A stretch of DNA of 64,000 nucleotides, taken from positions 434,001-498,000 of the forward strand of contig CANNFD010000001.1 of the NCBI GenBank assembly GCA_947503885.1, in the 5' to 3' direction. Source of the stretch: an uncultured Olleya sp. GTDB lineage: Bacteria; Bacteroidota; Bacteroidia; Flavobacteriales; Flavobacteriaceae. Below, piece after piece: positions 1 through 64,000 of the stretch (positions are counted from its first letter, which is position 1; each line of letters starts with the position of its first letter). Position numbers and translations under genes: made by a program. The notes under the pieces are model-generated. The model did no database searches. It saw only the letters and a program-made list of their open reading frames with translations, and had not been told where the DNA came from.

Positions 1-861
1 TTGTGGGCAGAAAAAAATTACCTAAAAATTTATGACCGTAACTATGTACAACTTAATTATAGTCAAGAGCTGGTAAATGGTTTGTTTTTATATTCTGACT
101 TAAGTTATAACCGCAGGCAACCATTATTTAATACTACAGACCAAGCTTGGTATCCGCAAGATGACAGAGATTACACTAGTAACAATCCGCTAGATCCTAC
201 TGCAAACGGAGTCGCGTCCTTTGATGCGCACAACATCATGAAGTTTAATCTTAATACACGTATTAACTTTGGACAAAATTACATGAGTTACCCATTTGGC
301 AAATACAACCTACCAAACAGCAAAATTCCGACCTTATATTTAGGTTACCAAAAAGGGTTTGGAAGCAATATTGACAACTATAATTTTGATCAATTTAAGG
401 GACAATTATACCAACGCTTAAATCTAGGCAACAAGGGTGATTTAACCTATTTAGCAAAAGGAGGTGTATTTAATAATGCAGATAACATTGCGTTTGTAGA
501 CTACCACCACTTTAATGGTAACCAAACCAATACAGTTATAGATGGTAATTACATTAATGCCTTTAAGATATTACCATACTATGCGTTAAGTACTAATAAG
601 GCTTACGCCGAAATACATGCCGAACACAACTTTAAAGGTTACATTTTAAACAAAATCCCGTTGTTAAATAAGCTTAATTTTAACCTAGTTGCAGGTTTTA
701 ATGCAGCAGCCACAAAAGAAAACAAGCCTTATACCGAATACTCACTTGGTCTAAGCAATTTAGGTTGGGGTAAAATGCGTTTTTTACGTGTCGATTATGT
801 CAGAGCTTACCAAGGAAGCGGTTTAGTAAACGATACCTTTATGTTTGGCTTTAGTTTTTAA
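1..861 (+). CDS. C-terminal part of a DUF5686-type outer-membrane beta-barrel protein (5' end outside window)
   Basis: The reading frame is open from the first base, so this is the last 286 codons of a longer gene. The protein alternates hydrophobic and polar residues with many aromatic residues, has turns rich in Asn and Gly, and ends in Phe (FGFSF), as outer-membrane barrels do. The closing part (LRVDYVRAYQGSG near residue 261) resembles the end of flavobacterial DUF5686 proteins, which carry an N-terminal carboxypeptidase-regulatory-like domain before the barrel. That N-terminal part is not visible here. The assignment is from memory of the family; the barrel nature is the safer part. Function unknown, probably surface or transport related. 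Confidence 0.7.
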   Translation: MWAEKNYLKIYDRNYVQLNYSQELVNGLFLYSDLSYNRRQPLFNTTDQAWYPQDDRDYTSNNPLDPTANGVASFDAHNIMKFNLNTRINFGQNYMSYPFGKYNLPNSKIPTLYLGYQKGFGSNIDNYNFDQFKGQLYQRLNLGNKGDLTYLAKGGVFNNADNIAFVDYHHFNGNQTNTVIDGNYINAFKILPYYALSTNKAYAEIHAEHNFKGYILNKIPLLNKLNFNLVAGFNAAATKENKPYTEYSLGLSNLGWGKMRFLRVDYVRAYQGSGLVNDTFMFGFSF

Positions 862-914
862 CTAATTTAAGCACTGCTAATTAAAGCTTGATTTTGTCAG
901 AAAAAACCGCTAAC

Positions 915-973
915 TTCGTTTAACGCTTGATAAAAAACATTGAAACGATTTTTTATCAGAGAAATTAAACGAA
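915..973. terminator. Nested stem-loop between convergent genes
   Basis: Outer arms TTCGTTTAA (915-923) and TTAAACGAA (965-973) enclose inner arms TGATAAAAAA (928-937) and TTTTTTATCA (949-958). It lies between the barrel gene and the convergent pcm gene. The A and T runs on either side suit a terminator acting on both strands. Confidence 0.55.
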
Positions 974-998
974 CCATCCTAAAAACCCTCTATAATTA

Positions 999-1640
999 TT
1001 AATTCTTATCCTCCAAAAGCGGAACAAATCTAAACTCGCCAAACTCAGTTTTCTCAAAGTCTTTAGGTCCTTTTCTAACAAAAAGTGTCATAGTTTGCAC
1101 CTCATTACCAACTGGGATAACTAAACGCCCACCAATAGCTAATTGTGCCAATAAAGGATTAGGCACAAAAGGGGCACCAGCAGTAACAATAATACTATCA
1201 AAAGGGGCTTCTTCTTTTAGACCTTTATAGCCATCACCAAAAATTAGTTTTTTAGCACGATAGCCTAGTTTTGGTAAAAAGCGACTTGTAATTTTAAATA
1301 ACTCTTGTTGTCTTTCTATACTATAAACTTTAGCTCCAATATCGCATAATACAGCAGTTTGATAACCACTACCTGTACCAATCTCTAACACTTTGTCGCC
1401 TTTTTTTACTTCCATTAATTCTGTTTGAAAAGCAACGGTATAAGGTTGAGAAATAGTTTGGTCTGCTGCAATAGGAAACGCTTTATCTTGATACGCATGA
1501 TCCAAAAAACTAGAATCCATAAACAAATGTCTTGGTATTTTGCCAATTGCATTTAAAACAGCCGTATTAGTAATTCCTTTGTCTTTCAACACAGCAACAA
1601 GCTGTTGACGTAAGCCTTTATGTTTAAAAGTATCTTTCAA
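999..1640 (-). CDS. pcm: Protein-L-isoaspartate O-methyltransferase
   Basis: This 213-residue protein repairs isoaspartyl residues in aged proteins by SAM-dependent methylation. The PCMT signature QTISQPYTVA is at about residues 61-70. The SAM-binding loop VLEIGTGSGYQ is at about 84-94. The length matches bacterial Pcm. The start is an ATG on the minus strand. It is transcribed towards the barrel gene, with a nested stem-loop between them. No operon partner is visible. Confidence 0.93.
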   Translation of the reverse strand: MKDTFKHKGLRQQLVAVLKDKGITNTAVLNAIGKIPRHLFMDSSFLDHAYQDKAFPIAADQTISQPYTVAFQTELMEVKKGDKVLEIGTGSGYQTAVLCDIGAKVYSIERQQELFKITSRFLPKLGYRAKKLIFGDGYKGLKEEAPFDSIIVTAGAPFVPNPLLAQLAIGGRLVIPVGNEVQTMTLFVRKGPKDFEKTEFGEFRFVPLLEDKN

Positions 1641-1799
1641 TGGTAGTGGATAGTTTAGAGCATAAAATTACTTCAAATATTTAAAGTGCAAAAGGTTTTC
1701 AATCAATTTATAATTTTGTCTTAAATCCTATATATAATTATCAGATTCATATAAAATACTGTGCAAAAAAACTTATTTTTGTTCAAAACAGAACAAACT

Positions 1800-2759
1800 A
1801 TGCTAAAAGCTGGTGTATTAGGTGCTGGTCACCTTGGAAAAATTCATCTTAGATTATTAAATCAATCAGAAAAATTTCAACTCGTTGGATTTTATGATGC
1901 TGATCAGGACAATGCAAAAAAAATAGAAGCCGAATTTGGTTACAAATATTTTAATACAATTGAAGGTTTAATTGAAGCGGTAGATGTTGTTGACATTGTC
2001 ACCCCTACCCTTTCTCATTACGATTGTGCTAGACAAGCTATATCTAAAGGCAAACATATTTTTGTCGAAAAACCTATTACCAATACAGTACAAGAAGCTG
2101 AAGGCTTACGTGCTTTAGTTGCAGAATATGGTGTTAAAGGACAAGTTGGACATGTCGAGCGTTTTAACCCTGCATTTATTGCTGTAAAAGACCAAATAGA
2201 TAGTCCAATGTTTATTGAAGCCCATCGTTTAGCCGAGTTTAATCCGCGCGGGACTGATGTACCAGTGGTTTTAGATTTAATGATACATGACATTGACATT
2301 ATATTAAGTGTTGTAAAATCTAAAGTAAAAAATATTTCGGCAAGCGGCGTTTCGGTTATAAGTGACACACCTGATATTGCTAATGCACGTATCGAGTTTG
2401 TTAATGGTTGTGTAGCCAATTTAACCGCTAGTAGAATTTCGCTTAAAAACATGCGTAAAACCCGTTTTTTTCAACGTGATGCTTATATTTCTGTTGACTT
2501 TTTAGAAAAAAAATGTGAGGTTGTAAAAATGAAAGATGCTCCAGAAAATCCAGGAGATTTTGATATGGTATTGCAAAATGCAGAAGGCGTTAAAAAGCAA
2601 ATCTATTTTGATAACCCAGAAATTGCTGCAAACAATGCTATTTTGGATGAGCTAGAAGCTTTTGCAAATGCTATAAATAACAACACAACGCCAATTGTAA
2701 CCTTACATGATGGTACAGAAGCTTTGCGTGTAGCAACCATGATTATTGATCAATTTTAA
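1800..2759 (+). CDS. Gfo/Idh/MocA-family NAD(P)-dependent oxidoreductase
   Basis: The protein has an N-terminal Rossmann fold with GAGHLGKIHL right after the start, and the family motif EKPITNT near residue 95. The family oxidises or reduces sugars and related metabolites; the substrate cannot be read here. I chose ATG 1800 (319 residues) over GTG 1761, because the extra 13 residues are not family-like and the Rossmann fold starts at MLKAGVLGAG. A 32-residue reading frame and the hydroxyacyl-CoA dehydrogenase gene follow on the same strand. Confidence 0.88.
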   Translation: MLKAGVLGAGHLGKIHLRLLNQSEKFQLVGFYDADQDNAKKIEAEFGYKYFNTIEGLIEAVDVVDIVTPTLSHYDCARQAISKGKHIFVEKPITNTVQEAEGLRALVAEYGVKGQVGHVERFNPAFIAVKDQIDSPMFIEAHRLAEFNPRGTDVPVVLDLMIHDIDIILSVVKSKVKNISASGVSVISDTPDIANARIEFVNGCVANLTASRISLKNMRKTRFFQRDAYISVDFLEKKCEVVKMKDAPENPGDFDMVLQNAEGVKKQIYFDNPEIAANNAILDELEAFANAINNNTTPIVTLHDGTEALRVATMIIDQF

Positions 2760-2771
2760 AATTTAAACACC

Positions 2772-2870
2772 ATGACAAATAAAAAAGAAAATGAAGGAAA
2801 GAAAAAAACGCTTTTGTCTTACATAGTCGATTTTTTTGTCAAAGCGTTATTTGGAAAAAAGAAAAAATAA
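2772..2870 (+). CDS. Possible 32-residue basic small protein
   Basis: An ATG 12 bp after the oxidoreductase stop opens a 32-codon frame ending at TAA 2870. It has a Lys/Glu-rich head, a hydrophobic middle (LLSYIVDFFVKALF, about residues 14-27) and a KKKK tail. This shape fits an amphipathic or membrane-associated helix. No domain is recognised. The spacing and strand suggest co-transcription. It could also be a chance frame; conservation in relatives would decide. Confidence 0.45.
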   Translation: MTNKKENEGKKKTLLSYIVDFFVKALFGKKKK

Positions 2871-2927
2871 CAAACACACTAATATAGCATCCCATTACAA
2901 CGGGAGTTAATAAAATAAACTTATTTA

Positions 2928-3815
2928 ATGAAAAATATTGCAGTTATAGGTGCAGGAACAATGGGTAATGGTATTGCTCATACTTTTGCACAATCAGGAT
3001 TTAAAGTACAATTAATAGATATTAGCGAAGCGTCTTTAAAACGAGGCATGGATACTATTGCTAAAAATTTAGACCGTATGGTGTCTAAAGAAAAAATAAC
3101 AGAAGCTGATAAAGCAGAAACTTTAGGTAATATTACAACTTATACAAGTATCGAAGAAGGTGTTGAATATGCTAGCCTAGTTGTTGAAGCTGCAACAGAA
3201 AACCTAGACTTAAAATTAAAAATATTTAAGCAATTAGACCAGGCTTGTGGCGAGGATACTATTTTAGCTACAAACACGTCTTCTATTTCTATAACACAAA
3301 TCGGAGCTGTAACTTCTAGACCAGAGATGGTAATCGGGATGCATTTTATGAACCCTGTACCAATCATGAAATTAGTTGAGATTATCCGTGGTTATAATAC
3401 TAGTGACGAGGTAACTAATACTATAATGGAGTTATCAAAAACGTTAGGTAAAATACCTACAGAAGTTAATGATTATCCTGGTTTTGTTGCAAACCGTATT
3501 TTAATGCCAATGTTAAACGAGTCTATTGAAACCTTATACAACGGTGTTGCTGGTGTTAAAGAAATTGATACCGTAATGAAACTTGGTATGGCACACCCAA
3601 TGGGACCTTTACAATTAGCGGATTTTATTGGTCTTGACGTATGTTTATCTATTTTAAACGTAATGTACGATGGCTTTAAAAACCCAAAATATGCACCTTG
3701 CCCATTGTTAGTAAATATGGTCAATGCAGGAAAATTAGGTGTTAAATCTGGAGAAGGATTCTACGATTATTCAGAAAGCAGAAAAGCAGAAAAAGTGTCC
3801 AAACAGTTTATATAG
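2928..3815 (+). CDS. hbd: 3-hydroxyacyl (3-hydroxybutyryl)-CoA dehydrogenase
   Basis: The enzyme interconverts 3-hydroxyacyl-CoA and acetoacyl-CoA with NAD(P). The nucleotide-binding loop GAGTMGNGIAH is at residues 7-17. The motifs ATNTSS, GMHFMNPVP and the PGFVANRIL segment of the 3HCDH C-terminal domain follow in the usual order. At 295 residues it is the short, single-function type, not the fused FadB type. The next gene (DUF1015) starts 22 bp after the stop. The symbol follows the common butanoate-pathway name; the physiological substrate is inferred. Confidence 0.9.
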   Translation: MKNIAVIGAGTMGNGIAHTFAQSGFKVQLIDISEASLKRGMDTIAKNLDRMVSKEKITEADKAETLGNITTYTSIEEGVEYASLVVEAATENLDLKLKIFKQLDQACGEDTILATNTSSISITQIGAVTSRPEMVIGMHFMNPVPIMKLVEIIRGYNTSDEVTNTIMELSKTLGKIPTEVNDYPGFVANRILMPMLNESIETLYNGVAGVKEIDTVMKLGMAHPMGPLQLADFIGLDVCLSILNVMYDGFKNPKYAPCPLLVNMVNAGKLGVKSGEGFYDYSESRKAEKVSKQFI

Positions 3816-3837
3816 TTAAAAGAGAACATAACAGCAC

Positions 3838-5076
3838 ATGACCAAAATAGTTCCTTTTAAAGCAGTACGACCAACCAGAGACAAAGTTAGCTTGGTTGCG
3901 TCACGCTCTTACCAAAGCTATACACAAGCACAAAGAGAGGCACGTTTGGATCATAATCCGTTTTCATTTTTACACATTGTAAATCCTGGTTACAAATACG
4001 ATAAAGAAATCTCTGGAGAAGCCCGTTACAAACTAGTCAAAAATCGTTATTCCGAGTTTAAAGAGGATGGTGTTTTTAAGCAAGACCAAAAACCTTGTTT
4101 TTATATTTATAAAATAGTAGATAGAGACTTACAGGTGTTTAATGGTATTGTAGCAGCAGCAAGTATTGAAGATTACAATAAAAATATTATTAAAAAACAT
4201 GAAGACACTATCGCTTCTCGCGAAACCGTTTTTAAAGACTATCTAAAAACGGTAGGTTTTAATGCAGAACCGGTACTACTAACCTACCCTGACAATGCTA
4301 CAATTTCTAAAATTATAGCAAAAAAACAAGAAGAACGTGCCGAGTTTGAGTTTACAACAACTTATAGAGACACCCACTATTTATGGCTAATTGAAGACGA
4401 TGCAGACCTAAAAGCTATTACGGATGCTTTTAGTAAAATGCCAAAACTGTACATTGCAGATGGACATCATCGTTCTGCTTCTTCGCAATTACTTTGTGAA
4501 GAGTTAAAAAACGAAAACAAAAATCATACAGGAGATGAAACGTATAACTTTTTTATGAGTTATTTAATTTCGGAATCCGAATTACGCATACACGAGTTTA
4601 ACCGTTTAGTAAAAGATTTAAATGGACTAACAAAAGAAGAGTTTTTGATACAATTAGATACAATGTATCGTATTGAAAACCGAGGACTTACCCCTTATCA
4701 GCCATTAAAACCACATCATTTTAGTATGTATTTGGATGGCGAATTTTACTCGTTACACCTTAGAAAAACAGAATATCAATCTAACACGTCTTTAGACGAA
4801 TTAGATGCACAAGTGCTTTTTAAAACCATATTAGAGCCCATTTTAGGAATTTCAGATTTACGTAACGATAACCGCATCCATTACACAAGTGGTAAAAGGG
4901 ATATAGTTAACCTAAAAAGCATGGTGGACAGTAAAACCTATACCGTAGGTTTTGGTATGGTTCCTGCAACTATCCACCAAATGAAACAAATTGCAGACGA
5001 CGGTTTGACCATGCCACCAAAAAGCACATATATAGAACCTAAACTTAGAAGTGGTGTTACTATTTATGAGTTTTAA
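3838..5076 (+). CDS. DUF1015-family protein
   Basis: The 412-residue protein matches DUF1015 in length and hallmarks: an N-terminal segment beginning with FKAVRP, and the histidine-rich motif ADGHHRSASS near residue 207. The family is widespread, and I know of no settled biochemical function for it. It is soluble with no signal peptide. It sits close behind the hydroxyacyl-CoA dehydrogenase on the same strand. The next gene begins only 13 bp after the stop. Confidence 0.85.
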   Translation: MTKIVPFKAVRPTRDKVSLVASRSYQSYTQAQREARLDHNPFSFLHIVNPGYKYDKEISGEARYKLVKNRYSEFKEDGVFKQDQKPCFYIYKIVDRDLQVFNGIVAAASIEDYNKNIIKKHEDTIASRETVFKDYLKTVGFNAEPVLLTYPDNATISKIIAKKQEERAEFEFTTTYRDTHYLWLIEDDADLKAITDAFSKMPKLYIADGHHRSASSQLLCEELKNENKNHTGDETYNFFMSYLISESELRIHEFNRLVKDLNGLTKEEFLIQLDTMYRIENRGLTPYQPLKPHHFSMYLDGEFYSLHLRKTEYQSNTSLDELDAQVLFKTILEPILGISDLRNDNRIHYTSGKRDIVNLKSMVDSKTYTVGFGMVPATIHQMKQIADDGLTMPPKSTYIEPKLRSGVTIYEF

Positions 5077-5089
5077 CTTAAGTTGCACT

Positions 5090-5719
5090 ATGAAACAAGT
5101 TTTAACTATTTTAATCTTTTTGTTTACTTCATCTATCTTTTCTCAAGATTTTGAAGGTGTTGTAACCTACAACATAAATTATACGGTAAACACACCAGAG
5201 CTATCTATTGAAGAATTAAAAACTACTATGGGTGTTGATGTAGTAACTTATTTTAAAGATGGTGCTTATTTAGAAAAAACTAACTCGACTTTTATGAGTT
5301 ATCAGCAATATACCCCGAAAGACACCCTTGTTTATTTTAAAAACAATATAAAATCTGACACCCTTTTTTATTATAAAGTAAATACTAAAACTAATGCTAC
5401 TTTTACCTATCAAATTGAAAAAGAAACTGATACTATTTTAGGTTATGTTTGTGATAAGCTAATCATCAATGATAAGTATGGTAGCAAAACGTATTATTAC
5501 TCTAATAAATTAGCCTTAAACCCAGAGTATTATAAGTTTTTTTTAACCTCTAATAAAGATAAAATTGTTAAATTAATGCAAGCAATATATCTAAGATTAG
5601 AAATGAATTTTCCTGCATTTACAGTAGATATTACAGCTACAAAAGTGAAAAGAAAAAAACTTAAAAAATCTTTATTTAAACTACCTAAAGATCAAATTTT
5701 AATTGAAAGCGACTATTAA
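5090..5719 (+). CDS. Secreted protein of the GLPGLI/DUF4412-like type
   Basis: Starting at ATG 5090, a signal peptide of about 18 residues (MKQVLTILIFLFTSSIFSQ) precedes a beta-rich domain of about 190 residues. The segment ILGYVCDKLIIND followed by a YYYSNK stretch recalls GLPGLI and DUF4412 proteins of Bacteroidetes, which are periplasmic or surface proteins of unknown role. The frame also opens upstream at 5051, inside the DUF1015 gene, but only the 5090 start gives a proper signal peptide. The C-terminus is Lys-rich. YggS follows after 1 bp. Confidence 0.65.
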   Translation: MKQVLTILIFLFTSSIFSQDFEGVVTYNINYTVNTPELSIEELKTTMGVDVVTYFKDGAYLEKTNSTFMSYQQYTPKDTLVYFKNNIKSDTLFYYKVNTKTNATFTYQIEKETDTILGYVCDKLIINDKYGSKTYYYSNKLALNPEYYKFFLTSNKDKIVKLMQAIYLRLEMNFPAFTVDITATKVKRKKLKKSLFKLPKDQILIESDY

Positions 5720-5720
5720 A

Positions 5721-6380
5721 ATGAGTATAAAACAAAACCTTAATACTATACAACAATCTTTACCTGAACACGTCACATTAGTTGCAGTCTCTAAAACTAA
5801 ACCCATTAGTGATTTAATGGAGGCTTATAATGCTGGGCAACGCATTTTTGGAGAAAACAAAATCCAAGAAATGACAGACAAATACCAAGAGATGCCAAAG
5901 GATATTAAATGGCATATGATTGGTCATGTACAGCGTAACAAGGTAAAATACATGGCGGAGTTTGTAAATTTAATTCATGGTGTGGAAAGCTTTAAATTAC
6001 TTAAAGAAATAAATAAACAAGCCAAAAAGCACGATAGAGTTATAGATTGTTTACTTCAAATTAAAATAGCTTCAGAAGAATCTAAATTTGGGATGTCACC
6101 AGAAGATGCAGCAGCTTTGCTTCAATCTGAAGACTTTTCTGCTTTAAAAAACGTTAATGTTACAGGTGTCATGGGGATGGCTACTTTTACAGAGGACCAA
6201 GAACAAATTAGGCAAGAATTCAATTTACTTAAATCAACTTTCGACTCACTTAAAGCAATACATTCTAATTTAAAAACTATTAGTATGGGTATGAGTGGTG
6301 ATTATCAATTAGCAATTGATTGTGGTAGTACTATGGTTCGGGTTGGAAGTAGTATCTTTGGCGCTAGAAATTACAATTAA
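5721..6380 (+). CDS. yggS: YggS/PLPBP-family pyridoxal-phosphate homeostasis protein
   Basis: This single-domain PLP-binding barrel protein of 219 residues affects PLP and amino-acid balance and has no known catalytic activity. The PLP lysine is expected at K25 in VAVSKTKP. The motifs FGENKIQE, WHMIGHVQRNK and MGMSGDY are all present. I chose ATG 5721 over an upstream in-frame start that overlaps the previous gene. The stop at 6378-6380 is in the same frame as the following exonuclease gene, 12 bp before that gene's apparent ATT start. Confidence 0.93.
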   Translation: MSIKQNLNTIQQSLPEHVTLVAVSKTKPISDLMEAYNAGQRIFGENKIQEMTDKYQEMPKDIKWHMIGHVQRNKVKYMAEFVNLIHGVESFKLLKEINKQAKKHDRVIDCLLQIKIASEESKFGMSPEDAAALLQSEDFSALKNVNVTGVMGMATFTEDQEQIRQEFNLLKSTFDSLKAIHSNLKTISMGMSGDYQLAIDCGSTMVRVGSSIFGARNYN

Positions 6381-6392
6381 AACACAGACTCC

Positions 6393-7763
6393 ATTTACAC
6401 AATAATTGACATAGAAACCACTGGTGGTAAGTTTAATGAAGAAGGCATAACCGAAATAGCAATCTATAAATTTGATGGCCATGAGGTTGTAGACCAATTT
6501 ATTAGCTTAGTAAATCCAGAGCGCGAGATCCAACCTTTTGTTGTAAATCTTACAGGTATAAATAGTAAAATGCTACGCAATGCTCCTAAATTTTATGAGA
6601 TTGCAAAGCGCATTGTAGAAATTACTGAAGATACTATTCTAGTAGCGCATAACGCAAAATTTGACTATCGTATCTTAAAAACCGAATTTAAACGACTTGG
6701 GTTTCCGTTTGAGCGTAAAACACTATGTACCGTAGAGTTGGCAAAGGACTTAATCCCTGATCAAAAATCTTACAGCTTAGGCAAACTGGTTAGATCGCTT
6801 GGTATACCTGTTACGGATAGGCATCGTGCTTCTGGTGATGCTTTAGCAACCGTTAAGCTGTTTAAATTATTACTTAACAAGGATACTAATAAAACTATTA
6901 TAAAGGAATCTATACGGAAAGAGCCAAAATTTCAAATGGAACCCCGTTTAATAGATATTATCGATAATTTAACTTCAGACACTGGCGTGTATTATATGCA
7001 TAAAGCTGACGGAGAGGTTATATATATTGGCAAGAGTAAGAATATTAAAAATCGGGTAAATCAACATTTTACTGGTACGACACCTAAGTCTAAAAAAATG
7101 CAAGCGCAGGTTGCAACCGTAACTTATGAACCCACTGGAAGTGAGCTAGTCGCACTTTTAAAAGAAAGTGAAGAAATAAAACGTAACAAACCTATATTAA
7201 ATAGGGCTTTACGCCGAAGTGTTTTTACACATGCCTTATACAGTTTTACAGATAATAATGGTTATATAAACTTAACAATTGATAAAGCTGATGGCAGAAA
7301 ACCTTGTATTACTACTTTTAGCACTAGACAAAGTGGACGTCATTTTTTAGAAAAAATGGTTGAGGAGTATGAATTATGTCAAAAGCTATCTGGTATATAT
7401 AAAACAAAGACTAGTTGTTTTAATTACGAAGTAAAAAAATGTGAAGGCGCCTGTATTGAAAAAGAAACTCCAGAAAGTTATAATAAAAGGGTGCAGCTTT
7501 TATTGGACAAATACAGTTATAAAAATAAAAATATGGTCATTATTGATCGTGGTCGAGAGGTAGACGAGCGTAGTGCCATATTAATACAAAACGGAGTCTT
7601 TAAAGGTTTTGGATTTTATAATCTAAATTATCAAATCAATAATTTGGAAATTTTAGAGTCTATTATAACCCCAATGGAGAATAATAGAGACCAACAACAC
7701 ATTATACAAAGTTACTTAAGAAAGAATAAGCGCTTAAAAATTATTCAATTAGAAACTAACTAA
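6393..7763 (+). CDS. DEDDh exonuclease (DnaQ-like) fused to a GIY-YIG nuclease domain; apparent ATT start
   Basis: The N-terminal DnaQ-type domain has its first acidic motif IIDIETTGG directly after the start, then LTGINSKML, AHNAKFDYR and DRHRASGDA. A UvrC/Cho-like GIY-YIG domain follows (GVYYMHKADGEVIYIGKSKN, about residues 197-216), with a Cys-containing C-terminal part. The role is probably DNA repair or end processing. The frame runs back unbroken to the yggS stop at 6378 without any ATG, GTG or TTG. The first ATG, at 6570, would remove the first catalytic motif. The natural start by comparison with relatives (Met-Tyr-x-Ile) is ATT at 6393, giving 456 residues. A point change of an ATG, or a sequence error, is the alternative. 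Confidence 0.82.
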   Translation: MYTIIDIETTGGKFNEEGITEIAIYKFDGHEVVDQFISLVNPEREIQPFVVNLTGINSKMLRNAPKFYEIAKRIVEITEDTILVAHNAKFDYRILKTEFKRLGFPFERKTLCTVELAKDLIPDQKSYSLGKLVRSLGIPVTDRHRASGDALATVKLFKLLLNKDTNKTIIKESIRKEPKFQMEPRLIDIIDNLTSDTGVYYMHKADGEVIYIGKSKNIKNRVNQHFTGTTPKSKKMQAQVATVTYEPTGSELVALLKESEEIKRNKPILNRALRRSVFTHALYSFTDNNGYINLTIDKADGRKPCITTFSTRQSGRHFLEKMVEEYELCQKLSGIYKTKTSCFNYEVKKCEGACIEKETPESYNKRVQLLLDKYSYKNKNMVIIDRGREVDERSAILIQNGVFKGFGFYNLNYQINNLEILESIITPMENNRDQQHIIQSYLRKNKRLKIIQLETN

Positions 7764-7795
7764 TTAATTCTCTTTTTTTATAGTATTTTTACCTT

Positions 7796-8662
7796 ATGAG
7801 TATGCCAAAAGAAAATTCGTATTGGAGAGCTAAACTACATGATATTATTTATGAAGCAGACACACCTGCTGGTAAATTATTTGATGTGGTATTACTGGTT
7901 TTAATTCTAGCAAGTATACTTTTAGTGATGCTAGAAAGTGTCGAGTATATTGACTTACAATACCATGATGCTTTATATGTGGGAGAATGGATTATCACTG
8001 TTTTTTTTAGTATTGAATATATTTTGCGTGTCATAACGGTTAAAAAGCCATTTAAATATATTTTTAGCTTTTACGGTATCATAGACTTTTTGTCTACAAT
8101 CCCAATGTATATTTCTTTTATTTTTGCAGGTTCGCATGCCTTAATAACTTTAAGGGCCTTACGTTTATTAAGAGTATTCAGGATATTAAAACTAGCCAGA
8201 TACTTAGGTGCATCCAATCAGTTACGCGACTCTATTATTGCCAGTCGTGTTAAGATATTTGTATTTTTATTTGCAGTACTAGTTACATCCATCATTTTTG
8301 GAACTATTATGTACCTTGTAGAAGGTGAAGAAAATGGCTTTACTAACATCCCTAAAAGTGTTTATTGGTGTATTGTAACCTTAACAACCGTTGGTTTTGG
8401 AGATATTGCTCCACAAACAGCATTAGGTCAATTTATTACTACAATAATCATGATTTTAGGTTATGGTATTATAGCAGTACCAACAGGAATTGTTTCTGCC
8501 GAGTATTCTAAAAACATGAAAAAAGACGATGATACTATCGGTAAAGTACCGCCTACTCCTAAAGCACTACATTTAAACACCAAACAATGCTCTAATTGCC
8601 TAAAAAATAATCATGATGACGATGCAGAGTTTTGTAAATCCTGTGGAAGTGATCTTAACTAA
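7796..8662 (+). CDS. Voltage-gated-type potassium ion channel with C-terminal zinc ribbon
   Basis: The six-helix layout starts near residue 25. The S4-like segment LRALRLLRVFRILKLARY carries a regular Arg/Lys pattern. The pore has the selectivity filter TTVGFGD near residue 200, followed by the last helix. The C-terminus ends in a CxxC...CxxC pair (CSNCL and CKSCG), a zinc-ribbon-like tail of about 25 residues that could sense redox or metals. ATG 7796 is used; ATG 7802 is also possible. miaA starts 23 bp downstream. Confidence 0.88.
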   Translation: MSMPKENSYWRAKLHDIIYEADTPAGKLFDVVLLVLILASILLVMLESVEYIDLQYHDALYVGEWIITVFFSIEYILRVITVKKPFKYIFSFYGIIDFLSTIPMYISFIFAGSHALITLRALRLLRVFRILKLARYLGASNQLRDSIIASRVKIFVFLFAVLVTSIIFGTIMYLVEGEENGFTNIPKSVYWCIVTLTTVGFGDIAPQTALGQFITTIIMILGYGIIAVPTGIVSAEYSKNMKKDDDTIGKVPPTPKALHLNTKQCSNCLKNNHDDDAEFCKSCGSDLN

Positions 8663-8685
8663 TTTTATCATTTAGACCACTAGAA

Positions 8686-9600
8686 GTGAAAAACCATACT
8701 AAATATTTAATCTCAATTGTCGGACCAACAGCTATTGGTAAGACTGCACTTAGTATTAAGTTGGCAAACTACTTTAAAACCGAAATCATATCTGCAGATT
8801 CTAGGCAGTTTTTTAAAGAAATGAGCATAGGCACTGCTGCACCAACTATTACAGAGTTAGAGGCTGCTAAACACCATTTTATACACAACAAATCTATTAC
8901 AGAAGACTATAATGTAGGTGCTTTTGAAAAAGAAGCCATCAAATGTATAGCAATGCTTCATAAAACTAATGATGTTGTTATAATGGTTGGTGGTTCTGGA
9001 TTATATGTAGATGCTGTTACAAATGGTTTAGATTACTTTCCTGAAGTAGACAAATCTATTAGAGAGCAACTAAACTTAAAATTAGAAACTGATGGTTTAG
9101 AAGCGCTTCAACTTCAACTTAAAACTTTAGACAAAGTTTCTTACAACACTATCGCGATTGACAATCCAAAACGGGTGATTCGTGCTTTAGAGGTTTGTAT
9201 TGGTAGCGGTCAGCCCTATTCTTCGTTTTTAAATAAAGATAAAAACAAAAGACCATTTAATACCATAACAATTGGATTAGAAGCGGACCGTAACATTATC
9301 TACGATAGGATAAACCAACGTGTTGATATAATGGTTAATAATGGTTTAGTTGAAGAAGTTAAAGCATTATTACCTTACCATAACTTAAACAGCTTAAATA
9401 CAGTTGGCTATAAAGAGCTTTTTAATTATTTAAATGAAGAATGGACTTTAGATTTTGCAGTTTCTGAAATTAAGAAAAATTCAAGACGTTTTGCAAAACG
9501 CCAATTAACTTGGTTTAGAAAAAAACCAGACACGTTTTGGTTTGACTATAAAACACCTGTTGAAAAGATAATTTCAAAAATTGAAACTGTAATAGAATGA
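8686..9600 (+). CDS. miaA: tRNA dimethylallyltransferase
   Basis: MiaA adds the isopentenyl group to A37 of tRNAs that read codons starting with U. The P-loop GPTAIGKT is at residues 13-20. The ISADSRQ motif and the VGGSGLY segment follow, and the C-terminal FAKRQLTWFRK closes the family pattern. Length (304) is normal. The start is GTG 8686, because no ATG lies nearby upstream of the P-loop. The stop overlaps the next gene's ATG by 4 bp (ATGA), so the two are translationally coupled. Confidence 0.95.
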   Translation: MKNHTKYLISIVGPTAIGKTALSIKLANYFKTEIISADSRQFFKEMSIGTAAPTITELEAAKHHFIHNKSITEDYNVGAFEKEAIKCIAMLHKTNDVVIMVGGSGLYVDAVTNGLDYFPEVDKSIREQLNLKLETDGLEALQLQLKTLDKVSYNTIAIDNPKRVIRALEVCIGSGQPYSSFLNKDKNKRPFNTITIGLEADRNIIYDRINQRVDIMVNNGLVEEVKALLPYHNLNSLNTVGYKELFNYLNEEWTLDFAVSEIKKNSRRFAKRQLTWFRKKPDTFWFDYKTPVEKIISKIETVIE

Positions 9601-10592
9601 ACTCTTTTTTAAGGAAATTATTGATTTTTTCTATTCCTATTTTGTTGTATATCATTATAGTTTTGTCCTTAGATATTTTTAAAATATTTAAAGATTATGA
9701 TAATTATTATGATCAAGATATCACCACATTAAATAGGTCGTTGGTTTCAACAAAAATCTACTTAAAACATAAAGACAGTATTAAATACAATAGCTTTATT
9801 TTTGGAAGTTCTAGATCTCAAGCTTTTAAAACACCACAATGGACTAAATACTTGCCCGATGATGCTGTACCTTTTCATTATGATGCACATAGCGAAGATT
9901 TATATGGGATATTTAAAAAAATAGAATTTTTAGACAGCATTGGAGCTAATATTGACCACACTTTAATAGTTATAGATAGAGAAACATTAGCGGGTACTAG
10001 CAAAAGATTAGAGCATTTACTAATTAACCCTTTAGAGTTTGGAGATGTAACCAAACTACAGTTTTATGGGAGTTATATAAAGGCTAATCTTAATCCAAGA
10101 TTTATACTAGCTTACACTGATTTTAAGTTTTTTAAAACTTATAGAAGCTACATGAAAAATTATGTGAGGATAGACAAATATCCCGATACATTTACTCCTG
10201 TTTTTAACGACTCTTACTACGGATTAGCAAAAGAAATTAAAGAGGATAGCTTAGGCTATTACAAAAGGTTAAAACAAAAAGGGGTGTTTTATAAAAGACC
10301 TAGACCCTCTATAACAACATTAAAAAAAACAGAAAAAGAAGTAGCGTTGTTGTCCAGTATTAAAGCGATACTAAACAAACATAACACTAACTATAAAATT
10401 GTAATTTCGCCATTATACGATCAAATACCAATGGAAAAAGAACAATTAGCGTTGCTCTACTCTATTTTTGGAAAAGAAAATATCTATAATTTTTCTGGAG
10501 TTAATAGTTTGACGTCCTCAATTAGCAATTACTTTGAGAGTAGTCATTATAAACCTAAAGTTGCAAATACTATTTTAGACTCTATTTACTAA
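9597..10592 (+). CDS. Membrane-anchored SGNH-hydrolase-like protein of unknown function
   Basis: One N-terminal transmembrane segment (about residues 8-27) precedes a soluble domain of about 300 residues. FGSSRSQAF near residue 77 resembles the serine block of SGNH/AlgJ-like esterases. ESSHYKPKVAN near the end could supply the histidine, though the usual Asp three residues before it is not obvious. Such proteins often add or remove acyl groups on surface sugars. It overlaps miaA by 4 bp and is followed by a strong terminator. The family assignment is tentative. Confidence 0.5.
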   Translation: MNSFLRKLLIFSIPILLYIIIVLSLDIFKIFKDYDNYYDQDITTLNRSLVSTKIYLKHKDSIKYNSFIFGSSRSQAFKTPQWTKYLPDDAVPFHYDAHSEDLYGIFKKIEFLDSIGANIDHTLIVIDRETLAGTSKRLEHLLINPLEFGDVTKLQFYGSYIKANLNPRFILAYTDFKFFKTYRSYMKNYVRIDKYPDTFTPVFNDSYYGLAKEIKEDSLGYYKRLKQKGVFYKRPRPSITTLKKTEKEVALLSSIKAILNKHNTNYKIVISPLYDQIPMEKEQLALLYSIFGKENIYNFSGVNSLTSSISNYFESSHYKPKVANTILDSIY

Positions 10593-10604
10593 AACAAAAA
10601 AAAA

Positions 10605-10630
10605 GCCAGCAATAACTGCTGGCTTTTTTT
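10605..10630. terminator. Bidirectional rho-independent terminator
   Basis: GCCAGCA (10605-10611) and TGCTGGC (10617-10623) form a perfect 7-bp stem with a 5-base loop. A runs precede it and T runs follow it, so it serves the SGNH-like gene and the convergent response-regulator gene. Confidence 0.9.
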
Positions 10631-10647
10631 AAAGTATTTGTTTTTAA

Positions 10648-11358
10648 TTAATCTTTTTGATTAACTACTAATCTAAATCCTTCTCCATGAATATTTAAAA
10701 TTTCGACATTTGGGTCTAATTTTAAATACTTTCTAAGTTTTGCAATGTAAACATCCATACTTCTTGAGGTGAAATAATTATCATCTCTCCATATTTTAGT
10801 TAATGCTAACTCACGTGGCATTAAATCGTTTTCATGTAAAGCCAACATACGAAGCAATTCGTTTTCTTTTGGAGACAATTTAACTTGTTCTCCTCCATTA
10901 TATGTTAAAAATCTAAGTTTTGAGTTTAAATCAAAACCACCAATTTTAAATTCAAATTGTTTGCTATCTGCAACAGTATCGTTTGCTTTACGTTGCATGA
11001 TTGCTTTAATCTTCATTAACAATACCTCACTATCAAAAGGCTTGTTTAAATAATCATCTGCACCAACTTTATAACCTTTTAGCACATCTTCTTTCATTGC
11101 TTTAGCGGTTAAAAATACGATAGGCACCTCTGCATTTTTTTCTCTAATTTCTTTTGCTAAGGTAAATCCGTCTTTATATGGCATCATGACATCTAAAATA
11201 CATAGATCAAAGTCACCACGTTTAAATTTTTCAAAGCCTTCCATACCATTTTTTGCATGGGTAACTTCGTAATCATTCATTGTTAAATAGTCCTTCAAGA
11301 CTGTTCCAAAATTTGGATCATCTTCTACTAATAATATTCTTTTTAATTGTTCATCCAT
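10648..11358 (-). CDS. OmpR/PhoB-family response regulator (RprY-like)
   Basis: The receiver domain has the acidic pair VEDD and the phosphoacceptor Asp at D56 (CILDVMMPYKDG), with K in LNKPF. A winged-helix DNA-binding domain fills residues 130-232. Length (236) is usual. It lies 4 bp downstream of its histidine kinase on the same strand. It resembles RprY of Bacteroides, but the symbol is withheld because the match is from memory. The regulated genes cannot be seen. Confidence 0.9.
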   Translation of the reverse strand: MDEQLKRILLVEDDPNFGTVLKDYLTMNDYEVTHAKNGMEGFEKFKRGDFDLCILDVMMPYKDGFTLAKEIREKNAEVPIVFLTAKAMKEDVLKGYKVGADDYLNKPFDSEVLLMKIKAIMQRKANDTVADSKQFEFKIGGFDLNSKLRFLTYNGGEQVKLSPKENELLRMLALHENDLMPRELALTKIWRDDNYFTSRSMDVYIAKLRKYLKLDPNVEILNIHGEGFRLVVNQKD

Positions 11359-11362
11359 AATA

Positions 11363-12934
11363 CTACGAGATTAATGGAAGCTTTATTGTAAAAGTACTTC
11401 CTTTTTCTTTTTCACTTTCTACTGATATATGACCTTGATGGTCTTCTACTATTCTTTTTACATAAGCTAAGCCCAATCCATGACCTTTTACATTATGTAT
11501 GTTTCCTGTGTGTTCTCTATAAAATTTTTCGAAAACACGTTTTTGAGCTATTTTGCTCATCCCACTTCCATGGTCTCTTATATGCACTAAAATATTATTA
11601 CCAGCTAACTCTGTGGTTACAATTATTTTTGGTGCTTCTGGAGAATACTTTATAGCATTATCCAATACGTTTACTAAAACATTGGTAAAGTGCGTCTCAT
11701 TAGCTAACACGGAAGACCTTTCTGCATTTAGATGGGTTTCTATATGTCCACCTCTATCTTCTACAATAAGCTCCACGTGCGATATAGCGTCTTCTACTAA
11801 GTCGTTTAACTCTAGTGGCTCCTTACTAATATTTAGTTCGTTTTTTTCAAGTTTAGATATTCTAAGCACATTTTCTACTTGTGCATGCATCCGTTTATTT
11901 TCTTCTTTTATCATTCCTAAATAACGTAAGACTTTTTCTTTGTCATCAATTATTTTAGGGTTTCTAATTGAGTCTAATGCCAAATTAATTGTTGCTATTG
12001 GCGTTTTAAACTCATGGGTCATATTATTAATAAAATCTGTTTTTATCTCTGATATTTGACGTTGTCTTATTAATTGGTATAATGCACTTGAGTAAGCTAT
12101 TACAATAATTAATGTAAATACTATTGACAAGATTAACATTGTTAAAATAGAGGATAAAATAAACTTTTTACGCTCCGGAAAATTAACTAGCAATTGGTAG
12201 TTACTTTTATCGTTTTCATTATAAAAAAACGGAACACTAAAAGTTGACGCTTTATTAAGCTTAAAATCTTCAGTTTTAATTTTTGTTGCTAAATCGTTAC
12301 TATATATAGCAAACTCGTACCCAATATCAATATCATTTTCTATTAGTTTTAAAGCTAATAATCGATTTATTTTATCAATATCCACACGTTTGTGTATCGG
12401 CTTTAAATACGCTTTATCTTTATAAACTGTTTCAAGCGCAATGCGTGTACTTTCGTTTAACTTACTTAATCTAGATAACATAGAGGATAAGTTTTTATTA
12501 CCATCTATTGTATTGTTTTCTATAATTTCGGTTTCTCTTTTTTGTAAAATTCGTTTTACGTTTAAACTATCTAAACCTATGTCAAAGAGCGCTGAAGAGA
12601 CTTTATAATTTTCTTCTAAAATACCGTTACGGTATATTATAGTTTCATTAGTGTCTGGATTATCTTCTTTTATATAAATGTTTATTATAGCAGTAGTATC
12701 GTTTACATTTATCGATCCTTTACTTAATAAGTCATTAAATTTTCTTAAATAATCTTCTTTCTCTTCGTTTTCTACAATGTTAGACACATAACTTAATGCT
12801 TTTCTAACATTAAAATTAAATTGCTTTTCAGTGTTTTGAAGCGAATTGTTGATATAATAAGCCTGAACTAAAATAATACCTATTAAAGAGCAGCTCATTA
12901 AAACGACTAATACAAGAAAAATCCTTCTATTCAT
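11363..12934 (-). CDS. Sensor histidine kinase, partner of the adjacent response regulator
   Basis: Two membrane segments (about residues 5-26 and 258-282) flank a periplasmic sensor region of about 230 residues without a recognised domain. The dimerisation/phosphoacceptor helix has H307 in NNMTHEFKTPIA. The ATP-binding part shows the N box (NVLDNAIKYS), the GSGM motif and the KGHGLGLAYVK lid. The gene is followed within 4 bp by the response-regulator gene, so both are made from one message. The signal sensed is unknown. Confidence 0.92.
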   Translation of the reverse strand: MNRRIFLVLVVLMSCSLIGIILVQAYYINNSLQNTEKQFNFNVRKALSYVSNIVENEEKEDYLRKFNDLLSKGSINVNDTTAIINIYIKEDNPDTNETIIYRNGILEENYKVSSALFDIGLDSLNVKRILQKRETEIIENNTIDGNKNLSSMLSRLSKLNESTRIALETVYKDKAYLKPIHKRVDIDKINRLLALKLIENDIDIGYEFAIYSNDLATKIKTEDFKLNKASTFSVPFFYNENDKSNYQLLVNFPERKKFILSSILTMLILSIVFTLIIVIAYSSALYQLIRQRQISEIKTDFINNMTHEFKTPIATINLALDSIRNPKIIDDKEKVLRYLGMIKEENKRMHAQVENVLRISKLEKNELNISKEPLELNDLVEDAISHVELIVEDRGGHIETHLNAERSSVLANETHFTNVLVNVLDNAIKYSPEAPKIIVTTELAGNNILVHIRDHGSGMSKIAQKRVFEKFYREHTGNIHNVKGHGLGLAYVKRIVEDHQGHISVESEKEKGSTFTIKLPLIS

Positions 12935-13004
12935 TACCCAAAATTAAGATTTTAACATTTACCAATCTTACCATTTAACCTTACATTAACAAAAATGTTA
13001 AAAT

Positions 13005-13604
13005 TTAAAGTTTTGTAAGGGTTTGCAATAGTTTATTATGAATTTGATTAACCTGAAGTTTAGTAGCATTTAAGTCTTCATTATTAATAACAAAATTGGA
13101 GCCTTCTATTTTTTGTTGATCACTCCATTGATTATTCATAATAGCTTTTACCTTATCCTTAGACGAGTTATCACGTTTTATAACGCGTTGTAATCTTGTC
13201 TGTACTGGCGCAACTACTGTAATTATAAAATCGTATCTATGTTGACTATTGTTTTCAAAAATAATAGCGACTTCGCTAATTACATAAATGGCTTTTTGTT
13301 TTTTAACCCAGTTAGAAAAATGCTTTGCCACTTTTGGATGTACAATAGCATTCATTTTTTTTAATAACTCTTGATTGTTAAAAATCTGACTAGCAATGTA
13401 AGGTTTGTTAAGTGCATTGTCTAAATAGGCCTTGTCACCAAAAAGTGCGATTAACTTACGCTTTATAACTTTGGAGCGATTCATTAACGCTTTAGCTTCT
13501 GTATCTGCGGTATAAACAGGCACTTCTAAATCTTTAAAAAAGTTAGCTACTGTAGTTTTACCACTACCAATACCTCCTGTTAATCCTACAATTTTTGGTG
13601 TCAT
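13005..13604 (-). CDS. coaE: Dephospho-CoA kinase
   Basis: CoaE carries out the last step of coenzyme A synthesis, phosphorylating the 3'-hydroxyl of dephospho-CoA. The P-loop GLTGGIGSGKTT is at residues 7-18. DTEAKALM and the central VHPKV segment fit the family, as does the length (199). The start overlaps the end of the ybbR-like gene by 4 bp, which couples their translation. coaBC lies elsewhere in the same window (near 23 kb). Confidence 0.93.
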   Translation of the reverse strand: MTPKIVGLTGGIGSGKTTVANFFKDLEVPVYTADTEAKALMNRSKVIKRKLIALFGDKAYLDNALNKPYIASQIFNNQELLKKMNAIVHPKVAKHFSNWVKKQKAIYVISEVAIIFENNSQHRYDFIITVVAPVQTRLQRVIKRDNSSKDKVKAIMNNQWSDQQKIEGSNFVINNEDLNATKLQVNQIHNKLLQTLTKL

Positions 13605-14560
13605 TCTGTTATAATATATTCTATTTTTTGCTGAAGTAACCTTACATTTTTAACGTTATTAGGTTGCTTTACTAATTTAGGTTTTAATGTAGAGTTTCCT
13701 AAGGCTTCATTATAATCGCAAATAATTTTAAAGTCTTCACCTTTAATAGTATTAAAATTTTCTAGACTAGTAGTATAGCTTAAAGCGACTTGTTTTGGAA
13801 AGTAATTGACCTTTAAGCCTTCCGGAATATTAATAATCTGAATTGGTAAATCCAAAACACCTTCAGAAAATTTTGAAACTTTTACAGATAAATTGACTTG
13901 TTTTAAATTAGTTGAAACCTCTTTATTTAAACTATCTAGTTTTAAAGTTACGCTTTTATTTATATCTGACTTTACATCAGCTAATTCTATTTTATGAGAT
14001 TTAATGTTTTTTATTGATTTTAATAAGCTACTTGGTCCAATTAATTTAATACTATCTGGTTTAGATCTAATAGAATCTAAAGTATTGTACCCTTTAGCAT
14101 ACTGGATTTTTGTACTTAAAATAATTGGTACATACTTAATAGCGTTAACATCAAACCTGAATAATAATGTATCAGGGTTTATACTAATTATTGTTTCGTC
14201 TTTACCAAATTGTTTATTGATGTTTGAATACCCTTTTGAAACACTCCAAATAAAAGTCGAGTCTTTTTTTGAAACATCAGTTTTAAAGTTAATATCTAAC
14301 CTTGGGGCTTTTAAAGCATATTTTAACCAATTAAAGCCCGTTGTTTGGATGGTGATATCAAGTTTTGACTGGTTGGTATTAACAATTACATGTGTATCAC
14401 TAATATTTTGTGGTTTTACATTAAATGCTAAGGTAGCAGTGTAAACTTTTGATAATTTAGTTAAAACTAAAATTGAAAACGCTAATACAAAAAACAGTAA
14501 AAAGATATTAATCTTCTTACTTTTAAATAAACCTAATACTTTAGTTTTAAAATTTTGCAT
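13601..14560 (-). CDS. YbbR/CdaR-like membrane-anchored protein
   Basis: A single membrane segment (about residues 18-36) is followed by an extracytoplasmic region with two or more YbbR-like beta repeats. YbbR (CdaR) proteins regulate diadenylate cyclase in Firmicutes; that role is not shown for Bacteroidetes. The gene is joined to coaE by a 4-bp overlap and touches the glycosyltransferase gene upstream by one base. Domain assignment is from pattern and context, since the repeats are weakly conserved. Confidence 0.7.
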   Translation of the reverse strand: MQNFKTKVLGLFKSKKINIFLLFFVLAFSILVLTKLSKVYTATLAFNVKPQNISDTHVIVNTNQSKLDITIQTTGFNWLKYALKAPRLDINFKTDVSKKDSTFIWSVSKGYSNINKQFGKDETIISINPDTLLFRFDVNAIKYVPIILSTKIQYAKGYNTLDSIRSKPDSIKLIGPSSLLKSIKNIKSHKIELADVKSDINKSVTLKLDSLNKEVSTNLKQVNLSVKVSKFSEGVLDLPIQIINIPEGLKVNYFPKQVALSYTTSLENFNTIKGEDFKIICDYNEALGNSTLKPKLVKQPNNVKNVRLLQQKIEYIITE

Positions 14561-15567
14561 TATTTAGTTTTAAAAAATAAATGTGGAAATATTATTTCTG
14601 GTGTTTCATTTTTAAACATTAACAATAGTGTAGACCTTAAAAAACCATAACCATAGCCAAAAAACTGTATTGTAACTGCTAATAATGCTTGAAAAGCTAT
14701 CACTAAGTTTTGAGTTTTAATAAGGGCTGTAACAAATATCAAGCTATAATATAATAGTATTAAATATAAGGGTAAATATATTTTTAAACAAGCCATTACA
14801 AGCCCGATTATAATACTAAAACTAAACAAAGTTGGAAACCAATACGTCACCTTTTTTGTTTGTGGATGCCATTTATTTAAAATTGGTCTAACTGCACCAA
14901 ATTTATTGACTTGTTTGTAAAATTTAGACCAAGAAATGCGCCTTTTATGATAGACGTATGCTTCCGGAATCAAGGTGGTTTTATAACCTAAATTCCATAA
15001 ACGAATTGATAAATCAGGATCTTCACCAGGGTGAATATTACCAAATCCATTTGTGGCTTCAAAAGCTTTTTTTGATAATCCCATATTAAAACTTCTAGGC
15101 TGAAACTTGTCTAAACTAGCTTTATTACCTCTAATCCCACCTGTTGTAATTACAGATGTCATGCTAAAATCAATTGCTTTTTGCAGGTTTGAAAAGGATG
15201 TATGTGCTTTATCTGGACCACCAAAACAATCAACATAGTTATGGTTTAAACTAGAAACCACTTCGTTTAAATAATTACTTGGTAGTAAGCAATCACTATC
15301 CAAAATTATAAAGTAATTTCCTTTTGCTTGTCTCATTCCAAAATTTCTAGAATCGCCTGGACCAGAATTTGGTTTAAAATAATAAGATATATTTAATTGA
15401 TTTTTAAAGTTGTTTACTACAGCTTCGGCTGTTACAGTTGACCCATCTTCAACGATAACAATTTCATAAACAAAGTCCCCATTTAATTTGACAAAGCTTT
15501 CTAAAAGCTCCTCAATTTCTATTGGGCGATTATATACAGGTACAATAAAAGAAAAACTTAATTTCAT
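14560..15567 (-). CDS. Family 2 glycosyltransferase, membrane bound
   Basis: The GT-A catalytic domain begins with SFIVPVYNRPIEIEELL and has the metal-site motif ILDSDCLLP near residue 95. GEDPDLSIRLWNLG marks the acceptor side, and three hydrophobic segments follow after about residue 235. It probably adds sugars to a lipid-linked surface glycan, substrate unknown. I start it at ATG 15567 (335 residues). An ATG 36 bases further upstream adds a head not typical of the family. Confidence 0.85.
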   Translation of the reverse strand: MKLSFSFIVPVYNRPIEIEELLESFVKLNGDFVYEIVIVEDGSTVTAEAVVNNFKNQLNISYYFKPNSGPGDSRNFGMRQAKGNYFIILDSDCLLPSNYLNEVVSSLNHNYVDCFGGPDKAHTSFSNLQKAIDFSMTSVITTGGIRGNKASLDKFQPRSFNMGLSKKAFEATNGFGNIHPGEDPDLSIRLWNLGYKTTLIPEAYVYHKRRISWSKFYKQVNKFGAVRPILNKWHPQTKKVTYWFPTLFSFSIIIGLVMACLKIYLPLYLILLYYSLIFVTALIKTQNLVIAFQALLAVTIQFFGYGYGFLRSTLLLMFKNETPEIIFPHLFFKTK

Positions 15568-15591
15568 ACAACAAATGTAAGTTAATCGTAT

Positions 15592-15620
15592 AAAAAAAGC
15601 CACCTAAAAAGGTGGCTTTT
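15592..15620 (-). terminator. Rho-independent terminator for the T9SS cargo gene
   Basis: GCCACC (15599-15604) and GGTGGC (15611-15616) form a stem extended by A/T pairs. Read on the minus strand it ends in a T run (15592-15598). It sits between the T9SS cargo gene and the glycosyltransferase start. Confidence 0.85.
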
Positions 15621-15640
15621 AATTGTATTAAAGTTTAAGA

Positions 15641-18600
15641 TTAGTTCTTAATTACTTTTATTGTTTCTGTTACATTATCAACAGTTACTTTAACAAAGTA
15701 AGCTCCTGATTGTAAGTTAGACATGTCTACACTATTATTAACACTGTTAGGTGCATTTCTGTACACTTCTTGTCCAATCATGTTATAAACAGACACATTA
15801 GAAATCTCTTTTTGAGCATTTAATGTTAAGTTATCATTAACTGGGTTTGGATAGTAAGAGAATAATGATTCTTTTTGGAATTCATCAACACTTAAACCTG
15901 TACCTAAAGTAGCAGTATCTGTAGTCGTTAGATTAATTGTGAATGGTCCTTCAGGATTATCTGTTGATCCACTCCAATAACCTATGTTAACCCAATATTG
16001 TGTATTTGCTGTTGCAGTAAATGAAGCTGTTTCAGCACCTCCAGTTCCTGCACTATCAGCATTTGTAACACATGTAAATGCATCACAACCACCTGCTAAA
16101 ACAGTGATTTCTGGATCCCATCCTACTACGTCAGTAATAGCAACAGTAATATTTCCAGCATCGACAACTTCAAAAGTATACCAAACACCATCATTTGCAG
16201 ATCCACAACCTGTTACAGCAATAAAACCATCGTTATTTGTTGCTCCAGAAGCGTCTTGCATATCTCCATTACTAAAATCTGATATTACAGCTGCACCCGC
16301 ACAAGCATCATTAGCTGGTGGGCAAGCTGCTTGAGTTAAATTAGCAAAAGTCTCTGTACAATTATTATCTTGATCATTAACAGTTGTTATACTAACATCT
16401 GTTGCATTAACATAAGGTCCAAAAGTAAACGTACCTACATTATTAGCTGTTTGAGAAACACTACCTTGATCATCAGAAATTGTTAATGAAGTTGCAGAAC
16501 CTAAATCTGTAACTTCTACAACTATATTAAATCCACCTGACACATCACAGTCTTCTACTACTGTAGCAGTAGCCACAGAAGGCGTACAAGCTACAACAGA
16601 CCATTCTAAAGTGAATGTTCCTGACCCAGTAGAAAAAGCAGATTGAATCCAATATACTGTTTGATCTGAACCTGTTGTATTAACCCACTCTATATTACCT
16701 ATATCTGGATCGTCAACACAATCAATTAACACATCTCCAGGACATGTTGCTCCATAAGCTAATCTATGCTTAGAGTCGTATCCATTTTCTGTTTGTCCAA
16801 TATTTAAAGTACTTCCATCTGGTACAAGTATTGAATAAATAATATCAGGAGCAGATGCGTTAGTTAAACAATCTACATTAAAGTTATTTGTTGCGTCAGT
16901 CGTTGTTGACATTAAAGGACTTGTTAAAGTACCTAAATCAATGACACCCGCACAATCATCATTTGCTGGCGGTGTTGCAATAGTTGAATACGTCACTTTA
17001 ACCCAGTCACTATATGTACCACCTCCACAATCTGATCTTACGTAAAAGTCGTAAGCAGTAGAAGGAGTTAAAGAAGAAAAAGTTGCTGTCATAGCTGTTG
17101 TTGACGTACCTGACGCTGGCTCTGTTGAAGGAGATGGTAAATTTTCATATTCCCAAGTCGTTTCAGAACCACCTACAGCCCATGTAAAAGTAGATGAAAC
17201 ATCACTTAAAGCAGTATTTGTAACTGATGACGGAGTAAAACAAGATGGTGCTTCTGCAAAAGACACATTGTCAATTGCCATATCACCTTCCCAAGTACCT
17301 CCACTAGTAGCTCTAAAAACAACTTGAACTGTTTGACCTGCATATGCAGATAAATCTACAAACGCTGTTACAAAAGGATCAGTTTCTGCTGTTTGTTGTT
17401 GTCCTGCAAGAGTAAACTCTACAGTACCATTTACTAATACGTCTAAATTACCCATAACTGCACCATACATATGATAAGAAAAAGATAAGGCAGGAGTAGT
17501 AAGTGGTGTTAAATCTACTAAAGGTGCATTTATTTCTGCAACATCTCCAGTTCCCCCTGCAGAAGCTTCAGTAAATAGATAGTTACCAGTAGTAACTGAA
17601 GGCGCAGGACCTGTATCTCCTGAACTAGTATCTGTACCAGCTGCTAGTTCCCAAAAATAAGCTCCTCCAGTACCTGACCAGCAATTTTCTGAAGCGAAAG
17701 CTGTAGTAGCTACTGTAAAAGTTTCAAAATCTTCTGTATAAGGCGCAACAATAGCATCACAAGCTGTAGTAAATGATACTGGACCTTGTACTGCTGTTAC
17801 AGTAGCTCCACATTGTCCTGACACATACACATCATATGGTGTATTGCTTAATAAACCAGAAGCTGTATCCATACCTCCTGTTGCTGTTGCATTAGAGTAC
17901 ACTGCTGCGTTAGCTCCTGCTGCACTTTCTCCTGCATTATAAACTTCTACAAGTGCAGAGTCATTACCTGTACCTAAAGTCCATGATATATCTAAACCAT
18001 TAGCTGTAATGTTAGCAACAGCTATATTTGATACTTCCGAACAAGATGCTGTCGTTGTAAAAGTTACAGGACCAACTAAGTTACTATTTGCTGTTGTACC
18101 ACTACAAGCTGCAGTGATATAAACATCATAAGTAACAGATTCTGCTAAACCTGTAGCAGTTATCATTGTAGCTGCAACGTTAGCATTTGCAAATACTGGT
18201 GCATTTCCTCCAGCAGCGCTTTCTCCTGTTAGGTATACTTCAACATTATAATCAACTTCAGAAACACCTCCTGCAGACCAAGAAATATCAGCACTTACGT
18301 CAGTTAAATTTGCAGCTGTAAGACCTATAGGGTCTACACAAGAGTTTGCAGCAACTGTTAAGTTTTGTACTGTTGTTGTATGACATGTAGAATCCGTAGT
18401 ACATGCTGCGTCTACAGTAACATGAAGTCTAACAGTATCAGCAGTAATAGCTGTAACTGTTAATGGTGACATACCATGTGCAATAACTGTGTCTGTTGCA
18501 TCTGTAATAGTTACATAGTTATCAACCCCTCCTTCTGTATTAGTAAAAGTATAATCATCGCCAATAATGACATTGCTTATTGTATTGTATTCTCCCGCAT

Positions 18601-18736
18601 AAGTACAAGTACTAATACCTGTAACTGTACCGTCATTTGGGGTGGTTTCTGAACCAAAGGAAGTCCCAACAATACATTGAGACCAAGATATGGCTGACAC
18701 CATGGTAGCCAAAAATAATAAAGTAATTTTTTTCAT
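15641..18736 (-). CDS. Large secreted multidomain protein with T9SS type A sorting domain
   Basis: A signal peptide of about 19 residues ends at SWSQ. Fibronectin type III domains lie at about residues 133-228 and 230-325, a MAM-like/jelly-roll domain at about 330-498, and another FN3 at about 499-590. Two NDDC/NDAC-type carbohydrate- or peptide-binding-like domains lie at about 595-720 and 810-940. The C-terminus (about 955-1031) is a T9SS sorting domain (YYPNPVNDNL ... LQSGAYFVKV ... TIKVIKN). The two first FN3 domains share an unusual GESAAG-NA-V insertion, a sign of domain duplication. Likely a surface adhesin. No catalytic domain is seen. Confidence 0.88.
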   Translation of the reverse strand: MKKITLLFLATMVSAISWSQCIVGTSFGSETTPNDGTVTGISTCTYAGEYNTISNVIIGDDYTFTNTEGGVDNYVTITDATDTVIAHGMSPLTVTAITADTVRLHVTVDAACTTDSTCHTTTVQNLTVAANSCVDPIGLTAANLTDVSADISWSAGGVSEVDYNVEVYLTGESAAGGNAPVFANANVAATMITATGLAESVTYDVYITAACSGTTANSNLVGPVTFTTTASCSEVSNIAVANITANGLDISWTLGTGNDSALVEVYNAGESAAGANAAVYSNATATGGMDTASGLLSNTPYDVYVSGQCGATVTAVQGPVSFTTACDAIVAPYTEDFETFTVATTAFASENCWSGTGGAYFWELAAGTDTSSGDTGPAPSVTTGNYLFTEASAGGTGDVAEINAPLVDLTPLTTPALSFSYHMYGAVMGNLDVLVNGTVEFTLAGQQQTAETDPFVTAFVDLSAYAGQTVQVVFRATSGGTWEGDMAIDNVSFAEAPSCFTPSSVTNTALSDVSSTFTWAVGGSETTWEYENLPSPSTEPASGTSTTAMTATFSSLTPSTAYDFYVRSDCGGGTYSDWVKVTYSTIATPPANDDCAGVIDLGTLTSPLMSTTTDATNNFNVDCLTNASAPDIIYSILVPDGSTLNIGQTENGYDSKHRLAYGATCPGDVLIDCVDDPDIGNIEWVNTTGSDQTVYWIQSAFSTGSGTFTLEWSVVACTPSVATATVVEDCDVSGGFNIVVEVTDLGSATSLTISDDQGSVSQTANNVGTFTFGPYVNATDVSITTVNDQDNNCTETFANLTQAACPPANDACAGAAVISDFSNGDMQDASGATNNDGFIAVTGCGSANDGVWYTFEVVDAGNITVAITDVVGWDPEITVLAGGCDAFTCVTNADSAGTGGAETASFTATANTQYWVNIGYWSGSTDNPEGPFTINLTTTDTATLGTGLSVDEFQKESLFSYYPNPVNDNLTLNAQKEISNVSVYNMIGQEVYRNAPNSVNNSVDMSNLQSGAYFVKVTVDNVTETIKVIKN

Positions 18737-18862
18737 ATTTAACTTAGTATTAATTAGTATTTAGTATCTAATCCTTAAAAATATTGATTAATTCCTAACC
18801 AATGTACTAAACGAGCGTGAAATCGATAAAAAGCTTATTTCGTAGTTAAAATGTAAATGCAT

Positions 18863-18892
18863 AAAAAAGCCTTACCAAAATGGTAAGGCTTT
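18863..18892 (-). terminator. Rho-independent terminator for fabI
   Basis: GCCTTACC (18869-18876) and GGTAAGGC (18882-18889) pair perfectly and are flanked by A and T runs. On the minus strand this follows the fabI stop. Confidence 0.88.
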
Positions 18893-18913
18893 ATAAATTA
18901 TATATGTAAAATT

Positions 18914-19738
18914 TTAGATATCCGAACCTTCTACAAATGCATCCATAACAGCATCACTTACTCCCATATTACTAAAACCACCATCATTATAAAGGTTTTG
19001 TAAAGTAACACGCTTTGTTAAATCGCTAAACATTGCTACGGTGTAGTTAGCACAATCTATAGCTGTTGCGTTACCTAATGGCGACATTTTTTCCGCGTAA
19101 GCGATAAAACCATCAAACCCTTTTACACCACTACCTGCAGTAGTAGGTGTTGGAGATTGAGAGATAGTGTTAACACGTACTTTTTTATCTCTACCAAAAA
19201 AGTAACCAAAACTACGTGCAATACTTTCTAGGTAGGCTTTATTATCTGCCATATCGTTATAATCTGGAAATACACGTTGTGCTGCCATATAGGTTAAAGC
19301 TACTATACTTCCCCACTCGTTCATTGCATCTTTTTGATACAAAGTCTGCATGGTTTTATGAAAAGACATTGCCGAAACATCTGTCCCTTTTTGTGTCCAT
19401 GCATAGTTTTGATCTGTATAATGTTTCCCTTTTCTAACATTAATTGACATCCCTATAGAGTGTAGTACAAAGTCAATTTTACCTCCTAAAATCTCCATAG
19501 ATTTATCTACAAGGTTTTGTAAATCCTCTTCGCTTGTAGCATCAGCTGGTATAATTTGAGAACCTGTTTTTTCTGCAAGCTCATTAATTTGTCCCATACG
19601 CATTGCAACTGGTGCATTGGTAAGCACAAAAGTCCCGCCTTCTTCATGAACACGTTCTGCTGTTTTCCAAGCAATCGAGTTTTCGTCTAATGCTCCAAAT
19701 ATGATTCCTCTTTTTCCTTTTAATAAATTGTATGACAT
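18914..19738 (-). CDS. fabI: Enoyl-[acyl-carrier-protein] reductase (NADH)
   Basis: FabI reduces the enoyl-ACP double bond in the last step of each fatty-acid elongation round. The atypical SDR motifs are present: GKRGIIFGALDENSIAW at the nucleotide site, HSIGM, and the catalytic Y-x6-K as YNDMADNK. Length (274) is right. It carries one copy of the variant 13-base repeat (19091-19103) in its coding sequence, read as AYAEK. It stands alone, with its own terminator. Confidence 0.93.
   Translation of the reverse strand: MSYNLLKGKRGIIFGALDENSIAWKTAERVHEEGGTFVLTNAPVAMRMGQINELAEKTGSQIIPADATSEEDLQNLVDKSMEILGGKIDFVLHSIGMSINVRKGKHYTDQNYAWTQKGTDVSAMSFHKTMQTLYQKDAMNEWGSIVALTYMAAQRVFPDYNDMADNKAYLESIARSFGYFFGRDKKVRVNTISQSPTPTTAGSGVKGFDGFIAYAEKMSPLGNATAIDCANYTVAMFSDLTKRVTLQNLYNDGGFSNMGVSDAVMDAFVEGSDI
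19091..19103 (-). repeat. Dispersed 13-base motif, variant CGCTTACGCGGAA
   Basis: The minus strand reads CGCTTACGCGGAA, one base different from the consensus CGCTTTCGCGGAA. It lies inside fabI, read as part of AYAEK. Confidence 0.75.
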
Positions 19739-19813
19739 AACTTATAGTTTATCAGTTGATTTGTTAGTTTAATATAATATACTTCAAATATAGTATTTAA
19801 ATTTTTTTTATTT

Positions 19814-19826
19814 CGCTTTCGCGGAA
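19814..19826 (+). repeat. Dispersed 13-base motif, exact CGCTTTCGCGGAA
   Basis: Exact copy, the only one outside a gene: between the fabI start and the recN stop. It is followed by ATTAAGCCA, similar to the AGTAAGCCA after two other copies. Confidence 0.85.
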
Positions 19827-19835
19827 ATTAAGCCA

Positions 19836-21488
19836 CTAATTTAATAGTTGCTTTGCGTGTGCTATTGCCGAGTCCGATAATTGGGTACCCCCTAACATTT
19901 GTGCTAGCTCCACAACACGCTCGTCATAATTAAGCATTACCAAGTTAGTCGTTGTGATCTCGTTAACGTCTTTTTTATAAACTTTAAAATGTGTGTTTCC
20001 TTTAGCTGCAATTTGCGGTAAATGGGTAATACTAAACACTTGCATTTTAGCACTCATTAACGCCATTATATCTGCCATTTTATTTGAAATCTCACCGGAT
20101 ACACCTGTGTCAATCTCGTCAAACATTATGGTTGGTAACTTTACATATTTAGATAAAATAGATTTTATGGCAAGCATTATTCTTGATAATTCTCCTCCTG
20201 AAGCTGCTTTTTTTAGCACATTAAATTGTCCGCCTTTATTAGCAGAAAACAAGAAGCTTAACGTATCTTTTCCGTTGTTTAAAAATGTTTCTGATGCTTC
20301 TAAGCTTATATTAAACTGTGCATTTGGCATCCCTAATTGACTTAAAATTGCTTCTAATTGTTTTTTTAAATCCGGAATAGCTTTATTACGTTTGTCTGTA
20401 ATAATTTTTGCCTCACTATTTAATAGCTTTTCTAAAGCGTTAATTTCTTTTTCTTTATCTAAAATATCTTGATCTGCATTTTCTGAAGCTTCAACCTTTT
20501 TAGATAATGCTTCACGGATTTCTATTAACTCTTCAACAGATTTTACCAGATGCTTTTGCAGTAAATTATTGATGTTAGACAATTTTGCATTGACTACCGT
20601 TAACCTATTTGGATCAGCATCTAACTTGTCCTCAAAGCGCTCTATATCTACTAAAACATCGTCCAAATCTATTAAGCTACTGGTTACCCTATCTAATAAA
20701 TCTTGATAAGTATTAGAGATTGAAGCTAGTTTTTGCAAACTTGACTTTAACTCTCTTAACGACGTTAAAACCCCTGTTTGCTCTTGGTTTAATAACGCAT
20801 TAGACTCTTCCAATTTTAGTTGGATTACCTCTACATTATTTAATAATTCAAACTCCTCTTCAAGTTCTTGTAATTCGCCTTCTTTTAAATTAGCTTCTAC
20901 CAACTCGTTTAATAAAAACGAATTATAATCGTGCTCTTTTATAGCTTCTGCTTGAAACTGCTGCAGTTGTTTTAATTGCTTTTTAAGTACTTTATGTTGT
21001 TTTAAATGCAGCGCGTAGGTTTCTAAATTAGCATCTGTTTTTGCTAATGCATCAATCACCTGAAACTGAAATGCATCATCCACTAATTGCATAGTTTCGT
21101 GTTGCGAGTGTATGTCTATAAGTTGTCCACCTAACGCTTGAAGGTTAGATAAATTTACGGGCGAGTCGTTAACAAATGCTCTAGATTTTCCGGATGGTAA
21201 AATCTCGCGTCTAATTATTGTTTGTGTATCGTAATCTAAATCTTGTTCTTTAAACAACGATTTAAGCTTGTAATTTGAAATATCAAAAGTAGCTTCAATA
21301 ATACATTTTTTTTCAGGATTGCGTAAACTTGATAGGTCGGCACGTTTTCCTAAAATTAATGATAAACCTCCTAATAGTATAGATTTACCTGCTCCAGTTT
21401 CTCCTGTAATAATGGTAAACCCATCATTAAAGTTAACCTGAAGTTGGTCTATTAGTGCGTAATTTTTTATAGTTAATCCTGTAAGCAT
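19836..21488 (-). CDS. recN: DNA repair protein RecN
   Basis: RecN is an SMC-like ATPase for double-strand break repair. Walker A GETGAGKS is at about residues 30-37, coiled-coil arms span about 160-360, and the signature SGGELSR and Walker B IMFDEIDTGVSGE are in the C-terminal half. Length (550) is normal. Its start codon lies within one arm of a perfect 10-bp inverted repeat, discussed separately. The gene follows the DUF4835/porD gene on the same strand with a gap of 76 bp. Confidence 0.95.
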   Translation of the reverse strand: MLTGLTIKNYALIDQLQVNFNDGFTIITGETGAGKSILLGGLSLILGKRADLSSLRNPEKKCIIEATFDISNYKLKSLFKEQDLDYDTQTIIRREILPSGKSRAFVNDSPVNLSNLQALGGQLIDIHSQHETMQLVDDAFQFQVIDALAKTDANLETYALHLKQHKVLKKQLKQLQQFQAEAIKEHDYNSFLLNELVEANLKEGELQELEEEFELLNNVEVIQLKLEESNALLNQEQTGVLTSLRELKSSLQKLASISNTYQDLLDRVTSSLIDLDDVLVDIERFEDKLDADPNRLTVVNAKLSNINNLLQKHLVKSVEELIEIREALSKKVEASENADQDILDKEKEINALEKLLNSEAKIITDKRNKAIPDLKKQLEAILSQLGMPNAQFNISLEASETFLNNGKDTLSFLFSANKGGQFNVLKKAASGGELSRIMLAIKSILSKYVKLPTIMFDEIDTGVSGEISNKMADIMALMSAKMQVFSITHLPQIAAKGNTHFKVYKKDVNEITTTNLVMLNYDERVVELAQMLGGTQLSDSAIAHAKQLLN

Positions 21489-21551
21489 TCTTAAAGTGAA
21501 AAGTTAAAAGTTAAAAAGAGAAAAGTTTTGGTTTTTCGCTTTTTAAGAATG
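21486..21551 (-). promoter_or_regulatory. Stem-loop that includes the recN start codon
   Basis: Plus-strand CATTCTTAAA (21486-21495) and TTTAAGAATG (21542-21551) are perfect reverse complements. In the recN message the start codon would be paired in the 3' arm. A further imperfect stem (GAAAA with TTTTC) extends it inward. It may limit translation or end the upstream message. Function is inferred from position only. Confidence 0.4.
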
Positions 21552-21564
21552 AAAATAAATCTAT

Positions 21565-22452
21565 TTAAAATTTTATATTTCTCCATTTAGAAGAATGCAT
21601 TGGAGCGACTTTATTAAGTATCTCCACTAAATCTGCAATGTCAACACTAGGTCCATCAGAGAAGATTTGTTCAATTTCTTCTGCTTTAGCATCAAAAAAC
21701 ACACGAAGTAAATACGAGTTTGGACGTCTTCTATTCATGTCATTAAATAGACTTAAAGCCATTACCAACTCGTTTTTAGCGTCTTTTTGGTTGTCGCTCA
21801 TGGTATCTAAACCACGTCTATGATAATTATACATTACCGTTCTAAACTCTTTAAAAGTAGGTGATAACAAGTTATCAATTAATGCAAATCTACTTTGCAA
21901 ACCATCCTCTAGTTTCCAGCCAGAATAGTTTTCTTGTTGCGAGTAGTTTACTATGTTTTGTGCTTGTCTAAAAAAGTCGTTTCCGCCTTCTTTTTTAAAC
22001 GACTCTGCATCCATACCTAAAATCATATTAATATGAAAACTCAAAACAGAGATTAGATTAGAAGCATATTGCGTAGGATTGTAAGTTAGGTTTTCAAACT
22101 CGACATACTCAAAAGTAAAATCCTTATCGTTTATATTATATATAGGTGTAGTATAACTAGAGCCAAATACTGGTCTAGAAGATTGTACTTGTAATGTTGC
22201 TTTGTAACTATTACCAGAATACTCACCAATATTAATTACAAAATTACAATCAATACGCTCTTGCGGTTCTACTTTTTTATCGGTCCATCTAGTATTAGAA
22301 ATAAACTCTTTTAATTGTTTTTCTAATGTTTTAAACTGCTGTAAGTTTTCATCACCTGTTTGTTGTGCATTAACAACTACAGTTGCGTTAAGCTCCTGAG
22401 CATTTAATGTGACACTAAAACAAATTAAAAATAGAAATAAAAGATTACGCAT
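21565..22452 (-). CDS. porD: DUF4835-family secreted protein (PorD-like, T9SS accessory)
   Basis: A signal peptide of about 18 residues (ending LNAQE) leads into a protein of 295 residues that fits DUF4835, the family of the T9SS component PorD. Recognisable parts are LNATVVVNAQQ at the start, INIGEYSGNSYKATLQVQSSRPVFGS, and the SFHINMILGMDAESF segment. Its place beside coaBC, rpoZ and bamD matches what I recall of other flavobacteria. The start overlaps the end of coaBC by 8 bp. The family is recognised with fair certainty; its precise role in secretion is not settled. Confidence 0.78.
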   Translation of the reverse strand: MRNLLFLFLICFSVTLNAQELNATVVVNAQQTGDENLQQFKTLEKQLKEFISNTRWTDKKVEPQERIDCNFVINIGEYSGNSYKATLQVQSSRPVFGSSYTTPIYNINDKDFTFEYVEFENLTYNPTQYASNLISVLSFHINMILGMDAESFKKEGGNDFFRQAQNIVNYSQQENYSGWKLEDGLQSRFALIDNLLSPTFKEFRTVMYNYHRRGLDTMSDNQKDAKNELVMALSLFNDMNRRRPNSYLLRVFFDAKAEEIEQIFSDGPSVDIADLVEILNKVAPMHSSKWRNIKF

Positions 22453-23656
22453 TTAGTGTATTTATTATAGTATTAAAAAGGTCTTTAGCGACTTCTGTTT
22501 TAGATTTTAACTGGTAAACGGTAGCTTCTTCTTCCTTATTAATTAATGTTACTTTGTTGGTGTCAGACTTAAAACCTGCACCTTTGTCGTTTAACGAATT
22601 TAAAACAATTAAATCTAAATTCTTCTTTTTTAACTTCAATTTTGCATGTTCCAACTCGTTGTTAGTTTCTAAAGCAAAACCAACTAAAAATTGATTGGTT
22701 TTTATTTCGCCCAACGAGGCTAATATATCTTTAGTCTTTTCCAGTTCTAATGTTAACGTTGACTCTTTCTTTTTTATTTTCTGAGTGGCTACATTTTTTG
22801 GTCTATAATCTGCAACTGCTGCAGATAAAATAGCAATATCACTATTTTTAAAATGAAGATGAGCAGCGTCGTACATATCCTGAGCACTAACAACAGGGAT
22901 CACAGTAATTAAACTGTGTTTAACCGTTTGATGTGTTGGTCCAGTAATTAAAATAACTTTTGCACCAAGGTTAGCAGCTGCTTTAGCAATCTCAAAACCC
23001 ATTTTTCCAGAAGAATGATTACCTATAAATCTAACAGGGTCAATAGCTTCATAAGTTGGACCTGCAGTTATTAAAACTGTTTTGTTTTTTAATGGTAACC
23101 CTTTTATAATATCGTTTTCTATAAAAGTTACAATATCCTCTGGTTCTGCCATACGACCTTGTCCCACTAACCCACTTGCTAACTCACCAGAGGTTGCCGG
23201 AATCATGATATTACCAAAGCTTTTAAGTTTTTTAAAAGTATTTACAGAAGAGGGATGGATGTACATATCCAAATCCATAGCTGGTGCGAAATACACTTTG
23301 CATTTTGCAGACAAGTAGGTTGCTAATAATAGGTTATCACAGGTCCCATTTGCCATTTTTGACAAGGTATTTGCTGTTGCAGGAGCAATAACAAAATAGT
23401 CTGCCCAAAGTCCTAATTCTACATGGTTATTCCACATAGCATTATCGTCTTGGTCGCTAGTAAATGTTGAGTGTACTGGGTTTTTAGAAAGGGTAGATAA
23501 TGTAAGCGGTGTTACAAAATCCTTAGAAGCAGGTGTCATAACGACTTGTACGTTTGCACCTGCTTTTATAAATGATCTGACTAATGTTGCAGTCTTATAA
23601 GCAGCAATACCAGCACTGATGCCTAATAGTATATTTTTGCCACTTAATATAGACAT
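22445..23656 (-). CDS. coaBC: Bifunctional phosphopantothenoylcysteine decarboxylase / phosphopantothenate-cysteine ligase
   Basis: The enzyme joins cysteine to phosphopantothenate and decarboxylates the product, two steps of CoA synthesis. The N-terminal flavin domain (GKNILLGISAGIAAYK to about residue 180) includes the decarboxylase motif PAMDLDMY. The C-terminal ligase half has TAGPTYEAIDPVRFIGNHSS and a K-rich loop (KIKKKE). I start it at ATG 23656 (403 residues), because a longer frame would overlap rpoZ. The rpoZ stop lies 4 bp before. Confidence 0.95.
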   Translation of the reverse strand: MSILSGKNILLGISAGIAAYKTATLVRSFIKAGANVQVVMTPASKDFVTPLTLSTLSKNPVHSTFTSDQDDNAMWNNHVELGLWADYFVIAPATANTLSKMANGTCDNLLLATYLSAKCKVYFAPAMDLDMYIHPSSVNTFKKLKSFGNIMIPATSGELASGLVGQGRMAEPEDIVTFIENDIIKGLPLKNKTVLITAGPTYEAIDPVRFIGNHSSGKMGFEIAKAAANLGAKVILITGPTHQTVKHSLITVIPVVSAQDMYDAAHLHFKNSDIAILSAAVADYRPKNVATQKIKKKESTLTLELEKTKDILASLGEIKTNQFLVGFALETNNELEHAKLKLKKKNLDLIVLNSLNDKGAGFKSDTNKVTLINKEEEATVYQLKSKTEVAKDLFNTIINTLNA

Positions 23657-23660
23657 ATGT

Positions 23661-23990
23661 TTAGTCTTGGTTGTCTTGCTCTGTGTTTCTGTGGTAGATT
23701 TTACCATCTAACCATTCTTGTACTGCTAAAGCGTGAGGTTTAGGTAATTTTTCGTAAAACTTAGACACTTCAATTTGTTCTTTGTTTTCAAAAATTTCTT
23801 CTAAGCTATCGTTATAGGTAGCAAACTCTTCAAGCTTTTCTATTAATTCTTTTTTAATTTCAGAATTAATTTGCTCTGCTCTTCTAGAAATAACAGAAAT
23901 AGCTTCATAAATGTTACCTGTTGGCGCATCTATTTCGTTTCTATTGTACGTCGTAGTTGTTAACGGAGCGTCGATTTTTTTTAAATCCAT
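23661..23990 (-). CDS. rpoZ: DNA-directed RNA polymerase omega-family subunit
   Basis: At 109 residues this is the Bacteroidetes form of omega, which helps RNA polymerase assembly. The conserved helix GNIYEAISVISRRAEQIN spans residues 25-42 and matches the Rpb6/omega core. A Glu-rich C-terminal helix follows. It lies between bamD (6 bp upstream) and coaBC (4 bp downstream) in a tight operon. Confidence 0.88.
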   Translation of the reverse strand: MDLKKIDAPLTTTTYNRNEIDAPTGNIYEAISVISRRAEQINSEIKKELIEKLEEFATYNDSLEEIFENKEQIEVSKFYEKLPKPHALAVQEWLDGKIYHRNTEQDNQD

Positions 23991-23996
23991 AATATA

Positions 23997-24797
23997 TTAG
24001 CTTTTGGTACTATATTGTTCTAATTGTTCTTTTAAACTTTCTGCCATTTTATCAGCATCTTTAATAAACTCTGACTCTGAATAAGCTCTCTTAAAATTAT
24101 TGTAATAAGATAATGCAGTATTTAATCTTGCTTCTTTTTTATACTCTACACTTTTTGTAGCTAATTGATAAGCTGAGTCTAATCTGTAATATAACGCTTT
24201 TTCACGAAGCGTAGTCCCAGGAAAGTCTGCTATAAAGTTATCAAATGCATTTATTGAAGCTTGAAAATCTGAAATGTGATTGTATTGTTTTGCAATACTG
24301 TATGCTTTTAATTCTAACTTATATTGTAACTCTTTTACCAATTCGTTAATTTTTGGCATGTATTGAGACTCTGGATATAAATTAGCAAACAATTGTAATT
24401 TTTCTAATGCATGATCGGTATCATGTTGATCTTTAGAATATACTGGTGATAATTGTGCATAGCTTAAAGCACTTTTATAATAGGCTTCTTCAAGTTTTTC
24501 GCTTCTTGGATAAGATGATGCAAAACGCTCAAATCTATAACCTGCTAAATAGTGCTGCTCTGTTTGATAATAACAATCGGCATCTAAAAACATTAGTTTT
24601 TCAGCTTGAGGTTTACCTCTATAAGCAGGAACAATCTGAGTAAATATGCGACTTGCTTTGTTATATTTACCGTCCTCATATAGTTGTTCTCCCATTTTAA
24701 ACTTAAGCCCAACATCTTCAGACTTTAATGCCTTTTGATACTCGCTACAAGAAGTAAAAACTAAAAATGTAATTAAGATGTAAAATAAATTCTTCAT
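23997..24797 (-). CDS. bamD: Outer membrane assembly lipoprotein BamD
   Basis: This is a lipoprotein of the BAM complex, which inserts barrel proteins in the outer membrane. The signal peptide ends in the lipobox FTSC at residues 14-17. Tetratricopeptide-like helices fill the rest, with YYKSALSYAQLSP and DADCYYQTEQHYLAGYRFE typical of the family. Length is 266. It starts the bamD-rpoZ-coaBC-porD run, with an AT-rich gap of 108 bp from dapA upstream. Confidence 0.92.
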   Translation of the reverse strand: MKNLFYILITFLVFTSCSEYQKALKSEDVGLKFKMGEQLYEDGKYNKASRIFTQIVPAYRGKPQAEKLMFLDADCYYQTEQHYLAGYRFERFASSYPRSEKLEEAYYKSALSYAQLSPVYSKDQHDTDHALEKLQLFANLYPESQYMPKINELVKELQYKLELKAYSIAKQYNHISDFQASINAFDNFIADFPGTTLREKALYYRLDSAYQLATKSVEYKKEARLNTALSYYNNFKRAYSESEFIKDADKMAESLKEQLEQYSTKS

Positions 24798-24905
24798 AAA
24801 ATTTTAACGAAGCGCAAAAATACGCTATTTAAATGGATTTTAAAAATATAATTTGATTGCTAAAGTAATTGAAGAAATCAAGTTTGATATAGGATTAAGT
24901 ATTAT

Positions 24906-25793
24906 TTAACTTTTATTAAAATTACTCATAAAAGTGTCTATACTGTTTTGCAATTGATTTGTTGCAGGCACCAATGGTAATCTTACTGTTTTATTACACA
25001 AGTCAAGGTTATTTAAAACCGCTTTAATCCCCGCTGGATTGTTTTCTGAAAATATTAAATTTATTATTTCCATCATTTTAAAATGAAGTTGGTAAGCGTC
25101 TTTATTTTGACCTTTTAATCCAAGATTAATCATTGTAGAAAAAGGTTTTGGTAACGCTTGACCTATTACTGAAATTACTCCTGCTCCACCTGCCAACACA
25201 ACACCTAATGCTAAATCGTCATCCCCTGAAATTATTGAAAAATCTTCAGGCTTATTTTTTAACAATTCTAAATATTGTGAAATATCATTTCCAGCCTCTT
25301 TAACTGCAACAATATTATTAAAATCATTAGCTAATCGCAATGTGGTTTCTGGCAGCATGTTTTTAGCTGTTCTTCCTGGTACGTTGTATAAAATAATTGG
25401 TACTGGACAAGCTTCTGAAACAGCTTTGAAATGCTGATATATGCCTTCTTGAGTAGGTTTACTATAATAAGGCGACACAGATAAGATTCCTGCAATATTT
25501 GATAAATCCGTAGCTTTAATTTCTTGGACAACTGCTGCAGTATTATTACCACCAATACCTAAGATTAAAGGCAAACGACCTTTATTAAATTTAATTATAG
25601 CTGCAACAATGTCTTGTTTTTCTTGCTTTGTAATAGTAACACTTTCTCCTGTTGTACCGCAAATAACGATATAATCAACCCCGTTGTTAATATTATATTC
25701 TACTATATTTTCTAATGCTTTATAATCTACCGATAAGTCTTCTTTAAACGGTGTTACTATTGCTATTCCTGTACCTAAAAAAGGGTTACTCAT
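24906..25793 (-). CDS. dapA: 4-hydroxy-tetrahydrodipicolinate synthase
   Basis: DapA makes the first committed intermediate of lysine and meso-diaminopimelate synthesis from pyruvate and aspartate semialdehyde. CGTTGESVT near residue 45, the VSPYYSKPTQEGIYQHF stretch, YNVPGRTA and the Schiff-base lysine region VAVKEAG are all present. Length (295) is standard. Its start overlaps the end of the DUF6913-like gene by 8 bp. dapF of the same pathway lies near 44 kb. Confidence 0.95.
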   Translation of the reverse strand: MSNPFLGTGIAIVTPFKEDLSVDYKALENIVEYNINNGVDYIVICGTTGESVTITKQEKQDIVAAIIKFNKGRLPLILGIGGNNTAAVVQEIKATDLSNIAGILSVSPYYSKPTQEGIYQHFKAVSEACPVPIILYNVPGRTAKNMLPETTLRLANDFNNIVAVKEAGNDISQYLELLKNKPEDFSIISGDDDLALGVVLAGGAGVISVIGQALPKPFSTMINLGLKGQNKDAYQLHFKMMEIINLIFSENNPAGIKAVLNNLDLCNKTVRLPLVPATNQLQNSIDTFMSNFNKS

Positions 25794-26313
25794 TATTTAA
25801 TTTATTTAAAATGTTTAGGTATTTAATTAATTCTGTTTTAAAAATTGATTTATCTTTTAGTTTAACATCAATTATCAAATCGTTTAAATCCTGATTTGCA
25901 TTATACATTCCTACTTTTAATTGTGCTTCTGTTGCTGCTGTAACAACTTGAAGTGCTAAAGCTTCGGTTTCATAAAAATTAATTAGAAGGTCAAATTTAG
26001 TAGCAACAAACTCTTTTACTACTTGAGATTTAAATTGTCCTTTCCAACCTAATTCTTTTTCTGAAAAAGTATTAGTATAAACAGATGTTTGGTCCTTTTT
26101 ATTATTAAAAAGAGAGAGTATTTTAATATTATTTTGACTAACCTTTAGGTCTTTAGCTAAATTATTAATCCAATCTAAATCTGAAAACTCTTGGCTATCT
26201 ACTAATACTCCAATACGATTTACAAAAGCAGTGCTAGGCGTTAAAACTCGGCTTTTCACACAATTTTTAATATACTTTTTATTAGATTTTTCTTTAAATC
26301 CTTTTAAAATCAT
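25786..26313 (-). CDS. DUF6913-like protein of unknown function
   Basis: This soluble 175-residue protein has a basic N-terminal head (about 20 residues) and a Rossmann-like alternating core (RIGVLVDSQEFSDLDWI ... FDLLINFYE). It recalls the DUF6913 family of Bacteroidetes, from memory. It shares an 8-bp overlap with dapA, so it is expressed with it. It is divergent from the 5'-nucleotidase gene. No enzymatic motif is evident. Confidence 0.55.
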   Translation of the reverse strand: MILKGFKEKSNKKYIKNCVKSRVLTPSTAFVNRIGVLVDSQEFSDLDWINNLAKDLKVSQNNIKILSLFNNKKDQTSVYTNTFSEKELGWKGQFKSQVVKEFVATKFDLLINFYETEALALQVVTAATEAQLKVGMYNANQDLNDLIIDVKLKDKSIFKTELIKYLNILNKLNNE

Positions 26314-26383
26314 TTATCTTTATTGCTTTGATACAAATGTAGTAATTGTTACTATATTAGCTTTAAATTATTCGACTTTAAAT

Positions 26384-27142
26384 ATGAATTACAAATATCT
26401 TTTTTTTCTGCTTTCAATTCTCTTTTTAAATTCCTGTAAGCAAGAATCTTACTCGTTAACAAAAATTGAAGGAAAACAAATTCCAATTACCGACACATTA
26501 GCTACCGATGAAGCTATTGACGCATTTATTAAGCCTTTCCGCGAAAGCGTTAATAAAGATATGAATGCTATTTTGTCTTACGCACCACAAACGTATAGCA
26601 AAAATGATGGTGACTTAAATACTGCTATTGGTAATTTAATGGCAGACGCTGTTTTAAAAGAAAGCAATCCTATTTTTAATAAAAGAACTGGTAAAAATAT
26701 TGATATAGTTTTACTAAATCACGGAGGGATACGCTCTATAATTTCTAAAGGAAACATCACAACAAAAACTGCTTTTGAAATTATGCCTTTTGAAAACAGC
26801 GTTGTAGTTGTAGCTTTAAAAGGACAACAAATAGATAGCCTTACTTATTTTTTAAGTAAAGCAAAACGCGCTCATCCAGTTAGTGGTATTAAATTAACCC
26901 TAGATAAAGATTATAATATTACTGAAGCTTTAGTAAACAATAAGCCTATTGAAAAAGACAAAACCTATTATGTAGCAACTAATGATTATCTATATAGTGG
27001 TGGTGACAGAATGCGTTTTTTTCAAATAAATGACACTTTATATAGCCTAGATTATAAAATTAGAAACGCGATGATAGACTACTTTAAAAAAGTAGACACT
27101 ATTAAGCCAGTAATTGACGATCGATTTATCCAAACTAAATAA
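26384..27142 (+). CDS. Lipoprotein with 5'-nucleotidase C-terminal domain
   Basis: The start at ATG 26384 gives a lipoprotein signal with lipobox LNSC at residues 15-18. The remaining 235 residues are a 5_nucleotid_C domain (IGNLMADAVLKE, LNHGGIRS, FENSVVVVALKG, YYVATNDYLYSGGDRM). This is the substrate-specificity half of the usual one-chain enzyme. The metallophosphatase half is the next gene, 7 bp on. A copy of the 13-base motif lies at 26537-26549, read as PFRESV. Longer frames upstream overlap the divergent gene and lack a signal peptide. Confidence 0.87.
   Translation: MNYKYLFFLLSILFLNSCKQESYSLTKIEGKQIPITDTLATDEAIDAFIKPFRESVNKDMNAILSYAPQTYSKNDGDLNTAIGNLMADAVLKESNPIFNKRTGKNIDIVLLNHGGIRSIISKGNITTKTAFEIMPFENSVVVVALKGQQIDSLTYFLSKAKRAHPVSGIKLTLDKDYNITEALVNNKPIEKDKTYYVATNDYLYSGGDRMRFFQINDTLYSLDYKIRNAMIDYFKKVDTIKPVIDDRFIQTK
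26537..26549 (-). repeat. Dispersed 13-base motif, exact (minus orientation)
   Basis: The plus strand reads TTCCGCGAAAGCG inside the 5'-nucleotidase C-domain gene. Confidence 0.85.
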
Positions 27143-27149
27143 CCCGAAA

Positions 27150-28067
27150 ATGAAACGTAGAGACTTTATACAACAAGCAACAGCAGCTACAGCTTTAATA
27201 ACAGTTGGTGGTTATGGATTACAATCTTTTGCAACCTCAGCTAAATCTAAAAAAATAACTATTTTACATACCAATGATGTGCACAGTCATATCGATGCAT
27301 TTGGTCCTGAAGATGGCAGAAACGCCAATAAAGGTGGTGTTGCTAGACGTGCTACATTAATCGAAAACATTAGATTAGAAAACCCTAACACGCTTTTGCT
27401 AGATGCAGGAGATATTTTTCAAGGGACACCGTACTTTAATTATTATGGTGGTGAGTTAGAGTTTAAATTAATGAGTAAACTAAAATACGATCTAGCTACT
27501 ATTGGTAATCATGATTTTGATAATGGTATTGACGGGCTATATGCCCAATTACCTCATGCTGACTTTGGTTTTGTGTCTGCCAATTATGATTTTAAAAACA
27601 CAATATTGGATACCCATGTAAAACCATATCAGGTTTTCAAAAAAGAAGGCATTAAGATTGGTGTGTTTGGTTTAGGCATACAACTACAGGGACTTGTTGA
27701 CAAAAAAATGTACAAAGAAACTGAGTATTTAGACCCTATTGAAGCTGCTCAAGAAATGACACGCATTTTAAAAACTGATGAAAAATGTGATTTAATTATA
27801 TGCCTATCTCATTTAGGTTATAATTACAGAAAAACACCAGAAAAAATCAGCGATTTAAACCTTGCTAAAGCAACAAAAGATATTGATTTGATTATTGGTG
27901 GGCATACACATACTTTTTTACCTAAACCAACTGTAGCACAAAACATAGAAGGTAAAAATGTATTAGTAAATCAAGTGGGTTGTTACGGAATTAACCTAGG
28001 TAAAATTGACTTTTATTTTGATGCTGACAACAGTAAAAAAGCAGAAGGCACATCGATTATTGTGTAG
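27150..28067 (+). CDS. Metallophosphatase (5'-nucleotidase N-terminal half)
   Basis: The start MKRRDFIQQATAATALI gives a Tat-like leader (RRDFIQ) expected to export a folded metalloprotein. The calcineurin-like fold has LHTNDVHSHID, LLDAGDIFQG, IGNHDFDNG and GGHTHTFL, the usual two-metal ligands in order. The frame ends at 305 residues, before a C-terminal nucleotidase domain, which is instead the preceding lipoprotein gene. The two products probably work together at the cell envelope to dephosphorylate nucleotides. Confidence 0.88.
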   Translation: MKRRDFIQQATAATALITVGGYGLQSFATSAKSKKITILHTNDVHSHIDAFGPEDGRNANKGGVARRATLIENIRLENPNTLLLDAGDIFQGTPYFNYYGGELEFKLMSKLKYDLATIGNHDFDNGIDGLYAQLPHADFGFVSANYDFKNTILDTHVKPYQVFKKEGIKIGVFGLGIQLQGLVDKKMYKETEYLDPIEAAQEMTRILKTDEKCDLIICLSHLGYNYRKTPEKISDLNLAKATKDIDLIIGGHTHTFLPKPTVAQNIEGKNVLVNQVGCYGINLGKIDFYFDADNSKKAEGTSIIV

Positions 28068-28070
28068 TCC

Positions 28071-28796
28071 CTAAGCGATATTGACTTGCTTTTTATTATC
28101 TATATATTTTAATTTAATATACATATATAGAAAATAGAAACCGACACCTATTAATGAGGTATAAGCAATCTGTAATAACTGTTCTGAAGAAATAAATAAG
28201 TATGCTACTTGTACCATCTCTGAAAACACAATACAAACACTTGCTAAAAACAATAATAAACCCTGCTTAGTTTCGTGATACAGATAATGCACTAAAGACA
28301 ACGATAAAACTAATAATATTAGCACGTTGTAGGCAACCTCTATAGCAAAATCCATAGAATAAATTACTATAGCCTCATCTTGCATTATCATTTGATTTAA
28401 CACATAAATTATGTAGGTATTAAATATTGCCAATACAATTAATGGTAACTTAAACGCCTTAAATAATAATTTGATATTAAAATCCTTAATCAAAAATATT
28501 AATAAGGAGGCATAAGAAGCTATCGCTAAATAATTAGCAACATAGTAACTTAAAAACTGACTATAACCATAGGTTACCGTTTTTAAAATCTCAACTATAG
28601 AAAAGCCTATTAGAAAAAAGCCGAAAAAATGATTATTCTGTTTTGCTTGACCGTAGTATAAATAAGCAAACAATGGAAACACTAAAATCCAGGAATAATC
28701 AGACAGCATTGGCACATCAAATACACGACCAACCATAACAAGTATCACGAGAACCACTAGGATTATCGATACTATGTTAAACTTTGTTAACTTCAT
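28071..28796 (-). CDS. Integral membrane protein, about 7-8 helices, unknown function
   Basis: The 241-residue protein is almost wholly hydrophobic, with about seven to eight membrane segments and charged residues in the short loops. It loosely recalls YhhN/lysoplasmalogenase-like membrane proteins, but I see no diagnostic motif. I start it at ATG 28796; the 11 codons upstream carry no family signal. It converges with the metallophosphatase gene with a 3-bp gap. Confidence 0.6.
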   Translation of the reverse strand: MKLTKFNIVSIILVVLVILVMVGRVFDVPMLSDYSWILVFPLFAYLYYGQAKQNNHFFGFFLIGFSIVEILKTVTYGYSQFLSYYVANYLAIASYASLLIFLIKDFNIKLLFKAFKLPLIVLAIFNTYIIYVLNQMIMQDEAIVIYSMDFAIEVAYNVLILLVLSLSLVHYLYHETKQGLLLFLASVCIVFSEMVQVAYLFISSEQLLQIAYTSLIGVGFYFLYMYIKLKYIDNKKQVNIA

Positions 28797-28873
28797 TTTT
28801 ATCAATTTGGGACTACAAATATACAACAAAAATGTAATTAATCGATAAAAACAGCATTTAATCGGTATTTAAC

Positions 28874-32474
<3,601 letters not shown>

Positions 32475-32475
<1 letters not shown>

Positions 32476-33350
32476 TAAGGTTTTATAGCTTTTATCATTC
32501 TATCTTTTCCGAAGATATCTTGTATTAATTCAACCTCTTTATAACGCTTATTTTTCAACAAATTAACCGTTTCTTTCCCAAGATATTCATTAATTTCAAA
32601 ATACAACACGCCCTTTTCTTTCAAATATTTTAAAGCAAAATCTGCTATTGCATCATAAAACACTAACGGATTATCGTCCTCTACAAACAAGGCTAAATGT
32701 GGCTCGTTTTCTAAAACATTAGCATTTATTTCCTGCTTTTCTAAATTACGGACATAAGGTGGATTGGAGACAATGGTATCAAATGTTAATCCTTTAAATA
32801 ATAAATCATACTGTGCCGAGTCCAAAATACTACCTTCTTTAAAAGTAATATCCACGTTATTTAACAAAGCGTTTTCTTTGGCTTTTTTTAACGCTTTCGC
32901 GGAAACATCAAGCGCATAAACAGTACTCTCTAACAAATTTTTAGCTAAGCTTATAGCAATACAACCACTTCCTGTACCAATATCTAAAATAGAATGTGAT
33001 TTAGGATTTTGTAATTGATTTTTTGAGTTTTTTATGACTAATGAAACAAGCTCTTCCGTTTCTGGACGAGGAATTAATGTGTTTTTATCTACCTTAAACG
33101 GAAGTCCATAAAACTCGGTTTGGCCTAGAATATACTGAATGGGCTGATGTTGTTTTAAAGCCTCTAAAGCTTCAAACAAAGGGACTTGCTCCTCGGTTGT
33201 GACACTTATACCTGTATCAAGTGCTACATCTAATCTTGAAATATTGCAATAGTTTTCAGTTAGCATAAAGAAAAAAGTGAATACTTCGTCCTTACCATAT
33301 ATGACATCTAGCTCTTTGTGGAATAACGCTTTTAATTCTTTTATTAACAT
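32475..33350 (-). CDS. prmC: Release factor glutamine methyltransferase
   Basis: PrmC methylates the GGQ glutamine of peptide release factors. The SAM motif ILDIGTGSGCIAISLA and the substrate motif NPPYV are both present, as is the helical N-terminal domain with LIPRPETEELV. I start it at ATG 33350 (291 residues), since the frame opening upstream at 33383 runs into the GNAT gene. A 13-base motif copy (32892-32904) is read as VSAKAL. Confidence 0.94.
32892..32904 (+). repeat. Dispersed 13-base motif, exact CGCTTTCGCGGAA
   Basis: Exact copy on the plus strand inside prmC, which is read from the minus strand. Confidence 0.85.
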
Positions 33351-33352
33351 AA

Positions 33353-33844
33353 TTACAATTGTTTTGCCATCCAAATTCCACAATTAAAATGTCCGGTATC
33401 ACCTATCGGTCCATTTAAGTGTTTAAACCCATTGGTTTCATAAATATGAATAGCCTCTTTTAATGACGGAATAGTTTCAAGATAGGCACGTTTAAAACCT
33501 AATGCTTTTCCTTTTTCTAAGCATTTTTCAAATAGCTTTTTACCAAAACCTTTTCCGCGTAAGCGATTAGAAAAATACATTTTTTGGATTTCAAACACTT
33601 CCTCTTCCAATCCTTTTAAAGGCTTTAAACCACCACCACCTTCTACAACTCCGTTTACAACGACAACAAAATACACTTCGTTTTTATTAGCGTAAGCCTC
33701 ATACATTTTAGGTGTTTCTGCATCTGCATACGCTGTCCCTACTAACGGTAAGTCATATTCTATAAAAACCTCTCGGATAACTGCTTCTATTTGCGGATTG
33801 TCTTTTGGCTGGATTTCTCTTATTTCAATAGTAGCTTTACTCAC
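33353..33844 (-). CDS. GNAT-family N-acetyltransferase
   Basis: This 163-residue protein has the acetyl-CoA pyrophosphate loop region RLRGKGFGKKLFEKCLEKG and a late YETNGFKHL motif, as in GNAT enzymes. The acceptor is unknown. The start is GTG 33844. Its stop lies 2 bp before the prmC ATG. It contains the variant 13-base motif (33553-33565), translated as RLRGK, in the most conserved loop. Confidence 0.88.
   Translation of the reverse strand: MSKATIEIREIQPKDNPQIEAVIREVFIEYDLPLVGTAYADAETPKMYEAYANKNEVYFVVVVNGVVEGGGGLKPLKGLEEEVFEIQKMYFSNRLRGKGFGKKLFEKCLEKGKALGFKRAYLETIPSLKEAIHIYETNGFKHLNGPIGDTGHFNCGIWMAKQL
33553..33565 (-). repeat. Dispersed 13-base motif, variant CGCTTACGCGGAA
   Basis: The minus strand reads CGCTTACGCGGAA, with the same substitution as the copy in fabI. 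Confidence 0.75.
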
Positions 33845-33909
33845 TTATAAATAGTATTTTTGTGTCTTATTTTAGAGGATGAAGATACATTAAATCTAAA
33901 AAAACACAC

Positions 33910-34365
33910 ATGAAGAAAACACTAATCTTATTAACAATATTTACTTGCTTTTTTAGCTGTAAAGTATCGGAAAAACCAGAGTTTATTAAAGTTGAAAACA
34001 TAAAAGTATCAAATACAACCCCTAAATTTATAACACTAACTGCGGATGCCTATTTTTTAAACCCAAATAATATTAGTGGTCAATTAAAAACAGACGGAAT
34101 TAAGGTTATTATTAACGATAACGAACTTGCGTCGGTAACTAGCGAGAGTTTTAAGGTACCTGCAAAAAAGGAATTTAGCATTCCGTTACAAGCAAAAATA
34201 CCAACAGACAGCCTATTAAGTAATAAAAATTTAAGTAGCTTATTAGGTAGTTTTCTTAATAAAAAGATGAAAGTTCAATACCTTGGAGACATCAAATACA
34301 AAGTGTTAGGTTTTTCTCATACCTATCGAGTTGATAAAACCGAAGACGTTAAAATCAAACTATAA
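33910..34365 (+). CDS. LEA type 2-like lipoprotein
   Basis: A short lipoprotein (lipobox FFSC at residues 14-17) is followed by a beta-sandwich of about 130 residues resembling LEA14/water-stress proteins (ITLTADAYFLNPNNISGQLK ... VPAKKEFSIPLQAKIP). The role is unknown; family members are envelope or stress related. It is divergent from the GNAT gene and ends one base before the ribD TTG start. Confidence 0.75.
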   Translation: MKKTLILLTIFTCFFSCKVSEKPEFIKVENIKVSNTTPKFITLTADAYFLNPNNISGQLKTDGIKVIINDNELASVTSESFKVPAKKEFSIPLQAKIPTDSLLSNKNLSSLLGSFLNKKMKVQYLGDIKYKVLGFSHTYRVDKTEDVKIKL

Positions 34366-35463
34366 TTGACTGACCAATTTTACATAAAACGCGCGTTACA
34401 AATTGCCAAAAATGGTTTAGGACAAACACGTCCAAACCCAATGGTTGGTAGTGTAATAGTACATAATGGCAAAATTATTGGAGAAGGTTACACCAGTAAA
34501 TACGGTGGGAATCATGCAGAAGTCAATGCTATAAACAGTGTGCTTGACCAATCTTTATTAAAAGAAGCTACAATTTATGTAACCTTAGAACCTTGTAGTC
34601 ATTACGGAAAAACACCGCCTTGTAGCGACTATATTATTCATCATCAAATACCAAATATTGTAATTGGTTGCGTAGATGATAACCCTGAAGTTGCTGGTAA
34701 AGGCATTAAAAAATTAATGGAAGCTGGTCGCAATGTTAAAATCGGAGTTTTAGAATCTGAATGCAAAGCACATCACAAACGTTTTTTTACTTTTCAAAAC
34801 AAAAAACGTCCTTATATTATTTTAAAATGGGCAGAAACCAACGATGGTTTTATTGCTCCTAAAACTAAAGATGAGAAAAAACCAGTTTGGATCACCAACT
34901 CATTTTCTAGACAATTAGTCCATAAATGGAGAGCAGAAGAGCAAGCCATTTTGGTTGGCACTAACACTGTTTTACAGGACAATCCCACCTTAAATATTAG
35001 AGATTGGACAGGAAGCAACCCTATTAGAGTTGTTTTAGATAAAAATAATAGCTTAGATAAAACTTTATCTGTTTTTAACGCTGAAGCGGAAACTTTAGTC
35101 ATTTTTCATAAAGACGCTATTAATAAAATAGATTTAGAAAAAAACCAATGGACAATCCATCCACCTAACTCTAATATATTAGGATCTATGCGAAGTGGTA
35201 TTAATTTTAACTCTAAAAAAACGATAGCAAAACAAATTTGCGAAACGTTGAACAAATATCAAATTAACTCTATAATAATTGAAGGTGGTGCAAAAACACT
35301 ACAACTATTTATTGATGCAGGTCTTTGGGATGAAGCTAGAGTATTTATTGGAAAAGTTGATTTTAAAGACGGTGTAAAAGCACCAAAATTGAAAGGTCAT
35401 CTACTACATGAAGAAAAAATACTGGAAGACACTTTAAGACTATTTACTAATAACAAAAAATAA
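34366..35463 (+). CDS. ribD: Bifunctional diaminohydroxyphosphoribosylaminopyrimidine deaminase / uracil reductase
   Basis: RibD performs the second and third steps of riboflavin synthesis. The deaminase half has the zinc ligands HAEVNAI and PCSHYGKTPPC. The reductase half shows ILKWAETNDGFIAP and IIIEGGAKTLQ. The start is TTG 34366, right after the previous stop, and no ATG lies before the conserved YIKRALQIAKNG. Length (365) is normal. It begins a run with HAD and EamA genes. Confidence 0.94.
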   Translation: MTDQFYIKRALQIAKNGLGQTRPNPMVGSVIVHNGKIIGEGYTSKYGGNHAEVNAINSVLDQSLLKEATIYVTLEPCSHYGKTPPCSDYIIHHQIPNIVIGCVDDNPEVAGKGIKKLMEAGRNVKIGVLESECKAHHKRFFTFQNKKRPYIILKWAETNDGFIAPKTKDEKKPVWITNSFSRQLVHKWRAEEQAILVGTNTVLQDNPTLNIRDWTGSNPIRVVLDKNNSLDKTLSVFNAEAETLVIFHKDAINKIDLEKNQWTIHPPNSNILGSMRSGINFNSKKTIAKQICETLNKYQINSIIIEGGAKTLQLFIDAGLWDEARVFIGKVDFKDGVKAPKLKGHLLHEEKILEDTLRLFTNNKK

Positions 35464-35487
35464 CGTCACTATATCTTGTATTGACCA

Positions 35488-36111
35488 ATGACTAAGACTA
35501 TGATTAAAACTATAATATTCGATTTTGGAGATGTCTTTATTAATTTAGATAAAGAAGGCGCCATGAAAAATGCTTTAGAATTATTTAAAGTTGACGAATT
35601 ATCTGAAGAGCTTATCGCTTTTAATAGCTTTTACGAACAAGGTTTGATTGATACTAACGAGTTTATAGATTTTTATTTAGGTAACTTTCCTAATATTTCA
35701 AAACAAGAATTAATAGATACTTGGAATTATATTATCTGTGACTTTCCATCTAAACGGTTAGACTTTATACAACAACTAGCTAAAGACAAAAAATATACTC
35801 TTATATTATTAAGTAATACTAACGAGTTGCATATAGATTGTATCAAGAAACACATCTCGTTTTACGACGACTTTAAAAAAGCGTTTAACAAGTTTTACTT
35901 ATCACACGAGATACAATTACGTAAACCAAATGCTGATATTTTTCAGTTTGTATTGGACCAAAATAATCTAAAACCAGAAGAATGCCTTTTTATAGACGAC
36001 ACTAAAGAAAACACTGATACCGCAAGTAAATTAGGGTTTCAAGTATGGAATAACGATCCTAAAACAGAGGATGTTATTGATTTATTTACTATTAAAAAGG
36101 AATTATTTTAA
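35488..36111 (+). CDS. HAD-family hydrolase
   Basis: The first HAD motif IIFDFGDVFINLD is near residues 8-20, the second as LLSNTNELH, and the fourth as FIDDTKENTDTA. It resembles the YihX/epoxide-hydrolase-like phosphatase group acting on sugar phosphates; the substrate is unknown. ATG 35488 is used, with ATG 35500 also possible. The stop overlaps the ATG of the EamA gene. Confidence 0.87.
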   Translation: MTKTMIKTIIFDFGDVFINLDKEGAMKNALELFKVDELSEELIAFNSFYEQGLIDTNEFIDFYLGNFPNISKQELIDTWNYIICDFPSKRLDFIQQLAKDKKYTLILLSNTNELHIDCIKKHISFYDDFKKAFNKFYLSHEIQLRKPNADIFQFVLDQNNLKPEECLFIDDTKENTDTASKLGFQVWNNDPKTEDVIDLFTIKKELF

Positions 36112-36974
36112 TGTATTTATTACTAAGCATTTGTGCGTCCACACTAATTTTTGTCATATTTAAGACTGTTGGAAAACACAATATAAATACGCTGCAAACT
36201 ATAGTTTTTAATTATTTTACTGCTTTTGTATGCGGTATTTTAAGTTATGATGCACCTATTGTAGTTAGTGATATACTCCAGTCTAAATGGCTTTTTGGAG
36301 CAATTGGATTAGGATTTTTATTTATAGCTATTTTTAATGTCATGGCACTTACAGCACAACGTAACGGACTATCAGTTGCATCTGTTGCTAGTAAAATGAG
36401 CGTTGTAATCCCTATAATTTTTGGCTTATTTGTTTATAATGAAAGTTTAGGCTGGCTAAAAGCAACAGGTATTATTTTAGCTTTAATAGCAGTGTATTTA
36501 GCATCTATAAAAGCTAAAACAGACCAACTTATTTCATTAAAATCATTAGGACTGCCTATTATTTTGTTTTTAGGTTCTGGTACAATTGACACTTCAATAA
36601 AATACATTGAAACAACATATTTAGCAGAAAATGGGATTCCTATTTTTTCGGCAACCATCTTTTTTATTGCTGGTATAATCGGTATTGGCTTACTTTCCGC
36701 GAAAGCGATACAAAAACAATTTAAATTTGACCCTAAAAGTGTTGTGTCCGGAATTATATTAGGGATAGTTAACTACTACTCGATTTACATGCTATTAAAA
36801 GCATTAAATGCAGACAACTTTGAGAGTTCGACAATATTTACAGTTAATAATGTTGCAATTGTAATGCTTACCACTTTAATTGGATTATTATTGTTTAAAG
36901 AACGTTTATTAACTAAAAACTGGATTGGGATTGGTTTTGCCATACTATCAATTATATTAGTGACATTATCTTAG
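36111..36974 (+). CDS. EamA/DMT-family transporter
   Basis: Ten membrane segments in two EamA repeats (about residues 1-130 and 145-287) fit a drug/metabolite transporter. The second half ends GIGFAILSIILVTLS. Substrate unknown. It overlaps the HAD gene by one base and is 4 bp from the YigZ gene. An exact 13-base motif (36695-36707) is translated as LSAKAI in a loop. Confidence 0.85.
   Translation: MYLLLSICASTLIFVIFKTVGKHNINTLQTIVFNYFTAFVCGILSYDAPIVVSDILQSKWLFGAIGLGFLFIAIFNVMALTAQRNGLSVASVASKMSVVIPIIFGLFVYNESLGWLKATGIILALIAVYLASIKAKTDQLISLKSLGLPIILFLGSGTIDTSIKYIETTYLAENGIPIFSATIFFIAGIIGIGLLSAKAIQKQFKFDPKSVVSGIILGIVNYYSIYMLLKALNADNFESSTIFTVNNVAIVMLTTLIGLLLFKERLLTKNWIGIGFAILSIILVTLS
36695..36707 (-). 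repeat. Dispersed 13-base motif, exact (minus orientation)
   Basis: The plus strand reads TTCCGCGAAAGCG inside the EamA gene. The minus-strand continuation AGTAAGCCA matches that of the copy at 48913. Confidence 0.85.
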
Positions 36975-36978
36975 ACAC

Positions 36979-37596
36979 ATGGAAAAGGATACTTACAGAA
37001 CTATTACAAAACCGTCTGAAGAAATCTTATTTAAGGACAAAAACTCTAAATTTTTTGGATATGCCTTTCCTATTACAAATGAAGACGAGGTTAAATTATA
37101 TTTAGAAAACCTAAAACAACAACACCAAAAAGCAGGACATTTTTGCTACGCTTACCAATTAGGGACAGATGAAAAAAAATTAGTTTACAGGATAAATGAT
37201 GATGGCGAACCTAATAACAGTGCAGGAATGCCAATTTATGGTCAGATACAATCCTTTGATGTTACCAACATTTTGATTGTGGTTGTCCGTTACTTTGGTG
37301 GTGTAAAATTAGGAGTAGGTGGATTGATTAATGCCTACAAAACAGGTGCACAATTAGCACTTGAAGCATCAAAAATTGTTAAGCGTACTATTAACATTAA
37401 GTTTTTAATCTCTTTTGATTATAAAAACATGAATAAAGTCATGCGTGTTATAAAAGAGAAAAATCTTAAAGTTATTAACCAAAAACTAGAACTTGATTGT
37501 CAAATCACTATTTCTGTTAGAAAAAAAGATGCAGAGTCAATCTTTAATATTTTTGACACCATTTACGAAGTCAAAATTAAAGACTTAACTATTTAA
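36979..37596 (+). CDS. YigZ/IMPACT-family protein
   Basis: The protein has the UPF0029 N-terminal domain with YRINDDGEPNNSAGMPI and VVRYFGGVKLGVGGL near residues 60-115, plus a C-terminal ferredoxin-like part. Family members relate to translational control, with no defined activity. Length 205. It converges with the thioesterase gene and overlaps it by 12 bp. Confidence 0.9.
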   Translation: MEKDTYRTITKPSEEILFKDKNSKFFGYAFPITNEDEVKLYLENLKQQHQKAGHFCYAYQLGTDEKKLVYRINDDGEPNNSAGMPIYGQIQSFDVTNILIVVVRYFGGVKLGVGGLINAYKTGAQLALEASKIVKRTINIKFLISFDYKNMNKVMRVIKEKNLKVINQKLELDCQITISVRKKDAESIFNIFDTIYEVKIKDLTI

Positions 37597-37989
37597 AGCC
37601 TCTATAAAAAACTTTGGTGGTCTGGTTGGTCTTTTAGTTTTCATATCTATAAAAGCTAACACAACAGATGCAGTACATACAATTTGTTGCAAATCATTCA
37701 GTATTTCATACTCAAACTCGACCAAAGCACTTGGCATTTTTTTTAGTTGTGTTTTCACTTTAATAACGTCATCATAATGCACTGATTTTTTGAAATTTAT
37801 AGACATCGACACTACAGGCAACCCAACACCATCATCTTCCATTTTACGGTAAGAAATCCCTAATTTACGCAACCACTCTATCCTTGCCATTTCTAGATAT
37901 AATGCGTAATTTCCATGATGAACAACTCCCATCTGATCAGTTTCAGCATATCTAACTCTTATTTCAATTTCATCTTGTTTTATACCCAT
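37585..37989 (-). CDS. Acyl-CoA thioesterase (YbgC-like hot-dog fold)
   Basis: The 134-residue protein has the family motif RYAETDQMGVVHHGNYALY, with the catalytic aspartate region near residue 15, and EMARIEWLRKLG. YbgC-type enzymes hydrolyse acyl-CoA or acyl-ACP and associate with the Tol-Pal system in other bacteria. I start it at ATG 37989, because the 16 codons upstream are not conserved-looking. It is divergent from dnaA, with an AT-rich gap of 183 bp. Confidence 0.88.
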   Translation of the reverse strand: MGIKQDEIEIRVRYAETDQMGVVHHGNYALYLEMARIEWLRKLGISYRKMEDDGVGLPVVSMSINFKKSVHYDDVIKVKTQLKKMPSALVEFEYEILNDLQQIVCTASVVLAFIDMKTKRPTRPPKFFIEALNS

Positions 37990-38172
37990 TATATTGTTTT
38001 TTTTTTGTAGTTTCGAATGGTTGGTTAACATGCACAAAAAAAACTAAAAAATCAATACTAAATGATTTTTTTTTTACGTTTTTTGTTCACATATTTGCCA
38101 AGCTAAGAATCAAAGCTGTCTTATCGCTATATAAGACAATTTAACTAATTAAAAATACCTTTTAAAATTAAC

Positions 38173-39600
38173 ATGAGTGTAACTGCGCAATCGGTCTGGA
38201 ATAAGTGTCTTCTATTTATAAAGGATAATATCCAACCACAAGCATACAAAACTTGGTTTGAGCCAATAGTCGCGGTTAAACTTGCAGACAATGCGCTGAG
38301 TATTCAAGTGCCAAGTAAGTTTTTTTACGAGTGGCTAGAAGAACATTATGTTAAGCTATTAAAAGTGTCTTTAACTAAAGAGTTGGGTGAAACCGCTAAA
38401 TTGGTTTACATTATTAAAATGGAAAACACATATGGCAACAAACAACCTTTTACAGAAAAAATTCCAAGTTCTAATAGAAGTGCTGTACGTTCTCAGAATG
38501 TAGATGTACCACTAAATAATAAAAATCCTGAGTTACGTAATCCATTTATTATACCTGGGATAAGAAACGTAAAAATTGAATCTCAGCTTAATCCAAATTA
38601 TAATTTTGATAACTTTTTAGAAGGAGACTCTAACCGTTTAGCACGTAGTGCAGGTTTAGCTGTATCAGCAAAACCAGGTGGAACATCTTTTAATCCATTA
38701 TTAATTTTTGGTGGCGTTGGTTTAGGTAAAACACATTTAGCGCACGCTATTGGTGTTAATATAAAAGATAAATATCCAGAAAAAACTGTTTTATATATTT
38801 CTGCAGAAAAATTTACTCAGCAATATATTGACTCCGTTAAAAAGAATAACAGAAATGACTTTATACACTTCTATCAATTAATTGATGTGTTAGTTATAGA
38901 TGATGTGCAATTCTTATCTGGTAAGTCAGGAACACAAGATGTATTTTTCCATATATTTAATCACTTACATCAAAACGGGAAACAAGTTATTTTAACTAGT
39001 GACAAAGCACCTGTTGACATGCAAGATATTGAGCAACGTTTATTATCTAGATTTAAATGGGGATTATCAGCCGAGCTACAAACTCCTGATTTTGAAACAC
39101 GTGTATCAATACTTAAAAACAAGCTATATAGAGACGGTGTTGAGATGCCAGAAGATATTATTGAATATGTTGCTAAAAACATAAAATCAAATATCAGAGA
39201 GCTGGAAGGTGCAATCATCTCATTAATTGCTCAATCTTCTTTCAATAAAAAAGAAATTAATATTGAGCTTGCTAAACAAGTGGTTGAAAAGTTTGTAAAA
39301 AACACAAAACGAGAAGTTTCTATAGATTATATTCAAAAAATTGTATCAGACTATTTCCAAATGGATGTAGATACTTTACAATCTAAAACTAGAAAACGTC
39401 ATATTGTACAAGCTAGACAGTTAGCTATGTTTTTTGCTAAAAAACTAACTAAAGCCTCTTTAGCAAGTATTGGTTCTCAAATTGGAAAACGTGATCATGC
39501 AACAGTATTACACGCTTGTAAAACGGTGGACAACTTATCGTCTACAGACAAGCAGTTTAAAAAATACGTTGAGGATTTAACTAAGAAGCTTTCGGTATAA
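38173..39600 (+). CDS. dnaA: Chromosomal replication initiator protein DnaA
   Basis: Domain I spans residues 1 to about 85. The AAA+ domain begins near 150 with the Walker A motif GGVGLGKTHLAHA and Walker B VLVIDDVQFLSG. The DNA-binding domain IV ends the protein with the signature GSQIGKRDHATVLHA. Length (475) is standard. The 183-bp gap upstream is AT-rich but shows no clear DnaA-box cluster, so an origin here cannot be claimed. Confidence 0.98.
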   Translation: MSVTAQSVWNKCLLFIKDNIQPQAYKTWFEPIVAVKLADNALSIQVPSKFFYEWLEEHYVKLLKVSLTKELGETAKLVYIIKMENTYGNKQPFTEKIPSSNRSAVRSQNVDVPLNNKNPELRNPFIIPGIRNVKIESQLNPNYNFDNFLEGDSNRLARSAGLAVSAKPGGTSFNPLLIFGGVGLGKTHLAHAIGVNIKDKYPEKTVLYISAEKFTQQYIDSVKKNNRNDFIHFYQLIDVLVIDDVQFLSGKSGTQDVFFHIFNHLHQNGKQVILTSDKAPVDMQDIEQRLLSRFKWGLSAELQTPDFETRVSILKNKLYRDGVEMPEDIIEYVAKNIKSNIRELEGAIISLIAQSSFNKKEINIELAKQVVEKFVKNTKREVSIDYIQKIVSDYFQMDVDTLQSKTRKRHIVQARQLAMFFAKKLTKASLASIGSQIGKRDHATVLHACKTVDNLSSTDKQFKKYVEDLTKKLSV

Positions 39601-39613
39601 ATTTCATTTTAAA

Positions 39614-40075
39614 ATGACTAAAATTTTAATGGTATGCTTAGGAAACATTTGTCGTTCTCCTCTAGCAGAAGGTATCTTACAATCTAAATTAGATAACACT
39701 AAATTTATTGTAGACTCTGCAGGGACAAGTAATTACCATATCGGTAACAAACCTGACCCAAGATCAATTGCTATTGCAAAGCAAAACGGTATTGACATTA
39801 CAAATCAACGTGCTAGACAATTTACAAAGCAAGATTTTATAGCTTTTGATATAATTTACGCAATGGACAATGCAAATTATAATGACATTATAGCTTTAGC
39901 AGATAATGATGCACAACAATCTAAAGTAAAATTAATTTTAAACGAAAGTTTTCCAAACCAAAACTTAGATGTTCCAGACCCCTATTATGGAGGCGATAAA
40001 GGTTTTGAAAAAGTGTTTGCACTATTAAATGATGCTTCTTTAAAGATTAGCCAACGACTAAGTCCTATTACATAA
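39614..40075 (+). CDS. Low-molecular-weight protein tyrosine phosphatase
   Basis: The P-loop MVCLGNICRSPLAEG is at residues 6-20 (CX5R), and the general-acid loop DPYYGG is near residue 120. The length (153) is standard for LMW-PTP. In bacteria these often regulate polysaccharide export or stress kinases; the target is unknown here. It starts 13 bp after the dnaA stop. Confidence 0.92.
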   Translation: MTKILMVCLGNICRSPLAEGILQSKLDNTKFIVDSAGTSNYHIGNKPDPRSIAIAKQNGIDITNQRARQFTKQDFIAFDIIYAMDNANYNDIIALADNDAQQSKVKLILNESFPNQNLDVPDPYYGGDKGFEKVFALLNDASLKISQRLSPIT

Positions 40076-40095
40076 CTTTATACTTTTACAACATT

Positions 40096-40806
40096 ATGAC
40101 AAAAGGTAAACTATATTTAATCCCATGTACACTTGGAGAGTCAAACCCTTTTGATGTTTTACCATCTCAAGTAAAAACGGTTATAGATAGTATGGATACA
40201 TTTGTTGTTGAAAACTCTAAAGCAGCAAGAAAATTTATTAAAAGTATTGCTCCAGAAAAAGAACAGTCTAGTTTAAACCTTTTTGAATTAAACAAGTTTA
40301 CTGAAGCTGTAGATTTACCAAATTTTATCAACCCTTGCTTAGAAGGTATAAATATTGGCTTAATATCTGATGCTGGTTGCCCAGGAATTGCGGATCCAGG
40401 AGCAGACATAGTCAGTTTAGCGCATAAAAACAATATCCAAGTTGTCCCTTTAGTCGGCCCATCCTCTATCCTATTAGCAATGATGGCTTCTGGAATGAAT
40501 GGTCAGAGTTTTGCTTTTAATGGCTATTTACCAATTGATAAAGGCGAGCGCAAAACTGAACTAAAACGTTTAGAGCGCTTAAGCTTTGAGCACAATCAAA
40601 CACAATCGTTTATTGAAACACCTTACAGAAACAATAAGCTATTAGAAGACTTATGTAACACACTTGGAGAACATACAGAGATTTGTGTGGCATGCGACAT
40701 TACTTTACCAACAGAGTTTATAAAAACTAAAACGGTAAGTCAATGGAAAAAAAATAGTGTTGACCTACATAAAAGACCAACACTATTTATTATTCATAAA
40801 AGCTAA
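40096..40806 (+). CDS. RsmI-like SAM-dependent methyltransferase (tetrapyrrole methylase fold)
   Basis: The protein begins with KGKLYLIPCTLGE and has ISDAGCPGIADPGADIV and VPLVGPSSILLAMMASG, the SAM-binding hallmarks of RsmI/TP-methylases that modify 16S rRNA C1402. At 236 residues it is slightly shorter than RsmI and may be a paralogue of different specificity. It converges with the next gene, with a 3-bp gap. Confidence 0.82.
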   Translation: MTKGKLYLIPCTLGESNPFDVLPSQVKTVIDSMDTFVVENSKAARKFIKSIAPEKEQSSLNLFELNKFTEAVDLPNFINPCLEGINIGLISDAGCPGIADPGADIVSLAHKNNIQVVPLVGPSSILLAMMASGMNGQSFAFNGYLPIDKGERKTELKRLERLSFEHNQTQSFIETPYRNNKLLEDLCNTLGEHTEICVACDITLPTEFIKTKTVSQWKKNSVDLHKRPTLFIIHKS

Positions 40807-40809
40807 TAG

Positions 40810-41448
40810 TTAAGCGCTTTCGTATTTTACTTTAACCTTTTTTAAAGGTTTAATTATTGAAGTATCATATCCTGAAAACTTTTTCATGTAATATCTAATA
40901 GTAGTACCATTAGCATCCGCAAAACCGTTTTCTCCATAGCTTCTTAAAAACTTTTTAACACCTCCAGGACCTGCTAAATGCGCAGCTGCTAAAATACCAG
41001 ACTCTGTTACTTTAACTCCTTTAATATATTTTCCATTAAAACGTTTTATGTCTTTACGTAATACCCATTTGTTGCGTTGCGTATTTGCAATAAATGCTTT
41101 TTCTTGTAATTCTGGATTACTTAAAAACAGTTGTGGATGATGGATTCCAATCATTTTTAAAGTGCTTTTTCCAAATTGATACTTTCCTAAGTACCCATAT
41201 TGGTTAACTCTAAAGTAATCGTTTTGAGATTCTTTAAATCCTAGAGCCTCTTTAAAACCTGTAAAAGTTTTACCTAAGTAAGGTGAAAATGATTTTTGTT
41301 GATTTAAAGCTAAAACTTGATTTTTTAAATCGTCTGCTTCAACCCTTTCTATTAGTTTAGAATTGCCTTCTGTTTGTTTAAAAACAACTAAAACTAAAAT
41401 TGATATTGTAAGTACTAGTGATAAAAACTTTCCAATATTTTTTTTCAT
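40810..41448 (-). CDS. Exported lysozyme/transglycosylase-like protein
   Basis: One N-terminal membrane segment (about residues 8-25) is followed by a small muramidase-like fold: FKESQNDYFRVNQYGYLGKYQFG contains a candidate catalytic Glu and a motif seen in phage-type and lytic transglycosylases. The role is probably peptidoglycan remodelling. The later AAHLAGPGGVKKFLRSYG segment fits that fold. Length 212. Not part of an evident operon. Confidence 0.7.
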   Translation of the reverse strand: MKKNIGKFLSLVLTISILVLVVFKQTEGNSKLIERVEADDLKNQVLALNQQKSFSPYLGKTFTGFKEALGFKESQNDYFRVNQYGYLGKYQFGKSTLKMIGIHHPQLFLSNPELQEKAFIANTQRNKWVLRKDIKRFNGKYIKGVKVTESGILAAAHLAGPGGVKKFLRSYGENGFADANGTTIRYYMKKFSGYDTSIIKPLKKVKVKYESA

Positions 41449-41554
41449 TTGTTTTGATTTAAAAGCCCTTTGTTTTTTAATTGTAGGACTTAAATTTCAG
41501 CGTGCAAATATACAAAAAATAATTAAATACTGATTTTCAATATGTTAACTTATG

Positions 41555-42463
41555 TTAAAAGTAAATTAGATGCCCTTTTAGCCGACCGTTACCGTTGATT
41601 TCTAATGTTGGAAAGGGTACTTTTATAACATTTATCACGTTAAATACTTGTTTTAAAAGGGTAGAATTAGTTTTAATTTTAGTTAAATCTAAGTCTAAAC
41701 TTAAATAAAATTGTCTGCGTCTTTTTTGATTAGGAAAGTTTAAATTTTGTAGATCACGGTTACCATATAATAAACCATCAATCCCATAACCTGCAGCTAC
41801 ATTTAACCATTTAGGTAATTTGCTGTCTTTAAAAAAAGAATGAAGGTTTACACTTAACCAATAGGTTTGGCCATTATAATCTTTTAAAACCTCCTCTAAA
41901 ACACCATGACCAAGCTTATTAGGGTGTTGTTTTGCATAAGGCGTTCTATTAAACGAGTATTTTAATTGAATACGTTGCTCGTCCCATAGTAGCTCTTGAC
42001 CAATAAAAAGTCCTGTTCCTGATGCATTTGCGGTAAAATCACCCCATGAAAAACCCCATTCTTCAGAAAAACCATCTAAAACCTCAACTGCAGTTAAAAA
42101 AGTAAACCCTAAAGTTGCCCCGTAAAGTAATTGTTTTTTTTTACTAACACCGCTCCAATGTAAAGCTTGCGCCCCAAATCTACCCATTTGATAAGCTGTA
42201 AAGCTATGCCCAAACTTGTCCATTTGGAACCACTCAGAATTATCATTTGTAGTTTTAAATGAAGCGCGCTTGTAATCTGAATACCATAAAGCGTTTAAAC
42301 CAACAATTGAAGCAGTAGCCAAACTACTTTGTGTTATAATAACCGTGTTTCTTCGTTTTATATTAAGTGTATCACTAGGCTTGAAAAAGGAGGTTTCTTC
42401 GATTTGAGCAGTTGCTACAATCGAGAATAATAAAAATGAAATTACTTTAATTGATTTGATCAA
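41555..42463 (-). CDS. DUF2279-family protein
   Basis: The protein has a signal peptide (about 19 residues) and a YfiM-like DUF2279 part with MDKFGHSFTAYQMGRFGAQ and LDGFSEEWGFSWGDFTANA. It is probably an outer-membrane or periplasmic protein; function unknown. It is 3 bp downstream of mltG on the same strand, so it belongs to the mltG-GNAT-dapF transcription unit. Confidence 0.78.
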   Translation of the reverse strand: MIKSIKVISFLLFSIVATAQIEETSFFKPSDTLNIKRRNTVIITQSSLATASIVGLNALWYSDYKRASFKTTNDNSEWFQMDKFGHSFTAYQMGRFGAQALHWSGVSKKKQLLYGATLGFTFLTAVEVLDGFSEEWGFSWGDFTANASGTGLFIGQELLWDEQRIQLKYSFNRTPYAKQHPNKLGHGVLEEVLKDYNGQTYWLSVNLHSFFKDSKLPKWLNVAAGYGIDGLLYGNRDLQNLNFPNQKRRRQFYLSLDLDLTKIKTNSTLLKQVFNVINVIKVPFPTLEINGNGRLKGHLIYF

Positions 42464-42466
42464 AAA

Positions 42467-43510
42467 CTATCTATTTACACCTTGGCTGTTAATCCATCTA
42501 ACATACTCTTGTCTGTTAGCGTTATGCTGACTTAATGTTTTTGCAAATTTATGATACCCAAAATTTTTAACATTTGCTACAAAATAATAATAGTCATGTT
42601 TTTCTGGATTTAAAACAGCATCAATAGCAGATACATCTGGCATTGTAATTGGTCCTGGCGGAATCCCTGGATACTTGTATGTGTTGTAAGGCGAATCAAT
42701 TTCTAAATCTTTGTATAGTACACGCTTAATAACTTGATCAAAATCATTTTCTTTTGACTTTTTAGCAAAAATCACAGTTGGATCTGCTTGTAATGGCATT
42801 CTAACTTTTACCCTATTTAAATACACTCCAGCAACTCTAGGCCTTTCGTCCACTTTAGCTGTTTCTTTTTGTACGATAGATGCTATAGTCATGACTTCGT
42901 TAACCGATAAGTTTAATGCTTTACGTTTGGCTTGTCTTGATGGGTTCCAAAAACGGTAATATTCTTTAAGCATACGCTCTCTAAACCCTTCTGCAGAAGT
43001 GTTCCAGAAAAACTCATAACTGTTAGGTACATACATATTTAAAACAGTCGCTTCTGTAAATTTATGTTCTTCTAAAAAAGCTTTATCAGTCATTGCTTTT
43101 AATAACGATAAGCTATCAGGTTCTATTTGATCTGCAATACGCCCAGCTAAATCTTGAATACGTTCTTGATTATTAAAGCTTAATTTTAAAGGACTGTTTT
43201 TACTTCTAATTGTATTAATAATATCATTATTACTCATGTCTTTAGTAATAATAAAACGTCCAGCTTTGATATTGGTAGTATATTTTTTTCGATTTGCTAA
43301 TGCATCAAAACTATCTATGTCTTTTAATAGCGGGATTAATTGCGCTCTAACTTGATCATATTTTGCATTAGTGGGTACATAAATATAAGCTTCATTATTA
43401 TTAAAAGCTGTGTTTTCTTTAAACATTGCTCCGTAAATAAAATAAGCAAAGTAAGCAGCAACAACCAAACCTATTAGGGCAATTGCTATTAAAATTTTTT
43501 TAATATACAT
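42467..43510 (-). CDS. mltG: Endolytic peptidoglycan transglycosylase MltG
   Basis: MltG (YceG) ends nascent glycan strands at the inner membrane. One N-terminal membrane helix (about residues 5-27) is followed by the YceG domain with IVQKETAKVDERPRVAGVYLNR (catalytic Glu) and YNTYKYPGIPPGPI. Length (347) is standard. It overlaps the end of the GNAT gene by 11 bp. Confidence 0.93.
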   Translation of the reverse strand: MYIKKILIAIALIGLVVAAYFAYFIYGAMFKENTAFNNNEAYIYVPTNAKYDQVRAQLIPLLKDIDSFDALANRKKYTTNIKAGRFIITKDMSNNDIINTIRSKNSPLKLSFNNQERIQDLAGRIADQIEPDSLSLLKAMTDKAFLEEHKFTEATVLNMYVPNSYEFFWNTSAEGFRERMLKEYYRFWNPSRQAKRKALNLSVNEVMTIASIVQKETAKVDERPRVAGVYLNRVKVRMPLQADPTVIFAKKSKENDFDQVIKRVLYKDLEIDSPYNTYKYPGIPPGPITMPDVSAIDAVLNPEKHDYYYFVANVKNFGYHKFAKTLSQHNANRQEYVRWINSQGVNR

Positions 43511-44033
43511 CTGTGTTAATTAATTGAAATAAATATTCGTTTTTATATTGACCATTTAAAAAGTTCCAATCTTTTTTTAGGCCAATTTCTTTAAATCCTT
43601 GACTTTTAAAAAGGCTTAAACTTGCTGTATTATCTTCACTAATATTACAATATAATTGATGCAAATCTAAATGAGTAAAACAATAATTGGTTAATAATTG
43701 TAAGGCATCTTTACCATGTCCTTTTTGTCTGTTTTTACTATCTTTAACTAGTATACCAATACCTGCGCGTCTGTTTTTATAGTCAAAATCAAACACATCA
43801 ATCATACCAATTGCATGATGTGTATTGTTACAGATTACTAAACGCAACTGTTTAACTTCAAAAATATCTTTGTGAGAATGCTCCAGATATTGTTTGATTA
43901 AATATTTAGAGTAAGGTGTTATCGTATTGCTTATTTCCCAAATAGACTCGTCATTTTCTATTTCGTGGATAAAGGCTAGGTCTTCAGGTTCTAAAGCTCT
44001 TAAATAGGTATGTTCTCCTTTTAATGTTAACAT
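43500..44033 (-). CDS. GNAT-family N-acetyltransferase (RimJ/RimL type)
   Basis: The 177-residue protein begins LKGEHTYLRALEPEDL and has a conserved VKDSKNRQKGHGKDALQLL loop for acetyl-CoA. SLFKSQGFKEIG near the end is typical of the RimJ/RimL group. Acceptor unknown. It overlaps dapF by 7 bp at its start and mltG by 11 bp at its end, so all three are probably translated from one message. Confidence 0.87.
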   Translation of the reverse strand: MLTLKGEHTYLRALEPEDLAFIHEIENDESIWEISNTITPYSKYLIKQYLEHSHKDIFEVKQLRLVICNNTHHAIGMIDVFDFDYKNRRAGIGILVKDSKNRQKGHGKDALQLLTNYCFTHLDLHQLYCNISEDNTASLSLFKSQGFKEIGLKKDWNFLNGQYKNEYLFQLINTDVY

Positions 44034-44806
44034 GTAATTTTACCTTTAAATACTTGTTTTGTAGGGCCGATTAGCATTACTTTTTTATAGGTATCATTTT
44101 CTTTAACAAACGACACTTTTAATTGTCCACCTTGCACATTTAAATTTATTTGATTTGCTGTGCTTTTTCCGGTCTTATGCATTGCTAATGCTACTGCTGT
44201 AGCACCAGTGCCACAAGATAAGGTTTCGTCTTCCACGCCTCTTTCGTAGGTTCTAACACTAAACGTATCTTTATTAAGTTTTTCGACAAAATTAACATTA
44301 GTACCTTCTTGATTATAAGGTTGAGCATATCTTATTTTTTTACCTTCGTTTTTAACATCAAAATCTGCTAAACCGTTAACACATTGCACATGATGCGGCG
44401 AGCCTGTATCTAAAAACTGATAATTATCAAAAGTTTTAATTATATCTACATCCTTCATTTGAAGATGTATTAAGTCTCCCTCAAGTTTTGCATAATGTAA
44501 CCCGTCAATCGCTTCAAAAGTAGTTTCGTTTTTAATAAGCTGCAAAAATTCCGCGAAAGCGACAATACAACGCCCTCCATTACCACACATAGTGCTTTGA
44601 TTTCCGTCTGCATTATAATAGACCATTTTAAAATCTACTTCTGGATGGTTTTCTAACAATATTAGGCCATCAGCACCTATGCCAAATTTTCGGTCACATA
44701 AAAAAGCAACTAATTTGGTATTGTTTTTGTTGAATAGTTCTTGCCTATTATCAATCATGACAAAGTCATTACCGGTTCCTTGATATTTATAAAAAGTCAA
44801 TGTCAT
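44027..44806 (-). CDS. dapF: Diaminopimelate epimerase
   Basis: DapF makes meso-diaminopimelate for peptidoglycan and lysine. The two catalytic cysteines are in CGNGGRC and LSCGTGATA. The GTGNDFVMIDNR start is typical. I start at the ATG encoding MTLTFYKYQG (44806); an ATG three codons earlier is possible. An exact copy of the 13-base motif lies at 44549-44561, read as VAFAEF. Confidence 0.94.
   Translation of the reverse strand: MTLTFYKYQGTGNDFVMIDNRQELFNKNNTKLVAFLCDRKFGIGADGLILLENHPEVDFKMVYYNADGNQSTMCGNGGRCIVAFAEFLQLIKNETTFEAIDGLHYAKLEGDLIHLQMKDVDIIKTFDNYQFLDTGSPHHVQCVNGLADFDVKNEGKKIRYAQPYNQEGTNVNFVEKLNKDTFSVRTYERGVEDETLSCGTGATAVALAMHKTGKSTANQINLNVQGGQLKVSFVKENDTYKKVMLIGPTKQVFKGKITC
44549..44561 (-). 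repeat. Dispersed 13-base motif, exact (minus orientation)
   Basis: The plus strand reads TTCCGCGAAAGCG. Inside dapF it codes for part of AFAE. Confidence 0.85.
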
Positions 44807-44931
44807 TGGGATCAAAAATTGAAAGACAAATATAAGTTTTTTCAGTTGTTAAAACGTCGTTAAAGTTGAAATAGGCATTCAATATTTAATTAATTTTAAT
44901 CGTTATCTAATAAATCTAAACTAAGTATTTT

Positions 44932-46344
44932 ATGAAGAAGATGTTTACTTTGGTTTTAGTTTCGGTATTAGGAGGTGCAATTACTCTTGGAACATATAAA
45001 ACCTTTCTTGAAAAAGAAGAACCACAAATTGCAAATAATACAACAGATAATAACCCTATTTTTTTACCAACAAATCACAATGTAAATACTACTGCTTTAG
45101 TTGCTGCAGAAAATATTGATTTTACACATGCTGCAAACAAAACAATACATGCGGTAGTACATGTTAAAAGTGTTGCGTCAACTAATGTCCAGCCTACATT
45201 ACAGGATTTATTTTATGGTCGTATACCACAACAAAGGCAATTAGGTACTGGTAGTGGTGTAATTATATCCCCGGATGGTTATATTATTACTAACAATCAT
45301 GTTATTGAAGATTCTGAAAAATTAAGTGTCACACTTAACGACAACCGTACTTTACCGGCTAAAATTATTGGTACGGACCCTAAAACAGATATTGCTTTAT
45401 TAAAAGTAGAAAGTAGCGAGCAGTTACCATACACAACGTTTGGAGATAGTGATACTGCAAAAATTGGCGAATGGGTACTAGCGGTTGGTAACCCTTATAA
45501 TTTAACATCTACTGTCACTGCAGGAATTATTAGTGCAAAATCTAGAGATTTAAGCGGAAAAAGCACACAGTCTTTTATACAAACTGATGCTGCGGTAAAC
45601 CCAGGGAATTCTGGTGGTGCATTGGTTAATACTGCTGGAGAATTGATTGGTATTAATACAGCTATATCGTCTAGAACCGGATCGTACATTGGGTATTCAT
45701 TTGCTGTACCAAGTAACATTGCTAAAAAAGTAGTGCAAGATATTATGGAGTTTGGTAATGTGCAAAACGGAATTTTAGGAGTCATTGGTGGCTCGTTAAA
45801 TAGTAATTATGCCGAAAAGCTAGGGGTTGCAGAAACGGAAGGATTTTATGTTGATGATGTAGAAGAAGACACAGGCGCTGAAGAGGCTGGAATAAAAAGC
45901 GGTGATATCATTAAAAAGATTGATAATATTAAAATTAGAAAATTTAGTGATTTAAGAGGGTTTTTAGACTCTAAACGACCAAATGATATTGTAAATGTTA
46001 CTTTATTGCGTGATGGCAAATTAAAAGAAGTTGCTGTAACCTTACTTAAAAACAATAGATATATTTTACCTGTTATTGGCGAAATTAAAAATGCAAAACC
46101 TGAGGACTTAAGGAAGTATAAAACTAAAAATGGTGTAAAAATCACTAAAGTTAATGGGACCTACAGTCAATATTTACAAAATGAAGGCATTGAAGAAGGA
46201 AATATTATAACTGCAATTAATAATATTAAGGTAAATAACATCCAAGATGTTGATAATATACTTAAAAACAGAGATACTTATCAACCTATCAGTATCGAGT
46301 TAATAAACTCTAAAGGAGAAACAAACCGTTACGGTTTAAGGTAA
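44932..46344 (+). CDS. degP: HtrA/DegP-type periplasmic serine protease
   Basis: The catalytic triad reads H123 (ITNNHVIED), D153 (TDIALLKV) and S227 (NPGNSGG). The N-terminus has a hydrophobic export segment (about residues 4-24). Two PDZ domains occupy about 275-375 and 390-470. Length (470) is usual. It is probably a protein-quality-control protease of the envelope, with its own terminator just downstream. Confidence 0.92.
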   Translation: MKKMFTLVLVSVLGGAITLGTYKTFLEKEEPQIANNTTDNNPIFLPTNHNVNTTALVAAENIDFTHAANKTIHAVVHVKSVASTNVQPTLQDLFYGRIPQQRQLGTGSGVIISPDGYIITNNHVIEDSEKLSVTLNDNRTLPAKIIGTDPKTDIALLKVESSEQLPYTTFGDSDTAKIGEWVLAVGNPYNLTSTVTAGIISAKSRDLSGKSTQSFIQTDAAVNPGNSGGALVNTAGELIGINTAISSRTGSYIGYSFAVPSNIAKKVVQDIMEFGNVQNGILGVIGGSLNSNYAEKLGVAETEGFYVDDVEEDTGAEEAGIKSGDIIKKIDNIKIRKFSDLRGFLDSKRPNDIVNVTLLRDGKLKEVAVTLLKNNRYILPVIGEIKNAKPEDLRKYKTKNGVKITKVNGTYSQYLQNEGIEEGNIITAINNIKVNNIQDVDNILKNRDTYQPISIELINSKGETNRYGLR

Positions 46345-46364
46345 TTATCCATCCAACAGTATCT

Positions 46365-46402
46365 AAAAGCACTTAATTTTAAATTAGGTGCTTTTGTTTT
46401 TT
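46365..46402 (+). terminator. Rho-independent terminator after htrA
   Basis: AAAAGCACTTAATTT (from 46365) pairs with AAATTAGGTGCTTTT (one G-T pair) and is followed by a T run. Confidence 0.85.
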
Positions 46403-46437
46403 TACGTTTTTTCCTTTACGAAATCGTTTGAAATCAA

Positions 46438-46445
46438 TACTTTTG
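46438..46445 (+). promoter_or_regulatory. Candidate Bacteroidetes -7 promoter element for GAPDH
   Basis: TACTTTTG matches the TAnnTTTG consensus of Bacteroidetes, 45 bp before the GAPDH ATG. A good -33 TTG at the usual spacing is not obvious, so this is tentative. Confidence 0.4.
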
Positions 46446-46490
46446 CCGAAAATTTAGATTATAAATTAACAACACACTAAATAATTTAAA

Positions 46491-47939
46491 ATGTCCATTA
46501 ACGAAACTTACGAAAACGAATTATCGTTTCAAGCAGACAGACGAAGAGCTACAGTCGAATTTATTAAAATTGTTAGCGATTTATGGTATGACAAATCTAT
46601 CGAATTGGTGATTTTTAGAAACCAATTAATTGATAGAAATGTTTCAGAAATTTTAAACCTTCATGAATATGCAGGCGAGTTTGTACAAAAACCAATCTCA
46701 ATTTTTGATTCTGTTGAAATTGCACAAGCAATCAAAACTTTAGATGTACCTCCTGCCAAATTAGATATTGGTAAATTAACATACGAGTATCATTTAGAAG
46801 AAAAAAAATACAGCAATGCGTTAGCATTTGTATCTAACAAGCTTAAAGACGCTAGCCAATCTAAAGACATCAAACCTAAAGACGTTGTACTTTACGGTTT
46901 TGGTCGTATTGGTCGTTTAGTTGCAAGAGAGTTAATGACACGTACAGGAAAAGGTAGTCAATTACGTCTTCGTGCAATTGTTACTCGTGGTAAATTAGAC
47001 GCAACAGTTTTAGAAAAACGTGCCGCTTTATTACGTAACGACTCTGTACATGGTGATTTTTCTGGTACTGTAACAGCAGACATTAAAAATGAAGCCTTAA
47101 TTATTAACGGGACAACTGTTAAGATTATTAATGCTAATCAACCAGAAGATATAGATTATACTAAATACGGTATTAATGATGCTTTAATTATTGATAACAC
47201 TGGTGTGTTTAGAGATAAAGAGGCGTTAACAAGATTAAAAAATTCTCCAGGTGCAGATAAAGTATTATTAACTGCTCCAGGAAAAGGAGTGCCTAACATT
47301 GTATATGGTGTCAACCATTTAGAAAACGATCCTGACAAAATAGATATCTTTTCTGCAGCCTCTTGTACAACTAATGCAATTACCCCTGTACTTAAAGCAA
47401 TGGATGATACTTATGGTGTAATAACAGGACATCTAGAAACTATACATGCTTATACTAACGATCAAAATTTAGTAGATAATTTTCATAATAAATACCGTCG
47501 TGGTCGTGCAGCAGCTTTAAACATGGTAATTACAGAAACTGGTGCAGGTCAAGCAGTATCTAAAGCCTTACCTAGTTTTGAAGGTAAACTAACCTCTAAC
47601 GCTATCCGTGTTCCTGTGCCTAATGGATCTTTAGCTATTTTAAATTTAGAATTAAACTCTAAAGCTAGTGTTGATAGTATTAATGCAACATTAAAAAAAT
47701 ATGCATTAGAAGGTGATTTAGTAGAACAAATTAAATATGAAATGAGTGACGAGCTTGTATCTTCTGATATTGTTGGAAGCTCTGCTCCTTCTATTTATGA
47801 CAGTAAAGCAACAATAGTTAGAAAAGATGGTAAAAACGCTATCTTATATATTTGGTATGATAATGAGTATGGTTATAGCCATCAAGTCATCAGATTAGCT
47901 AAGCATATTGCTAAAGTTAGAAGATTTACATATTACTAA
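46491..47939 (+). CDS. gap: Glyceraldehyde-3-phosphate dehydrogenase with N-terminal extension
   Basis: The catalytic cysteine is C292 in SAASCTTNAITP. The Rossmann entry is VLYGFGRIGRLVARE at about residues 127-142. The enzyme has about 125 residues of helical extension in front, which makes it 482 residues instead of the common 330-340. Such long forms occur in Bacteroidetes. C-terminal YIWYDNEYGYSHQVIRL is normal. It is flanked by terminators on both sides and so is transcribed alone. Confidence 0.92.
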   Translation: MSINETYENELSFQADRRRATVEFIKIVSDLWYDKSIELVIFRNQLIDRNVSEILNLHEYAGEFVQKPISIFDSVEIAQAIKTLDVPPAKLDIGKLTYEYHLEEKKYSNALAFVSNKLKDASQSKDIKPKDVVLYGFGRIGRLVARELMTRTGKGSQLRLRAIVTRGKLDATVLEKRAALLRNDSVHGDFSGTVTADIKNEALIINGTTVKIINANQPEDIDYTKYGINDALIIDNTGVFRDKEALTRLKNSPGADKVLLTAPGKGVPNIVYGVNHLENDPDKIDIFSAASCTTNAITPVLKAMDDTYGVITGHLETIHAYTNDQNLVDNFHNKYRRGRAAALNMVITETGAGQAVSKALPSFEGKLTSNAIRVPVPNGSLAILNLELNSKASVDSINATLKKYALEGDLVEQIKYEMSDELVSSDIVGSSAPSIYDSKATIVRKDGKNAILYIWYDNEYGYSHQVIRLAKHIAKVRRFTYY

Positions 47940-47970
47940 CATCCAATTTTCTATTCTAAACGTATATATA

Positions 47971-47998
47971 AAAAGCCTCGCAATTGTGAGGCTTTTTG
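47971..47998 (+). terminator. Rho-independent terminator after GAPDH
   Basis: AAAAGCCTC and GAGGCTTTT pair around an 8-base loop, followed by a T run. Confidence 0.88.
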
Positions 47999-48067
47999 TT
48001 ATATTTAAGCTTGAAAGCAAACATTTTTTATATTTTCGCAAAGACGAAAGACAACAAATCAATTACA

Positions 48068-48697
48068 ATGCGTAAAACAAATTTTTTATTAGCCACAATT
48101 TTTACTTTTATTTTTTCTTTTTCGGCTGTAGCACAAACAGAAACTAATACTGATGAGGACAAACTTTCTTTAGATTCTGGAACACTAGAAAACCAATTTG
48201 AATACCTTACAAAAAAATCTAATAATTGGAGAGATGAGCGTGGACAATCTTATGAAGTAGTAAGAAACGATTGGATTGCAAAATTAAAATCACATACTTT
48301 AGACTCGCTTAAAGCATTAAAAAAAGAGTTAGCAGACACACAAAATAAAGTGGCATCTCAAACCCAAGAAATTACACAACTTAAAAACAGCTTAAATAAC
48401 ACCAAAACTAATCTAGAAGAGACTAATCTTGAAAAAGATAGTATGTCCTTATTTGGTTTACAAATGAGTAAAGCTGGATATAACACATTACTTTGGTCTA
48501 TTATTGCTGGGTTATTAGCTTTATTATTCTTCTTTATATTTAAATTTAAAAATAGCAATTCTGTTACTAAAGAGGCTAAATTAAAACTAGAAGAAACTGA
48601 AGAAGAGTTTGAAGAACACAGACGTAACGCACTAGAACGCGAACAAAAAGTAAGACGTCAACTTCAAGATGAGCTTAACAAAAACCGAAACAGCTAG
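48068..48697 (+). CDS. Exported coiled-coil membrane protein of unknown function
   Basis: ATG 48068 gives a signal peptide (ending AVAQ at about residue 23). A long coiled coil with Lys/Glu/Gln heptads follows (about residues 80-130), then one membrane helix (about 140-160) and a second charged coiled coil. I recall similar flavobacterial proteins being labelled tRNA (guanine-N1)-methyltransferase, but nothing like a SPOUT or SAM motif is visible, so I do not adopt that name. It may be a spanning scaffold. A terminator ends right at the next start codon. Confidence 0.65.
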   Translation: MRKTNFLLATIFTFIFSFSAVAQTETNTDEDKLSLDSGTLENQFEYLTKKSNNWRDERGQSYEVVRNDWIAKLKSHTLDSLKALKKELADTQNKVASQTQEITQLKNSLNNTKTNLEETNLEKDSMSLFGLQMSKAGYNTLLWSIIAGLLALLFFFIFKFKNSNSVTKEAKLKLEETEEEFEEHRRNALEREQKVRRQLQDELNKNRNS

Positions 48698-48730
48698 TTT
48701 ATATACTTAACTATCTTTAAATAATTAAAA

Positions 48731-48760
48731 ATCTGTAAATTGACGTTTACAGATTTTTTT
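48731..48760 (+). terminator. Terminator touching the next start codon
   Basis: ATCTGTAAA (48731-48739) and TTTACAGAT (48746-48754) form a perfect stem, followed by TTTTTT ending at 48760. The GNAT gene's ATG is 48761, so the stem-loop lies where its leader would be. Confidence 0.85.
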
Positions 48761-49198
48761 ATGAAAATTATTCAAGCCAATCTCAACCATTTAGACCTGA
48801 TAGCACCATTATTTGACCAATACCGTGTGTTTTACAGGCAAGACTCTAATATAGAAGCTGCCACACAGTTTATTAAAGACCGATTAACAAAAAAGGAGTC
48901 TATAATTTTACTCGCTTTCGCGGAAAGTAAGCCAGTAGGTTTTACGCAACTCTTTCATAGCTTTTCAAGTGTAAGCTTGCTACCATTATTTATATTAAAC
49001 GATTTATATGTAAATAGTAATTATAGAAAACAAGGTTTTGGTGTAGCACTTTTAAATGAAGCTAAAGCGATCTGCAAAAAACACAATTATAAAGGACTAG
49101 CCTTACAAACCGAAACTACAAACCCTGCTCAAAAACTGTATGAAAGTCTAGGTTGGAAGATAGATAAGGACCTACAGTACTTTTGGACAAACTCATAA
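48761..49198 (+). CDS. GNAT-family N-acetyltransferase
   Basis: The 145-residue protein starts MKIIQANLNHLDLIAPLFDQY and has the acetyl-CoA loop NSNYRKQGFGVALLNEAK and TTNPAQKLYESLGW, all typical of GNAT. ATG 48761 is chosen because it is the natural family start. An earlier in-frame start lies within the terminator and is unlikely. A copy of the 13-base motif (48913-48925) is read as LAFAES. Confidence 0.88.
   Translation: MKIIQANLNHLDLIAPLFDQYRVFYRQDSNIEAATQFIKDRLTKKESIILLAFAESKPVGFTQLFHSFSSVSLLPLFILNDLYVNSNYRKQGFGVALLNEAKAICKKHNYKGLALQTETTNPAQKLYESLGWKIDKDLQYFWTNS
48913..48925 (+). repeat. Dispersed 13-base motif, exact CGCTTTCGCGGAA
   Basis: Exact copy, followed by AGTAAGCCA. Confidence 0.85.
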
Positions 49199-49200
49199 AA

Positions 49201-49228
49201 AAAGCGCAACCAAATGGTTGCGCTTTTT
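49201..49228. terminator. Bidirectional terminator
   Basis: AAAGCGCAACCA and TGGTTGCGCTTT form a perfect 12-bp stem with a 2-base loop, with A and T runs at the sides. It lies between the GNAT gene and the convergent DUF2911 gene. Confidence 0.9.
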
Positions 49229-49253
49229 AATACTTTATAAATAAAGGAATAAA

Positions 49254-50102
49254 TTACATTCCTCCCCACTCTTTTAAAGACTCATTATTCATCTTAATAT
49301 AATCAGCATTTCCTGCTTTTTCAGCACCTTTTAAAGACGCTTTAGCAGCTTTAATTGCTTCTTTTTTGTTTCCTGCTTTAGCATGGATTAAAGACTGTTG
49401 ACGTAACCACCAAAATTTAGGTTGCTCTTTAGTCATATCAATTGCTTTATCAATCCATGTTACAGCTTGCTTAATATCTTTTCCCGATTCTAAGTAAAAA
49501 CGTGCAGCAGTATAATAATCGTCAGCACTTGGTCCATTCATTGTTTTTGTAATAGAAGCAGTTACTGTTTTATCAGTTGGTACTCCAAATCTTACATCAA
49601 TCATTGTATTTTCCCATAACATGCTTAATACTGCAGAATCATTGGTTAAATTATCAAATGTAAAAGTAAAAGTTTCAACATCCATTGGTATAGTTGTCGC
49701 TTTAGCAGTAACCTTAGCTGCTACTTTAGCATCATCCCATTTTTCTGGTGTCCCCCAGTTTTGTGTATCAGTATAAAAAACAACTTCCCAGTTTTCTTTG
49801 TTAGGCGTTGTAAAAATTGAATAAGATCCAGCCTTTACAGTTTTACCTGCAATTGTAACATCAGTTCCAAAAGTAATTACTGTGTTTTTATTTGCTCCTG
49901 TTCTCCATAACTTACCGTAAGGTACAAGGTTTCCAAAAATCTCACGACCTCTCATTGATGGTCTAGAATACTCTAAAGTAACATCTGTTAACCCCACCTT
50001 TTGTTCAATTTTTTGAGAAGGACTTGGTTGCGGTGCTTCTATTTGCGCATTAACAGCAAAAGATACTGCTAGCACTAAAATAAGTGTAAATAATTTTTTC
50101 AT
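49254..50102 (-). CDS. DUF2911-family secreted protein with a helical C-terminus
   Basis: The start at ATG 50102 gives a 19-residue signal peptide (ending AVNAQ). The central DUF2911 part shows YSRPSMRGREIFG, VPYGKLWRTGANKNT and TDTQNWGTPEKWD. The C-terminal 90 residues are helical with TPR-like features. Enzymatic role unknown; family members are common in Bacteroidetes envelopes. An in-frame ATG upstream (50171) lacks a signal peptide. Confidence 0.85.
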   Translation of the reverse strand: MKKLFTLILVLAVSFAVNAQIEAPQPSPSQKIEQKVGLTDVTLEYSRPSMRGREIFGNLVPYGKLWRTGANKNTVITFGTDVTIAGKTVKAGSYSIFTTPNKENWEVVFYTDTQNWGTPEKWDDAKVAAKVTAKATTIPMDVETFTFTFDNLTNDSAVLSMLWENTMIDVRFGVPTDKTVTASITKTMNGPSADDYYTAARFYLESGKDIKQAVTWIDKAIDMTKEQPKFWWLRQQSLIHAKAGNKKEAIKAAKASLKGAEKAGNADYIKMNNESLKEWGGM

Positions 50103-50208
50103 GATTTCTATTTTTAATTTTAAAAACATAAAATTAAGCATATATAAAAGTTTGTCTGTTAATAAAACCATAAAATAATAGTGACTTATTTTTCTAATTA
50201 ACTTATTA

Positions 50209-50224
50209 ATCGTAATATTGCGAT
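50209..50224 (+). promoter_or_regulatory. ArsR-type operator in front of the arsenic operon
   Basis: ATCGTAATATTGCGAT is a 16-base inverted repeat with 14 of 16 bases matching its complement. It is flanked by two direct copies of CTTATTAAT. It lies 22 bp before the arsR ATG, as autoregulated ArsR operators do. Confidence 0.6.
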
Positions 50225-50245
50225 ATACTTATTAATAAAATATAA

Positions 50246-50575
50246 ATGGGCTTAGTTAAAACCGAAAAATTTTCAGACTTACAAAATCAAATTGCAGTAT
50301 ATGCAAAAGCATTTGGACATCCAGCAAGAGTAGCAATTATTCAGCATTTATTTAAAATTGACACTTGTGTTTGTGGAGATTTAGTAGCAGAAATTGGTTT
50401 AGCCCAACCTACAATATCACAACACTTAAAAGAGCTTAAAAATTTAGGTCTAATCCAAGGGACAATTGACGGAACAAAAGTTTGCTACTGTATTAACAAA
50501 GACAATTGGACAGCTATGAAGACCGTAATAACAACCTTTTTAGATAACGATATTAACAACACTACTTGTTGTTAA
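50246..50575 (+). CDS. arsR: ArsR-family metalloregulator (arsenite-responsive)
   Basis: This winged-helix repressor (109 residues) has the classical thiolate metal-site motif TCVCGDLVAEIG near residues 36-47, with the recognition helix AQPTISQHLKELKNLG. A C-terminal CC pair is present. It fits a dimer that leaves its DNA operator when arsenite or antimonite binds. It heads the operon below, and the operator upstream fits autoregulation. Confidence 0.9.
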   Translation: MGLVKTEKFSDLQNQIAVYAKAFGHPARVAIIQHLFKIDTCVCGDLVAEIGLAQPTISQHLKELKNLGLIQGTIDGTKVCYCINKDNWTAMKTVITTFLDNDINNTTCC

Positions 50576-50611
50576 TCACTGGTAATTAACCTTAATAACA
50601 CACTTTAAATT

Positions 50612-51082
50612 ATGACACTTTCAGAAATAAAAAAACACTTAACCCAATTAAAAACAATTTCATTTACTTTACCTGATGGACGCTTAGTCCCAAACCATTT
50701 TCATGTTACCGAAGTTGGAAAAGTTACCAAACACTTTATAGATTGTGGTGGTACAGTAAGACAAGAAAAAAAGGTAAATTTTCAGTTATGGAATGCAGAT
50801 GATTACGACCACAGACTGCATCCTGAAAAACTAATTAAAATTATTGAAATGTCTGAAGACATCTTTAATCTTGAAGGTTTAGAGATTGAAGTAGAGTATC
50901 AAGGCGAACAAACCATACAAAAATTTGGTTTGGAGTTTCATGATAACTCATTTCAATTAACCTCATTAGTTACAGACTGTTTAGCTAAAGACAAATGCGG
51001 TATTCCAGAACCAAAACAAAAAATAAAACTTTCAGAAATACAAGCTGATCAATCTTGCGCACCTGGCTCTGGCTGTTGCTAG
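50612..51082 (+). CDS. DUF6428-like protein in arsenic operon
   Basis: The 156-residue protein resembles DUF6428, a family I recall beside arsR in Bacteroidetes (LPDGRLVPNHFHVTEVG, YDHRLHPEKLIKIIE). It has a Cys-rich tail (DQSCAPGSGCC) that could bind metalloid. It is probably cytoplasmic. Function unknown, but its position between arsR and the arsC-like gene ties it to arsenic handling. Confidence 0.7.
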   Translation: MTLSEIKKHLTQLKTISFTLPDGRLVPNHFHVTEVGKVTKHFIDCGGTVRQEKKVNFQLWNADDYDHRLHPEKLIKIIEMSEDIFNLEGLEIEVEYQGEQTIQKFGLEFHDNSFQLTSLVTDCLAKDKCGIPEPKQKIKLSEIQADQSCAPGSGCC

Positions 51083-51097
51083 ATTAAACTATTATAA

Positions 51098-51727
51098 ATG
51101 AACAAAATAAATTCTTTCAAAACATTAAACGATTATATAATCCAACTTGATGTTTCAACAATAACTGCGCAAAGAAAACTGGTGTTACAACCACTTATAG
51201 ATTATATTAAATCAAAAAAGAAAAGCCAAAAACCAATTGACTTAAATTTTATTTGCACCCATAATTCTAGGCGCAGTCATTTAGCTCAAGTATGGGGACA
51301 AGTCATGGCTAGTCATTTTAAAATTAATAACGTAACTTGTTATTCTGGTGGGACAGAAATTACTGCTATGTTTCCTAAAATAGCAGACACCTTAATCAGT
51401 ACAGGTTTTGATATTACCGCTTTGTCTGAAGGTAAAAACCCAGTTTACAGTATCAAATATTCTGATAATAACCATCCTATTATCGCATTTTCAAAAACAT
51501 ATGATGATGGTTTTAATCCAAAATCAGGTTTCGCTGCAATTTTAACTTGCTCAAGTGCAGACCAAGGTTGTCCTTTTATTGCAGGAGCTGCAAAACGTAT
51601 TCCTGTGACTTATGAAGATCCAAAAGCATTTGATAATACAGACCTTCAATCTGAAAAATATTTAGAACGCTCTACTCAAATTGCGACCGAAATGAAATAC
51701 ATATTTCAACAGGTAACTGCAAACTAA
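51098..51727 (+). CDS. ArsC-like low-molecular-weight phosphatase-fold protein
   Basis: The P-loop FICTHNSRRSHLAQVWGQ is a CX5R catalytic site shared by LMW-PTP and thioredoxin-type arsenate reductases. Later cysteines (LTCSSADQGCPF) resemble the redox pair used to reduce arsenate. The protein is 209 residues, longer than arsC. The most likely role in this operon is arsenate reduction, which needs biochemical proof. Confidence 0.72.
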   Translation: MNKINSFKTLNDYIIQLDVSTITAQRKLVLQPLIDYIKSKKKSQKPIDLNFICTHNSRRSHLAQVWGQVMASHFKINNVTCYSGGTEITAMFPKIADTLISTGFDITALSEGKNPVYSIKYSDNNHPIIAFSKTYDDGFNPKSGFAAILTCSSADQGCPFIAGAAKRIPVTYEDPKAFDNTDLQSEKYLERSTQIATEMKYIFQQVTAN

Positions 51728-52375
51728 ATGAGAAAATATCTAGCCGAAACCATTGGTACATTTGCTATGATTTTTTGTGGTTGTGGAGCCATGACTATAA
51801 ACGAAGTTACCAATGGAAGCATTACACACGTTGGTGTTGCTGCAGTTTGGGGATTAATAGTTATGGCAATGATTTACACCTTTGGTGCAACCTCTGGAGC
51901 GCATTTTAATCCTGCAGTTTCTATAGGTTTTGCTGTTGCCAAAAAGTTCGCTTGGAAAGAGGTCCCAAAATATTTTACAGCCCAATTAATAGGAGCTGTA
52001 TTAGCAATTGGACTACTTTGGTATTTGTTTCCTGAAAGTCAATTTTTAGGAGAAAGCACTCCAATGAGTGGTTACCCAAGTTTAAAAGCTGCCATTTTAG
52101 AATTTATACTCACTTTTATTTTAATGGTCGTTATTATAAATATTTCTACAGGAAGTAAAGAAGTTGGTATAATGGCAGGAATAGCTATTGGTGGTATTAT
52201 TCTTTTAGAAGCTATGTTTGCTGGACCAATTACAAAAGCATCCATGAATCCTGTTCGTACCTTAGCTCCTGCTCTATTTACAGGTCGTTTTGATCATGTT
52301 TTGTTTTATATAACTGCTCATATTTTAGGCGCTATTTCTGCAGTGTATTCTTTTAAATTATTCAAGACTAAATAA
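51728..52375 (+). CDS. Aquaporin/MIP-family channel, AqpS-like
   Basis: This six-helix MIP channel has a first NPA box (AHFNPAVSIG) and a second box altered to NPV (SMNPVRTLAPAL). It follows directly on the arsC-like gene, so a role as arsenite exit channel, as AqpS in Sinorhizobium ars operons, is likely. No ArsB or Acr3 pump is in the window, so this may be the only exit path in the operon. Start is ATG 51728, touching the previous stop. Confidence 0.85.
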   Translation: MRKYLAETIGTFAMIFCGCGAMTINEVTNGSITHVGVAAVWGLIVMAMIYTFGATSGAHFNPAVSIGFAVAKKFAWKEVPKYFTAQLIGAVLAIGLLWYLFPESQFLGESTPMSGYPSLKAAILEFILTFILMVVIINISTGSKEVGIMAGIAIGGIILLEAMFAGPITKASMNPVRTLAPALFTGRFDHVLFYITAHILGAISAVYSFKLFKTK

Positions 52376-52400
52376 CAAGACACAAAGTCTTGTTAATTTT
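52374..52400 (+). terminator. Terminator of the arsenic operon
   Basis: AACAAGAC (52374-52381) and GTCTTGTT (52387-52394) form a perfect 8-bp stem with loop ACAAA, followed by a T-rich stretch. Confidence 0.75.
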
Positions 52401-52431
52401 GTTTAACTATTAATAAAAATCGTTAAACATT

Positions 52432-52451
52432 TTGTATCTTTATACAATAAT
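52432..52451 (+). promoter_or_regulatory. Dyad TTGTAT-CTTT-ATACAA with 16-mer shared with the gpx upstream region
   Basis: The 6-4-6 dyad (52432-52447) precedes the TetR-like ATG by 17 bp and could bind that regulator. Bases 52436-52451, ATCTTTATACAATAAT, recur at 57422-57437. Confidence 0.35.
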
Positions 52452-52464
52452 AAATAGTACGGTA

Positions 52465-53121
52465 ATGGCAAAAAAGAAAAACATCAGTAAAAACGATATC
52501 ATTTCATTATATATGGATTATGTCTTAGAGCACAACGAACAACCAAAATCGGTTTACGCGTTTGCAAAGCATAATAATTTTGAAGAATCTAAATTTTACG
52601 AATATTTTGGGACTTTTGAAGCTATTGAAAAAGGAATTTTTAAAGCCTTTTTTGATAACACACTAAAGGCTTTAGAAGCTAGCGAAGAGTACGCACATTT
52701 TGAGCCTAGAAACAAATTACTTAGTTTTTACTTTACCTTTTTTGAAAACTTAACTGCCAACCGAAGCTATGTGATTTATGCTTTACAAAAACACAAAAAC
52801 AGCTTAAAAGGGTTTACTGTTTTAGCAGAATTAAAAGCAAGCTTTACACATTACATCAAAGATTTAGGCATTGAGTTAATAGATACTAAACAAGAACAAC
52901 TTAATAAAATTCAAGATAAAGGGCTTACAGAATCTGCTTGGATGCAATTATTGTTAACCCTAAAATTTTGGATGGATGATACGTCAGCTTCATTTGAAAA
53001 AACAGATATTTTTATTGAAAAATCAATCAATACAAGTTTTGATGTTATAAATGTGATGCCTTTAAAAAGCATTATTGACTTTGGAAAATTCATCTTTAAA
53101 GAAAAATTTCAAACTAAATAA
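52465..53121 (+). CDS. TetR-like transcriptional regulator
   Basis: The 218-residue protein has an N-terminal helix-turn-helix (residues 8-55, SVYAFAKHNNFEESKFYEYFG) and a C-terminal domain resembling TetR-family C-terminal regions of Bacteroidetes. It heads a string of light and oxidative-stress genes on the same strand. I start it at ATG 52465 rather than the upstream in-frame start. A dyad lies just upstream. Confidence 0.75.
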   Translation: MAKKKNISKNDIISLYMDYVLEHNEQPKSVYAFAKHNNFEESKFYEYFGTFEAIEKGIFKAFFDNTLKALEASEEYAHFEPRNKLLSFYFTFFENLTANRSYVIYALQKHKNSLKGFTVLAELKASFTHYIKDLGIELIDTKQEQLNKIQDKGLTESAWMQLLLTLKFWMDDTSASFEKTDIFIEKSINTSFDVINVMPLKSIIDFGKFIFKEKFQTK

Positions 53122-53167
53122 ATTGTTGTTTTACAAAACAAACAACTAAAATTAAAACATATCACTA

Positions 53168-54481
53168 TTGAAAACAATAGATAAAATACCAACTTCAAAA
53201 ATTTCTAGAGCAACCAAACTTGTGACTACTGGAGCAAAAGTTGGTGTAAATTACTTAAAGTATTATGGTGATAAACTCACCAAAACTGAAGAAGAAGCTA
53301 AAGCCAAACTAAACGAAAATAACGCAGAGGATATTTATGATAGCCTAAAACAGCTTAAAGGAAGTGCACTTAAAGTAGCACAAATGCTAAGCATGGAAAA
53401 AAGCATTTTACCACAAGCTTATGTAGAAAAATTCTCGTTAGCCCAGTTTTCGGTCCCCCCGTTATCGGCCCCTTTAGTTAGTAAAACCTTTAAAAAATAC
53501 TTTGGGAAATTACCAAGCCAAATTTACGACTCTTTTAATCTTACTTCTGTAAATGCTGCCAGTATAGGTCAAGTACATTTAGCAGAAAAGGATGGGAAAA
53601 AACTTGCTGTGAAAATTCAATATCCAGGAGTCGCTGATAGCATTGCTAGTGATTTGGCTATGGTAAAACCCATTGCTATTAAAATGTTTAATATTAAAGG
53701 TAAAGACTCGGATAAATATTTTAAAGAAGTTGAAAACAAATTAATTGAAGAGACTAATTACATATTAGAAGTACAACAAAGCAAAGCTATTGTTGCTGCT
53801 TGCCAACACATTCCAAATTTAAAATTCCCTAATTATTATGAAGAGCTATCTTCAGAGCGAATTATAACTATGGATTGGATGGAAGGCGAACATCTTTCAG
53901 AATTTACTGCTTATAATACAGACCAAGTTAAAGCAAACCAATTAGGTCAAGCCCTTTGGGATTTTTATATGTACCAAATGCATGTTGTTAAAAAAGTGCA
54001 TGCAGATCCACATCCTGGTAACTTTTTAGTATCACAACCTGGTGATTTAATTGCTTTAGATTTTGGCTGCATGAAAGAAGTTCCTGAAGATTTTTACGTC
54101 CCATATTTTGAGTTAGCTAAACCAGAAGTTATAGGTAATACAAAGCTATTTACAGAAAAAATGTTTGAGTTAGAAATACTTAAAAAAGAAGATACAGAAG
54201 AAGAGTTAGCTTTTTTTTCTGCTATGTTTCATGAGTTATTAAGTTTATTTACCAAACCTTTTCATTCTGAAACTTTTGATTTTTCTGACCCTGAGTTTTT
54301 TAATGCCATTTCAGAAATGGGACAACGTTACAGCAAAAGTACAGAACTAAGAAAAATGAATGGAAACAGAGGATCAAAACACTTTATCTATATTAACAGA
54401 ACCTTTTTTGGGTTGTATAATCTAATGTTTGACTTAAAAGCAAAAGGGGTTAAAATCAATAATTTTAAAACCTTAACTTAA
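53168..54481 (+). CDS. ABC1/AarF/UbiB kinase-like protein
   Basis: The protein has the UbiB nucleotide-site region NAASIGQVHLAEK, VKIQYPG, VHADPHPGNFL and the DFG-like ALDFGCM. These atypical kinases are ATPases linked to quinone and lipid metabolism. The start is TTG 53168; no ATG or GTG lies just upstream. It lies between the TetR-like regulator and the SDR gene and was probably recruited to the same stress cluster. Length 437. Confidence 0.88.
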   Translation: MKTIDKIPTSKISRATKLVTTGAKVGVNYLKYYGDKLTKTEEEAKAKLNENNAEDIYDSLKQLKGSALKVAQMLSMEKSILPQAYVEKFSLAQFSVPPLSAPLVSKTFKKYFGKLPSQIYDSFNLTSVNAASIGQVHLAEKDGKKLAVKIQYPGVADSIASDLAMVKPIAIKMFNIKGKDSDKYFKEVENKLIEETNYILEVQQSKAIVAACQHIPNLKFPNYYEELSSERIITMDWMEGEHLSEFTAYNTDQVKANQLGQALWDFYMYQMHVVKKVHADPHPGNFLVSQPGDLIALDFGCMKEVPEDFYVPYFELAKPEVIGNTKLFTEKMFELEILKKEDTEEELAFFSAMFHELLSLFTKPFHSETFDFSDPEFFNAISEMGQRYSKSTELRKMNGNRGSKHFIYINRTFFGLYNLMFDLKAKGVKINNFKTLT

Positions 54482-54499
54482 TAAACAAATTTACAACCC

Positions 54500-55924
54500 A
54501 TGAGAATATTAGTAACAGGTGCAACAGGATACATTGGCAAACGTATCATTCCATTGTTATTAGAGCAAGGACACACTGTAGTTTGCGCTGTTAGGGGTAA
54601 GTTACGTACCGAAAAAAAATATTCAGAAGAAGATAATCTGCATGTGGTTGAAGCTGATTTTTTAAAACCAGAAACACTTAAAAATATTCCTAAAGATATT
54701 GATGCTGCTTATTATTTGATTCATTCTATGTCAAATTCTGTAGATCAATTTCATCAAATGGAAGAAGATTGCGCAGTTAATTTTAAAAACTGTATTGAAG
54801 CTACACAAGCAAAACAGGTCATTTATCTTAGTGGTATAACTAACGACACTAAACTTTCTAAACACTTATTATCCAGAAAAAATGTAGAACACACTTTAAA
54901 ATCTGACCAATATGCATTAACCGTTTTTAAAGCGGGAATTATTGTTGGTTCTGGTAGTGCTAGTTTTGAAATTATAAGAGATTTAGTCGAAAAACTTCCA
55001 GTTATGATTGCTCCAAAATGGTTAAATACCAAAACGCAACCTATCGGTGTGCGCGATGTTTTAGCATTTTTAACTAAAGGATTAGGGAAAACAGAATTAT
55101 ACAATACCTCTCACGATATTTTTGGACCAGAAGTAATGACTTATAAGCAAATGTTGCTAAAATTTGCCAAAGTCAGAAAACTAAAACGCTACATTATTAC
55201 GGTTCCAGTAATGACACCAAAACTATCAAGTTATTGGCTCTATTTTGTGACATCCACCTCTTACAAATTGGCGTCATCATTAGTAAACAGTATGGGAATT
55301 GAAATTATTGGTCAAAAAAGTAACATCAATACAATTTTAGATGTAAAACCAATGTCCTATGAGGAAGCTGTTAAATTTGCATTTGTAAAAATCGAAGCTA
55401 ATAATATCTTATCTAGCTGGAAAGATGCCTTTATAAACAGTCGGCAAAAAAAGCAAATCTCGACAAAATACCTTCAAGTCCCAGAATACGGATGTTTTAA
55501 AGACGTTAAAGAACGTGATGTTTTAGATGAAAAACGTACTATTGAAAAAATATGGGCTATTGGAGGAGAAAATGGATGGTATTATGGCACCACATTGTGG
55601 AAAATTAGAGGTTACATAGACAAATTTGTTGGAGGGATTGGATTAAGACGCGGTCGCACTAATAAAACAGAATTAAAAACTGGTGACGCGCTAGATTTTT
55701 GGCGTGTATTAGTTGCTGACAAAGCACAACAACGTTTAATCCTTTTTGCCGAAATGAAACTACCAGGAGAAGCTTGGTTAGAGTTTAAAGTATCCAAAGG
55801 TAAAATCTACCAACGTGCTACGTTTAGACCTCGTGGATTAGCTGGAAGATTGTATTGGTATAGCGTCCTCCCTTTTCATGGGTTTATATTTAATGGGATG
55901 ATAAAAAAACTAGCAAATGCATAA
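54500..55924 (+). CDS. SDR-family NAD(P)-binding protein with DUF2867 domain
   Basis: The first part is an atypical SDR with the loop VTGATGYIGKR (residues 5-15) and YYLIHSM. The last part (about residues 320-474) is DUF2867 (ENGWYYGTTLWKIRG, GEAWLEFKV). SDR-DUF2867 proteins are found in light-inducible and photolyase clusters of other bacteria; the substrate is unknown. It starts 18 bp after the UbiB-like gene. Confidence 0.85.
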   Translation: MRILVTGATGYIGKRIIPLLLEQGHTVVCAVRGKLRTEKKYSEEDNLHVVEADFLKPETLKNIPKDIDAAYYLIHSMSNSVDQFHQMEEDCAVNFKNCIEATQAKQVIYLSGITNDTKLSKHLLSRKNVEHTLKSDQYALTVFKAGIIVGSGSASFEIIRDLVEKLPVMIAPKWLNTKTQPIGVRDVLAFLTKGLGKTELYNTSHDIFGPEVMTYKQMLLKFAKVRKLKRYIITVPVMTPKLSSYWLYFVTSTSYKLASSLVNSMGIEIIGQKSNINTILDVKPMSYEEAVKFAFVKIEANNILSSWKDAFINSRQKKQISTKYLQVPEYGCFKDVKERDVLDEKRTIEKIWAIGGENGWYYGTTLWKIRGYIDKFVGGIGLRRGRTNKTELKTGDALDFWRVLVADKAQQRLILFAEMKLPGEAWLEFKVSKGKIYQRATFRPRGLAGRLYWYSVLPFHGFIFNGMIKKLANA

Positions 55925-56309
55925 AAGTATACCTACTAAAAGCAAATACCTTAACTGTATTTTTAGAACGTAATTTTATTCTTTTAATATAAAATTTAAC
56001 AAAAAAGTAAGTAATCGATTTTTTATACGACATACAATTAAAGTAAAACAACAGGATGCCTGAATAACAATAAGTTACTTCTATTTTTTAATAGACAAAT
56101 CTAATATGTTAAATAATGTTTAATGTTAATTAAAAAAGGATGAACATTATATATATTTGGACATTACTGTTTTTAGAATATTTAAAGAATTATAAAATAT
56201 ATTTAAATTTACTAGACAATAAAACACGACAAAACATCTAAACGTTAGATAGTTACAAAATCTGCTTTGATTTGGCCTGTTAAACCAAATACAGCAATTA
56301 AAAAGAAAA
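55925..56309. other. 385-bp AT-rich gap before folE
   Basis: No coding frame of note is seen. It holds a dyad ATCTAA-ACG-TTAGAT (56236-56250), a TATATTTG element (56152-56159) resembling a Bacteroidetes -7 box without a clear -33 partner, and an ATTTGG...CCAAAT stem (56270-56290). The stretch TTTTATACGACATACAATTA (56022-56041) loosely resembles the shared 16-mer. It probably carries the folE promoter. Confidence 0.4.
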
Positions 56310-57005
56310 ATGAACAAACAACAAACCTTACCAAAACAAATTAACCAAGACCTTAATGGCATTGACTATCAAGACATTGGAGACGACCACCTTTTTACTG
56401 GTTTGGAAACCCCTTTAAAAGCTGATGCTTTCAAGCTTTCGGACCAAGAAAAAAAAGATAGAATAGCTATTCTTTTTGAAGAAATCATGGACGTTATAGG
56501 CTTAGATCTGACAGATGATTCATTAAAAGGCACACCAAAAAGAGTGGCAAAAATGTACATTGATGAAATATTTTCCGGATTAAACCCTAGAAATATGCCA
56601 AAAATTGCGTTATTTGACAATAAATACCGTTACAATCAAATGTTGGTGGAGAAAAATATAACTTTTTACTCCAATTGCGAGCATCACTTTGTACCCATTA
56701 TTGGTAAAGCTCATGTAGCTTATATTTCTTCAGGGAAAGTAATAGGCTTATCAAAACTAAACAGAATTGTACAGTATTATGCTAAACGTCCTCAGGTGCA
56801 AGAACGTTTAACTAACCAAATAGCAGAAGCGCTTAAAGCAGCATTAAAAACTGATGATGTTGCTGTTATTATTGATGCCAAACACTTATGTGTATCGTCA
56901 CGAGGCATTAAAGACGACACTTCTGCAACAGTGACGACCTTCTATGGTGGTAAATTTAATACCCCAGAGAAAATAGCCGAATTACAAAATTATTTAAAAG
57001 ATTAG
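56310..57005 (+). CDS. folE: GTP cyclohydrolase I
   Basis: FolE converts GTP to dihydroneopterin triphosphate, the pterin source for folates, and here possibly for the antenna cofactor of the nearby photolyase. The zinc-ligand motifs FYSNCEHHFVPIIGKAHV and KHLCVSSRGIKDDTSA are intact. Length (231) includes an N-terminal extension of about 45 residues. The 74-residue gene follows after 4 bp. Confidence 0.94.
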   Translation: MNKQQTLPKQINQDLNGIDYQDIGDDHLFTGLETPLKADAFKLSDQEKKDRIAILFEEIMDVIGLDLTDDSLKGTPKRVAKMYIDEIFSGLNPRNMPKIALFDNKYRYNQMLVEKNITFYSNCEHHFVPIIGKAHVAYISSGKVIGLSKLNRIVQYYAKRPQVQERLTNQIAEALKAALKTDDVAVIIDAKHLCVSSRGIKDDTSATVTTFYGGKFNTPEKIAELQNYLKD

Positions 57006-57009
57006 CATT

Positions 57010-57234
57010 ATGAGTATCGTAGAAAAAGCAATAGAATTTTCGCAAAAAAAACACAAGTTTATCACTACAAGTGATCGTATTCTAGCTTCAAGAGAGGCTA
57101 AGGATTTGATACTTGGGGTTAATGAGCTTTACAAAGAAAATAAGGATCCTAAATTAATGGACCTTATGAAAGACTTAACTGTGATTAAACAGAAAATCGA
57201 AAAACGATTAAAAGGAAGACCATCTGCAGCCTAA
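57010..57234 (+). CDS. Small helical protein of unknown function after folE
   Basis: A 74-residue, basic, almost entirely helical protein. No domain is recognised. Its 4-bp spacing behind folE and the terminator after it show it is co-transcribed with folE. It could be a small binding protein of the stress response. Prediction as a gene is good; function is open. Confidence 0.65.
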   Translation: MSIVEKAIEFSQKKHKFITTSDRILASREAKDLILGVNELYKENKDPKLMDLMKDLTVIKQKIEKRLKGRPSAA

Positions 57235-57263
57235 GCTATAGACAAACTATCCTTGTAACATAT

Positions 57264-57311
57264 AAAGTGGTATTAATTAATAAGTTAAATCTTATTGATA
57301 CCACTTTTTTT
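57264..57311 (+). terminator. Terminator after the folE unit
   Basis: AAAGTGGTAT and ATACCACTTT form the base of a long stem (with AATAAG/CTTATT near the loop), followed by T residues. Confidence 0.8.
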
Positions 57312-57402
57312 ATACCTAAACTCTAAATATTGCAGTAAATATTTAGTACTTTTTAAAGGTTATTTTTACGGATAGAATAACAAAAGCGTCTATTAAATAA
57401 TA

Positions 57403-57445
57403 CGCTTAAATTATTATAATAATCTTTATACAATAATCTTAAGCG
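57403..57445 (+). promoter_or_regulatory. Inverted repeat and shared 16-mer upstream of gpx
   Basis: CGCTTAA (57403-57409) and TTAAGCG (57439-57445) face each other. The loop carries ATCTTTATACAATAAT (57422-57437), the same 16 bases found upstream of the TetR-like gene. The gpx start is 20 bp further on. A role in control is inferred. Confidence 0.35.
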
Positions 57446-57465
57446 GAGTTTTAAAATATAAATTA

Positions 57466-58008
57466 ATGAATCCATTTAAAGCCTTTATCGCAACCTTTTG
57501 TAATAAAAACAATACTACATTAGACACTTCTAATCTTCCTGATATTTACGACGTAAAAATCAACAGTTTACAAGGCAAACCTATAGATTTAAGCACTTTT
57601 AAAGGCAAACATATTTTGTTTGTTAATGTCGCTTCAAAATGTGGTTTTACACCACAATACAAAGACTTACAAGAGTTACATAAAAAATACAGTGATAAGC
57701 TGCAAATTATTGGCGTGCCTTGTAACCAATTTGGAAACCAAGAGCCTGGTGATAGTGATGCTATTGAAAATTTTTGCGAGGTAAATTATGGCGTTTCATT
57801 TTTAATCACTCAAAAAATAGATGTTAAAGGCAATAATCAACATCCATTATACAAATGGCTAACCCAAAAAGCTAAAAACGGAGTGCGTAGCTCTTCAGTA
57901 AAATGGAATTTTCAAAAATACATAGTTAGTCCAAACGGTACATATTTAGATTACTTCTACTCTACCACAAAACCAAACAGTCCAAAAATCAAAAACTATT
58001 TAAAATGA
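57466..58008 (+). CDS. Glutathione-peroxidase-family protein
   Basis: Thioredoxin-fold peroxidase with the peroxidatic cysteine at C59 (NVASKCGFTPQY), the Gln block PCNQFGNQEPG and the Trp block VKWNFQKY. The selenocysteine position is Cys, as usual in bacteria. It removes hydroperoxides, probably with thioredoxin as reductant. Its stop overlaps the TspO start by 4 bp. Length 180. Confidence 0.92.
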   Translation: MNPFKAFIATFCNKNNTTLDTSNLPDIYDVKINSLQGKPIDLSTFKGKHILFVNVASKCGFTPQYKDLQELHKKYSDKLQIIGVPCNQFGNQEPGDSDAIENFCEVNYGVSFLITQKIDVKGNNQHPLYKWLTQKAKNGVRSSSVKWNFQKYIVSPNGTYLDYFYSTTKPNSPKIKNYLK

Positions 58009-58466
58009 AATTATTAAAACCAATACTATTATTTTTAATTATCAATTTTGGAAGTCTAGCACTTGGTAGCTGGCTAATGGATAACGGACCAAGATCAGAT
58101 TGGTACACAAATTTAAACCAAGCACCATGGACACCGCCAGGTTGGGCATTTGGTGTTGCTTGGACATTAATAATGGTTTGTTTTTCAATATATCTAGCCT
58201 ATTTATTTAATACAATAAATAATCAAAAATTAAAACTGGTGTTTACTGTTCAAGTTATTTTAAATATAAGTTGGAATTATATATTTTTCAATCAGCACTT
58301 AGTACTATTAGGCTTAGTTACAATAATTGCTTTAACTATAGTTGTCTTCTACTTTTTCTTCAACTATAAAAAACACGTTAAAAACATTAGTTTTTTGCTA
58401 TTACCTTATATGGTTTGGTTGTTAATTGCAACATCGCTTAATGCTTATATTCTGTTAAATAATTAA
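58005..58466 (+). CDS. TspO/MBR-family membrane protein
   Basis: Five membrane segments in 153 residues, with the tryptophan-rich TspO signature PWTPPGWAFGVAWTLI near residues 42-57. TspO proteins bind tetrapyrroles and respond to oxidative stress. It overlaps gpx by 4 bp and is 10 bp before the SRPBCC gene, so all are one operon. Confidence 0.9.
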   Translation: MKLLKPILLFLIINFGSLALGSWLMDNGPRSDWYTNLNQAPWTPPGWAFGVAWTLIMVCFSIYLAYLFNTINNQKLKLVFTVQVILNISWNYIFFNQHLVLLGLVTIIALTIVVFYFFFNYKKHVKNISFLLLPYMVWLLIATSLNAYILLNN

Positions 58467-58476
58467 ACCATAGATT

Positions 58477-58938
58477 ATGAAAATATATAGGTTACACAAA
58501 AAACAAAAGTTACCAATCACTAAAGCACAAGCTTGGCAGTTTCTATCTGACCCAAAAAACCTAAAAACAATTACACCTGATTATATGGGGTTTAATATTT
58601 TGTCCGGTGCTGATAGACCAATGTTTGCAGGACAGATTATACAATATATTGTAACACCCGTTTTAGGCATTAAAACCAAGTGGATTACAGAAATCACACA
58701 TATTAAAGAAGGCGACTATTTTGTGGACGAGCAACGTTTTGGCCCCTATGCCTTATGGCACCATAAACATTTTATTAAAGAAATTGATGGCGGGGTTGAA
58801 ATGGAAGATATTATAGATTACAAACTACCAATGGGCATTTTAGGACAATTAGTACATCCTATATTAGTAAAACCTAAATTGGAAGACATTTTTAATTATA
58901 GAACAACAAAATTAGAAGCCCTTTTTGGCAAATATTAA
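58477..58938 (+). CDS. SRPBCC-family protein
   Basis: This 153-residue START/Bet v1-like fold (LSDPKNLKTITPDYMGF, FVDEQRFGPYALWHHKHFI) has a ligand cavity for a hydrophobic molecule. Family members occur beside photolyase and SDR genes in light-responsive clusters. The ligand is unknown. It precedes the photolyase gene by 3 bp. Confidence 0.8.
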   Translation: MKIYRLHKKQKLPITKAQAWQFLSDPKNLKTITPDYMGFNILSGADRPMFAGQIIQYIVTPVLGIKTKWITEITHIKEGDYFVDEQRFGPYALWHHKHFIKEIDGGVEMEDIIDYKLPMGILGQLVHPILVKPKLEDIFNYRTTKLEALFGKY

Positions 58939-58941
58939 AAT

Positions 58942-60246
58942 ATGAAAACACCTGTAAATATATTCTGGTTTAGACGCGATTTAAGATTGGATGACAATGT
59001 TGGTTTTTACAACGCCCTAAAATCTGAGCACCCTGTATTACCAATTTTTATTTTTGATAAAGAAATTTTAGACCAACTTCCAGAAGATGACGCACGTGTA
59101 ACTTTTATTTTTCAAACGCTTCAAAACATGCGCAATACACTTCAAGAAAAACACGATAGTAGTATTGCTATTTATTACGGTACGCCAGAAGACATTTTTA
59201 AAACCTTGATTAAGGAGTATACAATTAATACCGTTTTTACAAATCACGATTATGAGCCTTATGCAAAATTGCGGGATAATGCTATTGCAGAAATGCTAAA
59301 CAATAACAATATAAAGTTTAAAACTTTTAAAGATCAAGTAATATTTGAAAAAGACGAAGTGGTTAAAAAGGACGGAAAGCCCTATATGGTTTACACCCCT
59401 TACATGCGTGTATGGAAAGACACCTTTAATGCACAAACGCTAGAAATATACTACACTAATCCGTATTTAAATAATTTAGTAGCACATACTAGGTTACCAA
59501 ATGTTAGCTTGTCTGATATTGGGTTTAAAAAATCGGAACAAAACATTGAAGACTATACGGTAACACCAACGTTAATTCAGGATTATGAAGCCACTAGAAA
59601 TTTTCCTGCTTTGGATGCCACGTCCAAATTAGGCCCACATTTACGTTTTGGTACTGTTAGTATTAGAAAAATGGTTAAAAAGGCTATTGCCGAAAAAAAT
59701 GAAATCTTCTGGCAAGAACTAATTTGGCGCGAGTTTTTTATGCAAATCTTATGGCATTTTCCACACACCCACAAAGACGCATTTAAACCAAAGTACGACA
59801 GAATTGAATGGCGCAATAACGAAACAGAATTTAAAGCATGGTGTGAAGGTAAAACAGGATATCCTTTAGTGGATGCTGGCATGAGACAACTTAATCAAAC
59901 AGGGTTTATGCACAATCGTATCCGGATGTTAGTGGGTAGTTTTTTATGCAAACACTTACTAATCGATTGGCGTTGGGGTGAAGCTTATTTTGCGCAAAAA
60001 CTACACGACTATGACATGTCAAGCAATGTTGGTAACTGGCAATGGGTTGCAGGATCAGGCGTTGATGCCTCACCCTATTTTAGAATCTTTAATCCCACAA
60101 CACAAATTGACAAGTTTGACAAACAGCACAAATACATAAAACAATGGGTACCTGACTATCAAGAGTTAACCTATCCACAACCAATTGTTGACCATAAAGA
60201 AGCTAGAGAACGTTGTTTAAAAGCATATAAAGCAGCAGTTGCTTAA
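58942..60246 (+). CDS. phrB: Deoxyribodipyrimidine photolyase/cryptochrome family
   Basis: The N-terminal alpha/beta domain starts NIFWFRRDLRLDDNVGF. The FAD domain has the characteristic WQELIWREFFMQ, GYPLVDAGMRQL, HNRIRMLVGSFL and SSNVGNWQWVAGSGVDASPYFRIFNP. At 434 residues it is a class I CPD photolyase or a close cryptochrome. The motifs favour repair of UV damage. It is the last gene of the cluster. Confidence 0.93.
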   Translation: MKTPVNIFWFRRDLRLDDNVGFYNALKSEHPVLPIFIFDKEILDQLPEDDARVTFIFQTLQNMRNTLQEKHDSSIAIYYGTPEDIFKTLIKEYTINTVFTNHDYEPYAKLRDNAIAEMLNNNNIKFKTFKDQVIFEKDEVVKKDGKPYMVYTPYMRVWKDTFNAQTLEIYYTNPYLNNLVAHTRLPNVSLSDIGFKKSEQNIEDYTVTPTLIQDYEATRNFPALDATSKLGPHLRFGTVSIRKMVKKAIAEKNEIFWQELIWREFFMQILWHFPHTHKDAFKPKYDRIEWRNNETEFKAWCEGKTGYPLVDAGMRQLNQTGFMHNRIRMLVGSFLCKHLLIDWRWGEAYFAQKLHDYDMSSNVGNWQWVAGSGVDASPYFRIFNPTTQIDKFDKQHKYIKQWVPDYQELTYPQPIVDHKEARERCLKAYKAAVA

Positions 60247-60391
60247 ATTAAGCTATGCATTAACTAGATTTATTGCCCCTAATTTAACCTATTATCAAAA
60301 TCACGTAAACAGGAATAAAAGTTCCTCTTATCATTCCAAAATGGAATAAATTAGAATAAAATACTATATATTTATCCTCATATAACTAGTT

Positions 60392-60413
60392 GCCATTAAT
60401 GCTGAAAAAACCG
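60392..60413 (+). repeat. Possible decayed right end of the cassette repeat
   Basis: GCCATTAATGCTGAAAAAACCG resembles the right end of the two complete repeats (GCCACTAAT...AAAACCG) with some mismatches and one gap. It lies just before the HARE-HTH gene, where a cassette boundary would be expected. Confidence 0.3.
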
Positions 60414-60421
60414 AAAACCGA

Positions 60422-61117
60422 ATGACACTTCACGTTGCAATAGAAAAGTTACTTAAAGAAAAAGGAACTTCTATGTCGACAAACGAAATCGCAACTGAAC
60501 TGAATGAAAACAAATGGTATCAAAAAAAAGATGGTTCTGAAATAAGTGCATTTCAAATTCACGGACGAACAAGAAATTATCCGAATATATTTGATAGACA
60601 AGGTTCGTTGGTAACTCTAAATAATGGGAACTTTAAACCAAATTCAAAACCAATAAAAAAATCGAAAATTAAAAAACCAACTAATCGGAATTCAGACTCG
60701 GACGAGAAATATGTAATTGATTTGTGCGATAGGATTTTGAATTTAAAATCATCAAGACAACACAAATTTGACTTTTTATTAGGAGATATAAATTCCAGAG
60801 GATTTTCTGCAAAATTACCTGTTGATTCTTATTATCAAGAACTAAATCTCGTCATTGAATATCGAGAAAGACAACACACAGAAAGCGTAAGTTTTTTTGA
60901 CAAGCCGAATAGACTAACAGTAAGCGGAGTTCATCGTGGCGAACAACGAAAAATATATGACCACAGACGAGATGAAATTCTACCGAAAAACGGAATTAAT
61001 CTGATTAAAATTTCCTACTTTGATTTTGATTATGACAATAAGAAAAGAATAATAAGAAACGAAAAAGAAGATATTAAAACGATTGAAAAAATAATAGAAA
61101 TCGGAAAAAAGCACTAA
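60422..61117 (+). CDS. HARE-HTH protein with possible nuclease domain (putative defence gene)
   Basis: Residues 1-72 form the winged helix seen in HARE-HTH (HB1/ASXL) domains (STNEIATELNENKWYQKKDG, AFQIHGRTRNYPNIF). After a basic linker, residues 100-231 contain FDFLLGD, LPVDSYYQELNLVIEYRERQ and a GINLIKISYFDFD strand, which resembles PD-(D/E)XK-type restriction enzymes, with E-x-R in place of E-x-K. Codons (AGA, CGA, GGA) differ from neighbours. A repeat begins 4 bp after the stop. I infer accessory, possibly DNA-cutting, function. Confidence 0.6.
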   Translation: MTLHVAIEKLLKEKGTSMSTNEIATELNENKWYQKKDGSEISAFQIHGRTRNYPNIFDRQGSLVTLNNGNFKPNSKPIKKSKIKKPTNRNSDSDEKYVIDLCDRILNLKSSRQHKFDFLLGDINSRGFSAKLPVDSYYQELNLVIEYRERQHTESVSFFDKPNRLTVSGVHRGEQRKIYDHRRDEILPKNGINLIKISYFDFDYDNKKRIIRNEKEDIKTIEKIIEIGKKH

Positions 61118-61121
61118 ATGG

Positions 61122-61248
61122 CAACAACGTGTATAATTAATGGCTGGTTCTCGCCTACTTACGAAAATCCTCGCGGATTTTCTATTCAGTTTGTATTTGC
61201 TAAATTAGGTGCTTAAACACGCCACTAATCATACACAAAACCGTTGTA
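61122..61248 (+). repeat. Cassette-like foldable repeat, copy A
   Basis: About 127 bp, from CAACAACGTGTATAATTA to CCGTTGTA. The left end GTGTATAATTAATGGC and the right end, read in reverse complement as GTGTATGATTAGTGGC, differ at 2 of 16 bases. The centre has a perfect GAAAATCC-TCGC-GGATTTTC hairpin. Copy B has the same order and orientation. It starts 4 bp after the HARE-HTH stop. It resembles an integron attC site or a MITE in shape; no integrase or transposase is in the window. Confidence 0.8.
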
Positions 61249-61367
61249 TTTCATACCGGAAACCAGCCGCATAAAAGCAAAGAGTGCTATCGCACACATT
61301 GCTTTCTTCCCATCGCTGAATGAGAATTTTTTCATAACTTGCCAATATAATTATAAAACTAACAAAG
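61249..61367 (+). other. Non-coding stretch between repeat A and the methyltransferase
   Basis: Holds a hairpin AAAGCAA...GTGC-TATC-GCAC...TTGCTTT (61274-61305) and a stretch (61292-61321, GCACACATT...CCATCGCTGAAT) similar to one before repeat B (63726-63753). No coding frame is supported. Confidence 0.5.
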
Positions 61368-62633
61368 TTGCTTCTAAAGGAAAAAATATCGATTGAACAT
61401 TTTGAAGATAAGAAATTCAAAATTAGACTTATAGAATCTGAAAAAGATACAGCAGCTGCGTTTACACATTATTTACATAACCACAAAAACGGAGTTTCAC
61501 AATTCTACAAACCAGATGCGATAGAACACGTTAAAAATTTATTTGAATACAAGTTTCCTGAAGAAAAAATTTCAAAAGTAGCAGCTGAAGAAGCTTTGCA
61601 ATACTTAATTTTTCGACAAGAAAGTATTCCTTTTCCTGCACCAAAAAAAACTGAATTTAAGTTTATTGACTTATTTGCTGGAATTGGCGGATTTAGGTTA
61701 GCTTTTCAAAACTTGAAAGGAAAATGTGTTTTTACAAGTGAATGGGATAAATATTCAAAGCAAACTTATCAAGCAAATTTCGGAGAAGTTCCATTTGGAG
61801 ATATTACAAAAAAATCAACTAAAAATTATATTCCAGACGGATTTGATGTTTTGTGTGCTGGATTTCCTTGTCAAGCATTTTCAATTGCTGGAAAACGAGG
61901 AGGATTTGAAGATACAAGAGGAACGTTATTTTTTGACGTTGCAGAAATCATAAAAAAGAAAAAACCGAAAGCTATTTTTTTAGAGAATGTAAAAGGTTTA
62001 AGAAGTCACGATAAAGGAAAAACTTTAGCGACAATATTAAATGTTTTACGTGAAGATTTAGGTTATTTTGTCCCAGAACCTCAAATTATGAACGCAAAAG
62101 AATTTGGTGTTCCACAAAACAGAGAACGAATATTTATTGTTGGTTTTAGAAAGGATTTAGGAATTACCGAATTTGAATATCCTAAACCAATCAAGAAAAA
62201 AGTAACATTAGAAGATATTTTAGAAACCGAAACAGTATCTGTAAAATATTATTTATCTGAAACGTATGTAAATACTTTGAGAAATCACAAAGCAAGACAC
62301 GCAAGTAAAGGAAATGGTTTTGGCTACGAAATAATACCAAATAATGGAACCGCAAACGCAGTTGTTTGTGGAGGAATGGGACGAGAAAGAAATTTAGTTT
62401 ATGATTTTAAACTAAAAGATTTTACACCAGTTACAAATATTAGAGGAGAAGTAAACAGAGAAGGAATTCGAAAAATGACACCAAGAGAATGGGCAAGATT
62501 ACAAGGTTTTCCAGACAATTTTAAAATTGTTGTTTCAGACGCTCAAGCATATAAACAATTTGGTAATTCAGTTGCAGTTCCAGCAATTCAAGCTACTGCA
62601 AAAAAAGTTATAGAAAAACTTAAAACTTTATGA
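61368..62633 (+). CDS. HpaII-like C5-cytosine DNA methyltransferase
   Basis: All C5-methyltransferase motifs are present: I (FIDLFAGIGGFRLAF), IV with the catalytic Cys (LCAGFPCQAFSIAGKRGG), VI (FLENVKGL), VIII (QNRERIFIVGF) and X (QFGNSVAVPAIQ). Together with RGGFEDTRGTLFFDV and MTPREWARLQGFP it closely resembles M.HpaII, from memory, so CCGG is the expected site. There are about 95 residues before motif I, some 70 more than I recall for M.HpaII. The start is TTG 61368; no ATG or GTG is available before the motifs. It is coupled by 4 bp (ATGA) to the endonuclease. Confidence 0.88.
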   Translation: MLLKEKISIEHFEDKKFKIRLIESEKDTAAAFTHYLHNHKNGVSQFYKPDAIEHVKNLFEYKFPEEKISKVAAEEALQYLIFRQESIPFPAPKKTEFKFIDLFAGIGGFRLAFQNLKGKCVFTSEWDKYSKQTYQANFGEVPFGDITKKSTKNYIPDGFDVLCAGFPCQAFSIAGKRGGFEDTRGTLFFDVAEIIKKKKPKAIFLENVKGLRSHDKGKTLATILNVLREDLGYFVPEPQIMNAKEFGVPQNRERIFIVGFRKDLGITEFEYPKPIKKKVTLEDILETETVSVKYYLSETYVNTLRNHKARHASKGNGFGYEIIPNNGTANAVVCGGMGRERNLVYDFKLKDFTPVTNIRGEVNREGIRKMTPREWARLQGFPDNFKIVVSDAQAYKQFGNSVAVPAIQATAKKVIEKLKTL

Positions 62634-63709
62634 TTAAAGGAAATAAAGGAGAATGGAGTGAAATTTACACACTTTTTAAACTACTTGGAGACAAACAATT
62701 ATTTCTTGGAAATAAAGAAATTGAAAAATTAGAAGGAATTGTCTATCCAATTTTACGTGTTTTAAGAACCGAGAATAATGGCAATTTTGAATATTCAATC
62801 AAAGATGAAATAATACTTATTTCTGGTGGAGAAGAAGTTTTAAAAATTGCAATTACCGAGTTTAAAGAAAAAGCAAAATTCTTACTTGAAAAGATTAAGT
62901 CTAATAAAGAAAGAACTTTTTCAGTTCCCGAAATTGAAGAATTTATGCAATCTATTAATTGTATTTCTTTAAAAGCAAGTTCAACTGCAAAAACTGACAT
63001 TACAATCGTTGTTCACGACCAAAGAACAAATCAACAACCAACTTTAGGGTTTAGTATAAAATCACAATTAGGAAGTCCTTCTACTCTACTCAACGCAGGA
63101 AAAACAACCAACTTTGTTTTTAAAATTTCAAATTTAAAGTTAAGCGAAACAGAAATTAACAAGATAAATTCTATAGATTCGAGAAGTAAAATAATGGATA
63201 GGATTAATTCTGTTTTAGAATCAAAAGGAGAATTTCATTTTGTAAAAACTGAAAAACAAATATTCTCAAACAATTTAATACTTATCGACAGTAAATTACC
63301 TGAAATCTTATCACAAGTAGTTTATGAATTTTATTCAAGCAAAAATTCAAGCGTTTCAGATTTGGTAGAAAAAACAAATTCTAAAAATCCATTAAATTTT
63401 GATATTTCGAATGAACATAAGTTTTACGAATACAAAATTAAACGATTTTTAACAGACGTAGCTTTAGGAATGATGCCTTCGAAAGTTTGGACAGGACAAT
63501 ATGATGCAACAGGAGGATATTTGATTGTTAAGGAAAGTGGAGACATTTTATGTTATCATATTTACAACCGAAATGAATTTGAAGATTACTTATTTAATAA
63601 TACTAAATTAGACACAGCAAGTTCAAGCAGACACGATTTTGGAACTATTTACGAAGAAAACGGAGAATTACATTTCAAATTGAACTTACAAATCAGATTT
63701 ACGAAATAA
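62630..63709 (+). CDS. HpaII-family type II restriction endonuclease
   Basis: At 359 residues the protein has the length of HpaII and starts MIKGNKGEWSEIYTLFKLL, the pattern I recall for HpaII. Candidate catalytic elements are TDITIVVHDQR and GFSIKSQLGSPSTLLNAG (residues about 120-165). It is expected to cut CCGG. Start ATG 62630 overlaps the methyltransferase stop. Composition is AT-rich, with AGA and GGA codons. Activity is not shown by sequence. Confidence 0.82.
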   Translation: MIKGNKGEWSEIYTLFKLLGDKQLFLGNKEIEKLEGIVYPILRVLRTENNGNFEYSIKDEIILISGGEEVLKIAITEFKEKAKFLLEKIKSNKERTFSVPEIEEFMQSINCISLKASSTAKTDITIVVHDQRTNQQPTLGFSIKSQLGSPSTLLNAGKTTNFVFKISNLKLSETEINKINSIDSRSKIMDRINSVLESKGEFHFVKTEKQIFSNNLILIDSKLPEILSQVVYEFYSSKNSSVSDLVEKTNSKNPLNFDISNEHKFYEYKIKRFLTDVALGMMPSKVWTGQYDATGGYLIVKESGDILCYHIYNRNEFEDYLFNNTKLDTASSSRHDFGTIYEENGELHFKLNLQIRFTK

Positions 63710-63822
63710 GCCAACGCAAGTTCAAGCACATTTATTTTTTTCCATCGCTCAATTCCAACGCTAAAAAATAAAAGAGCTTAAACGCCAACGCTAGCAAGTT
63801 TGCGGAATAAAGTACGAAAATA
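63710..63822 (+). other. Non-coding stretch with repeated CCAACGC words before repeat B
   Basis: CCAACGC occurs three times (about 63711, 63755 and 63785). Bases 63726-63753 resemble 61292-61321 downstream of repeat A. This looks like worn repeat DNA. No coding frame is supported. Confidence 0.5.
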
Positions 63823-63951
63823 CAACAACGTGTATAATTAATGGCTAGTTCTAGCCTACTTACGAAAATCCTCGCGGATTCTTCTATTCGGTTTTTATTT
63901 GCTAATTTAGTTCCTTAAACACGCAACGAAATCATACACAAAACCGTTGTA
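63823..63951 (+). repeat. Cassette-like foldable repeat, copy B
   Basis: About 129 bp, in the same orientation as copy A and closely similar along its full length. The central hairpin is broken by one inserted base (GGATTCTTC). The terminal inverted arms are kept. It stands 113 bp after the endonuclease stop. Confidence 0.8.
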
Positions 63952-63968
63952 AAACATTTGACAAAAAA

Positions 63969-64000
63969 ATGAGAATAGGATATAAAAAAAGACATATGAA
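63969..64000 (+). CDS. Possible start of a gene cut by the window edge
   Basis: ATG 63969 begins an open frame reading MRIGYKKRHM to the end. It follows repeat B by 17 bp, as a next cassette gene might. Only about ten codons are visible, so it could be chance. Confidence 0.25.
   Translation, partial: MRIGYKKRHM

Follow-up and report, generated by a model that had tools for sequence, protein, structure and literature searches.

An integron-like gene-cassette system of flavobacteria that seems to use a tyrosine recombinase without the hallmark IntI domain

The integrons that depend upon IntI, including the class 1 integrons and the sedentary chromosomal integrons of Vibrio, consist of a recombinase, an attI site, and co-oriented cassettes with short leaders. 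Their sites form hairpins with GTT at the junction, there is evidence for folding of the bottom strand, and their cargo includes accessory and defence genes. The core-site consensus of attC is RYYYAAC and GTTRRRY. In CALINs, attC sites are clustered in the absence of an integrase. The locus described here, from a 64,000-nucleotide stretch of DNA hereafter referred to as the window, belongs to a system that shares all of these traits of the IntI integrons apart from the consensus, and it very probably marks the beginning of a gene-cassette array of an integron-like kind, whose tyrosine recombinase would act on folded sites. On the basis of sequence comparisons, this recombinase, which lacks the hallmark IntI domain, seems to exchange genes, anti-phage genes among them, by way of folded single-stranded DNA. 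The system is widespread in flavobacteria and apparently new; the literature searches listed no description of it.

All features of the locus lie on the forward strand. The left chromosomal flank of the array is an open reading frame of the photolyase type, as judged by resemblance (58942..60246), the last part of which is present in all nine of the other genomes searched in the genus. It is followed by an attI-bearing segment (60289..60391), which is homologous to segments on contigs C6, where it lies at a recombinase gene, and C8. Contained within this segment are a remnant of the 3' end of the recombinase gene, corresponding to residues 376-396 (60289..60351; tblastn, 71% identity, E 0.004) and an attI-like core, CATATAACTA^GTT (60379..60391), with its GTT at 60389. 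Cassette 1 (60389..61242), whose start, GTTGCCATTAATG, pairs with its own end, AAATGGCAAC, encodes a protein of 231 amino acids (60422..61117) with a weak N-terminal resemblance to the HARE-HTH family (Pfam E 0.0018, 19.1 bits, under the cut-off of 25.9). Cassette 2 (61243..63945), the start of which, GTTGTATTTCATAC, is the reverse complement of its end, GTTGTATTTTCGT, carries a restriction-modification pair. The first member is a C5-cytosine DNA methyltransferase with a TTG start as listed (61368..62633; Pfam DNA_methylase 2.4e-105, PADLOC MTase_II 2.9e-128), and the second is a restriction endonuclease of the HpaII type (62630..63709; Pfam RE_HpaII 1.7e-140, PADLOC REase_II 2.9e-123). The attC-like sites 1 (61123..61245) and 2 (63824..63948), both running from AAC to GTT, score 109.9 and 103.4 bits, respectively, with the covariance model R1, to whose own alignment both belong. 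Cassette 3 begins with GTTGTAAAAC and continues past the window (63946..64000). The next site is located ∼370 nt past the window end (C1:498371-498496), and the array contains at least 12 attC-like sites between the attI-like site and the end of the contig.

The two same-orientation repeats upon which the original prediction was built are genuine, with identities of 90% over 78 nt, 86% over 49 nt, and 100% over 22 nt at a spacing of 2701-2703, as are their inverted ends and central GAAAATCCTCGCGGATTTTC hairpin. They are not due to chance because 37 copies occur in the genome at E ≤ 1.8e-10, in addition to two weaker ones. A search of 4227 Rfam families gave no match at E ≤ 5 within positions 56000-64000 of the window, a phage search likewise gave no match, and a plasmid search returned five records. 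What had been regarded as a third, decayed repeat end at 60392-60413 is, in fact, the start of cassette 1, which directly follows the attI-like site. Indeed, beginning at 60389, GTTGCCATTAATGC is complementary to the cassette's own end (reverse complement GTTGCCATTTAGT).

Each cassette begins with a GTT and stops immediately short of the following one, such that every attC-like site closes one cassette and abuts another. For 229 cassettes, the complementarity between a cassette's start and its own end averages 6.01 of 7 bases, with 133 perfect, versus a mean of 2.76 (sd 0.09, maximum 3.06) in 5000 shuffles; a first pass over 125 pairs had given 5.53. Within a single repeat, in contrast, the ends match at just 2.88 of 7 (n = 272). 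Exceptions include 33 of the 229 cassettes with four or fewer own-end matches, some of which are accounted for by missed sites, and 31 of 303 repeats without AAC or GTT at the expected place. The longest open reading frame lies on the strand of the repeats in 178 cassettes and on the opposite strand in six, with the remaining 45 having no frame of 80 amino acids. Unlike the case in IntI integrons, the complementarity reaches 7 nt past the GTT, and position 8 of the start is an A in all 229 cassettes. Also unlike those integrons, the sites do not keep the core consensus, to which the end boxes were correctly said to conform only in part: GTTRRRY is found in 5 of the 229 cassettes and RYYYAAC in 6, the GTT and AAC themselves being kept by way of anchoring the sites, and 16.6 occurrences of GTTRRRY would be expected from column composition alone. 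On the sequence evidence, the cassette is the unit of the array, with complementarity as expected of integron cassettes.

When folded alone as DNA, repeat 1 is more stable than shuffled versions on either strand (-16.5 kcal/mol, z -2.45, for the top and -18.7 kcal/mol, z -2.81, for the bottom), and repeat 2 is so only weakly (z -1.31 and -1.50). Covariation in the stem columns is 0.315 versus 0.077 when shuffled and no more than 0.052 in slid versions, with 12 pairs changed on both sides. Although the top strand also folds, departures from pairing in the stem are A·C on the top strand in 184 cells and G·T on the top in only 7. An A·C on the top corresponds to a G·T wobble on the bottom, and thus a folded bottom strand is indicated. 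Note that 164 of the 184 A·C cells sit in two columns, leaving 20 versus 7 elsewhere, and that binomial figures for these counts overstate the case since the repeats are related. As in integrons, the pattern points to sites that would fold as a single strand, with the bottom strand being used.

The attI segment of the window is 92.2% identical to that on C6 over 103 nt (blastn), and the C8 copy is 93.3% identical to the latter over 104 nt. Its last 25 nt occur free of mismatches three times in the genome, namely in the window, on C6, and on C8. Within the genus the core CATATAACYA^GTT is conserved, and position 8 is an A in 27 of 27 attI sites. At 23 of 28 testable loci, a first-cassette start that pairs with its own end (at least 6 of 9) lies 37-141 nt past the recombinase match; as in IntI integrons, an attI-like entry point thus adjoins the recombinase gene. 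Several such platforms per genome, unlike the arrangement in IntI integrons, are observed. That of the window is an orphan that retains a remnant of the recombinase gene, the intact gene being on C6. Like a CALIN, the window array has sites with no adjoining integrase gene, but it differs from one in keeping an attI-like site and the gene remnant and in having an intact recombinase elsewhere in the genome. The -7 promoter box of the Bacteroidota is TAnnTTTG; no exact copy is present in the 27 attI sites of the genus, and a looser box, TAnnTT[TA][GA], in 18 of the 27 was counted without a control and is a lead only.

That no integrase is seen holds for the window and fails for the genome, where the tyrosine recombinase was found outside of it. 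At 30 of 31 loci holding both, the recombinase is upstream of and co-oriented with the array, the single exception being locus L156, in which the repeats lie on the opposite strand. Most loci were fetched mainly downstream, which biases position and not orientation; at the loci fetched with both flanks, the arrangement was the same in 7 of 7 (22 repeats). This transcription in line with the array is unlike that of IntI integrons. Six catalytic positions are invariant in 34 recombinases, and the frame is short or broken at 7 of 41 loci, including those of genomes G005 and G003. Unlike IntI, the protein has no IntI-specific domain. Of 14 family rows displayed against IntI1, 12 have a gap in its place and two are broken frames in which the region is absent, and in a profile comparison 62 residues of 2a3v are unmatched versus 19 profile positions. 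The best solved matches of the profile are 4a8e (XerC-like) and 5hxy (XerA), followed by IntI4 (2a3v). By the domain plan of the catalytic part, XerA, XerC, and XerD come closest, but the array recombinase differs from them in being tied to cassette arrays and in having ∼95 extra N-terminal residues, a region likewise foreign to IntI and matched well by no Pfam family. A resemblance of this region to HARP was suggested by the family pattern in the sequence and was followed by profile tests. The top solved match is 4o66 (SMARCAL1 HARP; E 0.028), hhalign gives a probability of 92% against a 42-residue fragment, and Pfam reports HARP in 2 of 28 members (best 0.0016) and DUF5710 in 5 of 28 (best 9.1e-5). 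The resemblance is weak and may be called suggestive.

Among 37 Flavobacteriaceae genomes, 33 contain both the recombinase and sites, two contain sites only, two contain neither, and none contains the recombinase alone (Fisher p 0.009). The sites-only genomes, G008 and G028, have no recombinase match under 1e-40, a threshold chosen after the values were seen. Six of the 35 site-holding genomes have at least 58 sites. Cassettes obeying the same grammar are present after the recombinase in Rufibacter and Arundinibacter as well, and the site model matches a Persicobacter plasmid, and hence the proposed restriction to flavobacteria was too narrow. Downstream of the recombinase, at 69 of 80 loci, chains obeying the grammar reach at least three in eight cases and exactly two in seven; shuffles reached two, and the opposite strand did so once. 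Upstream of IntI, at the 8 of 12 loci with enough sequence, chains of 0 or 1 were found, a comparison that is not a firm control. A survey of the phylum gave recombinase matches at E ≤ 1e-45 in 91 of 296 genomes, many of them over the catalytic part alone. The sister species G004 and G005 share an attI and a right flank at one locus and differ in the cassettes between. As in integrons, the sequence evidence makes the gene cassette the moving unit of the array. Neither confinement of the repeat to this locus, nor constant neighbors in all strains, nor ownership by one known insertion sequence is borne out: sites occur in 35 of the 37 genomes, neighbors differ between species, and no insertion sequence owning the repeat was found.

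It is exceedingly improbable that the repeats are stable elements (MITEs, REP-like elements, or transcription terminators) lying between accessory genes with no movement of cassettes. Solitary copies do exist (for example, C11:60404 and C3:262201), and the central hairpin could serve as a terminator. MITEs are similarly short and repeated with inverted ends. Compared with shuffles, however, 271 repeats displayed no excess of target-site duplications at widths of 3, 4, 5, 8, or 9; at width 6 there were 4 versus an expected mean of 1.4 (sd 1.1). It is the cassette, not the repeat, that shows the complementarity, which joins two ends of the inter-repeat unit that are ∼0.7 kb apart. Unlike in a MITE, the mobile unit would consist of a gene segment together with a single site. 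Homology between cassettes extends from one end to the other in 59 of 138 pairs whose bodies measure at least 300 nt, 3 of these pairs being between genomes, and cassettes differ at a shared platform. The MITE or insertion-sequence reading was rejected because target-site duplications are absent and cassette ends are complementary. Very unlikely, too, is movement of cassettes by homologous recombination between repeats, with the recombinase a bystander at the array heads. Repeats of one genome are similar enough for such recombination, and the sites in the two genomes without a recombinase match fit such a scheme, but it would neither preserve the own-end complementarity of each cassette nor fix the A at position 8 of the cassette starts and attI sites, and the recombinase is in line with nearly every array.

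A true integron, in which the recombinase is a diverged IntI that lost or never retained the domain and the system is a lineage of ordinary integrons, is a more serious contender, albeit an unlikely one. The recombinase narrowly passes NF040815, "site-specific tyrosine recombinase/integron integrase" (221.4 versus 220 bits), and TIGR02249 is its second-best NCBIfam match as a whole protein (203.4 bits), although below the cut-off of 265 bits, which no protein of the whole genome exceeds. The plasmid matches listed, outside of Persicobacter and Myroides, are nearly all of the IntI type. Between KG..DR and HxLRH, on the other hand, nearly all array-type recombinases have a spacing of 64-66, compared with 106-108 in nine IntI loci, and the core-site consensus fails. 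Two quick trees were built without bootstrap. The first, with 114 rows, left Flavobacterium enshiense and its relatives unresolved. In the second, limited to 61 chosen rows of the 114 with long branches left out, the IntI rows group as a single clade (SH-aLRT 100) from which the array recombinases are absent, the latter being set apart together by a branch of their own (SH-aLRT 92); a joint clade of the two is nevertheless not rejected (p-AU 0.199). Somewhat short of an even chance is given to a second, separately derived integron, in which a Xer-like recombinase lacking the IntI domain gained a HARP-like N-terminal module with which to read folded single-stranded sites and so built arrays throughout the Bacteroidota. 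In that case a lone recombinase would act in trans on the several attI platforms of a genome, and the platforms would themselves spread within it.

Taken together, end complementarity, covariation, the in-line recombinase, and differing cassettes strongly support a cassette array with attC-like sites; the original prediction is partly supported overall, and its integron reading was largely right. In the mechanism that we envision, the recombinase would bind the hairpin of a cassette's bottom strand, possibly with the HARP-like domain helping to read the hairpin and standing in for the missing IntI domain. The GTT would be the point of recombination, with attI or a second attC as the partner, so that cassettes would be added behind the platform in the reading direction, and the intact recombinase on C6 may serve the orphan platform of the window in trans.

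IntegronFinder recognizes IntI through PF00589 combined with a profile for its specific domain (PMC9668308), and therefore a system without that domain would be overlooked. An extra helix of IntI has been proposed to be needed for recombining folded single strands (PMC4792948). If the present interpretation is true, the system would provide a direct test of that need, because here a recombinase lacking the helix would achieve the same outcome, and it would add a large reservoir of cassettes, partly of defence genes, to a phylum thought to be nearly free of integrons.

The two repeats of like orientation that had been predicted in the window (contig C1 of the Olleya genome, positions 434001-498000) are present in the sequence, with AAC-to-GTT spans of 61123-61245 and 63824-63948. 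The sequence that the original prediction took for a third, decayed repeat end (60392-60413) is also there, but it is the start of a cassette. Each cassette runs from a GTT to just before the next GTT and is closed by an attC-like hairpin site. As placed by the match between its own ends, the first cassette extends from 60389 to 61242 and the second, placed likewise, from 61243 to 63945; a third begins at 63946. A BLAST search of the genome gave 32 repeat matches at E ≤ 1, and a covariance model built from an alignment of 51 diverse repeats gave 39 at E ≤ 0.1, 37 of them at E ≤ 1.8 x 10-10. That alignment includes both repeats of the window, whose own scores thus follow by construction. Contig C1 has 12 of the 37 sites, starting with the first repeat of the window and ending close to the contig end. 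Many site clusters in the genome are located at contig ends, because repeats break assemblies.

The cassette as a unit was defined from 303 repeats in 60 fetched loci, collected with a profile refined over two rounds, which provided 229 neighboring repeat pairs, that is, 229 cassettes. When the seven bases after GTT are compared with the reverse complement of the seven before AAC, the mean match within a cassette is 6.01 of 7, being perfect in 133 cassettes and four or less in 33. With shuffled partners the value is 2.76 (sd 0.09, maximum 3.06 in 5000 shuffles), and the two ends of one and the same repeat match at 2.88 (n = 272). Since it is the cassette's own ends that are complementary, some 0.7 kb of array (median 727 nt) separates the paired ends. 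Judging from sequence, only excision or circularization of the cassette would bring them together. All 229 cassette starts have A at position 8, opposite C in 200.

The repeats also bear the marks of a folded strand. Twelve stem pairs vary on both sides among the 51 diverse repeats (101 cells versus 23.1 when shuffled), and stem covariation is 0.315 versus 0.077 when shuffled and at most 0.052 in slid controls; the outer AAC/GTT helix is invariant and hence uninformative. In 244 unique repeats, A.C occurs at columns 13/125 in 225 and at columns 18/119 in 242. With both excluded, the count is 184 for A.C on the top strand (G.T on the bottom) versus seven for G.T on the top, although two columns hold 164 of the 184 and the remaining columns give 20 versus 7. 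Binomial values, which take these related repeats for independent ones, should not be relied on. The corresponding counts are 29 versus 4 in the 51 diverse repeats and 35 versus 3 in the outer stem across 196 well-matched cassettes, one position holding 22 of the 35. The bottom strand can thus pair at positions closed to the top strand.

A search with TIGR02249 revealed a 396-residue tyrosine recombinase on contig C6, immediately upstream of two repeats. Repeats are likewise present in 31 of 41 loci fetched around its relatives, downstream of and in line with the recombinase gene in 30 and on the opposite strand in L156. For seven repeat-holding loci fetched with both flanks, all 22 repeats are downstream and co-oriented. 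The frame is open for at least 360 residues in 34 of the 41 loci, and Arg 231, Lys 256, His 320, Arg 323, His 346, and Tyr 355 are invariant across 34 recombinases, with roles that we take to be those known from the family. Genome G010 (L155, L156) provides the sole locus with repeats opposite a nearby recombinase, which is 272 residues long and lacks the N-terminal domain. The gene is split or shortened in G005 and G003 (L135, L122), despite at least six attI-like motifs in each. Of 37 Flavobacteriaceae genomes, with the recombinase scored at E < 1 x 10-40, 33 contain both recombinase and sites, two sites only, two neither, and none the recombinase only; the association is looser by single-sequence BLAST, a less sensitive search.

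Compared with IntI1, the array recombinases are shorter by approximately 42 residues in the stretch from the conserved lysine to the HxLRH motif, as displayed in 14 rows, two of them broken in that region. The spacing is 64-66 (one of 70, a few unreadable) versus 106-108 in nine IntI loci, and the recombinase profile aligns to VchIntIA (2a3v) as two pieces flanking the IntI-specific domain. By this defining feature the sequences place the enzyme outside IntI. In the trees, IntI is a single clade and the array recombinases sit on a different branch, but a clade that joins the two is not rejected (p-AU 0.199), and the recombinase narrowly passes the cut-off of NF040815, an NCBI XerA-type model whose title includes "integron integrase." No Pfam family fits the first ~95 residues well in a scan of full-length proteins. 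The best solved match of the N-terminal profile is the HARP domain of SMARCAL1 (E 0.028), and Pfam matches to this part are HARP in 2 of 28 members and DUF5710 in 5 of 28. HARP binds forked DNA, and the resemblance is a lead for hairpin recognition.

The covariance model matches 35 of the 37 Flavobacteriaceae genomes and 7 of 23 from other families of the order. Chains of at least three cassettes by the own-end rule follow the recombinase in eight of 69 loci tested, including ones in Lutibacter, Algibacter, Winogradskyella, Seonamhaeicola, Flavobacterium enshiense, Arundinibacter, and Rufibacter, and their repeats are unlike in sequence and length. No such chain follows the recombinase in the Firmicutes, Spirochaetota, and archaeal MAG rows. 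A Tenacibaculum finnmarkense plasmid (L160) holds four model matches; therefore the sites occur on plasmids too. Among the papers listed in searches of the open-licence literature, preprints excluded, none gives a description of the system.

In 178 cassettes the longest ORF of at least 80 residues lies on the repeats' strand, and in six on the opposite one. A scan of 101 of the 178 (family threshold 1 x 10-5) matched 71 Pfam and 216 PADLOC families by at least one ORF, with few members apiece and with many PADLOC rows being one protein matching several models. The restriction-modification pair in the window is of the HpaII type, and its array continues further on with a gene resembling AbiGi and with a candidate PADLOC family. 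The C8 array holds a ThsB (TIR-like) gene in one of its cassettes (L068:1603-2989), where it stands beside a gene that weakly resembles a 2TM effector. One short cassette that lacks a long ORF (~235 nt plus its site; first bases GTTGCCTACAATTGCAA) is frequent in G001 arrays, where it is interleaved with gene cassettes (L083, L082, L084, L085), and also occurs in the window's genome (L071). It may carry a promoter.

Arrays are headed by an attI-like site. The first cassette, as placed by own-end match, starts 37-141 nt beyond the recombinase match in 23 of 28 testable loci; in three others the best match is 0.7-1.3 kb away, as if the first site had been missed, and two have none. In this genus, CATATAACYA^GTT is the sequence of the junction. 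All 27 retained attI sites carry the cassette mark, A at position 8 past GTT (three hits were omitted, and a further one had no locus). The 13-nt junction motif occurs seven times in G003, six times each in G004 and G005, four times in G007, and twice in G002; some copies are chance (a reversed control pattern matched once each in G001 and G004). The attI segments (L192-L221) are alike inside one genome and unlike between species, a pattern that looks like copying inside each genome along with the attI of the recombinase itself.

Movement of cassettes is indicated by 59 of 138 homologous pairs with bodies of at least 300 nt that are alike end to end, three of the 59 being between genomes, with unlike neighbors. 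Sites missed by the profile account for many of the pairs that match only in part. At the photolyase locus, the sister species G004 and G005 share 95% identity as far as the attI GTT and become collinear again (96% identity) only from a later repeat into the following flank. Between lie 4.26 and 2.27 kb, respectively, of differing sequence, in which a 245-nt stretch of G004 is 75% alike to a place further right in G005. Four orthologous attI sites are common to the two genomes; over ~1.5 kb downstream there is no homology at three and 368 nt at 93% at one. Within the genus, attI follows the photolyase gene only in these two and the window's genome. At this locus the other seven yielded neither an attI segment nor, in the fetched 8 kb, any repeat, with the exception of a single weak and partial match in G006 (E 0.002).

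In the window's genome, a 25-nt attI form has three perfect copies: one in the window, one at the recombinase on C6, and one heading the array on C8. A fourth, diverged segment (82%) lies on C13 (22314-22706), followed by one attC-like site, and is probably a fourth, one-cassette platform. The window's copy bears a remnant of the recombinase gene, namely its last 21 codons. The platform in the window is thus an orphan, which the C6 recombinase would serve in trans.
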